This document shows, one piece after another, positions 1-64,000 of a DNA stretch of 64,000 nt (the stretch's first letter is position 1; each line of letters opens with the position of its first letter). The translations under genes and the position numbers were made by a program. Origin of the DNA: Apostichopus japonicus (lineage: Eukaryota; Echinodermata; Holothuroidea; Aspidochirotida; Stichopodidae); NCBI RefSeq assembly GCF_037975245.1, contig NC_092583.1, forward strand, positions 3,342,764-3,406,763, written 5' to 3'. The notes under the pieces are model-generated. The model did no database searches. It saw only the letters and a program-made list of their open reading frames with translations, and had not been told where the DNA came from.

Positions 1-3000
1 CATCTCACCTCTATCCTCCCATTCACGTTTTTAGCTACCTGTAAGACATTTCTTGAACACTAACGGATCACAAAACCCTGAGTGAAAGTTTAAAGATACC
101 AAAGAAAATGTTGTATATCTCCTATTTCCTTTTTATTCCCTCTCACTTTGCTGAACATTTCAAAACATTTTCATATTGGATCCTCCCATTAAATATGAGA
201 GTGCTGGAATGAAATGCTTCAAAATTTATGAACGTACTTTACTGTATAACGAGGTTTCTTAATGTGGAAGAGCAATTTGTAAATAATCATAAATATCATC
301 TCTTCCTTTCATATACCATACATCTTCCTTCGAATGTCTTACAGTTCATCTGATGAAATCACAAGCTAATGTTCAGTTAATTAGACTCCCCAGGATACCA
401 TCAAACCATCTCTGCTATTGCCGCAGGGATGCTAAACACTTGTTACCATGCCAACCATAGATGATTCCCCCCCCCATTCTTTTATTTTACATTTTGATCT
501 GTCGGCTGAACATTAAGGCCATTACTGAGAGAGCTAACCGCACGAAGGAATAGCAAGCATCCTTAATATCAGAAATAAGAATACAGCGGCATTGACATCT
601 AAAAGGAACGAGGTTGAACGGGGTACAGTATAAGTGATTTGTAAAAGACGTAAAAATGAGCAAAAATTTTATTTTGACCAGATTTGGGACACATGGATGG
701 ACAGGGACTAGAATGTATACCATATTATATACTGTAAGTGCAAAGAATTGTTTACTCCTGAAACCAAATAAGCACTAATGCTGACATGCCCTTGGAATAA
801 TATCAATAATAATTTCTTAACATTGTTTTTTATCCTTCCTGAATCAATCTGCACCATCAAATTCTTCCTCCTCCTCCATTATCTCACCCCCCCCCCCGGG
901 GGCCTTCCATTCTCTTCCAAATCATGATTAAACAAAGGAAAATATCCCCTCCCCCCACCCTAGGTTAATGTTACTCCACGAATGAACAGATTCCTGGTGT
1001 CAAGCAAACTGAAGACTGAGGAATCGTCCACCTTCATTAAAGGATTATTCCAGTGGCCGCTGTGTCTGTGTTGTACGAGATATTATTTCCCCTCCGTGGA
1101 GAAGTGAGTTAAATATTATTTAAAGAAAAGACTAAAAAACATTTCCAACTAACTTGCTGTGATGGTATTGCATTCTCTCTGTAGTCACCAGAGGCATACA
1201 TTCACAAAATAACACCAAAATTTGAAAAAGTCATATCATCGATCATATCTAGGATTTGGTTTTCACCTACAGACACAGCAGCAAATTTCTAGTATTATCA
1301 ATCATCTCCAGCCATTGGAATGTCCCTTTAATTTACAAAAGAAATCAATTTGTTTTCAGAAGTAATAGATTTATTATGATGTCTTACTAACAATTATTTC
1401 CCTTCTAAATCAATTGAAAACGTGTCAACATTTATTTGAATTCTTACACTTTATACAACATGGAGTACCTATTGGTTGTTGTCAAACTTCCACGAATGGC
1501 CAAGAATAATTATCGGTATAGTTTTTGTGCCTGTTTAGCAAATTGTCAAGAGATTTGACTGAGCCCTCATCAAATGCTCTGAACCAGCAGCCTGACAGGT
1601 AGATGACTCCCAGACTCAAAAGTCTCCAAAGGTCAGACAAGTTTAACAACTATTACATCCACAGGGAGAGAAGATTGTGCCCTTAAAGCAGAACTTTTAG
1701 TTCTGGAATTTTTCGTCACAATCTGCCATCGGGTGGCAAGGGTAGTAACAGATCCTGCCAGGTACGACAGCAGACATGAAAACATAATGTTAAATCCATG
1801 AATACCACCACACCAGAGACTATGCGATTAGCCATGTCAAATTTGGAGATTTTTAAAGTTAAAAACAAAAGGAGTACGAGGGATACAATTTGTGGGACGT
1901 AATTGTATTTGGCGATGGATTTTAGGCAGTTTGATACACCCTCACAAGTTTTGGGAAAAGCCAAAAGGTTGGTTAAGGACATGGATTTCTTTGATTACCA
2001 ATGAGATGTTGCAATCCAAAGTTACTGTACAGTAAATATCACATGACATGCTCGGAACAATGCAAATGACAAACTATTTAATGCGAATTCAGGAAGTCGG
2101 TTGATCTAGCCGTTTTCATGTCGTAACATGTCTCCAGTCTGTGTCAAGTCAAGCTAATATTATGGAAATAGAGATCAGCACACATTGGAAGGGGTGCACC
2201 CATGCAATGATAGTACCGGCCAATAATAGGAGATATCCCCCTTCTGTCTGTATCGCTAAACTTTCCATCAACTTGCAGATATTTTGCTAACTCATACAAA
2301 CACTTGAAATTTTTTGTCCTTATTTTCGTCATAGTCATTTGTAACGATTGGGTAGGTCCCCCCCTCCCTTTCAAATATCGGTATCACCCAATATATGGGA
2401 TTTTAAGTAAATCAGATATCCGTGAAAGCCTATTGTAGTAATATCAAGATGAAACGCTAGTCCATAGTACTACAACAGTATAGGCCTAATTCGTGTGCAG
2501 TATCTAAAGAGTAATCAGTAATGGAAGACTACAGTGCCTCAAACAAGCGGTACCAGGTTAAAACACAAATAATAAACAAGTGTGTGAGTTTCAGTCCTCC
2601 TAATGAAGTTTTCTTGTACAACAGTGAGTGGGCAGCAGGGCCCAGGAGTCATATACAGGCCATTTAAACACCATAATAAATACTTTTTGACCTAATTAAT
2701 AAAAACTTATTAGATCACTATTGAGTTTGGCAACCATAATTTAAGACAGTGTATAAGGAACCACCCCCTCCCTACACAGGAAGTAAAGGATGACCCAGAA
2801 TGAAAAGTCAAAGGGCAAAGTGGTAATAAAACGATGTCAAGAAATGAATTTTACAGAGCCCAATGATGTTGCTCAAGTGCAAAATGTTACTTACTTTACA
2901 CGTTATGATAAAATCCAATGTAAAAAAATTGCTCATTTTTTAATTTGATTTTCTAGGTGCCATTTTGTTTATTGGTCTTCATTCATAACACAGTACCTAT

Positions 3001-5891
3001 GAAACCATATTTAGTAATGAAATGAAACCAATTCACGGAACCCCACCCGGTTTATGTCCAATATCATTTCCAATTCAACTTTGATGGCTTAAAGTGTGGT
3101 GACCGTGTCTTTCGAGTATATTCTGATCTTTTCTTCAATTCTGTCAAATCCAATGAAAAAGTGCAGCCTTCAGAATCCTTTAAGCAATCCCAATATATAT
3201 TCAGCACAGCAGGGGCTTGTGGTACCTTGCAGAGCCCAGGAACATTATCCATATGTTGGGTCAAAGGTCAACCAAGGGATTACATGGAATGTATCTACTA
3301 CCAACATTAATGCTAGCATTCCTTTTTCAAATAATAAACTTCTCTAAACATTTTTGAACATTTTCAGTGAATTTTCTTATCTCTCTTTTTTTTTCATGTA
3401 TGAGATAACAAATAAATCAGTTTTGAAGATATTGTTATGTAAATTTTTAATCGCAAGTCGGTTAGCATATCGGCTGATATCGAGAGAGATTGAGGGATGG
3501 ATGAGAGCAGCTAGGGATGAAATAAAGGCAGAGATGAGCAAATATGAGAGGAAGCTTTTTCAAATAACATCTATGAAATTCTCCTCCTACCCCTACCTAG
3601 ACCTCTCCCGGGCCCGGCCGGCCTCTCCAAACTCCTCATCATTCCTAGCATATCCAATCCCATTCAGAATGTATGTAACATTTTTCTTCAGTGAAGTGGA
3701 AACAAGACATTTAGAAGCAATGTGGATTTAATTGTTTTTAATGGATTTCTACATCAATGACATCAAACCAGCGACTTTGCCAGACATTTTAGGGTTGGGG
3801 AGGGGGAGGGGTTAGTGCACAGCAAATGGGACCAACAGTTGGGAGGCATGGAATATTGGTGATGCCAGCTACAGTGTGAGTGAGGATAGCCCAGCCATGT
3901 CAGCGTGGGGTTCAGGGATCCACTACAGGGTCCCTGATTGGGGTCATAGGAAATGGAAAACTACTGAAATTTTGGGGACTTTATCACTTCCTGAACTATC
4001 AGCTTCAAATCAACAGAATTGTGGAGGTAGACACAAATAACTTATAACTCAGGAGAAGACAAATTAGTTGTGTACCTTTTTAGTTTTGTGTTGGACATGG
4101 CAAATTTCATTTGGGAAATTGGAGTGTGGGGGAGAGGAGCACAAAGTGTTCAGGGGGCTTTGCCCTGCCCTGCCCCGACCCCCCCCCCACATTCTGCAAT
4201 CCCTTGGGAGATGCCACTGCCTTAAAAGCAGTTGATCTTGATAACAAAAAAATGATGCTGTGCAATATAAGTACAAAAAATCTCACGATATTGTTGCTCA
4301 TTAGCTACGTAGACCAATCAACTATTTCATTTCAACTTTAAAATTAAGGTGAGCATCAAATGTTTTGAAGGTGTCTGTGTTTCATAATTTGGCGAACGAA
4401 ACCAAATTCAGGAACTACTCTACTCCATTGATGACTCAGCCTAGAAGCAGGGAAGAAGCTCCAGCGGGGTTCCCGAGTGTGGACGGCAATTACAATCCTA
4501 TCCTGAGTTTTGATACTCGTTAGATCTGGAAAACTAGGTGCTGGCCGACCTACCCGAAAAGTTGCTGCAAAGACCCAAAAGGTCTCAGCCCTCCGACAGT
4601 TGAATATTTATAGCTATACCGACTCTTTCCTGTGTTTTTCTTTAACAGGGATGTCTCCCGAGTTAGGATTGTTGATAATCGGTGAATTAATACACCCACC
4701 CACTCGAGATAGAGAGGCACACCCAATATTGAAAAAATCCACACACAATGGTTCAGATTTATGCATCGTTTGATGTATCACTCACGCTCTCTGCTACCGA
4801 TCGTTCGCAAAATGTGTGCTATGCACCTACTTCGACCACAGATCCCCCCAGTGATATTTGCACAGTCAACGAATGTAAACAACACTTGAATAACACAAAT
4901 AGCAGAATGAAAAGCCTTTACTTCACATTTTAACTTGATTATCCAGTTGACAATTTTTGGGTCCTGAAAGATGCTGAAATTGGTCAAACTGAGTGCAATA
5001 AAACAGGCAGTAAAACAGGTCTCGAAATGTTACCCCAAAAAGTTTGCACTTTAAGGCTAGTGGTAACGGGGAAAGAGGGAAAATCGCAGTTTAAGGCAAC
5101 TTATGCAATGCAAAATATATATAAATATTATATAAATATTTGGAGATTCTTTTCCCTTTGCTTTTCTTTCATTTCAATTCACTTTGTGAGGAGACCATGT
5201 CAAATATGAAGTGAAAGAGGATGTGGGGGGGGGGGGTTGAGAGAAAAAATATATCCAGCCACTTTGATTGATAAGCGTCTCTCATCATTGACTGATAGCA
5301 GCCAACTTTTCAACTTTCAATCGAATGATGGAAAACTCAAACATAGGATTTTTTGTTTTTGTATTTCCTGCACGTATTCCTCAAATATCACTGTACATCC
5401 ATATCAACATTGGGGAATACCCGCAACTTTGGCAACATAGAACAGGGTCATAATTATACTTACAATAACACAGCATGTAATCAAGTAATTGCACCAATGC
5501 AGTCAGTGAACGGTAAACACAATCGAGTAAAAATGTCGAGTTACAAAAAACCACAACCAATCAACTTATTGGACCAATGCCGTCATCGAACTACAAAATT
5601 GTTTTGTGCCTAACATACTGTAATGGGAAGAGGTCCTGTACTCCTGTCGGTGGTACCCTCTCCCTCACTCAACTTTTGGTGATAATCATGGGTACAGAAA
5701 AGCCATTATGGTCCTATGAGCAATAAGTTTTCATGAATGAAGTTTAAAAAAACAAAACAAAAAGCATCAATTATGTGGGTAATAAGAAAATAATATGCAA
5801 CGCTGAGCAAACAGAAAGGGATGTCAAAGGTCGTCAGTATTGCTTCCAAAAATGCTAGTGAGTCAGATACTGGTCACCCATGTCATGCTCT
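1..5891. other. No gene seen; intergenic or intronic sequence
   Basis: Open frames are short and lack recognisable domains or consistent splice sites. The interval contains C or G homopolymers near 470, 888, 4182 and 5224. Confidence 0.6.
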
Positions 5892-6212
5892 GAAAAAGTT
5901 AACTTTCCATTGCTTGCAAGTGAAGTTTTTTTCTTGTCGCTACAAAATGCAGACAGTCAGGAAACGTGATACCTTGTTATATTTTATCTAGACCTGAGAT
6001 GTCCATCGCTACTATGTGCACTGTGTTGTGGGTATTGACCGTAGCTGTATGTACTGACTGTACACTAGTGTCTAATTACCAATGGTAGCAAGCTGTGTGT
6101 GTTTTCTGGGATCGGTGGTGGTGTCTAACACTTCTGTTACACCTCAATCGACACTAGGTCAGATTACCGGGCATGAGACATTTCTTTGTGCGCGAGTCTT
6201 CACACCCTTTAA
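5892..6212 (-). mobile_element. TTAA MITE family, copy A, one end missing
   Basis: Reverse-oriented relative to the copies at 10.3 and 61.0 kb. It shares CTGAGATGTCCATCG, GTACTGACTGTACACTAGTG, GGGATCGGTGGTGGTGTC and the end GCGAGTCTTCACACCC followed by TTAA (6209-6212). The opposite terminus (GGGGCGAGTCTTCAATG in the others) is absent beyond about 5892. Confidence 0.8.
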
Positions 6213-9200
6213 TATCATTCCCTTAAACACCAGATATGGTTTACTGATTGCATGTAATCTATTTTGATTGGCTAAGAGCCTGAATCAATTCGTGACACAT
6301 TAACTGAAACCATTCTGGAGTCTACATACTTTAATACCGATATCGTACAGGAGTATGAACCAAATGTGAGTGGCTTATCCTCGTATTTTGTAACAAGGCT
6401 GGGCGGAAACTGTAAATCTTCACCTTACTTTGAAGGACATACTGTAGTCTTAGGGGCTTGAGATTTTGACCGTTGATGATCATGTATTGTAAATGGTTTA
6501 ATCTGCAATTAAGATTTTCTTTTGTTTGCTAAAGCAGATGTGTTAAGGAGAAATGACCTTGCTATATACATATATAGATTTACTGTTAAGCCTTTGTTAA
6601 TAACTATGAGGAAATTCTTGTCCATTGTTCTTTTAAGTCACAATGACCTCCTTCAGAGACATCTTTCATTGTAAATCATAAATTGTTCGGTCTTTACTAA
6701 AGATGAAGGCGCCTATGACATTGAGTACCCATTTTTTTTTTACACTCTTAATGAGAATTCTGATTGTACTTATGCAAGCAATTTCACTTACATATAATTA
6801 AAATGTTGAACTATACACAGAATTATCGAAGTCAAAGTATATACATACTATGTTAATGGAAGATGCTGTTACACAGCAAACTTAATACTGTTTGCTGCAT
6901 GGAAAGAAAAAACAAAGAAAAAAAAAGGGAAAAAAAGACAAAGCAAAAAAACCTTGGGAGAGAGTCAGGAACATTGACGCTGTCTGCTAATTAGGGCAGA
7001 CAGTCCCACCTAAACCCCGCCCACCATTTAAGGACGATATCAAACAAAGATGTTATTCTTTGCTGAGAGGCAATCTTATTACGTACAGCTGACTGATGTA
7101 CTGAAGTCGACAGGCATGCATGCCACTTAGAACATGGTATAGGAAATAGGATCAGCTACTGTATGTGTCTCCAATCATCAAACCATCACATAGAGTCATC
7201 AGGATGGTGAATGAAGAGAGGAGTGTATCCAAGATTGCAGGTTACAACTGTTCTCGTTAAACAGAGCTTTGTAAATGTAATGGACACTGATTACATAGAA
7301 TTTCACTATAACCTACATGTTTTGCTTTAACATAGTTTTATTTGGAATGACAATTGAAAAGTTGAACAAAGGCAACCCTCCCCCACCCAACCCCCTCCCC
7401 CAATGGCATGGATTCTATAGCAAATAGAACTTGTTTTAAGCATCTGATTCGCAGACAAGTCTTACACTGTGTTTGCTCCATATAGCGGCTCAGTTTGTTC
7501 GGATACGTGCAAGGGCAACAACATGTGTATAGTTGGCTGTTGTGTACATAACAGAATGTGGTTAGGGAATACGCAACACAATTAAGGCATAGATATCCTT
7601 TTGTTCATTCGTTTTTGCTTGCTTTTCTCTCTTCCTCTTCCGCGCCTCGAGCACCCTTCCGGGTGGATATGCATGCATTATAAGTCACTATTATTATGTA
7701 GATATGCATGTTTCATCCTCTGTTGACTCCTTTATAAACAAAACATTTTTGGTTTGCTCATTCTTTGCCAAGGGACAAAAATTTAGTGGAGAAAAAGTTC
7801 CTCATCATAACAGTATGATTGTAGGGAACCGGTCAAAACTATGTATAAGATCAATTTAGGCCATCATGATAGGCATCCCTTTGGGTATCTTTATAAAGGA
7901 AGGCATAATATAGCTTTAAGCTCAAACATGGCAACAATAATCCACCATGTAATAAATCCCACTGAATGATCTTATTACTATTGTTAGCTTTGATTGGAGG
8001 CCAGCTGTATCAAAAAAATATTAAATTAATTTTGTGATGAAGTCTGTCCAACTCTTCCATCCAACTCCCATCCTCCCCTTCCCCCAATTGCATAAAAGGT
8101 AGTATTTAAAAGAAATCTTAGCCTAAGTTGTAAATACTTGACTACATAACTCCTCCCCACACCTGTTCCACCCCCGACCCATTCCACCACCCGTTCTTCC
8201 CCCACCCGTTCTTCCCCCACCCATTCTCTCTCCCCCCCATAAATCTTAACTATATCACCATTCCCCTCTCTCTCAGAGGTTTGGATTTCAGCTACACCAC
8301 TGAAAGATCAATATGTAACGAATTGTCTGACATGGCAAAAATAAAAGTAGAAATTAAAGCATTTTCTATAATTGGGACAATCACTTTCAATCAATACTGT
8401 TGGACATGGGTACGTACCAATCATGCCAATTTAAGTAACTAAGGATTTTCCATTTCAAAAAATAACTATAACATTTCAACATAAACCAAAGAAATACTAA
8501 AACAAATTAAAAAATGAAATGAAATAAAATAAAACTTAATTTAAAAAATTCCAAAGAAATATCAAAATAAGTTGTACTTCACCAGTTTTGTTGGTATACC
8601 TTGGTAAGAGTCAGGGTAAGTTGGAATCTCCAAATTTAATCCACTTTTTCAGTTTAGTCCAGAGTAAAGTTTTCAAAGATCTCAAGTCCCAGAACTCTTT
8701 ATGTATAAGTCCTTCTCAATGATATATACAACCTTTTTACTCCTACTGTATAGAGAGGTGTTAATGCATAGTGTATTTCACAAAGTCCTAAAGCCTCAAA
8801 AATTTCCTGAATGGTAAAAATTTCGATCGAAAAACCCTCCCAGCAAACAGATCAGATATAGGACTTATGCAAATGCAGCAGCATTTTGAAATACGACACC
8901 GACGTTTGACGACCGACACACCAATGTCTCTTCTTATACAATAAAACCTGTTTTGTAAATGTGTTCGTGCAATGACAGCCTAGTTCAAACACCTGCTGAG
9001 GACTCCTATTCACACACACACACACAGCTAGCTCAGAATCCAAACCATCAAAAACAGTTGTCATTCACTGTGTGTATCAATCCCAATTCGGCAGATTTTC
9101 TGCAAAGTTAGCAGAATCCAAACCAATTGATTGGTTGCCTACAAAACCAGCTGAGAGTTATTTTTTTTTATTCCTGACTGATTTGTTCAGTACTGTGTGT

Positions 9201-10347
9201 GGTGTATGCTGATATCAATGTACACATTGAAGAACAGTACACAACACAGTAAACTATCACTGCAGCAGGGCTCTGTGTACCAGGGTGATAAGCTAATCTC
9301 TGCCTTGTACCTGTAAGTAGTATGCAGGCACACAGAGGGAGGAGTACCTGTTGAGACTTTGAATACTGACAGCTGTATGTAATCAAGTCCACTCGGACTG
9401 GGTGGAATAGAGCTGAGATTATCAAACGGATCCTAATTGTGTAACTACCACCCAAATCTCTTTGCATAACCCAACTTGTAGCCTCCTATATTGGGAAATG
9501 AGAAAATCAGGAATTGTACTCTTAATATTTAGGTAGATGGGTTTTTTTTTGTCTTTTTTGTGTGTGTGGCTGGAACTTTAAACTGTACAGGCAATATTAC
9601 CGATACAGCTACTGTATAAACAAAAAGTTAATCAGTATTGTAATAACCAACAATTACTTACAAATTAAAAAAGGCAAGTTTAATACGTGGGTTCATGAAC
9701 AAACCAATTCGTAATATAGACATGGAATTCTTCCGGTAAATGAAGGTCCGTTACCACCGCGATATGAACTACGATTGGGCAGGGAAAGTTCGGACTTCAT
9801 GGTCAAAGACAGAGTGGAACGTGGGTAGGACCAGGAGGGGGGTCACAAGTCCCTTGCATGCAAACTTGTTCGTAAGTACCGGGGCAAATTTGGGGTGGAT
9901 ACTGAAAAAAAAACCTGATTCATTAAAACCGAGGGTGTGGCAGAGATTGACATTTGGAAAGATCTGTCTATCACCAGTCTACTTAATGAAATAGGTAACG
10001 TAACGAAACATGGATCTTATGTGTGGCTCGGTCAATATTGAAAAAATGGAATAATTTGATGCGTGATAAAGTTTTTGTAACATTATTGAAGGATCTGAAC
10101 TTTTCGTTTGTATCTTATAAAACACTTCCACCGTTCCTGCATATAAAAACTGCCATCATGCTTGCACTTGTCTAGAAAATTTACCTATTTTGAAAAACAT
10201 TTTATTAAATATAATGTGCAATATTCGTACCAGATAAATTATTCCCTGAAAAAAAGTGTAAATAGTTAGATTTTGCTTATAAAATATTTAATTATGGGAC
10301 TGCTACAACGATATGTGTAAGCAGAATGGGTAACATTTTTTTGTCAG
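6213..10347. other. No gene seen
   Basis: AT-rich with A-rich stretches (about 6905-6950), a short CA run near 9012-9026 and the C-rich repeat listed separately. No supported coding sequence. Confidence 0.6.
8150..8245. repeat. C-rich CCCACCCGTTCTTCC repeat
   Basis: Three near-copies of CCCACCCGTTCTTCC / CCCACCCATTCTCTC within a C-rich stretch. Confidence 0.7.
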
Positions 10348-10715
10348 TTAAAGGGTGTGAAGACTCGCTCAAAAAGAAACGTCTAAAGCCGGTATCTGAC
10401 CTAGTTTCGAATGAGGTGCAATAGATGTGTTAGACACCACCATCGATCCCAGAAAATACACACACACAGCTTGCTACCGTCGGTAGTTAGACACCAGTGT
10501 ACAGTCAGTACATACAGCTGCGCTCAATACCCACAGCACAGTGTACAAACGATACAGCGATGGACATCTCAGGTCCAGCTAAAAAATAACAAGGTATTAC
10601 GTTTCATTACTGTCTGCATTTTGTAGCGACAAGAGAAAAACTTCACTTGCAAGCAACGGAAAGTTAATTTTTTCACAGGGCGGCACACGGTTTGGGGCGA
10701 GTCTTCAATGCCTTT
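10348..10715 (+). mobile_element. TTAA MITE family, copy B
   Basis: Begins TTAAAGGGTGTGAAGACTCG and ends GGGGCGAGTCTTCAATGCC, so the termini are inverted over GAAGACTCGC. The interior matches copies A and C closely. The left flank is TTAA while the right flank reads TTTA, probably a mutated duplication. No protein is encoded. Confidence 0.82.
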
Positions 10716-13700
10716 ATGTCAGGTTAGTTTTTTCCTCGTCTGGTCAGGTGTTGTTGTTGTTTTTGGTAAGTATGACAGGCAAGTATTAAAATGGGAAGTG
10801 TAGGTTTTGTAAAGGAAGGAAATTAAATGGAGAAAGGTAAGCAATAGAATGTGAAAATTTCCTATCTATAGTTATATATCACTATGTCATACAAGGAAAC
10901 ACCAGGCCTCATCTATTATTATCCCATTAGCCATGCCAAACTTTTGTGACAGTTGTCATAAGTTTGGTATATACAATAGGGGGTAAACCAAGTATGTACA
11001 GTATCATATCATAGATTGGCCCTTCAGGGTGAAAACATACATGATGGAGGAATGGTTATTTATTTGTTGTGGGGGGGGGATGGGAGGAGGGAGGATATTT
11101 GGTCATTAATTCTCTGCAAACTCAATCCCGACAACGCTTCAACACTGTCAGTCAAACTGCCCACCCACCCGCTTCCTATTGAACAATTAGTTGTTGATTA
11201 CAAACTATATCTGGGTTCTGTGTATAGCATAATTGGTTCACAAAATCAGGTAAAGTATCCCTTCATCACCCACCACCCACTCCTACTGTACTACAGGGGG
11301 TTCAACAAAAATACTGCACACACACAGACATGTACAGTTATAGTATACAAATATTCAAATCTGTCAAGTTGGGGAGAGAAAATCTATGGTATTTTGTCAT
11401 TGATAAACTCGGGTAGGGAGGAATTTCGTACAGTGACATAAATATACGATTGTCCTTCTGGCTAGAATTAATTCTGGACTGGAAGGCAAATTTGAGAAGG
11501 TGATATAATTTTGAGGTCACAGGACCTAGCTGAGTGTAGTTAGAGGTACTATGATGGGACATCCTACTAATATATATATTTAAAATGAAACTGTCAGAGA
11601 TGAACCACTGACTGAACTTAGCAGGAAGAGAGGAAAAGATTGGAGGCGGGCAAAATTAGCCTGCTAGCTGTTCAACATAAAAGCGACTTATTTTGTATCA
11701 CATTTTTCTACGGTTAAGAAAACTTTATGAAATTATTTTCATGGACACAACTTGAAACCTTAAAGGATGACTTTAGGTTTAAAAACAATCACTTTGATAT
11801 GTTTTAGATCCCGAAAAACGGTTGATATCCGTCCCGGTTGTGTTTCTATATAACTCTTTGCAAAATTTTTGAGAAAATGAACCTTTCAACAGCTAGTATC
11901 TAGTCTAACAAAAGTAACAAGCATATAGTGTGCCACTGAGTCAATTCCTCAGAGGGTAAACATCTGAATTTACAGCTTGAAAATGACATATTATTAAATG
12001 TATTACAATTTTTTTTTTAAAGGACATTGATGCTGACCTGCTTGTATAATTGTAAGTTCATTTTTTTGGGGGGGGGGGGGTTTAGAATATGTAAAAAGTT
12101 CAATGGAACATTACATTTAGGCCTATACTGAAGAGCCTATATATGTAATCATCAATTCAGCCTTAACAGGGGACATTCCAGAGACTTGACACTTATGTGA
12201 ACGATAAATATCTTGAATATCTACATAGCTATGGAAACATATTCCTAACCCTCACATTTTTATTTTTTTTCTCTTGGACTTGGAACCAACCAAAGACTTA
12301 AAATTCTGCCTCCCCCCCCCCCCAAAGAATGGTTTCTGTTTACTTTGTACCTATTTCCCAGAAAATCCTTCATGATTAATGGCCATTTTTTATAACTATA
12401 TTCATAAATTATGACACACACCTCACCTTTACCTTTTTGAAGTGCACTGCTGAAATAAATAGAGAGAGTAAGAGCGAGAGAGAGTGTACAGGGGGGCAAA
12501 CAAAATCAGGGCAACACACCATGTCTAAAGAAGCCAAGCATGACGGCTTTTGAACCCCTTCTAAAAATGGAGTGATTCTTCTTTTGTTGGAAGGGAAGGC
12601 ATTTTGACACTAATATTGTTTGCAGAATAATAGAAGCTAGGTAATCTATAACCTTGATTCAGTCATCTGCACAGTAACAGGGCCTTCGCCTTCAGTTACA
12701 AGCGGTTAGTAATGGGTAAATCAGAAAAGAATGGTACGACCTTTACTTTCCTTCCATACCGCTTGAAAAAGCACACAAATTAAGAATTCTGTTTCACCCC
12801 CCCCCCTCCCCGTTCAAAACAAAGGTTGACCTTTTTTTTGGAGGGGGGGATATATAACCTTTTCATTGATAAAAAAGGAAAAAGGTGTAACAGAATTACA
12901 TCAAAGAGAAGAATAAATTGAGAGTAACCTTTACAAAACTGGGATAAAACTTGTTCTGGGTAGACTCAGTGTAGGTCTGCAAGACTAGTGAGAGAGATAG
13001 CCAAAGATTTAACTGTTTATATTTTTGCCTAAAGTGTGTTGTGGGATAAAGACTGGTACAGTTATAAAGGGGAGGGGGGGGGGTAGGGGTGGGAGGAGCA
13101 GAAAAAGTGGCAATATCAGCATCAGATATTTAGGTGGGAAGGGGGAGAGGATGGGGCTGAGGGAAGAATGGTTGTGTAGAAAACTTCACAAACCATTGAC
13201 AAAAAGGTTTGTATTGATTGATATGTGAGTTTTGAGGTCCTACAAATTATACAGTAAGCACACTTGGTATATAACTCATTCACTCGGTGAAAATGTGAAC
13301 ATATCATGTACATGTCAAATTTGCTTGAAGGTAAGGTCATCATTAATTAGGTTATGGCTTTCAAATTTAATCAATGCTAAAAAACTTCTTTTTTTTTTTT
13401 AAATTGTTATTTGTTTCACCCTGAAAGTTTGGATCTTCCAAATTAACTCACAGACATTTGAGGAATGTCAAGTTGGACAAATGAAATGTGACAGATAGGG
13501 ACAATGCTTTTGTGGTCGGCAGTAAACAAACGCTCCTTGAAGGAAGTATGCCACTGACCATTATCCAACTCTCTAGCATATTACGGGTGCAATCAGAATA
13601 CTGATGACTATCCAATGTCACCTCCCACTATATTATATACACATATAGATATTTATCAGTATATATATAATGTACATATATATTATTTACAATCAGCATA

Positions 13701-13721
13701 CAATCAGCAGACATACACTCA
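10716..13721. other. No gene seen
   Basis: Contains G/C homopolymers near 11070, 12067, 12310, 12796 and 13072, and a TA-rich stretch at 13630-13690. A 141-codon open frame at 11016-11441 looks random. Confidence 0.6.
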
Positions 13722-13793
13722 GCGTCCATAGCCTAGTTTGTTAGGGTGTCCGCATAGAAGCGGGAGGTCCAGGTTCGAATCCCGGTGGAGGCT
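13722..13793 (+). repeat. tRNA-like head of a SINE
   Basis: An A-box-like TAGCCTAGTTTGTTAGG and a perfect B box GGTTCGAATCC lie at tRNA spacing. The ends GCGTCCA and TGGAGGC pair at six of seven positions, and a CCGC/GCGG stem lies in the anticodon position with a six-base loop. The imperfect loop and an unrelated 3' tail argue for a tRNA-derived SINE rather than a working tRNA gene. Confidence 0.6.
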
Positions 13794-14937
13794 GAAAGTT
13801 TTTCCGCTGTGATGGATTTTCCAACTCACTACAAAATTTTAAAATATATATACATGTATAAACTTGCTGATAATCAGTTGCCTGATGATCGATACAGTGA
13901 AAATCAATGTGTGCTTGAAACTCTGAGTTGCAACGCGATGGAATAGCGTGTTTATGTAGCTCTGCACCAGTTGTATTGAGCACTATACTGCTATTACTGA
14001 ACTTAATATACATGTCACTACAGTATATTTATATACATACATGTATACATACACACACATTTACCCACAAAGGCTATCTGCAGTTTTGTTAACAATTTTT
14101 ATACTCTTTAGATTGTTTATACTATGTACTATCTTACAGATGAGATCATATACAACAATAGAGGGTAACCTGGTCAGGAAATAACAGCAATAACTTACTA
14201 GGTCACATTTATTGACCACTGCTTTGAATGGACATTGTAATTATGTTGTGCAGTGCATCGACAGGAGTCTTAATAAACTAGGCAGAACAGAATTGACCAT
14301 TTTCTGACGGTAAATTTAAACAAAAACATATGAACATTGCAAAAAGCTTTGCATCCTGTTTAAACTTCTCACTCATTGGTAATTAATATGAGAGAGAAAG
14401 TTACCTGAAGATCTTCATGTTTCAAACTTCATGACACAATATCCTCTCCTAATGTCCTTTCCAATTATTCTCTTTTGTCAAACAATATTGGGTTAAAAAT
14501 TAAAATGTATATCACCTGCTATATTGTTTTACGTCACAACTTTTCGGAACAAACATGTTTTTTTTCCTTCTTTTTTTTCAATAATCATGTGTCCGATGTC
14601 GCATGGGGTTTTAAGAAAAAGTAGCTGGTAGTTATTGTCCGCAGAACATACCAGTCCCCCTCCCACCTCCACCCCGCCCCCCACCCATTCTCAACCAGCA
14701 ATGTTGGATAGTGATTAGGGGGGTACCTTCCAAAAATAATTCCAGAGCCCTACCCATCCAGTTTGACAATTTTTACTTTACACTAGTTACTTTATCTGCT
14801 TTACACACGCACAGGGTACAAACTAGGCCCAAAGAGAACCACAACGTCATTAGTTTCCTAAATTTGAGCAAAGTGGAGATAAGGTGGCAAGGGTACTCTT
14901 GTGAATGCCTGAAGGCTTAAGGACCAGGCATACCCAA

Positions 14938-15080
14938 TTAGTACCAGAGTATGGGCTGAATTAGTTCCAGATTGCAGGCTGAATTAGAGCCAAGAATGTG
15001 GGCTAAATTAGTGCCAGATTGTGGGCTGAATTAGTGCCAAGAATGTGGGCTGAATAAGTGCCAGATTGTGGGCTGAATTG
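14938..15080. repeat. 24-bp minisatellite, about six units
   Basis: The unit is approximately GTGGGCTGAATTAGTGCC plus AGATT or AAGAAT. The two variants alternate in the later units, suggesting a 48-bp higher-order unit. The first units are more diverged. Confidence 0.9.
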
Positions 15081-15514
15081 AAATCTGGACTGGATTTGGC
15101 CTAGGGGTTGCCTACTGAGAACCTTTGAGTGAGAGTCTTTATAAAATGCCAGCTGAATGTTAAACTCAGTTAATTGTAAAGTGCAAAGGTTTGTACACAC
15201 ATAAGGTCACAAGGTCAAAGCCAAAAGTTCTTCCTCCCAAAGTTTGGTTTAAATAAGTTCCTGCTTGATTTATGCGTTTGCTTCCCTCTGCATCATACTT
15301 ACATAATACTGTACATAACTCTTCTGAACGTGGCACATTGCCTGTAACATTATGCGGCAATGTTCACACATTTGGAAACGCAACCGGGGGGGGGGGGGGT
15401 TCTGACACCGCAAGGGTGATCAACTTGGTAGAGTGAACCCACAAACTGTGATCTTTCTTTCGGGAAACGACCATGTCCACCCTGCGACAGAAATCAAGAC
15501 TTTAATGTGAGAGC

Positions 15515-15602
15515 TCGGGTCATAACTGGCATCGAGTCTGAAGGCGGGCCCGGTATGGTACTGTAACTAGCTATTAATTGATTTATAAGCAATTAACGTG
15601 AC
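15515..15602. repeat. Partial copy of the 17.8-18.6 kb dispersed repeat
   Basis: GAGTCTGAAGGCGGGCCCGG followed by a CTGTAACTAGCTATTA-type continuation and an AACGTGACC end matches the sequence on both sides of the hAT insertion at 18.1-18.5 kb. It therefore shows the pre-insertion (empty) arrangement. Confidence 0.6.
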
Positions 15603-17827
15603 CTTTTCTCATTGGTATTATTCTCTTTTGTAAGATGCTGATCCACCACCTGTTCTCAAATGTGGAAGCGTCTGAGGCCAGCTTTCAAAATCCTCACACC
15701 CCATTGCGTATTCAATTCTAAACAAGGCATAAATGTTATCAAACTAGGACGGATGATCCTAAATATGTAACGATAATTATTTTACTAAAACTCAAAAAGT
15801 ACTGCGAAAAGAGTTCAAAAGACATTGCGATCAAGAAAACGACTTACCCGTGTTGAAAATGAGATCAAACATTCTCTGTCCCATTAAAAAGATGTTAACT
15901 TCTCTCTAAAACAGACACAATTTATGATCTTTCAACGAATATGTATATATATGGACAGTATATCTTGTAGACGATATTTGTGCCGACGATTCAAATATCT
16001 TGACAGAAATGATCTGATTGTTGTATGAAATGTCAGATCTAAGAGACCTTTACAGCTCATGGGTAAAAATTTGCACAGTTTAGCTTCAAAACCAGAAAAT
16101 AATGAGCAAAATAGAAAGAGGCAAAGAAATTTTAAGCTCGATGGTATACAAAATGCTGGGAAAGTCTAAAAAGGTTCCCAGTGCAGCAGAGTTCACACAT
16201 TTAGACACTCCCTCATGCATGAGTAGAGAAGAAAGAGCAAGCGGAAACGCTCCAATGGGAAAGACTGAAGGCACACCTCTGGTCAGATGGACTTATTTTT
16301 TAGTTCTTTGGAGTAAACTTTAAATGAGTTAAAGGGGGGGGAGCCAGTTTAGAAAAGTGTTGGTTTACTTCAAAGCAATAAAGTGTTGATGCATAAAGCA
16401 TACAGCTCTGGTCTTGGAAATAAAAATCTGGTGGGCAACAACTGGATCTGACACTCAAACCTTAAAAGTTAAAACTCAGTTTGACGGACATGATACAACA
16501 AAAAAATGTCTTTGTGGTTTATGACCAGAGGTGTGTAAAATTTGATAAACAATGGGAGAGGGCGGGGGGGGGGGGGAGACATTTGGTTGCTACAATTTGC
16601 TAGCTAGTGTGGTAAAATTAACCATACATGGCACTGTTTGTATTTACTGTTACTGTTCATTGTCATATGAAGTAAACAAATAAGAAATGAGCATTAAAAA
16701 AATAAATAATAATAACAAGTATGAGTTCAGGCCTAGAGCCCTTGGGTATCAACACAGAAGACATGTATATCGAAAACATTCTGAACCGGTAACTTTTCGA
16801 ATGACCTGATCCTAATGACATAAATTCACATCCCCTTTTCCATCTTATCCACTAATCTCAACCCAACCACAACTATAGTACTTCTTCAAAAGTACTGTCT
16901 AAGATTTCATTTCTATACCCATGAGAAGTGTCTGTGCAGGTTGGTACTTTGTATCACCCACATACATAGACTAAACTAACTTCCTGAGCTTCCATTTAAA
17001 GAGGGTGAGTATATAACTAAAAGCAAAAGACCAACATCCCCATTTCATTACACCGTATTTCGATAAAAGACGACCTCCTTCAGGTGACCACTATGAAGCA
17101 TGGACTAAAACATGATTTGTCACCAACTAAAGAATGCCTGCAAAAAAAAACATATTCCAAAACTGTCACAGAAATGTTCAAAATTCAATTTCGGAAGGTT
17201 TTTGAAACTCTTCACCGGCAAACCTTTTTTGAGCAGCATTCCCCCCCCCCTCTTCACTATTGGGATACAGGTCCTTTAAAAAGAAACCACAGCCCACATT
17301 AGTTGCACAGCTGATTTGCAACATACAAACAGCTAAATGATTGACTCCACCATCAAACCTGACCCTACACTAGAGACAGCCCACTCCAGTTTAGTTAATA
17401 TACCGCTGATCCGCTAAACTTGACAACCTAAACTTGCAGCACATGACACTGTAGTACAGCAGTTGCACCACTGTCAACCGCATAGACCCAACTTATACGC
17501 ATCATAATTGGATGTTGACCCACAAACACTACAGAATCTGCCAGACGATTTCCTTCCTGTCGAACTGCCACTACAAAGCCATGTTGTGTTTGTCTACCTT
17601 CTGCTTCAATGAGCTATGATACGGCCAGACGACAGAGACCAGCCGAGAAGTCACAGCGACCTTTTCTTCCCCAAATTCCATACTTCCTTCTTTCCCAACT
17701 TCCACCTGAGTGCTTCCTGCCACAACCCCCCCCACCCCCCACCCCTTCCCCGGTCATCTTGACACGATCTGAACACGCTCCAAATTAGCCCACCCGCTAA
17801 GAAATATACAGTAAGCTGCAGTTTCCA

Positions 17828-18640
17828 TTAGGAAGGTGCGTCGGTCAGTCTACTGATGGGAACAGAGTGAAAAACGTTCAAAATGCTACATATGTCGTCA
17901 AGTTTTGTCATAATACAGCAACAAGAATTAAACTGAGCAGATTGAGGAATGCCGTCCCACAAATAAGTTTGTGCCCTGTTCGAGTCTGACCAATGCCAAC
18001 TTTTACATATATATATGTATATAAACAGCCTTGTGCATGTACTTCCACTTAAAGCACAGGCTGGCATGAGTCTGAAGGTGGGCCCGGTATAGTAACTGTA
18101 ACCAGGGACGTAGCAAGAAGTTTGAAAGGGGGGGGGAGCAGAATTTTAAAAGGGGCATTTCTCACAAAGAAGGCATTATTACACTTAACAGAGCGCCATG
18201 ATGTACAAAGAAAATTTTGGCCCAAAATGCCTCCCACGTTGCAGGAAATAAACATTCATAAGAGTATCGTATTACGTAGCAGACAAACTTTCAGGGGAAA
18301 GATTGAGAAGGATTGCTTAGCTTCCTTCAACCTGAAAAGGAGGGCTATAATGATATTTCCTGCTTTAAGTTAACATTTTATTTTTCTGTGTACTCAAAGG
18401 AGGGAGGGGGGGGGGGGAGTCATCGTTCCCAATGCTCCCACCCTGGCTACATCCCTGACTGTAACTACTTATTAGCTCATTGATTTGAAACCAATCATCG
18501 TGACATTTTCGCGAAAAATATTAACTGAGCAGACCGAGGAAAATTGTCCTACAGAAAATGTTGTGCCCTGTTTGAGTCTAACTTATGCCAACTTTTTACA
18601 TATTTATATTTACAGCCTTGTAGAACATAACCAAGCTGCA
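17828..18640. repeat. Dispersed repeat in two tandem copies, interrupted by the hAT MITE
   Basis: A block around 17928-18040 (AACTGAGCAGATTGAGGAA, then GTGCCCTGTTCGAGTCTGAC) recurs at about 18523-18625 with substitutions. The stretch with GAGTCTGAAGGTGGGCCCGG at about 18069 also matches 15530-15600. The element class is unknown. Confidence 0.65.
18103..18457. mobile_element. 355-bp hAT-type MITE with perfect 8-bp target duplication
   Basis: Ends are CAGGGACGTAGC and the inverse of CAGGGATGTAGCC. ACTGTAAC flanks both sides (18095-18102 and 18458-18465). CAGGG ends plus an 8-bp duplication are hallmarks of hAT elements. The interior is G-rich with two long G runs and no transposase. It sits inside an older dispersed repeat. 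Confidence 0.88.
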
Positions 18641-18924
18641 TCGTTGAACCAGGGGGATGTGTTAAAAGGATGGATAGCTTGATGTACGAAGGATGTGTTC
18701 CCTTTGAAAAGAGGTTGATGCCGGCAACAAACAATGCCTTTGTTTCACTATTGATGACCTCAATAGTACCATGTGCAGTGGCATATAATTACTGATTATC
18801 ACTTAATATTGTCTGCTTGATATCAAAACTTTGGGGAAGATTTTGGAAGAATCAAATTTGTATATATCATGATTAGACTGTTATCCCAACCTTTAAACTT
18901 CCAATGAACTAGAATTCTACATGT

Positions 18925-19070
18925 AAATTATGAACAATGGAAATTAAGTGGGAAAATAACACAATGGAAAAGATCAAAGAAATTTATGGCTAAAAAGAAA
19001 CCCAGAAACCTTATAACCCTGACCTCACTGGTTCGATTCCGCAGTTCTAAGCCAGAAATTTCTTTCATCT
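18925..19070 (+). repeat. Dispersed repeat shared with 55.2 kb
   Basis: TGGGAAAATAACACAATGG, then AAAAGATCAAAGAAATTTATGGCT, with a B-box-like GGTTCGATTCC near 19033, is similar in order to 55185-55320. It is possibly an old SINE-related family. Confidence 0.5.
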
Positions 19071-22000
19071 TTTCAATTGAAATTTAAAATATGAATGGCA
19101 TTACAATGACAATGACAATGACACAACAGTGACAGGATAGCTCTTTTAAGAAAAATCTGTAACCTCCATGTTATCAACACTGTCATCAGTCATCGACCAG
19201 CCATTGTTAATAGTATGAAAGGAAGCACTCAAGATAGGGAACAAATAAAAACATTAATAATTATAAAACTTTCAAAGAGGAAGATCTGTCAGGTTCAAAA
19301 GTTTGCAATATATATTTGGTAAAGGCTGAACCTTGATCGATGATAGGCTTATAAAAAGTCTTGGTGAAATTGTTGCTATCTCAGTGACACATCCTCAGTT
19401 ACATACATAGCCTGTCTATAGCTACTAGGTCTAGGCAAAGCTCTGACAACATAACTTCTAAAGGCCTACACTTGAAAGTTATGGCTTTTGTATATGGTAG
19501 GATACAACACACAAATATCACTGCAAGGTGGTTCTGTTTAAAGGAAAATATCAGACTGCAGAGTAGAACTTCTGTCTAGATTTCTGTCTAGGAGATGACG
19601 TTCGTATTTACGTTCATGTTTATCTTTGTGTTTATGAGAAAACATATCTTGATCGTTTGACTGTCACCAGGATGTTTATCTGGACATATCCATATCACGG
19701 ATGAAGTTTGGGAAGATTTTACTCGACGATGGACATGATTGTAATCTAACTTTTATAATTATCTCTTTACCCTGTTAATCCATTTTGAAAATTAGAGATT
19801 AAAATATTAATACATTGATTGGGGAATTTGTTAATTACAATATCTTTATATTGAAAACATTAACTCTCCAACTAAAATAACAACAGTACATCAGTATTAG
19901 ATTTCATGAATGCTTTGTTTCAATGAAACTCATTACAAATTCTCATTACAAAATTCTACAAATTTTACCTACTGTCATTGTTGACATGGGCACACCAAGT
20001 TTAAGACTTAAAGAGCAGTAAATTTGCTATATATCTAATTGTTAATTGTGTTGTCAAAGATGCAATGACCACTTAAAGGCAAGAATATGGATGAGAATTA
20101 ACTTGGAATGCAGGCTTACTATATATATCTATACATCTTCTTTTCAAATATTTCTGAAATTTGTAAGAATAATGAACAGAATGACGTTTTTTACTCAAAG
20201 AACTTTCTGACGACACTGCAATTAAAATACCCTATAGTTCTTGAATACACAGTGACAAAGATGAATTTATGGGTTTTTTTTTCTTTTGTTTTAATACATG
20301 TTCACCAACTGTACCACTTAACAGTACTCCATTCTGAAGACTGTTGAAGACTGGATCTACCAGAGGGTCCACCAGAAAGACACTTTATCAATTATTCCCC
20401 AAAAACATGGAATTTTTGTTGTTCATTTCAGAGAGACAAAGTATCCTTTGCTCAGCCACCATTCCCCTCCAGCCCCTCCCCCCTCTCCTAACCCCTACCC
20501 ATCTTTACTATTGACAAACCATTCAACTAAAAGTGAACATGATCACCGACCTGTAGACACTTTTGATAGGGGTAGTACTACTAGGTAGTACTATTCTTTT
20601 TAATCCTCTTTAACAGTTCACAAGAGACTGACTAGCTGCAAAGCTGACAAGAAAAAGGAAAACTGACTGACTGGACTATAATACAGTAGTACTCTTGGCA
20701 TGATAAGCTTTTGAGGCCAAATCAAGTATATTTCTAAGGCACTTTACAAAGTAAATCGGCTTCACAAGGCGCTGAAATGATTCCAAATGTGGTATTGAGT
20801 TATTATCAAAAGAGGCTTGCATAGATCTGAAGAGGTGTTAATACACCATCTTCTGATCTGAGTTATTTGTTCAAGAAAGAAAATTCTTTCCAAAGATGGA
20901 GGACTTCCAAATGCTTACAAAAAAAGGAACCCATTCTGAAACGAGACGACATGTGTCTACAGTAGGTAGATGATGGATTTTTGTTATATATATGCTACTA
21001 AGCTTTGCCCTAGGATGTCAAAACCAGGGGTTAGGAGTTGATGCTGAATGGAATTGAGGTTAAGTATTTGGAACAACAGAAAAATGTTGCATACTTTTCT
21101 TCTTTTTTTGGGATAGACACAATCCATGTTTGTGTGTTATAAACTTCAGTGCAAAACCACGGACAATTTTTTTTGGGGGGGGGGGGGGGTTACAACCACA
21201 AAAATCAAGGTAACAGTGTAAGTAGTGTATTAACCCAAGCAGAACAGCATTTAGATTTGGAATGCTTTAAACTCATCATAGGTCAAAGTCACTGCTAATA
21301 CAAAGAGAGGAATTGAGTACTTTCTATGGCAAACTAATCAACACAATATCAGCTCAGAACTCTAGTACACAATGGGAGGAAATGACCTTAATTGTATCTT
21401 ACAGACCACTATGAAGTTTGTGGTTGTTTGATCTGCCTAAATCAACAAATATCCACCTATTATTATCTGCAGTCTATTGTTTAGTCAACATGTATATGTA
21501 CAGTATGGCATTTCGCCATTACAACTTGAAGTTTAAGAATCTCAATGTTTCGATTCACGTAGCATTCAAAAGTTGACATCCAAGTAGGTTTTTTTGGATG
21601 GGTATGTATAACGCAAAACCTGATTTACAGAAGTCATGATGTGTGTGCGCATTATAATAAGTATTATTATTATGATCCTACATGGTATCGCACCACAATT
21701 AGAGTAGGGCACATTCCGCCTGCAAGGTTCACCACTGTCGGAAAATAGCTCTAAAGTGATCTCAACTGTATTGATTTTTGGAGCATTTTATGAGCCATCA
21801 CCATTCTTTTTGATACTTGGATGTTGAAGAGGACAAAATATACTACAGATGGTCTAAAAATTTGGAGGATTGAAGGTGATTTCAAGGCATTTAAGAAAAT
21901 CTTGGGTGAAACGAGAAGATTCCACAGTGAAAGCTGGCTGATGGGTTGGGCAGCACTATGCTAAACTTTTGAGCTCTTCTAGCTCAAACTCTGACGACAA

Positions 22001-24470
22001 AATTTGCTAACTGACATGAGATGCAAGCCGCAAACCATGGAATTTTCCTAAAAAATTTGTGGTTAACGGTTTAAAAAAGGTAACTTCCAACCTGATTGAT
22101 TTAGAAGGGATGCCAAGTATCACCACTTACTCAAACGCTGAATAAATGTTTTGTTTTATTTTTTGTTTTTTGGTTTAATAGCTGAAATTGATCTGCTACT
22201 TTAAGTGTATGAAATGTCTTTTAATGTCTTATTAGTGTCTTCAAAAATATAAACAACTCAAATTTCATGCTTTCATGACAGAAACATGCATTCCAAACAC
22301 TTTCTCTCCAAATCAACAGGAAGGCAAAGTTTGACGACTTTTTAACGCAAAAGGTTCAAGGCTCCAAAGTTTTTGTGTATTCAGGATGTAGGGAGAAAGA
22401 AAAGGACATGTGTACATCATGCCAATAGACACAGCCTCTTTAAATATGTTGCAAATATGTAATTAACATTCATATTCACTACATAAACAGGTATGTTTAT
22501 CAGTTAACTAAAGATACTTGGAGTCAAGTGTCAAGATATGTGGGCTCAGGTTAATTTTTTTTTTTTTTCGCAGTCTCAGAAGTGGCTCAAATTCAGCATA
22601 ACTAGTAAGCTTTCAACATTTACATGATTGAGAAGGACAGGAAGGTGACTGCGACAAATTCAGGGTTGGACTTCGAGGGGACAAATTTCATCGTGTTTGT
22701 TTTTGGTTTTAATTTCCATATCAGAGCGTTTTACATTTTCAGCTCGCTAGCTAGCTGACTATGTACAGTAGAAAAGTGAAGTTTGCTTGAAACAAAAGCT
22801 TCCACATGTATACATAATGTGAAGAGATGGTATCTAGGTTACCATACAGTACACAATACTATAACAGAGGGTTAGATCAAAACTTTCACAGATGCAATTC
22901 TTGTGACTAACACTGAAGACACACTGTCCATTGAGACTTTCTCGGGCGCGAACAGCTAAGATCATTTCCATTCAACTTTACGGATAAACAACATCTATAT
23001 CCTCAACATCAAGATAGACAGGAATATGACCAAATTTAGGTGTCATGACAGAAGAATAGGCCTACACATGCAATGCTTTATTTACTTTTAATTGGAGAAT
23101 GATACTAACAAATTTTATGGTTGTCTTGGTCAGTTAGTGACATATTTGACCAGGATTTTACAGTTTGTCTCCCAGGTTCCTGAGTGCCTGTGTCCCCATT
23201 GCTTATAAACAGGGACACAAAACCAGGCTGCATCGAGGTTTCCCAACGATTCAATTCTTTTTTGACCAACACTGAAGACACATTGTCCAAGTGCTGTAAC
23301 ATTTTTGAAAAGCTATTCCCAAAGCTGGTGTTTTCCATGATAAAACTAGAATTTAGCTGATATTCCTCCTAGGCTGTCAATACATAAACAATTGATGGAA
23401 AGTACCAGCAAAACATACTCTCTAGTCACCAGACAGCACCAGATTCATATAAAAATAGTAAACTGTTTACTCTCAGTCCTCAGAGAAACTTGATTCCTTT
23501 CCAGTTTCCTAAAATATTTTCAAAGATCTATATACAAATATACCATAAAATGTAACTTTTTGAATGATTTTTTTTTTTCACACTGACACAATGCTTCAAT
23601 ACACTGATGACCAGTTTGATCACCTATATGCTAAGTCTTGGAATCTTCTACTTCTAGCTGATGCTGAGGATACAAGGAGACGAATGAGTAGGCCTAAAGA
23701 TGGGCGATGCCTACTTGTAAACTAGAGTAAGTGCAAAGTGCAGCCTAACACTTTTAACAGACAACAGTAAAAATATAGGCCAATGTTGTTTTACTCTTTA
23801 AGGTTTAACCTACTTTGTCTGAATCTAACATGTAGTTAAAGCGAATCCTAACTTAAGTTAGGCGTAACATAAGCCTGGACAAGGTCTGACTTCACCTTTA
23901 GTTTAAAGATTGAAGAAAAAGATGTAGTTCTGTTAAGTACTATATATTCACTTCACAGGCCTACGCCTGGGCTAGCTCAAAGTATGTTGTACATAATGAT
24001 GTAGGCCTAAGATAGCCTGCAGCCTTGCAGGGCCATTGCTAGGCCTAAGTTAGTCTTGTTAAGATCCTAGTATGAACAGCACAGTGTACCTTTCTTTTTC
24101 ATACAGCTATTTTGCCGTACCTTTTTCCTGTACTGCGCAGAGAACGCGCGGCAACGCTTTAGATTGATACTAGGGTCTTGCACATTTCTCCCAAGCTATC
24201 TTATGTTTTCCTTTGATTTTGGCAGATTTGCTTCAGAAAAGCGAAGAAGCCAATCAGGTTTGCCAATTAGGCCCACTTCTCCCAAAATGTTTATTCAAGA
24301 CCTGCCTCCCGCAGTGAACAATCACTTGGCCTTAGATTGGTTTGTACTCTGCGAGACGGTCCCTAATTGATGTGGAAGAAACATGACCTCACATGACAAG
24401 CAATTTTTTGTAACAATAAGATGAATAAAGATTTTTTGGTTTGCATAAGTTCACACCCCTCTTTGGAGAT
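19071..24470. other. No gene confirmed; AGGCCTA-rich toward the right end
   Basis: GGCCTA words cluster from 23690 to 24060. A 77-codon minus frame at 23338-23105 looks protein-like but is unrecognised. A G run lies near 21174-21190. Confidence 0.5.
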
Positions 24471-24618
24471 ATGTCCAAAACGTTTGTATCGGACAGATCC
24501 TCGGGCATGTTAAATACAGTGGGCAAGCACATTCGTGGTAGGCAGAAACGGACTCTGACTTCTGAGGCATGTACAGTTTGCACGCGAGAAAAAGATTATT
24601 ACAAACGACTTGGCCTAA
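24471..24618 (+). CDS. Candidate first coding exon of a DnaJ-like (J-domain) protein
   Basis: Starting at ATG 24471, the reading gives a basic N-terminal stretch (HIRGRQKRTL) followed by REKDYYKRLGLS. It stops at a possible donor GTAAAT in phase 1. The DYYKRLGLS block resembles the first helix entry of J domains (DYYxxLGVS), and a basic leader is common in mitochondrial J-proteins. A CCAAT word and a CpG-containing stretch lie 200-350 bases upstream. No downstream exon with the diagnostic HPD loop was found by eye, so identity is tentative and chance similarity is possible. Confidence 0.3.
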
Positions 24619-26336
24619 GTAAATGTTGATAGCATGCAGACTAGCCTAGGGCCTAGGGCCTAAGCACTAAATTCAATTTAATGTTACTTTAGTGTAAATG
24701 GTACTGCTATTCCGAATCTATGAGCCTAGATGAGGCTAGATACTAAGTTAAACTAGCATGTACCCTTTTTAACAGTTCGCTGAAGTTCCTTTAATGTTGG
24801 CCTATGTTTGACCGTAAACAACCTCAGCGTTATTAATATCAGCTTACAAAGTTACACTGAAATGTTGTGGCTAGGTGATAGCCCTACCACTACAGTCACA
24901 GGTAACTAGTACTTAGTGCTACTGTCTTTACCAAGAAGACAGTACTTCAGCACGTAATTTGAAGTTACGTGCTGCTGACACAACGAAACACGGACTGGAG
25001 AACATTGACATTGGTAGCCTATCCCTGTATATAATCCTAACCTATTTAAAAAGAAGAATGCAATACCATTCCCTGGTTGTTTCTTTGCCATGCTATCGAG
25101 ATGAATATAAATCCAGATCAAGCAGAATAAGTCTTCGTAATTAACGACTCTCCACTAACGTTGATTTTCACGATGTATTTTCATGTGTTATTTTGCTATT
25201 GAATATTGTTGTACCCAAGCCAGTTCACCGTAGTAACTTATCAAACGTTGTGATGCTTGAACTTGAAGCTCGCAAAGCAGTCGACGAATAAAAAATAACA
25301 CTGTCAGCTTTAATAGCCGGCCGGCAGAGATAAAGTAGCGAGGTGTTCATGTTGTTTACCATGATGTTGAATTTCTGATAAAAGCATAGAGAGTTACTAT
25401 TTGTTTAGTACTTTTAAGTCATTCAAAGAGAATGCAACAATAAGGTAGTAGAAAAATATCATAAAGACGATCATCATGATCTTCCACGGATCCATTCTGA
25501 ACCCTTTGCATCTCACTTAGTGTTACATTTTTCGAATCTCGTGTCGACATTAGCTGTGGTAAAGTTGTCACGGACACACACGTAAACGAAAATAATTTGT
25601 ACGGTGCATTGTACAGGGCATTGTGAAGGATCGCATGCAGCTCTGACACATAAATAATATCTTATGTTCTCACATTGCATAATGGAAGGTGTGGGTGGGA
25701 TAAGGATATAAATTCACTGCCAAGACAATCAATATACCTGTACTGCGAAGTGAATTCCAATTACAGTACATTGTTTATACTACGTACTACGTAGTATTCC
25801 ATCCACAAAGAAGCGTATGACGATGCATATAAGTTAACATTGATCCTGTCTAATACTGGGCCATTGCAACAGCGCGAGTTAAATGATTGAAATTATAGCG
25901 CCGTTTTGAGTACGTTAAAGTCCCCTTACCCACGATCACAATCTAATAGTGCAGGGAATCCCCCCCCCCGTTTGACCCCATCCCAGTATGGAAATCAGTC
26001 AAAACTTCCCTGGTCTGATATAGTAGTGTACATCAAATGCAAACTGAAGGGATCTGTTTCCATTATGTTTTACTAGAAATTTTCAAAATCCTTGGGAGGA
26101 AAATACTATAACTGAATGGTTTGTTTGTGTTTTTGTCCTTTGTCTTACGAGTTATAAATTGCCGACTATCGGGCAATTAAGTAGTGATTTGAAACATGTT
26201 AATGGCACATAAACAGTACCGTAGTACATACACCCTGTCATTATGATATGATGTTATTAGACCATATAAGTGAGTGACATTAAAGGCTGTATGTAATAAA
26301 ACAGCATTTTCCTCGAATCAGGTTTAGATCCAAAAT

Positions 26337-26380
26337 TCAAAGGGAGAGAGGGGGGAGGGGGAGGGGGAGGGGGAGAGAAA
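26337..26380. repeat. GGGAGA / GGGGGA microsatellite
   Basis: A purine run of GGGAGAGAGGGG and (GGGGGA)n character. Confidence 0.8.
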
Positions 26381-26663
26381 ATACCATGAGCGTACCGCCT
26401 ACGGTCTGGGAAGTGCTTCTTGGAAGTTCATATTTCGGCCTATTTGCCCATATAACTCTGGACAAGCAATAGAAGCGAGGCAGCGCTCTGAGAGACAATT
26501 GATTACGTATAAAATGTTTCCATAGGACAAATAAAAATATTGAGGAAATATATAACACGGAAATCGATTTTGAGAGCAAAAGTATCGGACATCTTCATAG
26601 GAAAAAAAATCCTATATATTTTGTGGAAAATAATATTTAATCATTCACTTATCCGTCCATCAT

Positions 26664-26731
26664 CATCGTAATAATAATGATAATAATAATAATAATAACA
26701 ATAATAATATTAATAAAAATAATAATGATAA
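26664..26731. repeat. AAT trinucleotide microsatellite
   Basis: Interrupted (ATAATA)n with TGATA and ACA variants, about 40 bp from the candidate minus-strand first exon at 26770-26830. Confidence 0.85.
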
Positions 26732-26769
26732 CCCCCCAACCCCCGTCATACATCATGTACGAAACTTAC

Positions 26770-26830
26770 CTGACCAATCTGAACTAATAGGAACTTGCAG
26801 GTTAAATTCTTCCGTGGCTTCTCCAGCCAT
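26770..26830 (-). CDS. Candidate first coding exon of an unrecognised gene
   Basis: The minus strand has ATG in an AAAAATGG context, followed by MAGEATEEFNLQVPISSDWS and a strong donor (TCAG|GTAAGT), ending in phase 1. The good start context, perfect donor and protein-like composition support a real exon. I do not recognise the protein and could not find its next exon to the left. Confidence 0.4.
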
Positions 26831-29800
26831 TTTTTGGGCTCTTTAATCACAATATATATATCCAGTAACGTGAGATGGGCTGTAAAACGAAATGGTTAAT
26901 CCAACCATAAATGTTTAATTTGATCTCAATCCTCGGTTATATGCTTACGGCTCGATTGGCTAATGCATTGCTAAATCTTGCCTACAACTTGGAAATCTTT
27001 ATTACTCAGCACCTGCAGTGTAGTAACATCTATAGCGGCCGGTTTACAGTTTTTTTTTCTGCCTCAGATCGGAACAAGATTATTGTTATACGAATAACAA
27101 AACTACCACACATGCGTGGGAATAATTATTATACTGGCTGCGATTTGTCTTTTCTTCAGTAAGGTGATTGACGTCACAAACATGTTTGAAGTTTCCCAAT
27201 GAAATGTGAGGTTGTGATCCCGGTATGAGATGAGGGCCAAATAAATTCTATCTTATAGGAGAGACGTCAAGTTTCATTCGAAAAGAAAATCCAGATTTGA
27301 AAGGTTTCTATCTGAAATTTGGTAAACTTGCCAGTATTCCTTTTGATGGTGTCTCCAATGCGAATAAAGTACCTATGTAAAAGGTGATAATCGTACGAGG
27401 TCTTGAAAAAAAATATATATGTTTGAATTATTTTGCTAAACAAAAATCCATTTTGAAATCTTGAAACTCAGTCCTCCGGTAGGAGCTTCTAAACTAGTTG
27501 TGTGTCAAGTTGACAAAAGGTATCTTTCTGTTATCATTTCTGCATACTTGCCACCAATTGTTGTGATGATAACATTGAAGCCATGACGAGTCAAAGGTCA
27601 AGTTATCCGTACGGTAAACTCAAAGAGAATCCGCAAAGATTTATCTTTGATATCACGAACGAGCTTAAACGGTATACAACAGTGATAAGACGGGATAAGA
27701 AACAATAAGGTAATGCCAATAATAATAAACAACAAGAGGTCTGAGGCCAAAGACCAAGTCAGAACTTAGATCGAGGGTTTCAAAGTTGGAGTAGATTACA
27801 ATGGTATATACAGTGGTTATCTGATACATCCAGCCTATGATTGTGAAACAATGCGTACATTAGAACAATGGTGGTAAGCACTCTTAGAAATGGGTAAAAC
27901 CAATATACTAGATAGGTTAATAGTTGATTGATATCGGTGATGGGTACAGTTGGGTGTACTCAGGGCAGAGGGGGGGGGGTTGCCCCACCCATCGCCAGTG
28001 GAGGAATAGTTCATTCGAGGGAGGGAGGGAGGGGGGATGGTTCATTAAGGGGTGTTTAATATTCAGTCGAGGTCAAATGAGACCACACCTCCAGAGTTGC
28101 ACACTCCCCTTGTTCAACCCACACACAAAAATTTAAAGAGTTTCTCTTTAGCACAACCTTGCGCTTAGATCTAAATTTATTGTCTAAATACGCCTGGGAA
28201 TGTACCAGTTGATGTCTGTTTGTTTTCTTGGGGGAAGACCCCCAGGCCCCTCGCGGGGGAGACGGGTGCACAATTGTTGGCTGATGTCCATCCTGGGTGA
28301 GGGGGGAGGGGGATGGAGGGAGGGTCTGAGATATATTGGTTGGGTAAGGGGGCTAAGTGGCAATATCATTTCCATCATTTTAACTAGTACAAGTCTTAAT
28401 GTTACCAGTGTATAACACTTTGTTTGCACCTGTTATAAAATGTAAACCATTTGGAATAAAGTCTGAAAAATTAGGGGGAGGGGGAAGGGAATTGGGGCTA
28501 TGGCCCTACTGAGAGGTAACTTGAATATATTCATGAGTGACCTTGCTGAAGTCATGTATAAACACACAGAACAAAGCCAGCTCATATTGATTTACAAAAC
28601 ATGATTCATAATATTCTGTTCTTCATCGATCCACCTTGCGTTCTAAAGGGAAAGCCTCCGAGTTCAGCTACATTACCTTTCAGGAGGGGGGGGGGGAGGA
28701 GGATGGATCCCGATGCCCCTCCATACGCTCTCAAAAATGATGTGAAACAGGTCTCTGTCGTATGTCGTATGTGTGTCGTATAGTTGAGCCACTAAAAATG
28801 TATGCGGATTAAAATAAAAGCAAAAACACAAAGGACAATAAGAAAATAAGAACACATTTTGTTGTTGTTTTTTTTTCTTAAAAATCTATTTCTTCTGCTT
28901 CACTAAAGTGGACAAACTGTCTCCAGAAAAAAAAAATTAGTGGAGAATAATAACTAGAGAAATATTTACAGTACTGATGCACACTGGAATGTATGGCACA
29001 GACAAATAAAATAAGAGAGAGCGAAAAAGGCCATTCTAAAGTGACAAAGAGGTAATTTTGTAAAAAGAATTAACGCTAGATAGATCTAGCTATCAATTCC
29101 AGTGGTCCTTCTAGCTTGTGTTATTCCCTACATATGAAATGGTGCAATCTACCCATATATTGTACTAACTGTATACATATATATATAAATACATGAGGTA
29201 TGTTTTGAGATCTACTAAACACGCTTGGGTATCCAATCACTTTCCAACCATCGGAAAGAATAAAAGGTACCGTTTATGATAACAGTTTATTATAATCATA
29301 TACAAAATTTATGAAGTACCAAGATAACAGATTTTACAAGAACAATGGGGTATTTGATGTGATTAGGCATTTTTTAGAGGATAACGAAGAAAAGCTCTGA
29401 AAGAATTTCATGGGTTGGCATTTATAAGGGAGGTGAAAAGTTTGGCAGGAAATTGCAAATATTTTCCCAACAATTCAAGAAACTCTTTGTAATGACTCAA
29501 GTCTTCATGAACTGTGACTGAATACCCAAAAATTACGAAATGACTTTGTTCTTAAAGCAAATATCACGGCTGATCAATAAAACAATTTCACTCCTCGAAA
29601 TTACTGTACAAGATTTCACAATGGGACACTCCAGCGTGTTTAACAGGGGGGAGCTGTCATACCGGTCCTAACGTGCATTATCCCTACTGTTTAACGATCT
29701 CCGAACTGAGAGAAATCGATAGAACTGATACAACAGCCCCCTCGGTTGACTTTAAGCGCGGCTGGAAATCCCCATTCCACAGCAGTGTTTGCCATTAAAT

Positions 29801-30924
29801 ATGGTTAATTTTTTGGTGCTACTGGCTACTGAAACCTCATGATAATGCAAAATTTTTACCATAAGAAGTGAATTTTTTTCAAAGGGTGAAAAAGAATTTC
29901 TCTTCTTTTTTGTTGTTGTTGAAACAGTCAAATTTGCATTTCTCATGTCATTAAATTATTGATGAAATAGTGACCAAGCCATGAGTTGCACCTAGCTCTC
30001 CGATCAATTTTCGATGAAATGATCTAGAAAGATGCCTTAGTCTGATCGTGAGCAATCTTAAATATGAGTAATTTCATACTCCTTGGGTTTGTTTGAAACA
30101 AAAATTCGAAAAAAAACTGACAAACTTGAACCGCAACAAGTAACTTTATCACCAGTATCACAAAGATGATAACTAATGCACGTTTTTGCTCTTGGTATCG
30201 TCATATCATCCAGTGATTAAGATCATTATCAGGTGATGGGTGGTCATAAACAGTAAAGAGTTTATGAATAGTTTACACAATGAACATAAAGATTAAAGAT
30301 GGTTATCACCGTTCTGGTCCTGCATCCACCTTGCATTGAATTAATGTGATCATATCCAACTCGAAAAATCCATTCCTATTAGCACGTAGGCCAAACAAGG
30401 GTAACAATTTCTTATGATTATGAGATAAACATAAACTATATTAAATCAAGTTTATATATTTCGAAACCATTAAGGTGTAAAATGACAGGTTGCTCGGATG
30501 TAAAAGAAAAAGTGCCAAATTTTCAATGCTCTTTGACCATTCTTGAGTAACAAAGTTGAACCATTACCAAGAATACTACACTTTTAATGAGTTCACGAAA
30601 ATATAAACAGCAATCCTTTGTTCTTTTAGTTCTTGTTGGTCACGATTTATATTTAAACAATGTTACAATAGAAAGACTAAACAATAGACGTTAGTTAATT
30701 ATTGTCCCACAGCATTTGGTCGCACTGCTTTGCTCTTAAACAATTATTCTAGAATGTATTTGCAGTGTTATGACCCCATCTGTTCTTGTACAGATCATAT
30801 CTGGGGCTTATTTGCACGCTTAAACTACCCTTAGAACGACTTTGTGGATTTTGTAATGCAGTCGTAGCTCTAATAATCCCTTTGTTTTCATGCTCAACCA
30901 GACATCTCAACCTTTATTCTAATT
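26831..30924. other. No gene seen
   Basis: G-rich patches near 27969, 28021, 28300 and 28688; otherwise AT-rich without supported exons. Confidence 0.55.
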
Positions 30925-31400
30925 ATCACTGAATAATGCAGTGGAGATATTGTAATTAGGAGTTCTTATGAATATTCAAATAAGATGGCAACTGATCAAA
31001 CTAAGAGACCCAAAGATACTTTTTCACCAAATAAACATTCATTATCGAGTGTTTAATGTCACGTCCATCAACCAGATTTCATCAATGAATAATGCAGTGA
31101 GAGATATTGTAATTAGGAGTCTATGAATATTCAAATAAGATTGCAACTGATCAAACTAAGAGACCCAAAGATACTTTTTCACCAAATAAACATTCATTAT
31201 CGAGTGTTTAATATGTCACGTCCATCATACAGATTTCATCACTGAATAATGCAGTGGGAGATATTGTAATTAGGAGTCTATGAATATTCAAATATGATTG
31301 CAACTGATCAAACTAAGAGACCCAAAGATACTCTTTTTCACCAAATAAACATTCAGTATCGAGTGTATAATGATGTCACGTCCATCATACAGATTTCATC
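30925..31400. repeat. 156-157 bp tandem repeat, three copies
   Basis: GAATAATGCAGTG starts copies at 30931, 31087 and 31244. Each copy continues with GAGATATTGTAATTAGGAG, ACTAAGAGACCCAAAGATAC and TCGAGTGT...CACGTCCATCA, ending in AGATTTCATC. Copies are nearly identical, with small indels, implying recent duplication. Confidence 0.95.
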
Positions 31401-34400
31401 TTTGAGAGACCTTTCCATATTGGTCTTAATCACATGCAAAGAGAGAGCAAAATACATATCAAAATTTGGAAAATTATCCTCAATAAAAAAGGGGAAAAAA
31501 AGGAGGGTGCTTATGATACATACCAACACACAAATTATAATCAAATTTGTAAAAAATTAGAATCAGAAGTACCTACAAATGTTCCTGCAGATGGACAGAA
31601 TTTGAGAGATACTGCCCAAGGGATTTTGCTGTATAAAAGGGTAAAAATGTGGACCTCAAAGATTATTAACACATAGCATGATCTATATCAAGACGAAACT
31701 GCACACTCAGTCATTGCTGATACACATATATATGCCTTGAGAAAAGAGCTAGGCTAGTAAATTTCCATATAAACTATATGTTAGGCAACGTGTATATCCA
31801 TGACTTGGCAAACCTGACTACACCTTTTTCAAAATTGGATCCAGTAGAAGTATGAGAAAATAGCAAAGAGAAAAATTATACAGATAAAGAAGTAGTTAAT
31901 CTCCATTCCAGTGTACAATGTACAACAACAATAACAACAATTTGAACAAATAAATTGAAACCCTAAAAGACTAGCCTTGTCACTATCAAATATTGCTTAA
32001 GACAGGGTTAACACCACTTAACACTTTGTGTCATTACCATGTCGAACTCGTCCGTACAAGTTATCGTACACAATATGTTACAACGTATCTCGACATATTT
32101 ACATCCAAAATAAATTAAGAAGTTGCTTCGGGAAGCAATGAATACAATATTTACACACAGGAGAGACGAAAAAAAAACATAGAGAAAAATTGAAGATTAA
32201 AAAAAAAAAATGGTTTCACCTGAAAAGATAACACAAGAAGGAAATAAGAAACACATGTATGTAACAATTAGCACTTGACTGGAAAAATGAAAAAAAAAAA
32301 CAATTAAGAAAGAATGGCTTGATTGCTACGACAACAAACATTGAAACATAAAAAATACAGGAAAATACTTCAAAATAGCCTCATGAAGAATACTTTTCTA
32401 AGTTATTAATGCAAATTTGTACAAGTTGTATTTAAAAAAAAAAAAAAATCAGGAAATTTTCCTTGTTATGCACTAACGAATACCTTTGTTTTTAGTTGGT
32501 CCATGAGCTGGACATTTCAAACCACATTACCTTTAACAACAATCAGGCACATAATGTTACATTATAAACCGGGGTTTATTTTGGACAATTGTCCTGAAAA
32601 AAAATATATGTATGTGGAGGTGATACCTGTTTTGTTTAAACCCTGACGTCCTTATGAGGTGGACAATTTTTCCGTAAGTCCCAATTATGAACACAGTAGT
32701 AATGGACTGTTTTCTTTTGTACACAATTTTTTACAATCAATTTGTGGATTTTTTGCAAAACTTGTTTGTATTTTTTTCAACTTTTTTCTTTTTCTAATTA
32801 GAGGACGACGTGGTATCAAATATCATATTCATAGTTCTTCAGGCACTACTTATCATCAAATCTATTAATGACAAAGATACCAAGGACATAGCATTTGTTG
32901 ATGAAAATAAAATGCTTTTATAACATTTTTCATATACCAGGGTGAGAATAATATCATTAGCAATTTGGGTCAGACATACATTTTACTCAGTTCTTTGCTA
33001 TGAACAGTTAGCAAAAGTTGGTTTCTTTCAAAAAATTAAATTAAAAAAAAAAAAATCTCAATTAACCCTTTTGCACCTGATACCAACTTTCCATGCAAAG
33101 TTGGTTTTAATATTCAGTTCTCAATTAGGTTAGTTTTAGTTCTTGTAAAGTTTCTGCAAAAACAGAACAATATTCTACAAATATCATTTTGCCTATTTTA
33201 ATAGATAAATAAAAAAAGAAGACCAAACGTAAAAAGGTTAATCTTACTTTAGACTTTGTAAAAATGATAAGAAAAACAGAATTGAAACAGGTCTAAATGT
33301 GACACTCTGGAGCAAAACTGGATGAAAGAGGAATTATTATTATTATTATTTCTTTTTTGGGAAGCACAGTCTGAGAACTGATTGTTGTGAGACAGTCTCG
33401 GCAGTTAAGTCGCAGGTATTTTCCAAATAACTACAAAACCAACCGTACAAACTGGCAGTGAGATTATTTCATTTTAGAAGAATGAAATCTGGAGAATGAG
33501 ATCCTCATTCTTTTGTTTTTTTCCATATCACCCTTGCGTCTCTGTTGTTCCGAACACTTAAGACTGTCCAAGTGTGTATTGGTTTTTGTGAGCCACGCAA
33601 AAAGTATTTAAAAATTTAAATAAGTGGCCTGTCCACAGAACAGAATCTTATATATCAGATTATCGGATGAAAAGTTAGAAAATTTTGTTCCTTTACTGAC
33701 AGTACGAAGAGCTTTGAAGCAGGACAAAGTCCAGACAGTATAGAGTGGTATTTGCAATAAGGAAGTCGTCCAGATTGGCTGAGTGAGAAGACGAACAAAT
33801 GAATATTTTCTTCCCCACAATACTGTTTAGTTATTTGTAATTACCCTAGTCTAAACATTTTTTTTATATTATTTTGTACTAAACTTTGCAATTTTTTTTC
33901 ATTGCACCTGCATTTCAAAATTTACTTCAAAAGCTTCTAATTAACAAATTGAGCTAACTGATGACAACTTCGTAAGCCACGTTTCTTAATTGAAATAATA
34001 AATAATAAGCACAAAATGCAAAAAATAAGCAAGAATTATACAAACACCCTAAAGAAAATGAAATCTTGCAAATTTTCATAAATTTTTTGTGATATCGAAT
34101 AATGAAGAAGATTTATTTTTCTTCTTTGGTCAGAACTTCTTGGAAAGAACTCTTTTCCTCAATATTTAAGAGTTTTATGATTATGTTTTTAAAAAAACGC
34201 TTTTCATTTACGTAATAAATTAAGTGAACAATGAATTGTACAGTATCTTGACTATAACCATTTCCCCTAAAATCAGAACACTTTCAAAAAGCTTAATACA
34301 AAATGAATACAGCTGTGTAAATTTAAGAACCACATTTTAGTGTCAACAAATGTAACATTTTTCACTCCAAGCAGGAAAAAAAAAATTGTATTTCTTTAGA

Positions 34401-37400
34401 AAATATATGGGATGTGAAATTTTCGTATGAATGTTTTGTTTATAAATTAGAATTGATATGAATTGAAGTTAATATCCACAGAGCCAGAGGTAATCTTACA
34501 TATTCATGACAAAAAATGGATTGATATGATTACAGAGTTGCTTGAACGACTTGGTGTGTCATTTCTGTGGAGTATAGGTACCAGAGAATGTAAAAGTTTA
34601 ACCAAATTTCTCTCAACGAAATTGGATTTCTCTCATTACGGGTGGAACAAATCTGGAAATTTTTTGGAATATTCTCAAATTGCAGCATTCTTGTCTACTA
34701 ATATAAACTGCTGTCTGACCATAACAATATTAAATATACCTGATAAATATTTAAAAATTCACAAACATGATTACCATTTTTTTGAAATCAAATTAGTTCA
34801 TACTGCAGTATAATACCTACAATAATAGTTCCAGCTTTTTTGTGAATCTCTCTGTCACATTTCAACGATTAAGTACAAACATAGTACACATTAAGGTGTT
34901 AATTTTTTTTTACCTTTTTTTTTACTTTTTTATATATCAACCCTTTGTTCTAGTCACAGAATTATTAACAAATTTAAAAGAGAGGCTAAGTAGCGCTAAA
35001 AATGTCTCTCGCGATTTATGATGTATAAGAATAAACATTTCTTTGGAACGTCTACAAATTGGACAAAAGGTCACTTTTTATTCTTCTACAATTGTGAATT
35101 CTTAATAAAGCACACAATTTTTCACACTGTGTTTCAAATTCAATTCTTTTTACAAATATTTTGAACAATTCTATAGTAACATTAAAGGTTGACAGGGAAA
35201 AATAGAAAAAATGGTCCATTATTCAAACAACAAAGTCGTCACGTCAGTTGGAAGATGTTTTGGAAAGTACACGGTGCAAAGTAGAAGTTGAAAAAGAAAT
35301 CACACCTTTCTTTGCCGTATCTGTTCTTGATTTAGCATTATCTGTGGTAGCTGATAGACGAGTTTATAAAGGTATCACATGTTAATGGGAAAACAGTATT
35401 TCTGGTTACCTTTGAGAATTATGCAAAATGACCTTTTCAAAGACAACTTTGAAGCATATTGAAGGATTGTTGTTTTATACATAAATAGAAAAAGAAAAAA
35501 ACTTTGTAATGGGAGAAAATTGCAAAGCTTTTGAAACCAATGTCCAAAGAATTTTTCTGCTTTTACAAAAAGAGATTTGCCAGATATTTTTTTAGTTATT
35601 TTGAAGAACTTAATCAGAATAGATTAATCAGTTAGAAAAATTGAAAAGATTCAAATATGATCATTACTTTTGATCTGTTGAGAAATTTAAATATTTTGCG
35701 TTTGATGCACAATTTCTGGTATTTAACATAATTATTTAACATAATTCGTCTCACATTACTCTAAACAAGGCCTTTCATTATTCAAATTTTGTCACTATGA
35801 CTCTGATCGATAAAACCGAAATGCAGAAATCAAATTTCTGCAAAATTCCTCTTTTTTGTCACCATAAATTGGCTAGGCAAGCTAATGCTCTGTGTTGTTG
35901 CTTTGGAAATGGATTTTATTTTATTATCATCCAGGATAAAAGGAAAAAAAAACTCATCAATTATTACTGCAAATAACTGAGCACGTCTGAGCCACGAATA
36001 AATTTGTTAATTTTAGTAAGAACAGGATGCTATTAGGATTCAAGGACAACAAGCTTGGTCAACTACGATTGGTGAAATGATTTCTTTATCTCTTTCCCTT
36101 TCTCTTCGTTTTAAGCAGCTGTTTGATAAGAGAAGGATCTATTATTTATATCCTAATGATGTATTAGCGAGATACAAAAATACTCCCCGGATATTTTAGG
36201 GATCAAACATAAACATAAGTTACGACTGACACGCAATAGTGTCATAATAAGACACAAATCTATTAATGTTCGACCCTCATTCTATATTTTGGGAAACTTC
36301 GTGATCTGTATGGGATGAATGGGTTTAAGGCTGACAAAATTGTACTGGTTATTGTTTGTTTATTTACAAGTAAGAACATGCTACCACAGATAACAATGCC
36401 TGTTCTACTTAGCAAGCAACGTTCTTTCCTTTAAATCAAGGAAGCAAAGTTTAACCAACACAAGACTTCTCTAATGACTAAATCAAAACTCTTTGATAAC
36501 TCTATGATTCATAATTCCTTGAACTGAATTCTCACAGCCAAGTTTGTTTTCATGAAAAATTGAAGTCTTTAGCTGGTATACAAAATAAACAAACCATCCT
36601 GAAGATAGATACATGTTTAATACTACTTTGGTTCAATGATTCAACACAGCCTTCTGTGTTTGACAGCTGCTTCGGGGAGCACACCTACGGTGACTAAACC
36701 TCGCTAAAAACGAGCGTTACGACCTGGAATTACGTAAAGTACACAAAAAGATTATTGATAAAGCTGCATGCTATCTCCTTCTAATTATTAATACATTTTC
36801 CCCACAAACGTAATAAATATTCATGACTCTACAGAGACACTGTTAAATATTCATGTCTCAACTGCACAATCACGTACCACATCACGATAAATATATACGG
36901 AGTCGTGTGTGGCATGTCTCTACATATTCAAATAAATGCAATATTTTTTTTCATTTTTTTCATTATCGCTTTATACCAAAATCACCCCTGCCGATTACCG
37001 GTACATACAGAAAAATAAGTATTGCACCTTTCAAACAAACAGAAATAAGTTAGTAGAAAAAAAGGGGGAAAAAAGAGAGAGAAATGGTGATTGAGGATGG
37101 TTGTTCTAAAACTAAATGTATACAATGGATCAAAGACTGTTTCTGAGTGGCTAGTTCTATTACTATTGAATATTCATTCATTCTTTCCTGAAGTACAGAA
37201 AAAAAAAAGACTCAACATGAGGTAATTTGCAAGTACATTGTGCTTCCATATGACAGAGGAAACAGGAATAAAAGAAAAATACAATAATCAGTCAAATAAA
37301 GCACTGCCTTCAATGCTTATTACCCCACCCCCACCCTTCCCCCACCCCAATCCAGACTAAAGACTGGTTCAAAAAGTGGAGTGATTTAGTCAAACAAAAT

Positions 37401-38869
37401 ATTAACCGTGCTTAAAAAAAATAAAAATACCCTCTTAGTAGTAAAGTACTGGTAGTAAGTTCTGTTGCCAAACAAGCTTTGCCCTCTTAAAAGTCATATT
37501 TCGTTCTAGACCATAATATTTTGGCAGAGTATATTTGAAGGATAGAGCTTCATACCACTTTCGGGTTTCATTGAACACTTGCTAAATGAAATTTCAAGCA
37601 GAAATATCTGCACCCTACAGGAAGGGGGAGGGGAGTGGGGCCCACATTCTTCCGAATCCCGACAATGTTCTCACTAGTGATTTTCACATGAGAATGGTGC
37701 TACCACAGATGGCACTTTCAACAGAACTGAATATTTGCTCAACTCCCATTCCCCCCCTCCCCTCCAGGAAGCAGGAGTCAGACCACATCACTAATATAGT
37801 ACCACACAGTCTCCTATAACAAGCTCTACCAACAATAGAGGACCAAAATTTACACTCAACAATTTCAAAATCCTATTAAAACCATGGCTGAGTGAAAAAT
37901 TATGGCATGTAGAACTGCTCCTCCTAAAAAAATGCTAACTTCAAAATGCTATGCCATTCATAGGACTAAAAAATAAAGGGCTCCTGAATTAGATATTTCT
38001 CACATCTGGAGCTGGGATAATGGAAACCTTAATATTTACATAGTGACCTTCTATCATCGGAAATGTCCATTTAATCTAGCCTTCATCGTGTTTGCTATAA
38101 GCTGACAAAAACTTCCCCTTGGGGTTTCACCAATCTCATTCATTCGATTAATAGGTATCACTTGGTGAACGTCTCGATCAATGTTGAACATTCAGTGACC
38201 ATTATACAACTTTCTAGCATATTTGAAAGCTATACCGAAGAACCAGTGAAGTAACGGTGATAAATACTTCTATACTTTGAAAGGAAAAAAAAAAAATCGT
38301 AAAAACGTTTCCCTCGGTCAAACAATTTTTCTTTCTTGACAATCCCTTTGCTTTTTCCTAGTCTTTTTCCAAAACATTCTTGAAAGTGTTTATGACTTAC
38401 ATGATCGACTTTAAAAAAGGCCTTAAAACTGATGTCATAATGACATCACGATAAATGGATGAATGGTTTTGTTTTTAGGAGTGAATATCATATAATTACT
38501 CACTATGATGAATACGAAATAGCAGCATACGAAAATAATTTTCAATATGAAAATATTTGATCTTCTTTTCCTTCACCAAGTTTCTCTCTTTGCCTAATTA
38601 AAAAGTGGCAATTTTTTACAAACACAAGTTTTAAAATCCCCATTGAAGTACACAAAATACAAAGTGAAGTATCGCGCAAATGTCACACTCTCGTTTTAAC
38701 TTGTTCAACATGACAATAAAGATTTTCCTCAATCGTAAAATGGTACATATTTTTGATCTCTTGGTCTCTTCAATTTAAATATTCCAACTCCCTCTGAGAA
38801 ACGCACAAATTAGTCATTCAGATTGACCTAACTATAAATAAGCCTGATTGATGTCTATGTCTGAGTTAC
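31401..38869. other. AT-rich tract without recognised gene
   Basis: Very AT-rich with frequent short A or T runs and few G/C runs until about 37320. Several open frames (for example 116 codons at 34463-34813) lack recognisable features. It may be a long untranslated region or simple intergenic DNA. Confidence 0.5.
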
Positions 38870-39300
38870 GTCATAATGCAATACCCGATGCCCCCCTGGG
38901 CATTACTGTTAGAGGCATAACTGTGCCTCAGCCATGCGAGGGGGGCACAGCGGTTATTTATTTTGAAAGGGACACGCTTTGGGTAGGAAATATTGCACAT
39001 GACCTTTAGATGGGAACACCCGTGCATTACTTTGAAAGAGGCACACTGGGTATTATATCGAAAGGTGAATGCTGGGTGTAATCTTGGGAAGGGCACACTA
39101 TGTGTTACCCATTGTTGGGGGGGGGGGGGGTGAATGCTAGGCATTCAGCTGAGTTGTGAACACTAAAAAAAAATTAGTTGTGTGGGGGTGGAGGGATATA
39201 CTCTGTATACTTAAAATAGGGCATAATGGACATAACCTTGAGAGGGGCACATTTGGGCACCACCTTAAAAGGGGGGGGCACATGGAACATCACCAGAGGG
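38870..39300. repeat. Degenerate G-rich tandem array
   Basis: Repeated variants of CTTTGAAAGAGGCACAC / TTGGGAAGGGCACAC / CCTTGAGAGGGGCACAT recur every 25-40 bases through this interval, with a G13 tract at about 39117-39130. It is downstream of the MPND end and non-coding. Confidence 0.6.
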
Positions 39301-39547
39301 AGAGAAACAACACCTACTGTCACTCCATAACAACACTACATATTTTAGCACACCATATCACCGACCGCAACTCGTAACGGCTCAACTCGAACGCCGTGTT
39401 TGGTAAGATATACAGTTGACATAGGCAAGACAGGTTAAAAAAAAAAATTGAATCACAGACTTAACAACCACAAAACAGCCATGGGAAAGGCAATAATTTG
39501 AATACCTGAATTGTGTCAAGAAGTGTCAAAACACTTGGCTCTTTTTT

Positions 39548-39553
39548 TTTATT
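39548..39553 (-). promoter_or_regulatory. Candidate MPND polyadenylation signal (AATAAA)
   Basis: AATAAA reads on the minus strand about 90 bases past the MPND stop codon (39643-39641). It is followed by a T-rich plus-strand run. This would give a short 3'UTR of roughly 110 bases. Position and motif are the only support. Confidence 0.4.
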
Positions 39554-39640
39554 CTTTTCTGGATTTTTTAGATTGGTCCTTCCCGTTTTAAGGTATTGGT
39601 CGATTGTCACTGTCATCGTCGTCTCGGGCAGATGCTTCGA

Positions 39641-42600
39641 CTAGGTGAGTAACTCGTTCACGTAGTCAAACAGCCGATCATCCGTCTGGTCCTTTGGGAA
39701 TTTCTTGGCGAGGGAATCCTGGTGTATTCGAAATGAGATGATAAAAACGCCTTAAGAGAGGGAAGTGAGTCTACTTTTGTCATCATTCTTCGTACAGGAG
39801 CAGCTAACTGAACGACTCCCTTATGTGATGCACAGCTCTTCCTCACCTCCCCTTGCCCCTCCCCCAACCCCCCTGCCCCTCCCCCAACCTTCCTGCCCCA
39901 CCCCCAACCATCAGTCAAGGAGTACCAGATCAAACCATTCTGATTAACCTATGTGACAGAAAGGCCTATGTCAAACAGCTTGATGATATTTCAAAGCACG
40001 ATCAAACCTTAGGAAAATATTCCTAAAATTTTACACAGTTTCCAAAAAAACAGAATTTTATACAATAATTATCACCACCATCGAATGTCCAAACAAAGTT
40101 TCTTTGTAAGCTCCTTCAAGTGTTTATTACATGAAAAAAAACCAAACAGCAACATACCTTCAGTTTTGACAGGAATGTTTCTTCTGAGTGCCAATTTTCT
40201 TGAAAATAAACCATATCCGGAGTATTTCTATAAAACTCCACCAGCGATTTCTGCAACAGAAAACAAAGAAAGCCAATGATTTAATTAGCAGAAAATGCAT
40301 TCGATCTTCAGTATTGGTGGGAACGGGGTACACCAGAACCCTGGGGACCGTCTGGAAAAATTTACTACCCGATCCAAGCCGCTACTAAATGGTCCAGAAA
40401 TTTGTCTGAGATCAGTGTCATCATTACCCATTTTCAGTTACATTCTTAAGAGATGGAAGGGAGGAACAAAGTCACGTTTATTCTTCCGTAATTTCATCAT
40501 TCTGTGATATTCCCTACTATTTTGATGTGGGTCAGTCTAAAATTTGGTGAAAATTGGTTACTATTCCGAGCCGAGAAAGTTTCGATCGACTACGTGTTTT
40601 TTAACTTTTAAATGTGTATTGTATAGCCTAAGCAATCTCACTGCACTGTGTACTTGCACACTTTCAATGCAACAGAACTTGACCCTTGTTCTCTTGAGCG
40701 GCTCTTAAGTTGCCCACCCCCCCTCCCCCCCCCCCCATGTCGAATTGAGTGGAACGGTGCAAAAAAAGTTTAACAGAATTTGAACTGAATTAAATGTTCC
40801 ATTTCATTTGGTAACAAGCTAGGCCTTAACCTGTTTCGGCTTTGCGAGTAATTACTAATTAGTTAACATAACCGCGACGGTCTTACCAATTCGACAAGAA
40901 CGTCTTGCGTCAGAAACATATCTTGTTGACAGCTGTAGCTCATATTCACAGGCATCCCATAATGCTTCTCTGGATCCTATTATTTGAGAGAACCCCAAAA
41001 AAAAGGGAAATTATTTTTACAATTCAGAATCAAATGGCGGATTTCTTTGTTTGAAATTTTTCATTCCTTGATAGTTTAACAAATCTGGTTACTTAAACAT
41101 AAAATTTTTAAATTTTGCTTTTTAAATTTTTTTTATCCATTTCCCTTTCCCCACAATTCCAGATGTGTAATATCACATTGGGTTAGCAGCATACTATTAA
41201 TCTGTGAGACTTGCCCTTTTGAGAGATTTATCGCTCAAATGCATATATCATTTTCCATTTTCCATTTTGTCACTGAATTTTTAGCGTCATACTTGTCCAT
41301 TGACTACCATCGCAGACACTGTGACACTCATATTAAAAAGGAAAAAACAATTCCACACCGTCAGTTGAAAAACCCCATCTCACTTTCTTGTTCCTAACTC
41401 CATCTACGGTGGATAGAATGTAACCTATTTTGACTGTAGGTGGTGATCTGTGATATCATAAATATTCATGAAAAGATTTTACTTTCTCAATAGAATTGTC
41501 TGTTCCATTTATCCTTGAAACTTGATACTTTTGGCATTTTGACTTAGCTGTCAAGGATCTCTGAATTAAGAATTTTATCAAAATTCAACTGTATGGTTGA
41601 AATATTATTTGCCTCTGTGAAGTTATGAGTGAAATATACACCTACTAGGAATCATGGAATTTTGTCCATAACCTCTTAATAACTGGTAAACATTTACATC
41701 ACGTTTGAGGGGCACAAAATGTTAATCCTTGAACAACGTAACCTGTAAGTTTCCAAAACCAAATGGCTTAAAATAATGACATAGCTCTGTTAGATAGCGA
41801 GGTATCCAATTATGTGTGAACTGAAAAAGGTTTTGTCAATAAAATATGGAAAATTACAAAACAACACAAAAAAACGCAATTTTACAAGAATAATTGAACT
41901 ATAAACAAACCGTGACTTCTGGAGAAGGCATTACCCAGAACGACCTCATGGTCGATTCTTTGACAGCACGCTGTAAGTTATAAGGATCTGTATGGAGACG
42001 AAGAAAAGTGTTCAAATAGATATTTAGTTAGAAGCTGACGTACATCAAAATTCTCAAGCAAACTGCATAATGGAATGACATCACTGGTTATATATATAAT
42101 GCACAAAATGTGCAACATAAGTATAACATACACAATTTGTATATCGACTACATGTTAATAACAAGCAATTGCCTTTTGATGTATTTCCCTTATACTAGAC
42201 ACAGTGCAGATCAACGATACATGCAATTCAGCTACATATAGCAATATTGGCAAGAAACGGCTGGTATGTTTGTCAAATATATCATAAACTACACATGAAG
42301 CAGATATGGAATACACACAATTTGGACACATTCTGCATAAAATGGCACGATACGGCTGGTATGTATGAACACATTTCATATAATACCTACACAATACAAA
42401 TATCTAATACACACAATCTGGATACAAACTGCATATAATGGCAAGAAACAGCTGGTATGTATTATACATATTTCACTTAAGATATACCCACAACACAGAT
42501 ACATTATACACACAATCTGGATACATACTGCAAATAATGGCAATACATGGCTGGTATGTATTATACACATTTCACATAAGACATACACATAATACAGATA

Positions 42601-45600
42601 TATGTAAAGCCCGGGTCACATCTGCGCGATTCAACGCGCGATTCAACTCGCAATACAATTGAAGGTTGAATCGCGTGGTTACACACGGGTATCAACTTGT
42701 TGCGCAATAAAAGTTGCGCCGTCGATTTGGGTTGATTTGCAATAGAGCAATGTCCTAATCAGTGCAACTTCTCAGAAGCAACTTATAATATTAGCTGAGA
42801 ATTAAAAGTTAAGTCTAAAATGCAGAAGATAATTTTCTCATATTAATATTAGCTGCCATTTCGCAATTGTTTTCACGATCGATTCTGTAGTTGTTTGAAC
42901 AGTCGCGCGTACTATGTGACCACAAAGTTGATTTCGAAGTTGAATCGAAAATCGCGTGATTTTAGTTGCGAGTTGAATCGCGTGTTGAATCGTGCAGATG
43001 TGACCCGGGCTTAATACACACAATCTGGATACATACTGCAAATAATGGCAAGACATGGCTGGTGTGTATTATACACATTACACATAAGACATACACATAA
43101 GACATACCCTCAACACAGATAAGTATTACACATAAGCTGGATACATACTGCAAATAATGGCAAGATTTATACACATTACACATAAGACATACACATAACA
43201 CATACACATAATACATACACACAACACAGATACATAATACACACAATCTAAATACATACTGCATATAATGGCAAGACATGGCTGGTATGTATTTCCTTCT
43301 CCTTTCATGCGGACTTGATAGTCCATCTGAGAGTCGATATCTTGGATCGTGGGATGCGCCGCTGTACAGGGGTGGCTGTGGTACCAGCCTACAAGCTGTA
43401 GTCCACGGAGGGCAATAGATTGCTGAATCTGTAGGGTAAAACACAAAATTCATCTCCTTTTTTACAGCCAGAATGTCATATTTCCAAGAAAATCGTAACA
43501 ATGTTAACAAATTTTTTCCATACAATTAAGATTCTCTTTGGTTGCAAATGCAGACTACCAAGTGTGCAAACTCTTGCAAGTTCGTTATCATTTGTGGACA
43601 TCAAAGTTACTCACACATGAGGGACTTTCAAACTTGTCCTGTACTCTTATATCATATAAAAAATTTTTTTTTTAAGTCTACGTCTTGCATCGAGGCTTGT
43701 GAAAACTCTGTAGGTAACATTCTTCACCGGCAAAAGAAATATAACATCAACCAAAACATAATCTGTTAACTTTAGGTTGACACCAAACTGACAACAGGAA
43801 TCACAAAATTAATTAGAGAATTTTGTATACTGGATTCAAATGTTGTAAATCACAAACGACTGCAATGATATGGTCGGGGGGGAAATATTTGGAATAGATT
43901 TAGGTTTGAGGGGGGGAGCTGTCCAAAGACTGAATCGCAATAAGAAACGTAGCAATGATAAGCAAGGTATAGCACTAACGTCACTGTTGAATATCTTTCA
44001 GCAGCAAGGTTTGAAAGAAGAGAAACCAAACGGTTTTGGCGATGTGTAATGTATCTTACCTCTCCTTCTACTTTCTTGGCTCCTTCCTTATCTTCCAACC
44101 TACACTTACAGGGATAGGCTTGTAACACAGACATATCTGGGGAGAGAACGGATTGCAGAGGTTGGTACAAACGTCTTGGAAACAAATAACGGGTGACTTC
44201 GAATCGGGGAGATATCCAGCCATACCATTCATTTATATAATATTTTCTAGACAAATATTTCCACTGAAGTTTTGGGGAAGTTTGGGGAGGGGAGGATGGA
44301 TTGAATATGATTAGGGGTGGAAGCTGGAACTATTCTTTGGGCCCACTTCATCCTGTCAGTGGTTCCGTTAATACATTGGTCACAGTTAAACCAGTATGTT
44401 TTTAAGTTCTTCTTTCTGCAGGGCTTGACTGAATTTTTTTTTGTACCTTTACAACCACTTTCCGATGGTCATCCCTCACTTTTCAACCAAAATAATGAAT
44501 ACTACATCATTCCCTGCAAGAAGGAACAAGCAATAGGTACTAAGGGTGCATCATCTTTTCCTGTCCACTTTCATGCTGGAAAAAACAATTAAAGCACATT
44601 TCAGCAACCAAATGTATCAAATATAGCTAAATGTCCTGGCAACATAAAAAGAATACAGTTTCTTTGACTACCATGGCAACCCCAAGTTAACAGAGCTTTT
44701 ACTGAAAGCCCTGGCAACCAAACATTATTCAAAGAAATGAGTGGCCTACCATTTCAAGGGGTATTCTGGTAGCTAAAGCTGATTGATTGATAAAAATGCA
44801 ATTTTTAAATTTGTTTTCAATATATTTATAACTATTATTATTATTTTTTTTTATTGCATCTATACCTATGTAACCTTTGTATGGCAAAGATATGAATTTC
44901 TAAAATTTGGTTCAATAATGTGAATGTTTCTGGCAACGACAGAGTGATTGATGTAATCTTTGCAAATTCAATTCTAAAAAATGCTTTTTATATTTCTGTA
45001 TCATATTTAACTCACTTATTCACAGAGGAAAAATGGTATTTTTTTTGGACAAAACAGTTATATTTTGATGAAATTCTAAATACAGAGAGCCCTAACCGCT
45101 TAGCAGACATTTCCAAAATGTATTAGATCTCAAGGATAGATCAATAAGAAGATTATAACAGAAAAGTCAAGCTTTGGAAGAAGATTTGCCAGTGATGAGA
45201 TCACATACCATCTAACTGTGATCCATTCCGGGAGAAAAATCGAGGTTTAAGCCAGTTAAACGTAAGTTCCATTTCAATCAACCATTATCTTGAGTAAGGG
45301 ACGAGATGTTGAGATGGGGTTTTCAAACTTACAGAGTCGAATATTTTTCTTTATTCCATATAAATGTCACATTTTCAGCCACTGGAAAATCCCTCTAAAT
45401 GCTACAGAATTATTAATTACTTGTGCTGGGGTACATCATCTACCATAAACCAAACAAAATCTCTGGCTTTGGCAGAAAACTTACGTTGAGAGGTGGGGTC
45501 CCACTTTCCTGCTAGGTAGCCCACGACTTCACTAGTCGTTAAATGACAGTGGAAATCCTGCAAATAGGACAGAAATTAAATATTCTTTAGGCACTTGGCG

Positions 45601-48600
45601 TTTGCAATTGCCTTAAATGTCGAGAACTCATATCTACAAGTTTGATCTGAAATCAATATAATCAACTAGAAACAAGCAATTTTTTTTCTTTTAATAAAAC
45701 TTTTTTTTTTTCTAGGTGATTCTAACTTCCGTTGATGTGCACAAGGTATATGAAATAAAGATGCTAATACTGACAACAGAATGGATTTCCCTTAAAGGAT
45801 GACTCCAGGCAGATTTTAGTCTTGAAATGTCACAGTCCAAGCAGAATATAACTTTGAGGGATAGTGATTATTCTATCCATAGCTATTCCGGTCTTTGAGT
45901 AATTCACTTTTAAAATGTATTAAATCTGTGGAAGCTCCTTTAAGGATTAATCGATGCCAACAAATTTTCCGTAATGTCTTATTGAATGTTTTCCCTTAGC
46001 AAAACAATGAAAATATATCCCATTTTCGTCTAACAGCATCGTTATTGCTCTGATGTTGGTGATTAAAGCAACAGATGTTTCGTACCTTAACTACCGTTTA
46101 ACATCCCTTTAATTGCTTCCTCTTACCAAAATAATTCATAGCAGTGGTCTAAGATGTCTAATACCTGACATCTAAACAACATTTTCCATACACCCACACC
46201 AACCAATATATAGCAGAATTGAAAACAAAGATAAGTATATCAATAAATAAATATGAAAAATAAATAATACTTACTAACTAGCTATTTAAAAAAAATAAAA
46301 CAATTAAAAAAAATAAAATAAAATAAAATTAATTAATTAAAAAATAAAATAAAAAAGGAACAAACTGAATGACACCCACTATTAAAAGGAGACTGTTTGA
46401 AGTCACAGAGATCGTAAATGGTTGCATTTTGCCCAAAGATTTGAAAGACTTGCACTCAACCAAGGTAGATGAAGGGCTGTAAAAACAAACATAAAAAAGT
46501 CATTAAAATTAATGAATTGATTAATTAGGAGATATTAATTAATATGCTGATTACACATTCTATTTAAAATGCGACAAGAGTTTTCTAACTTAAATAATCC
46601 AATTTATTTTCACACATGCACACAAATATCAGTCCACAGTGATTACAGGTTCTTATGTGCAATAATTACATAGACACATATATGCATACATACATGCATA
46701 TGCACATACAAACAAACACACACTTACATATAGGACCTTCTACTTACATGTCCTGAGAACGTTTTCCTAGACTGGAATACTGTTCCACTTTCTTGACGGG
46801 GAATATACTACTTAATACATTTCCTGAGTGAGATTTGCATAGACCTAGGAATACAAATCAAAATTTAAAACAAATAAATAATAATTAGATAAAAATTGTA
46901 TTAATATAGAAATATAAAAGACAGGTTTATAATTATTCTGCATTTACAACTTTTCATTTATATTAATGACCAAAGAGGGATATGGTATTTGAACATTTGA
47001 GGAAACTTCTTGTAACTTAGCAACAGACTTGTTGTGAGTCTGTTCTCAAAACCAAACCAACCTACTGTTAGAACTAAAGCATAGGGGGGGGGACATCATT
47101 AATGTACACAGTGGTTAAAGCCTTTACACAATAAATCATTATGTCATAACTTTGTGATGGCTTTATGACTTGACAAGTGGCTAAAACTTTCATAGTTCTT
47201 TGGTTATGTCCTTAGATAGGTAACAAAAAAAAGGGACACACTTTCATGGCCTCAAATCAACAATTTTTTTAAAAATTGCTGAGGATAAATGGTGTTAACT
47301 GTCATTGAGGAAATGCTTATTTGTTCCTAGGAAATAAAAAGAGAGCATGTTTTGGGTGAGTTTTTAGAAGTTGTTAAGAACAATGGATTATTACATTTTT
47401 ATTAAGGCCTGCACTGATGAACTTATCACCATGTTATCGTCAGTTTAACCTTAAAAGAACATTCCAAAGATTTAAAGAATTGTTTTAAAGGTGAATAACT
47501 TGAAAATTGGGATAGACTACAGAAACATTTATTTTTTCTCTTTCTCCTTTTAAGACACATCAAGACAAAAATAATGTGTAAAGTTCTCCTTTAACAAAAT
47601 AAAATTTAAAAGATTAGGTATACAAAAACATCTGAACCACTTTGCTCCCCCACCCCCCCTCTTTATCCCTTCCCCGGGACCTTACAGATTCCTGACCCTA
47701 AAATTACCTTCGTTTTCCTTGTTCTCTTTCTCTTCATCGTTATCCTCCTTTTCTTTGTCTTCTTCTAAATTTCTGCTCAAAAACAATGAAAAAAGGTTTA
47801 AATGTCATTCACGATACAGTGATATTTATATTTTTCGCTGAAACAAAACTAAAATTTAAAGCGTGGGATTAGTTTCGGAAAATTCTTTTTTAAGAAAAAA
47901 GGTGCAAAGGATTCATAAGTCGGATAATACGACTGCTGGAAAAGAGCCTGGCAGATTGACAACTTTCGGGATTGGTCTGCGTCAAATAAATTTGATATCT
48001 TAGTGATGATTTTTCAGGGATATTACTAAAGCAAATGCAAAACTTTTACAGACACAGCTTTTGTCATATAGTAGCACCTTTAATTATGACAACTACAATA
48101 AACAAAGTCCAAAATTTTGGTTCAACTTGAATAACAAACTTACTTGAAATTTTCCTTGATGAAATCAGACGTGGGAGGGTTTGGTTTCTCTGTTTCGTCA
48201 TCTTCGCTACCGTAATCGCTTCCTGATTCTCCATCGCCGTGACCGTTTCTAAGACCCTGTCGAAGAAGGAAGACAATGAAATGTAGCTAGAAAATAAGAG
48301 GGTGGGTGGGGTGGGGGAACACCTTGAAAGAATATTAACCAGAATGCAAAAATGCAATGTGGTTTCGATGATGTAACATGAGCAGTTTTCTTCATGAATC
48401 TGAGGTAATATATAGTGAGGGTGTACATGTTTACAAGGTTTTCACAATTTGACCCCTGGTGACCCCAAATGACCTTTGCCCTCCACCAAAAACAATTAAA
48501 AAGTGAAAATTTATATTTGACAGATTAAAGAGGAGCAACATATTCTGAGCATCCTGGTAAAACTTGCATCGCTTTCGTGACGACTTAACATTTAAAGTTG

Positions 48601-51016
48601 GCACACTTGGCAGCAAAAGTGGACTTGGAGCAAACAGGTGTGATGTCATTGAAGCTCGGTAACCAACTTGTTGTCAGTGTGCTGCAACTTCAAGTTTGAT
48701 TCAGTTTTAATTATTAATGTAGGAATTTACTTGCAGATTTCTTTTGTCATCGGTCAAATAATAAATTCCCTCTCGACTATCCTTCGAAAAGCAGACTGAC
48801 GAGAAAATATTTTGCAAGCTATCCATATCTTTCATTTATTTGATCAAGTACTACAAGATTGTTACAAATTTCAAAGCTTAATGTGTAACAGTACAGGTAT
48901 AAGCAGGGCTCAGATTAAAGGTTGAGAGGGGGGCAAGGATATTTTACGTACTATAGTGAAAATAGTTATGTTTTTAACAATTTACCATTTTATTAAGGTT
49001 CAGTTTACAAAACCATCTTGACTTGACCAAATCCAATTTCTGTCCTTTGTACTTGACCTGTCAAAGAGAAAAAACGAAATTATTTTGACGAACAAATTTT
49101 TGAAAATGGTATTAATCATGTTTAATTAATTAGACAAAACTGAGACAGGTAATCAAGGGGACTAAGGAGTTGAGTAAACATTACGGAATCTGGACATGGA
49201 ACGACTCCTTTCAGTAAAGCATAATATATTTCCTCATAGAAGCCCTTTTTTTTGCCTTTCCAAATCTTTTTGCTAAAAGCGAGAAATTCATACTTACTGA
49301 AGACCAACCACACCCAGATCTTTTATGAGGGTTGACTAATTTCTTTATATGAATAGCCCAAGAGCTAGGGGAGTTGAAAATCATGTTCTCTTCTGTCCAA
49401 CGGATCCGTCCGTCATCGAGCAAGTCTGCGTTGAACTTTTGACCCTATGCAAATTAGCAAAAAGATCAAAATGTCATATAATATATCAGAAATGATGAAT
49501 TGATTGCTATCTTTAAGAAAAATGTCAAAGAGACCATTTCAAGAAATCTTTATGTACACAAATTGTTAAAATTTCCAAAAGGAGCAATCCGCTTTCTCCC
49601 AACCCCCCCTCCCCCAACAATAAAGAAAAAACAGAAAAGAAAAGAGAGGCAAAGCTATGTTTTGAAAGACAAATTAATAATCACTTGTGCCGCCTTCCCT
49701 CTCGAAATGAATAAAATGAAGATTTAGGGGGTTTTGTCACTGGGAATATAAACTTGACAATGAGGTTGTGCCACTCAAAAAATTTGCCATACTGCTATTC
49801 TTCTTTCAAATTATTTGCATTGAGGGGATCCTATTGTTTATACTGTAAGTCCTAGTTACATAATCACTCTATCATTTACGCATCATTTGTACCCATCTTA
49901 AAATCTTCAACGTGTGAATGATATCATAATGAATGTACAATAAACTAATTATTTAACATTTTTAAACATATATACATGTTCAGTGGATATGATTCCCCCA
50001 CAAACCTGATTTTGATGTGTAATATTTTATACTTTTTGCACATCGGTAACTAGTTGTCAACTCTTTACACGGTGTCAATAATTGGACAAATTAAACTTGA
50101 TTACATGTGCTTGTGCCACAGGGAAAAGCTAACAGTTAAATATAAACATTAATACATCAATTTTAAGGTAGAAAAACACAAAGTAAACTTACAGTAAAGA
50201 AAGCTCTAATCCTACAAAGAACAGCTTCACATCACACTATAGTTATGCCCAAAGTTCAAACACATTGTTAATATCTGATAATTTTAATTATCTAATTTAA
50301 TGCTTACCAAATAATCGATGGAAAGAACGCCCTCTCCTGCTTCCACAATTCCATCTTCCATCAACATTCTGAGAGTCACACCTCTGCCGGTCAGGAACTG
50401 ACTCCTCTTTCGCCGTGGACTAGAGGGTGATGACTCGACACTCTCTGCATCAGAATTGGTATCATCCTCCTTCATTACAGCCTCCACTCGATCTAACATG
50501 ACAAAAATTTGGGAAGAAAAAAATTAAATCATGAGAAAAGTCTAACAAACCATATCTGAAGGTTGCATAGGGAGCTACCAGTCCTAACAACGAACATTTA
50601 GTAAGGCTACAGTGCAGTCCAACTCCAAGGCCTTACTTTAGCCAGGGTCCTAGCACAAATTTAACTTCACTACATTCATGTTTGTTTAGTCTAAGCTTAG
50701 AAATAAATATGGATACTATGCTCTGCTTTTTGAAAACTATGGGGAAAATATTGTTATCAAACAGCAGTTGGTGGTAACGTCATACTAGATAAGCTTTACA
50801 TTGTGTGATACATTATCAGTTTCGGAAATTAAGCGCTACACTCGCGCCTAACATGCATACTATGTGTATCCAATGGTCCTAATGTTAAAAACCTCTTGTA
50901 AGGTTTATCCGTGATAACCCTTTAAGTTACCCCTGAATAATATAAACATTATGAGATGAAAACAATCTTTTACTGATAATTACCCATTATGTTGCCAAAC
51001 TCCTCAAGTTGTCGGA
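39641..51016 (-). CDS. MPND: MPND, MPN (JAMM) domain-containing protein with RAMA domain; 15 coding exons, 5' end incomplete
   Basis: Exons in transcript order: 51016-50984, 50492-50308, 49444-49298, 49057-48986, 48256-48144, 47772-47708, 46844-46748, 46476-46380, 45557-45485, 44136-44060, 43428-43260, 41987-41911, 40976-40887, 40250-40158, 39718-39641. All introns are GT/AG and every phase joins, giving 487 codons plus two leading bases. In this partial model residues about 45-145 are a RAMA domain (GRGVTLRML, VLSIDYL, SGCGW, VKYKGQKLD). Residues 146-240 are an acidic, low-complexity linker. Residues about 255-430 are the MPN/JAMM domain, with Glu279 in TTSEVVGYL, His336 and His338 in GWYHSHP, and Asp349. 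The C-terminus matches the family through FWVMP, LVEFY and the final KDQ region. Family knowledge: MPND is a JAMM-type protein whose RAMA domain has been linked to N6-methyladenine DNA sensing. The JAMM serine is threonine here (Thr346). The first coding exon upstream of 51016 was not identified. The human protein is of similar length (about 470 residues). Confidence 0.95.
39845..39912. repeat. C-rich minisatellite in the last MPND intron
   Basis: Three imperfect copies of a roughly 20-base CCTGCCCCTCCCCCAACC unit lie between the last two coding exons. Confidence 0.7.
42247..43259 (-). repeat. Tandem units derived from the MPND JAMM-exon end and its splice donor
   Basis: About six units start near 42247, 42342, 42438, 42537, 43045 and 43157, next to the genuine exon end at 43268. 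Periods are about 95-112 bp once an inserted element is discounted. Each unit holds, on the coding strand, a copy of the exon end (TACCAGCC...CTTGCCATTAT...GCA), usually with GTATGT after it, then TG/CA-rich intron sequence. Unit 6 lacks part of the exon-derived core. Sequence divergence grows away from the exon. Confidence 0.85.
42608..43011. mobile_element. 404-bp MITE, PIF/Harbinger-like, inserted in the MPND exon-derived repeat
   Basis: Terminal inverted repeats open with AGCCCGGGTCACATCTGC and continue through two GATTCAAC-type repeats. They match the reversed right end over more than 40 bases with few differences. TAA flanks both ends (42605-42607 and 43012-43014), as expected of the 3-bp TWA duplications of PIF/Harbinger elements. 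There is no coding capacity. It splits repeat unit 4 cleanly. Confidence 0.85.
43260..43428 (-). CDS. MPND: MPND catalytic JAMM-motif exon
   Basis: This 169-bp exon enters in phase 0 and leaves in phase 1. It encodes IQQSIALRGL, then the metal-binding GWYHSHP, then TIQDIDSQMD, and ends in CLAIIC plus one base. Its acceptor is TACAG and its donor is GTATGT. The JAMM pattern HxH-x7-S-x2-D is seen with Thr replacing Ser while both histidines and the aspartate are kept. The exon's last bases and its donor are the source of the tandem units in the following intron. Confidence 0.95.
49298..50492 (-). CDS. MPND: MPND exons encoding most of the RAMA domain
   Basis: Two exons (50492-50308 and 49444-49298) separated by an intron of about 860 bp. 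The first begins after a TTAG acceptor with RVEAVMKEDD, runs through a Ser/Asp-rich stretch and a basic PRRKRS, then enters the domain at GRGVTLRML and ends at DYL. The second starts GQKF, contains DDGRIRW, FNSPSSWA and KKLVNP, and ends SGCGWSS. The next exon (49057-48986) completes the domain with VKYKGQKLD. RAMA domains are small modules first described in restriction and methylase-associated proteins. An ATG at 50499 could start an alternative shorter form if the acceptor were skipped. Confidence 0.93.
50984..51016 (-). CDS. MPND: MPND 33-bp coding microexon
   Basis: The exon has a CACAAG acceptor after a T-rich tract and a GTAATT donor. Reading TC + 10 codons + G gives RQLEEFGNIM, and the trailing G joins the AT that opens the next exon to make Asp (GNIM-D-RVEAV). 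Phase fits on both sides. The frame has a stop just upstream (51028-51030 region), so the exon cannot begin the protein and an earlier exon must exist. The call rests on splice signals and frame continuity only; no family alignment is visible this far N-terminal. Confidence 0.6.
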
Positions 51017-51584
51017 CTTGTGATTATTCCAAACAAAGAAAGAGATCTGTTCATTTCACTCTGACTCAGGAATGACTACCACAATGCCTTTGTTTTGGAT
51101 CGCGAAAGCAAATGGTTGCGTCTGATTAAAGGTAGCAGAAATACTCGAGTATTGCTTTTTTTGAACGAATAAAGTTGTTAAGTATATCATATCCCTGATA
51201 AAATAATAAGTTTGATAATTTGATATATTTGGGTTTTGCAGTAAAATTAAATGGCAAGCTGACATACTCTGATAAACATGAATACACATTACACCCCTTT
51301 TAAATATCGTCTAACCCCGAATTAACAAAGCATGATTAAGTTCACATATGTCATAGTACTTTCCCACTTCATTCGAGTAGCCGTCGACACTTATGTACGG
51401 AAAATATTGTATGTTTCTGTCAATCCTACACCCTAGCATATTCTAGCCGATCACATAGAATCATCTTGAAGTTGATAGTCTAACTTGAGAACAAGAACGC
51501 CGAAATTTTATCCCATAGTAGCATGCGGAGCTAATTTATGCCACTAATACCTGGGCAAACTAGTTATAACTCACATCTGTACCC
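51017..51584. promoter_or_regulatory. Intergenic interval between MPND and COPS8; probable bidirectional promoter plus unidentified MPND first exon
   Basis: MPND is transcribed leftward from here and COPS8 rightward, with only 568 bp between their identified coding parts. No clear TATA box is evident. The missing MPND first exon must end in phase 1 and probably lies here or overlaps the COPS8 5' end. Shared promoter function is inferred from the head-to-head layout. Confidence 0.45.
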
Positions 51585-54500
51585 ATGAAAATGACAACGA
51601 AGGGCGATATTTACAGGCTTGCTGCACTTTGTGAACAACAAGAGTTAGAGGTGATGGCATGTTTTCATTAACTGATAGGCATGTAGGCTTAGCCAAACTG
51701 AGGCCTAGCCTAAGCCTATATAGTATTAGTATTACTAGTGTTAGGCGTTAGTTACTATCAGTATCACATTTACTATTTAAGATACGTAGCGGATGATACT
51801 AGCTTAGTCTACTGGCAAGGCCTTACTAATTTTATAACGGTTGTGTAATAACAAATATTTCTACAGTAGAAATGGCAGAGGCCTAAACTGTCTATTTTAA
51901 CTTGTAAGCTACTAGTATAGTCAGTATTGCGAAGTTCGGCATACTGCGAAGTTCGGACACCCTAAGAAATACACGATTTCACCGTGGAAACCTACAGGAA
52001 GAGCCAAATTTCACCAAAAAGCACGAAGCTACAGTTATTTCTCTCCAAAATGACCCGTGTGCAAGAAATTACTAACATATTTGTCAATAAAATGACGAAG
52101 ATTTATGAAGTCTGTTATAATTACGGAAAGAGCAACTGCGCCACCAATTTTATCACCAGCGCCACACTGTGGGTTGCGTGTCCAAACTTCGCAATACTCT
52201 AGCAAAGAAATACCAGTTCCACAATCACGAAGAATCTTCTTGGAAAACAACGTGAAAACAGTTTGCAGGAAAGAAAGTTTGGCCGTGTATCGTACTATAA
52301 CACAATTCTCCCACCATATGAAGTATATTTTCTGGTGATTTATGCCAGAAGATTTAGTTTTGGGGTGTTTTTAGTCTTAAGTGTCCGAACTTCGAAGTCA
52401 CCATGCTACTAGTACCCTAGGCAAAGTAATCCTTACCAATTCATGTAGTATGCTCTGAACAAGTCTCAGTCATTGACTCATTCTTTATCATGTGTCCTGA
52501 TTACATATTAAGGTTAACTAGCCTACAGCAAAGCTATACCAATGTAAGATTAAATTGTGTGATTGTCAAAACAGTACTTCTGGACAAGTTGTGTTATTGT
52601 TATGTAGTGGTTTTTGCTGTTTGAAATTTTCAGGCACCAACTGGGATTCCGAGCCCTGACGTTTATGCAAAGCTCCTGACCATTTATCTGCTACAGAATG
52701 ACTTGTAAGTACTAAAGTAGAGTCTTAGTGTATTTCTTGAGGTATAGTTCTATAATTTCAAGTTTTCAGTGACTTATTGTAGGTAGGCAAGTTGCCTATG
52801 TTGTATGTTTTTAACCATGCATGTATGTATGTATGTATGTATGTATGTATGTATGTATGTATGTATGTATGTATGTATGTATGTATGTATGTATGTATGT
52901 ATGTATGTATGTATGTATGTATGTATGTTGTATGTATGTATGTATGTATGTATGTATGTATGTATGTATGTATGTATGTATGTATGTATGTATGTTGTAT
53001 GTATGTTGTATGTTTTTAACCTATGTTTAGCCTATGTTGTATGTTTTTAACCATGCATGTATGTATGTATGTATGTATGTATGTTGTATGTATGTATGTA
53101 TGTATGTTGTATGTATGTTGTATGTTGTATGTTTTTAACCTATGTTTAGCCTATGTTGTATGTTTTTAACCATGCATGTATGTATGTATGTATGTTGTAT
53201 GTATGTATGTATGTATGTATGTATGTATGTATGTATGTATGTATGTTGTATGTATGTTGTATGTTTTTAACCTATGTTTAGCCTATGTTGTATGTTTTTA
53301 ACCATGCATGTATGTATGTATGCATGTATGTATGTATGTATGTATGTATGTTGTATGTATGTTGTATGTTGTATGTTTTTAACCTATGTTTAGCCTATGT
53401 TGTATGTTTTTAACCATGCATGTATGTATGTATGTATGTATGTATGTATGTATGTATGTATGTATGTATGTATGTATGTTGTATGTATGTTGTATGTTTT
53501 TAACCTATGTTTAGCCTATGTTGTATGTTTTTAACCATGTATGTATGTATGTATGTATGTATGTTGTATGTATGTATGTATGTATGTATGTTGTATGTAT
53601 GTATGTATGTATGTATGTATGTATGTATGTATGTATGTATGTATGTATGTATGTATGTATGTATGTTGTATGTTTTTAACCTATGTTTAGCCTATGTTGT
53701 ATGTTTTTAACCATGCATGTATGTATGTATGTATGTATGTATGTATGTATGTATGTATGTATGTATGTATGTATGTATGTATGTATGTATGTATGTATGT
53801 ATGTTGTATGTATGTATGTATGTATGTATGTATGTATGTATGTATGTATGTATGTATGTATGTATGTATGTATGTATGTTGTATGTATGTTGTATGTTGT
53901 ATGTTTTTAACCTATGTTTAGCCTATGTTGTATGTTTTTAACCATGCATGTATGTATGTATGTATGTTGTATGTATGTATGTATGTATGTTGTATGTATG
54001 TTGTATGTTGTATGTTTTTAACCTATGTTTAGCCTATGTTGTATGTTTTTAACCATGCATGTATGTATGTATGTATGTATGTTGTATGTATGTATGTATG
54101 TATGTATGTATGTATGTATGTATGTATGTATGTATGTTGTATGTATGTTGTATGTTTTTAACCTATGTTTAGCCTATGTTGTATGTTTTTAACCATGCAT
54201 GTATGTATGTATGCATGTATGTATGTATGTATGTATGTTGTATGTATGTTGTATGTTGTATGTTTTTAACCTATGTTTAGCCTATGTTGTATGTTTTTAA
54301 CCATGCATGTATGTATGCATGTATGTATGTATGTATGTATGTATGTATGTATGTTGTATGTATGTTGTATGTTGTATGTTTTTAACCTATGTTTAGCCTA
54401 TGTTGTATGTTTTTAACCATGCATGTATGTATGTAACTACTGGATGAGTGCTAATATCTTCTTCCAGTTTCAATTGTATGCATCAACACAAACCCAATTG

Positions 54501-57128
54501 GTTTGTTAGAAATGTACTTTGGATTATTTGACATAGGGTCATAAAGTGATCAATGTAAGTACATTTAAATTTAGGTACGAAGTGCATGTATTTTGAACTT
54601 CAGAAAGGTAGATTTCAACCTTTCATTCACCTCATGGAAAATAGACTAATTAAAGTCACTGTGTTCTTTAGTAAGTCCTTTTTATGAATTCTGCAGTGTG
54701 AGCTTGTTGAATATCTTTTCATTTCAATATCCGTTGAAAAGTTTCTTGCTTTTTGTTTCCCTTTTAAAGGAATAATGCAAAATACCTTTGGAAGAGGATT
54801 CCAGCATCATCGAAGACCGTAAGTATTCTGGTGAAAAAATTTCGTGTTAGCTCTGGACTCAATCAAATAACCATCAGCGTGACCCATTTGATTCTGTAAC
54901 CGATTCCGATGAAGATTTGTAATCATAATATGATTGTGTAACACAAAGTGTTATGGGTGATTGACAATGTCAGGCAATTTGGATAAATTGACAGCTCTTA
55001 CCATTGAATGATGAGGTGAACACTCCAAATCGCTGCCATCTCAAATTGTGGGTGATGTTATTAAGAAAAAAAGGAAATTTTCACTTGTATATGTTATTGC
55101 TTCTAGGAATTGGAATGTGACCATGATCAGATGCAATAGAATCTAAAACTTTGTATTTTTGGGAAGAAAGTTACTTTGTACAAGGAAATGAACAACAGAA
55201 AAACCAACTGGGAAATTATAAACAGTGGAAAAGACCAAACAATATAAATCATGGCTTAAACGAGATCGTAACCCAGGAGGGTCACTAGTTCCAATCTTGT
55301 ACTAGCCATAAATTTTGTCGCATAACTTCCAATAACTTTAGTTTTTTGGTTTTGGTTTTGTTTCCAAAACCAGTCATGTAGTATTACTTAAATGTAAATG
55401 CATAAATGTTAGAACAAGTTTTCTCCAGCTGATGTTTGGACGTATCCACACTTGTACCAAGAATCACATCTGGAGAGCAAGTATGCAAGGAAGAGCCATT
55501 TCTGGATATTTACAGTGACGCTGTCGTCACAGTTTCGTCTAATGTGTTATACTTCAGCAAACACCTGCCCGCCGTATGAATTTAGTTAGTTTTGGTGCTT
55601 TGGCTCGGTATAACGTGGTACCATGACAGTAAACTTTGGCTTCATTTGTGTTGCTGCTGGCAGTTATTCTTTGTGAATCTATTGTGATAATGAAATGTTC
55701 TTTACATTGAATATTCACCCACTCAGCTTATTATGTCTACAGTATTTGATTTTATCGTTTTTTCTCCCCCCTCTTTTCCCAGGCCCATCCAGAACTGGGA
55801 CATATCTGGGACATAGGTCAGCATTTATGGAATCGGAACTTTGTGGCTGTGTATCCTCTTCTCTCTCAGGATTGGTCCGATGAAATCAAACCCCTGATGG
55901 ATATGCTAACAGGTACGATAGCTAACCTTTAACAGCATTTTTGTATATATATATGTATATATTTATTTTATGTCTGATACTTCTTATCTAGTCATTGCTT
56001 TGAATATTCTGTTAACCTAATCCTGTTTAACTTTTGGATTATCTTCATTACAAGCTATGTTAACTGTAAAGCCTGGTACCTTTTCACTTTTAATATGAAA
56101 ATAAAGTGGGAATTTTCAAAAGGATCAGCTTGCCCACATCCTCTCGCCGGATGTTACCGCCCTCAATAAGGTATCCTTCTCTCTTTTTCCTTCTCCGCAG
56201 AATCGATCAGACAGAGAATTTTTAGATTGATAGGCCAAGCCTACACATCAATCGCTGCCGATCAGTTTGCAGCCTACGCTGGCCTACAGGTGGATGAAGC
56301 CATACAAGGTAGCTCCGCCTCCAGTGTATCAGTAGTTTTTATCTATCTGAATATCTGTGATCTAGAGTTTTGAACTTTGCAGTTATAGTCATTGCTATCA
56401 CCAAACTAGCTCATAAATTTCCTCGTCAATTTTCATGTTCATAGTTAGCTCAAAGTGAATTTTGAAGGACGGCATTTAACATACGCTACTTCTTTATAAC
56501 ATTTAAGGATTGAATCCGTCTGTTGGTCCGGCATAGCGTCCATCAATTATGTTAGAAACATGAAATGCGATAAACATCTGTCCATTGTGGGTGTTGGGGA
56601 GGGGAACTGCACTCCTAGCCCTCCACCCCCCCAGGCTTCAGCCACTCTAACCAATTTGTGGTCAAACCAGATGACTATTACTTCTAGTATTCTATTGCTG
56701 CCCCGAACTGACACAAAATCAAAAGATGGAACGTAGCAATCTGCCCCCCAAAAGAGGTATGTTGCTAATGAACTTGTATTTATGAATGACTATATCCTTG
56801 TTTCTGTAGCCGTCGTCGCGGAAGGCTGGGAATATGACAATACCAATAAACTCATACTACCAAAGAGACCGGGTGAGTATCACTTCCATAATATAAAAAT
56901 ATATCTCGTTGGCTTTCTTGTCTCAGTCTCAGATAACACACAAGGCAATAGCCCCATCCATGTACCATTCTCGTCAACTCTTCGTAGTTTTGCGTCTCGG
57001 TTTACTTCAGGCTAAACATAAAAACATTTCGTGTTTGTCATTCAACAGTTGCTGCCAAAGCATCACCCATACCGAGTGAGAACCACATCGCCCAGCTCAC
57101 AGACTTTGTGACGTTTTTGGAAAGCTGA
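51585..57128 (+). CDS. COPS8: COP9 signalosome complex subunit 8, complete, 7 exons
   Basis: Exons: 51585-51650, 52634-52704, 54770-54818, 55783-55912, 56201-56308, 56810-56872, 57049-57128. Every junction is GT/AG and phases agree, giving 188 residues (human about 209; the difference is mainly a shorter N-terminus). Family-matching blocks are CEQQELE, LLTIYLLQNDLNNAKYLWKR, GHIWDIGQHLW, GQAYTSIAADQFAAY, GWEYD and the final QLTDFVTFLES. COPS8 is the smallest core subunit of the COP9 signalosome, which removes NEDD8 from cullins. It contributes a PCI fold (helical repeats plus winged helix) to the scaffold. Two ATGs, at 51585 and 51591, are possible starts; the first is used here. Introns 1 and 2 contain a MITE and a large ATGT satellite. 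Confidence 0.97.
51918..52404. mobile_element. 487-bp MITE in COPS8 intron 1 with 10-bp target duplication
   Basis: GCTACTAGTA occurs at 51908-51917 and again at 52405-52414. Between them the ends carry inverted GAAGTTCGG (left, twice, the second as GAAGTTCGGACAC) and GTGTCCGAACTTC (right). A further inverted copy (GTCCAAACTTCGCAATA) lies near 52180. A 9-10 bp duplication would fit a Mutator-like element, but the inverted repeats are short and imperfect, so the superfamily is uncertain. Confidence 0.65.
52812..54434. repeat. ATGT satellite with higher-order structure in COPS8 intron 2
   Basis: Long (ATGT)n runs are punctuated by a conserved spacer containing ACCTATGTTTAGCCTATG, then TTGTATGTTTTTAACCATGCATG. 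The AACCATG junction occurs 12 times, spaced about 110-240 bp. Sequence just before the array (about 52790) holds a single-copy version of the spacer end, the likely seed. Open frames of repeating Cys-Met-Tyr-Val here are artefacts of the tetranucleotide. Confidence 0.95.
55185..55320 (+). repeat. Second copy of the 18.9 kb repeat, in COPS8 intron 3
   Basis: CTGGGAAATTATAAACAGTGG, then AAAAGACCAAACAATATAAATCATGGCT, then AGTTCCAATCT in the B-box position, and TTTTGTCG. It is diverged but colinear with 18925-19070. Confidence 0.5.
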
Positions 57129-58430
57129 ACATTCGAGAACATCTGTCGCCTACATAGCTCAAAAATGTTCAGTAAGAATATGTGGACGAAGTTTCATTCG
57201 TTGCGCAGGTACTCCAATTGCTCGATACAGACCTAGAGTTCATTGTGGAAGCCAGCATTATTTCGTAAATGTGATTACCATGTCTGGTACCGTCACAGAT
57301 TCTTTTTCGTTCCATCTCGCTCGCTTTTGTATAAATGAGTATATGCAGACTAATTAACATGCACCAATGCGTCGCGTATAAACATTTAGGTCACCGTAGT
57401 ATCATGGACATCGACAGGTTTCAAAGGATATTCGATGGGTCCGTGGCTCCTGTTTGCTAGGCTCAGGATTGCATCATCTCCTCTGCGAGGGCAGCATGGA
57501 AGAACTCGTGGCAAGGAAGAAGAGCCAACCATGACATCAGCAACCATATTCCAGTGGCGTCAAAATGATAAATTTATGGGGAGGGGTGGTAGAGGGAAAG
57601 GGGGGGTTTTTGGTAGGTTGTGAACAGATGCCGAAGATTTCGGCTGGGTCATGACCTTAAAGAGGTTTGTAGACTGTTGGTGTACAGTAATGGAGGATAG
57701 CAAAAGGAGATTTAAACAACAACTACAAATGCAAGACAGTGAAAAACGGACGGAGATGATCTTAAAGATAGTGTTTGTCCCCCCCCCCCTTTCACACGCA
57801 TTTGTTTCTCTTAGGAAAAATTAAAAGTTTTTTTTTCATCAAGATGTAACATATAGTGAGAGATAAGAATGGGTGGTTTTCAAGTGAAAAACTAAAACAA
57901 GATTGAATCCTTCTACAATCACCTGGATAATTTGTCCTTGTCTGACCTGCTGTTTTCATCGTCTCAAGAAATGCCTGACAACATCCAAAAAATCCAGAAA
58001 CTTGGGGGAAAAGAAATATGCCTTATTCCGATGATGAACAGTGTTGAACAAAGGAGAGTAAAAATGAAACCCACAAATAGAGAGGTAGACATTTTAAAAC
58101 TGATCAGAAAGAATTCCAGTTGTTCTTCTGACAATCTGGACTCTTGTGAAAAGGATCAGTATAGTGAATTCTTCGACATTGATTCACTGTATTGTAGATG
58201 GTATTTTCTGGATGTGATACTAGTAATATTTATCTAATCTCATCCCAAACACTGTATTTATCTGGTGTAAGCTTTTAACAAGTCTACCAGGAAAGCAAAC
58301 CTGGTGGCTGTTTTATTAGTTGTTTGGGAACCACCAGGTTGTATTACTTTTCAATCTGATCCTTCATATATCTATCCTATATCAATTGACTGTTATTGAT
58401 TATTGTCATAATTAATAAAGAGCAAAGAAA
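57129..58430 (+). other. COPS8 3' region, probable 3'UTR
   Basis: No further homologous coding sequence follows the TGA stop. An AATAAA at about 58414-58419 is the first standard polyadenylation signal seen downstream, so the 3'UTR may run to about 58.43 kb. A C-homopolymer at 57778-57790 lies inside. A 101-codon open frame at 57932-58237 has no recognisable domain. The extent is inferred. Confidence 0.35.
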
Positions 58431-60952
58431 GAATATATCATTGGCTATAAATCAACGTAAAATGTTTCCGAGTATTTTTTGGAAGCGTCTCGAGTCTATA
58501 AGCCTTTTGTGGTACTGTAATGTATCCTCTCAGACAGAATTCCGTAGGGCAGGCAATATTTTCACCCGAGCTACTTTATGACTTTTCTAAAGCCATTTGC
58601 GCAATGTTCAGGAAGCGAGGTGATTTTTATTGTAATGAATAACCTACATCCGTACGAACATACTTAAGATTTGGGCCGCTAGATGTTTAAGCAAATAATA
58701 AATTGTGGATACATATGGCAGGCAGATTTGAAAATAGTTCTCTGATTCTCAAGATGCCTGGATATCTTCTGCTATTAAGCAGTAGCTAAGTCAGTGAGGA
58801 AGTAGGATACTTAAGGCATATTTCATTGTTTTAAAAAAATCACGATATAGATGATATTTAATTCACATTTTGCAAATTGTGAAATTTATGGGAATATTCC
58901 TGTAAACATAGTCGTGAAACAATTTTCAAATTTCTACCTAATTATAAAGCAACTGTTGACCGAAGACTGCAAACTCAACATAATCAGTAGGCATAGCAAG
59001 TAACAACAGGGCCCCTGTGTAACGATGGAAATGGGGCCGATAAAGGAAGGTCCACATCTACCCAAAGCCCAACCATGGTTAAGGTTGGGTGAGCATATTC
59101 AGTAGAATTTTCCACTTCCTGTCCCTCTCGCTGGTTTCTAGATTGAAAATGAAGCACAAAACAAGATGTTAGCTTTCCAGAATTTATATTGAACATAAAA
59201 CTTTCACAAATTTTGTTTTTAAAAATGTCTTTAACTGAGTAATACCAATTGCTTCATGGCTTCACCTGTTTGATATTCATCATAAAAAGATAAAGAAAGA
59301 AGAAGGTATTCTAGTTAAGTTAAATGAGATTAAACCTACATTAAGCTCATCTGCTTGTGCATAACTGTGTGTGTGATACCTTACACATCACCCCATCCCT
59401 TCCACCCATCCCTCCCACCCCATCCCTTCCACCCATCCCTCCCACCCTATCCCTTCCACCCCATCCCTCCATCATCTGCTCATCGTAATTCTTGGACATA
59501 AAAGAGTTAGGTGACTCGACGTCCCCAAATATCCGGGGACAGTCCCCGGACTTTGTGTGCCGCCCCGGATTAAAAGCGTCCCAGAGATGTCCCCCGATTC
59601 TGTGACAGGTTCCTGGAACATCCTTGAATTTGTAAAAGGCCTTGAATAATTTCATTCTTACCCGTTTTGGCCTCTAGTCCGTAGAGTTCGCTTAGAACCC
59701 CCTAGAGCTAAGCTGTGATTGTTTACACTTCTACGAATGGTTCACAGATGAAGGAAACCCGGATCGTGCCATAATGCAATAGCCTTGGTATTCACAAAGA
59801 GCATCATCTTGCACTCAGTAGTGACTAATAAACCTTCTAGTGACCTTCAATGAATTTTGTCTTTGGTTTGGTATCTTGGATAAAAATACTTGTTTCTGGA
59901 TGAGTTGTTTTAACTTTAACCTTGGCCATTTGAAAACATACTGTAGGACCACCAAAACAAGGAGAGACCATCAAAATGACTTCCTTATAAAGAGACAGTG
60001 TAGGTACTAACCCTTGAACATGGGGGTGGTGGTGGTGGTGGGGGGGAGGTCTGTGTGTGGGGGGTCAACATTGCATATCATGCCCCAGGATTTCTTGCCA
60101 AAATTTATGGTCACCTTACATTAGAGTAAACACTGCCAGGCATATTTCCCACTGTGGAGGAAATGAAGACAAAAGTAAAATGGTACCAACCCAAATATTG
60201 TCTCTCCTATTATTACCAGAGGTATTCTTAGTTTTACTAACAGTAAAATGGTACCAACGCAAATATTGTCCCTCCCTGACTATTATTACCAATAATAGTT
60301 GGAAGCCACCCGAAGTGAAAGTTGTAATCCATAATCCCTTGCAGGTTTCTCCCAACATATTTGGTCGCTTAAGCGTCATAAAAATAACTGCTGATTGTTA
60401 TTATTATTTACCAGAGGTATTCTTAGTTCTACTTAAATTCCTACTTGCCTGGGACCAACTAGTTGCCCTACATTACCTATATCATCATTTTTCTCCTGTT
60501 GTTGAGGCCATTCCTTACTGTTTGCTGCTCTATACTGTGCATAGACTGTACATAGACTACTTTACATAGACTCTATAGTTTACATAGACCCTATGTGAAC
60601 CTCAGACAGGCTTCTGTCAACCTCTTAACTGGTATGTAGCATTTAATTTACATTTAACTCTTAAAAATTGCCATCTTTATCCTGTTCTAGCCATAACTTC
60701 CTTTGCTCTTTTCAAGTTGTTTAATACTTTTTTTTTAACATAATTTTTTGAGTCTATATTCTGTTATATATCCATCACCTATTTTCCTCTTCCAAATCCT
60801 TTCCATACAGGTTTGTAACAAATGAAGAAGGTTGGGTTGTGATCAATGCTTACATAGTATACAAGGTCCTGTGCCTTCTGACTGAACCCCCTCCCCCCCC
60901 CACGCCCCCTTACAAACAAGTGACTACAGAGGGATTTGCCACTATTGTAACG
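58431..60952. other. No gene seen
   Basis: Holds the C-rich minisatellite at 59.4 kb, a GGT/GGTGGTGG stretch at 60022-60062 and a locally duplicated block at 60.17-60.44 kb. The 170-codon frame at 60057-60569 spans those duplications and is not gene-like. Confidence 0.5.
59389..59472. repeat. 27-bp C-rich minisatellite
   Basis: About three copies of CCCATCCCTTCCACCCATCC followed by CTCCCAC. It is followed at 59520-59600 by a GTCCCCGG-rich stretch of unknown nature. Confidence 0.8.
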
Positions 60953-61036
60953 GCTGGATATAAGCTCACTAGAGGGTAAAGCACAGGACTACTAGTTATC
61001 CTAAGAACTCTAATTCAAATCCTGTGCCAGCCGAAA
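60953..61036 (+). repeat. Degenerate tRNA-like SINE head
   Basis: GGCTGG at the start pairs with CCAGCC at the end. AAGCTCACTAGAGGGTAAAGC resembles an A box, and TAATTCAAATCC a weakened B box. An AGGA/TCCT stem lies in the anticodon position. It is too divergent for a functional tRNA. Confidence 0.5.
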
Positions 61037-61041
61037 AGTGC

Positions 61042-61414
61042 TTAAAGGGTGTGAAGACTCGCGCAAAAAGAAACGTCTCATGCCGGTAATCTGACCTATT
61101 TTCGAATGAGGTGTAACAGAAGTGTTAGACACCACCATCGATCCCAGAAAATACGCACACAGCTTGCTACCTTCGGTAATTAGACACTAGTGTACAGTCA
61201 GTACATACAGCTGCAGTCAATACCCACAGCACAGTGTACAAACGAAACAGCGATGGACATCTCAGCTCCAGCTAAAGATAACAAGGTATCATGTTTCATT
61301 ACTGTACTGTCTGCATTTTGTAGCGACACAAACAAAACGTCACTTGCAAGCAACGGAAATTTAACTTTTTCAGATAGCCGCACACGGTTTGGGGCGAGTC
61401 TTCAATGCATTTAA
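61042..61414 (+). mobile_element. TTAA MITE family, copy C, with intact TTAA flanks
   Basis: TTAA at 61042-61045 and 61411-61414 brackets an element with inverted ends AGGGTGTGAAGACTCGC and GGCGAGTCTTCAATGCAT. TTAA duplication is characteristic of piggyBac-type insertion, hence the tentative class. It lies just downstream of a tRNA-like SINE head. Confidence 0.85.
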
Positions 61415-64000
61415 TACTCCTCTTAAGTTTAACTTGAACCAGATACAAAGGAATGAAGTATCATATGACTCAATTTGCACCAACTCCGCTGCAAAAGTCT
61501 TTTTAACACATCTGATCCTACTGAGCCAGATCTATTAAGTTAATACGCTCCTTATAAAACAGACACGCGTGGTTAACCATCTGTGCATTACCTTTCATTA
61601 CAAGTTAGAAAATTCTCTAACATAAATGACATGACGAGTCACGGCTCGTTGAGATTCTTTAAAAATTGCAGTACAGACTCAAAAATAAAAATCTTTCTTA
61701 TGAATAATGAATTAGTTGATGTCAGATGGTAGTGAAATATCATATTATGGACTAAAAATGGAAAATCTAGTTTTAATATTACTTGAAATGGATTACATTT
61801 TAATGGAGTTGATGGTGTCAGTAATTAGAAAGTTGACACTTTTAAATATTATTAGACTGATTAATGAATTATTAAAATATTAACGGATGCAAGAAATAGT
61901 TTGAAATGTGTTTATGTAAACATTATAATAAGGAATAGTTTTAATCCATTGTAAAAGGTTACAGAAATCTGTGATTTTCTAGAGCCTACCAAATTTCCGG
62001 TGGAAATAATTTTTCAACCAAAAGGAAAAAGTTGCACATGAGGTGTCTGTTGAGGGAGTCTCCAAAACTCACACAAATAATATGCCGATGAATAATGGCA
62101 TAATTTTTGGAGGTTTTTTTTTTCAACTAACAAAATCCACTACATAATTTGTGGGACATCAAAACTCGTAGAAGTTTTTATTCTCAGCCATGAATCAATT
62201 TAGATTTGGGTCAGACAGCTTTGACCAGACTAAATTTGATATAGGATGTATGAAATTGCAACTTCATCCAACCTGGAGTCATTTCAAAGTTAAAGTCTGT
62301 CATATTTAAATATCTCATCTACCAATGCCAAGAAACAAGGAATTGTACAGGAAATATTTCCAATGGAGACAAACATCATGCTAATAACCTTAAAGGTATA
62401 GTCTGTATAGGCCCTAGATTATAGCACGCTTTAATTGCTAGAAATTTTCAAATAGTACTTTACCCTCCCCACATTGTTCTCAGACAGGAACACACAAGAT
62501 GACTGAATAAGGAATATTCCAGTGAGGAATATTTCCTCGAAGGTTGTAATAAAAACAGTTTAAGAATTTTGACCAAAGGTGACCATATTGGAATTTCTAG
62601 CATAATTGGGGCCAATACAGCAAACCTTTAATAAACAACTTCCTTTGTAAGCCATCTCATCCAAACATCTCAAGTTGGAATATTTCCATTTTGACAATTT
62701 TGTTTTTTGTTGTTGTACCATTTTGGTAAACTAATATGTTACGAAAAAAATGCACATTTTCTCTTGAGTAGCCTACCAAATGTCACAAAGCAGTAAACAA
62801 ATTGAAGAAAAATTGGAAATTTCCAAAATGTTAATTTTATAGCATGTTTTGAAGTCATCGCAAACATACCTACATACACTGTCAGCAACAAACAAACAAA
62901 CACCCTGCAGAGAAGTACTTAGAGAAATGCTTTCAATAATAAAACTTTTCACATTCTTTCTTTGGACAGTCGAAAGATCCTCTGACATTTGTGAATATAG
63001 AACAATTTTTTATCAAGGCAACATTTTCAATGCAACATTGCAACATTGATTGCAACATTGCAAACATCGTTCGTCAAAGCAACATGGAACAAGATACATA
63101 CAACAACCCTTTCTATCGACAAATTATTTGGTTCCATTTTCAAACGAATCGTAAATATCTTACAGCAGTGATGGGCTGACTGACCTAAAAAATAAAGAAG
63201 AGGAGCTTCATTTGACAGGCCAGACCAACAAGATATTATCGTAAAATATGAGTGAGTATTTATAATTATATTCTCAGATTTTCAGTCACAAACAAAAGGT
63301 TATTCTTTTTGCTCTTCCCTAAAGTACATCTCAATGATTTGATTTTGACATAGCAGACATCAGGGAATTGTTCTCAGTTGTTCTGGCAACCCCCTTTCCC
63401 CCTCTCCATCCCATTCACACATTTATTAGTTGGGCATTGTCCATGGTAAAGGGTTCATGGTATAGTTTCCAGCAATATGCTAGAAAGTTCACTAATGTCA
63501 TGTTCAAGTATCAACAAACCATTTTACACTCACCGTTAAAGTGTGTGCCTATGCCAATACTAAAAAAAAACAGTAAAAGGTATTAATTATATGATGACAA
63601 TTTTGTAAGTATCCGATGAAAATTATGACATTATCAGGTGAATATTTTGTTATTATCGGGTGAAAATTGGCAGGAGAGGAAGGAAGATGGAAATTACATC
63701 TTAAACATCGACAGACATCTATTTTACTCCTACCACTTTCCTTTGGAACATTTCAATGGTGATCAGTACTGCCCCTGAATATTCTAGAAAGTCAAGAAAA
63801 TGGTCGAAGATGCTCCAATTTAAACAAATATTTTACTGTCATTATCACAGTATTTTTGTATTACTGAAGCTTTCATTTTTTTTTCTTTGGTCTGTGGGAG
63901 CACATATAAATCTCTAGAATGAATTGGAGGAGGAGAGAACCTTTGAGAAAGTACTTTTCATCAAATTTAGACAATTCCTTCATTTATCCTTTATTGATCA
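61415..64000. other. No gene seen
   Basis: AT-rich; a short GCAACATTG tandem at about 63030-63066. No supported coding exon. Confidence 0.55.

Follow-up and report, generated by a model that had tools for sequence, protein, structure and literature searches.

The intron that follows the JAMM exon of the MPND gene in Apostichopus japonicus contains a series of sequences resembling the end of that exon together with its 5' splice donor. How did these sequences arise, and do the repeated donors take part in splicing? The most probable answer, in which we have considerable confidence, is that they form a locus-specific minisatellite, produced by a tandem duplication that spanned the exon-intron boundary and mostly neutral, with the exon-proximal donor in use.

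The MPND gene and its JAMM exon

MPND is a histone-binding, deubiquitinase-like animal protein. Judged from its sequence the gene is MPND, apparently single-copy and conserved, and it is transcribed from the minus strand of the window, i.e., of the whole 64-kb stretch of DNA analysed. The joined MPND exons contain the Pfam domains JAB (E 4e-9) and RAMA, and the RAMA region of the gene product matches PDB 7ydt in a structure-database comparison (E 6e-30). An earlier PDB search had returned nine weak matches, comprising eight JAMM proteins (Rpn11-like or BRCC36) and one unrelated chain. At a threshold of E 0.01, Pfam yielded nothing for the 10 frames tested among the window's 35 open frames of at least 90 codons. 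The following parts of the gene bear on the array:

43260..43428, minus strand: MPND exon with the JAMM motif (HSHP...D), 169 nt, phase 0 to 1, matching Pfam JAB; the frame continues into the next exon
43290-43260, minus strand: terminal 31 bases of this exon, the source of the repeat
43254..43259, minus strand: donor GTATGT of the exon copy (U0), the presumed true 5' splice site, GCA/GTATGT; its phase 1 fits the acceptor at 41987
41911..41987, minus strand: next MPND exon, NPYNLQRAVKESTMRSFWVMPSPEVT including the carried-over base, with acceptor CCATACAG and donor ACG/GTTTGT

Structure of the tandem array

On the minus strand, the JAMM exon is followed by six additional units that repeat its terminal 31 coding bases and donor, each continued by 56-93 intron bases (counting the donor as intron); the unit is about 99 bp long. 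The exon end and donor (43290-43254, i.e., 31 coding bases and then GTATGT) thus exist in seven versions that can be placed side by side, the exon copy U0 included. In the register of the exon end, the copies U1 to U6 start at 43179, 43067, 42559, 42460, 42364 and 42269, and the order exon, donor, intron is preserved in this single register throughout. The units are:

43068..43166, minus strand: U1, first ~15 coding bases gone, donor GTATGT at 43148
42560..43067, minus strand: U2, NTHQPCLAIIC, donor GTATGT at 43036, interrupted by an insert at 42608-43011
42461..42559, minus strand: U3, NTYQPCIAIIC, donor GTATGT at 42528
42365..42460, minus strand: U4, NTYQLFLAIIC, donor GTTTGT at 42429
42270..42364, minus strand: U5, HTYQPYRAILC, donor lost (GAATGT)
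42183..42269, minus strand: U6, the final and most diverged copy, donor lost

Without gaps, U1 to U6 differ from the exon end and donor at 13, 2, 2, 4, 5 and 13 of 37 positions; the high count of U1 is due to the deletion of about 15 nt, and that of U6 to a 1-nt indel. A preliminary description of this locus had counted about six units after the exon end, the number that alignment recovers. It was also right that each unit joins the exon end to the donor position, but the coding part measures 31 rather than roughly 25 bases, and the 70-85 intron bases per unit have to be replaced by the range given above. The array had been placed at 42247..43268, which holds the copies but also the 404-bp transposon-like insert at 42608-43011, which is not array.

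Donor sites and the splicing frame

Splicing from the U0 donor to the acceptor at 41987 is in phase and leaves the frame open, which is the basis for presuming its use. Three of the six copies (U1-U3) carry a donor identical to that of U0, U4 reads GTTTGT, and in the remaining two (U5 and U6) the aligned position lacks a GT. The notion that every unit is a potential decoy donor is therefore too strong. The U4 sequence may still function, being also the donor sequence of the next exon. U0 and U1 alone among the repeated donors keep the frame: splicing at U1 would add 111 nt, or 37 residues, in an open frame, while the extensions to U2, U3 and U4 run into a stop codon.

The donors might therefore be used as alternatives, yielding a U1 form with 37 extra residues and degraded stop-containing forms from U2 and U3, such that array length would tune MPND output. 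We regard this as unlikely, though it is the strongest of the competing readings. In its favour, the donor alone cannot separate U0 from U1-U3, which all share the identical 11-mer GCA/GTATGTAT, and U0 is the weakest of the seven MPND donors scored (3.2 bits versus 3.38 to 9.62, by matrix scoring). There are also precedents, as some human ABCA7 transcripts retain a single VNTR unit (available part of PMC5954066), and IFI6 takes two downstream repeat units of its minisatellite as donors (available part of PMC4526556). Against it, an open extension of 111 nt is unremarkable, occurring in 1239 of 5000 shuffles, and the donors are changed in half of the copies. Moreover, pairwise differences at donor positions (15/90) compared with the coding part (57/395) gave no sign of selection keeping the decoy donors.

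Scoring the donors, as the preliminary description had proposed, also revealed a competitor close to the exon. By the same matrix, 8 of the 123 intronic GT sites score above U0; one of these, at 43244, lies in frame 15 nt further on and reaches 3.96 bits, but its pairing with U1 snRNA is weaker than that of U0 (-2.9 versus -3.7), so that it is slightly superior by one of the two measures.

An acceptor-like side of the repeat

The exon end that is repeated has acceptor-like features as well: by matrix scoring, the AG of U0-U5 falls between the 93rd and 98th percentiles when set against 470 other AGs in introns, and in U0-U4 this AG shares its G with the donor. The unit accordingly holds acceptor-like and donor-like sequence, as in intron gain by tandem duplication. 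A site that serves as both acceptor and donor is termed a dual-specificity splice site. The array could be read as a run of such sites, with a TTGCAG/ acceptor and an A/GTATGT donor sharing the G, and as a living intermediate of intron or exon birth whose older copies record past exon states. If so, splicing between units could turn them into mini-introns or pseudo-exons, with in-frame use at U1, and older copies would preserve earlier states of the exon, e.g., CCG TTT versus the present CCA TGT. Dual-specificity splice sites are not mentioned among the literature matches listed, and we consider this reading improbable, somewhat more so than the use of the repeats as alternative donors.

Divergence among the copies

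Over whole units, copies 1 to 6 differ from the exon copy at 12/98, 9/98, 11/98, 17/96, 23/94 and 23/86 positions. The preliminary description had noted that divergence increases with distance from the exon, and the trend is there (Spearman 0.83 over six points, with an exact p of 0.029, one-sided); the rise is not strict, since U1 is slightly more diverged than U2 and U3. Of 16 informative columns, five support stepwise growth with the older units farther out (two group U1-U3, two U5-U6 and one U4-U6) and the other 11 show other or mixed groupings; a tree of the units has low supports (0.07 to 0.78).

Pairwise comparison of the decoys showed fewer differences in the coding part (57/395) than in the intron part (237/822; permutation p 0.0034). 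This is not simply expected under neutrality and counts against a neutral reading. Splitting the intron part gave a graded trend, from 0.144 in the coding part through 0.214 in donor and proximal intron to 0.317 in distal intron, and for this reason selection on the decoys is neither claimed nor dismissed. We ascribe the lower coding divergence, without proof, to the low-complexity, TG-rich distal part of the units and to uncertain alignment there. Substitutions in the coding part of the decoys are of mixed kinds and several alter amino acids, as expected of unselected copies.

An inserted element and the integrity of the assembly

The second copy is interrupted by the following element:

42608..43011, no strand assigned: 404-bp element with a 47-bp terminal inverted repeat (TIR; measured on 42607-43012) and the target site duplication (TSD) TAA at 42605-42607 and 43012-43014

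PIF/Harbinger elements end in terminal inverted repeats and have a TSD of three bases, TAA or TTA. The insert has a TIR of 47 bp at 96% identity and a TSD of this kind, which makes it a candidate PIF/Harbinger-like MITE; no recognised gene was found within it. Among 40 candidates scored, 39 other places in the genome match the element at E 1e-78 or better, and in 7 of 8 element copies the same TAA or TTA flanks both sides, copy L002 being mismatched.

Tandem repeats are a usual site of assembly errors, and the array could in principle be a false repeat expansion at the exon end. This explanation is very unlikely: the copies are 9-27% off the exon copy, one of them is interrupted by an element that belongs to a dispersed TIR family and has a TSD of its own, and the genome was assembled in 35 contigs.

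Specificity of the exon-end likeness

When aligned locally, all six copies exceed every one of 2,000 query shuffles and 2,000 target shuffles, a comparison that the preliminary description had named as able to refute the likeness; the earlier statement that the unit is not random intron DNA is thereby borne out. For the coding part alone, copy 1 was equalled by 1 of 2,000 shuffles. Elsewhere on both strands of the 64 kb, the best place has 14/37 mismatches and lies at 42405, inside the array, and none of 13 other MPND exon ends (six donors, seven acceptors) has a copy below 14/37 mismatches on either strand of the window. A low-complexity repeat that arose independently in the intron, its likeness to the exon end being due to chance or convergence, would suit the simple, TG-rich distal part of each unit, but the coding parts of copies 2-6 beat all 2,000 shuffles and no non-copy place in the window comes closer than 14/37, so that this least probable of the explanations is rejected.

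Origin of the array

A tandem-duplication origin across the exon-intron boundary is well supported, because the copies match exon end, register and donor, and because the array was confined to its own locus in one genome search. The stepwise growth proposed earlier fits the divergence gradient, although only the five columns noted above back it. A possible breakpoint is marked by a short direct repeat:

43287..43296, minus strand: GGAAATACAT at the unit boundary in the exon, possible duplication breakpoint, identical to 42188-42179
42179..42188, minus strand: GGAAATACAT in the intron, at the expected start of a seventh copy

The repeat sits at the expected unit boundary; its homology score is statistically weak, being reached by 20/3000 shuffles and 12/253 control windows. 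We infer a tandem duplication, probably between two such repeats, one in the ancestral exon end and the other about 90 bp away in the intron, through which the exon's terminal 31 coding bases were copied along with the donor and roughly 60 bases of intron. Further unequal exchange or slippage would then have raised the number of extra copies to six, younger copies probably lying closer to the exon, and the 404-bp TIR element would have entered the second copy later. The exon copy would remain under coding and splicing constraint as the intronic copies decay. Normal splicing would use the donor nearest the exon, either U0 or, possibly, the in-frame GT at 43244, and the array would therefore be removed with the intron and be mostly neutral. 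If U1 were used occasionally, its 37 residues would be added in frame; use of U2, U3 or U4 would introduce a stop codon.

Related repeats and significance

Turri, Cuin and Porter (1995) reportedly described the minisatellite of human IFI6 (6-16, G1P3). The MPND minisatellite likewise carries extra donor sequences in its units; donor use is reported for IFI6 (PMC4526556), whereas the MPND donors are read from DNA. Intron 18 of human ABCA7 contains a polymorphic VNTR of a 25-bp unit in 12 to about 427 copies, whose first two bases are the true donor GT (available part of PMC5954066). Both genes have a tandem array at an exon's donor, yet the ABCA7 unit, as described there, starts at GT and lacks coding bases, unlike the ~99-bp MPND unit with its 31. 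Spanning a coding-exon donor, presumed from phase, and with donor sequences in downstream units, the MPND array has the structural features of the ABCA7/IFI6 kind. In human duplicated genes, internal tandem repeats across exon-intron boundaries account for 27 intron modifications (PMC2812944, in part). Those repeats, which can alter splicing, share the boundary-spanning arrangement, but they average ~30 bp, lie in recent primate paralogues and have RNA support. Zhuo (2007) is said to be a source for intron gain by tandem duplication. In that process the repeated sequence puts an acceptor beside a donor (PMC4974935 and PMC3443670, available parts) and a new intron results, in contrast to MPND, where an existing intron is lengthened.

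This kind of repeat is already known from human genes, which makes the general surprise modest, and MPND offers an unusually clear form of it. Four identical, weak 11-base donors face one acceptor, a natural test of spliceosomal choice among equal donors, and also of whether repeats at exon boundaries give rise to alternative splicing or to new introns.

The MPND gene and its exon model

The array lies in the minus-strand gene MPND, whose RAMA part matches Pfam RAMA as well as the solved MPND structure 7ydt (E 6e-30), the latter reported in PMC9963953. When joined, the catalytic exons hit Pfam JAB (E 4e-9). Exon ends were placed by phase and splice motifs, and the human protein carries a QPCLALLC-S-P run similar to the exon end that is repeated here. 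Two features of the locus are:

43428-43260, minus strand: JAMM exon, 169 nt, reading HSHP...D and ending QPCLAIIC plus one base, phase 1
42608-43011: TIR element, 404 bp, between the halves of the second intronic copy; inverted ends 47 bp, 96%; TAA on both sides

The acceptor fitting the JAMM exon in phase is at 41987; splicing to it would give a frame with ...QPCLAIICNPYNLQRAVKESTMRSFWVMPSPEVT... that ends in phase at ACG/GTTTGT, an unusual donor placed by phase at 41910 (minus strand) on the exon after the array. Across the genome (671,581,487 bases in 35 contigs; the window is C23:3342764-3406763), a 56-residue JAMM-exon query matched the array locus and one distant JAMM-like place, on contig C2 with 43% identity across 37 residues, and MPND therefore appears to be single-copy.

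Copies of the exon end in the intron

The last 31 coding bases of the JAMM exon and the GTATGT donor (43290-43254) recur at six further places in the following intron, in the same order and register. The preliminary description had put about 25 exon bases next to GTATGT in each unit; the recurrence stands, but the coding part is longer. We call the exon end with its presumed donor (43254..43259) U0 and the intronic copies, from near to far, U1 to U6. The 13 mismatches of U1 stem from a deletion of about 15 nt, those of U6 from a 1-nt indel.

Units of the array. Mismatches are ungapped, of 37; differences are whole-unit, from the exon copy; extensions run from U0; acceptor scores are from a splice-site matrix.
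Unit	Mismatches	Differences	Aligned donor	Extension (nt)	Acceptor score
U0	-	-	GTATGT	-	2.79
U1	13	12/98	as U0	111	5.05
U2	2	9/98	as U0	223	5.05
U3	2	11/98	as U0	731	4.26
U4	4	17/96	GTTTGT	830	2.79
U5	5	23/94	no GT	-	3.6
U6	13	23/86	no GT	-	-

Outside the six copies, every place in the 64 kb, on both strands, had at least 14 mismatches. Set against shuffled sequence, the comparison proposed at the outset, the exon-end similarity of every copy in local alignment exceeded that of all shuffles, 2,000 made from the query and as many from the target; with coding bases alone, U1 was equalled by 1/2,000 shuffles and U2-U6 by 0/2,000. For thirteen other MPND exon ends (six donors, seven acceptors; a set without the 44136 exon's donor, the beginning of the first RAMA exon and any exon not located), the same ungapped test gave no place below 14 mismatches on the minus or plus strand. 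A 187-base array piece hit four places among the best genome candidates scored, in a search that skips simple or very common words, and all four lie inside the array. The window also holds a 157-bp tandem unit present three times at 30925-31400 (94% matches) and, at 52817-54379, a long, degenerate ATGT array, roughly 1.5 kb in length, with a 111-bp period within.

Growth and divergence

Divergence had been described as increasing with distance from the exon. This applies to the overall gradient (rho 0.83, exact one-sided p 0.029, six points), but U1 lies above U2 and U3. U1-U3 and U5-U6 are each united by two of 16 informative columns and U4-U6 by one; the remaining 11 group the units in other or mixed ways. 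Gradient and columns tentatively fit older distal copies. The ten bases GGAAATACAT in the intron at the expected start of a seventh copy (42188-42179) equal the exon at the unit boundary (43296-43287). This repeat is a plausible but unproven duplication breakpoint, since its direct-repeat score is reached by 20/3,000 shuffles and 12/253 control windows.

We read the array as a locus-specific minisatellite, formed by tandem duplication across the exon-intron boundary and mostly neutral. Against neutrality counts the lower pairwise divergence of coding than of intron positions among the intronic copies (57/395 vs 237/822, permutation p 0.0034); donor and proximal positions are intermediate (77/360) and distal positions highest (175/552). 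Uncertain alignment of the TG-rich sequence may produce this difference, and selection or conversion from the exon could also do so.

Donor and acceptor signals

Each unit had been taken for a potential decoy donor. This holds for U1-U3, which have the 11-mer GCA/GTATGTAT in common with U0, and may hold for U4, whose donor has the form found at the next MPND exon, but not for U5 and U6. Among seven MPND donors scored with a donor matrix, U0 itself is the lowest (3.2 bits; others 3.38 to 9.62), as it is in pairing with U1 snRNA (-3.7 vs -4.7 to -8.0 kcal/mol). On the matrix, it is outscored by 8/123 GT sites in the intron, most strongly by AGG/GTATGTCT at 43107 (minus strand; 7.3 bits); this site sits in the intron part of U1, and its use would take in the in-frame stop at 43128-43126. 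Nine in-frame GT sites, U0 and U1 among them, precede that first stop, and only 43244 (ATT/GTGTGTAT, 15 nt further) tops U0 on the matrix, with 3.96 bits and a weaker U1 snRNA pairing of -2.9. The same motif and score occur in five units (43244, 43021, 42513, 42414 and 42318, minus strand). Because U0 is weak and has this in-frame neighbour, its role as the true donor, judged from sequence, is not certain. Among the repeated-donor extensions, only that to U1 is in frame and stop-free, an open stretch common at this composition (1,239/5,000 shuffles); those to U2-U4 meet a stop after ...SMYPAYV.

The exon end that is repeated, TTGCCATTATATGCAG/TATGT, resembles a 3' splice site as well. Scored on an acceptor matrix alongside 470 other intronic AGs, those of U0-U5 fall between percentiles 93 and 98, and the seven MPND acceptors between 64 and 99. 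U1, U2 and U3 have an ATA to ATT change in common. An intact unit is thus a candidate acceptor plus a candidate donor with one G in common and cut points one base apart.

An insertion in the second copy

In other array units the equivalent position lacks the insert, so the element entered after the array had formed. By the 3-bp TSD rule it is a candidate PIF/Harbinger-like element; identical TAA or TTA flanks seven of eight family copies examined, the exception being L002. Among the best 40 of 187 genome candidates scored were its own locus and 39 others, of which 11 run past query position 585 and 28 end there. As 26 of these 28 resume at about 753 a few bases further on, a shorter family form without the middle is suggested.

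Relation to known boundary repeats

According to the respective reports, a 25-bp VNTR in ABCA7 starts with the exon-18 donor's GT, with retention of one unit in RNA (PMC5954066), two downstream repeat units serve as donors in IFI6 (PMC4526556), and 27 introns of human duplicated genes were changed by exon-intron-boundary repeats (PMC2812944). In comparison, the MPND unit is long, includes 31 coding bases and displays a visible decay series. The MPND array is a further case of this known kind of exon-boundary repeat.
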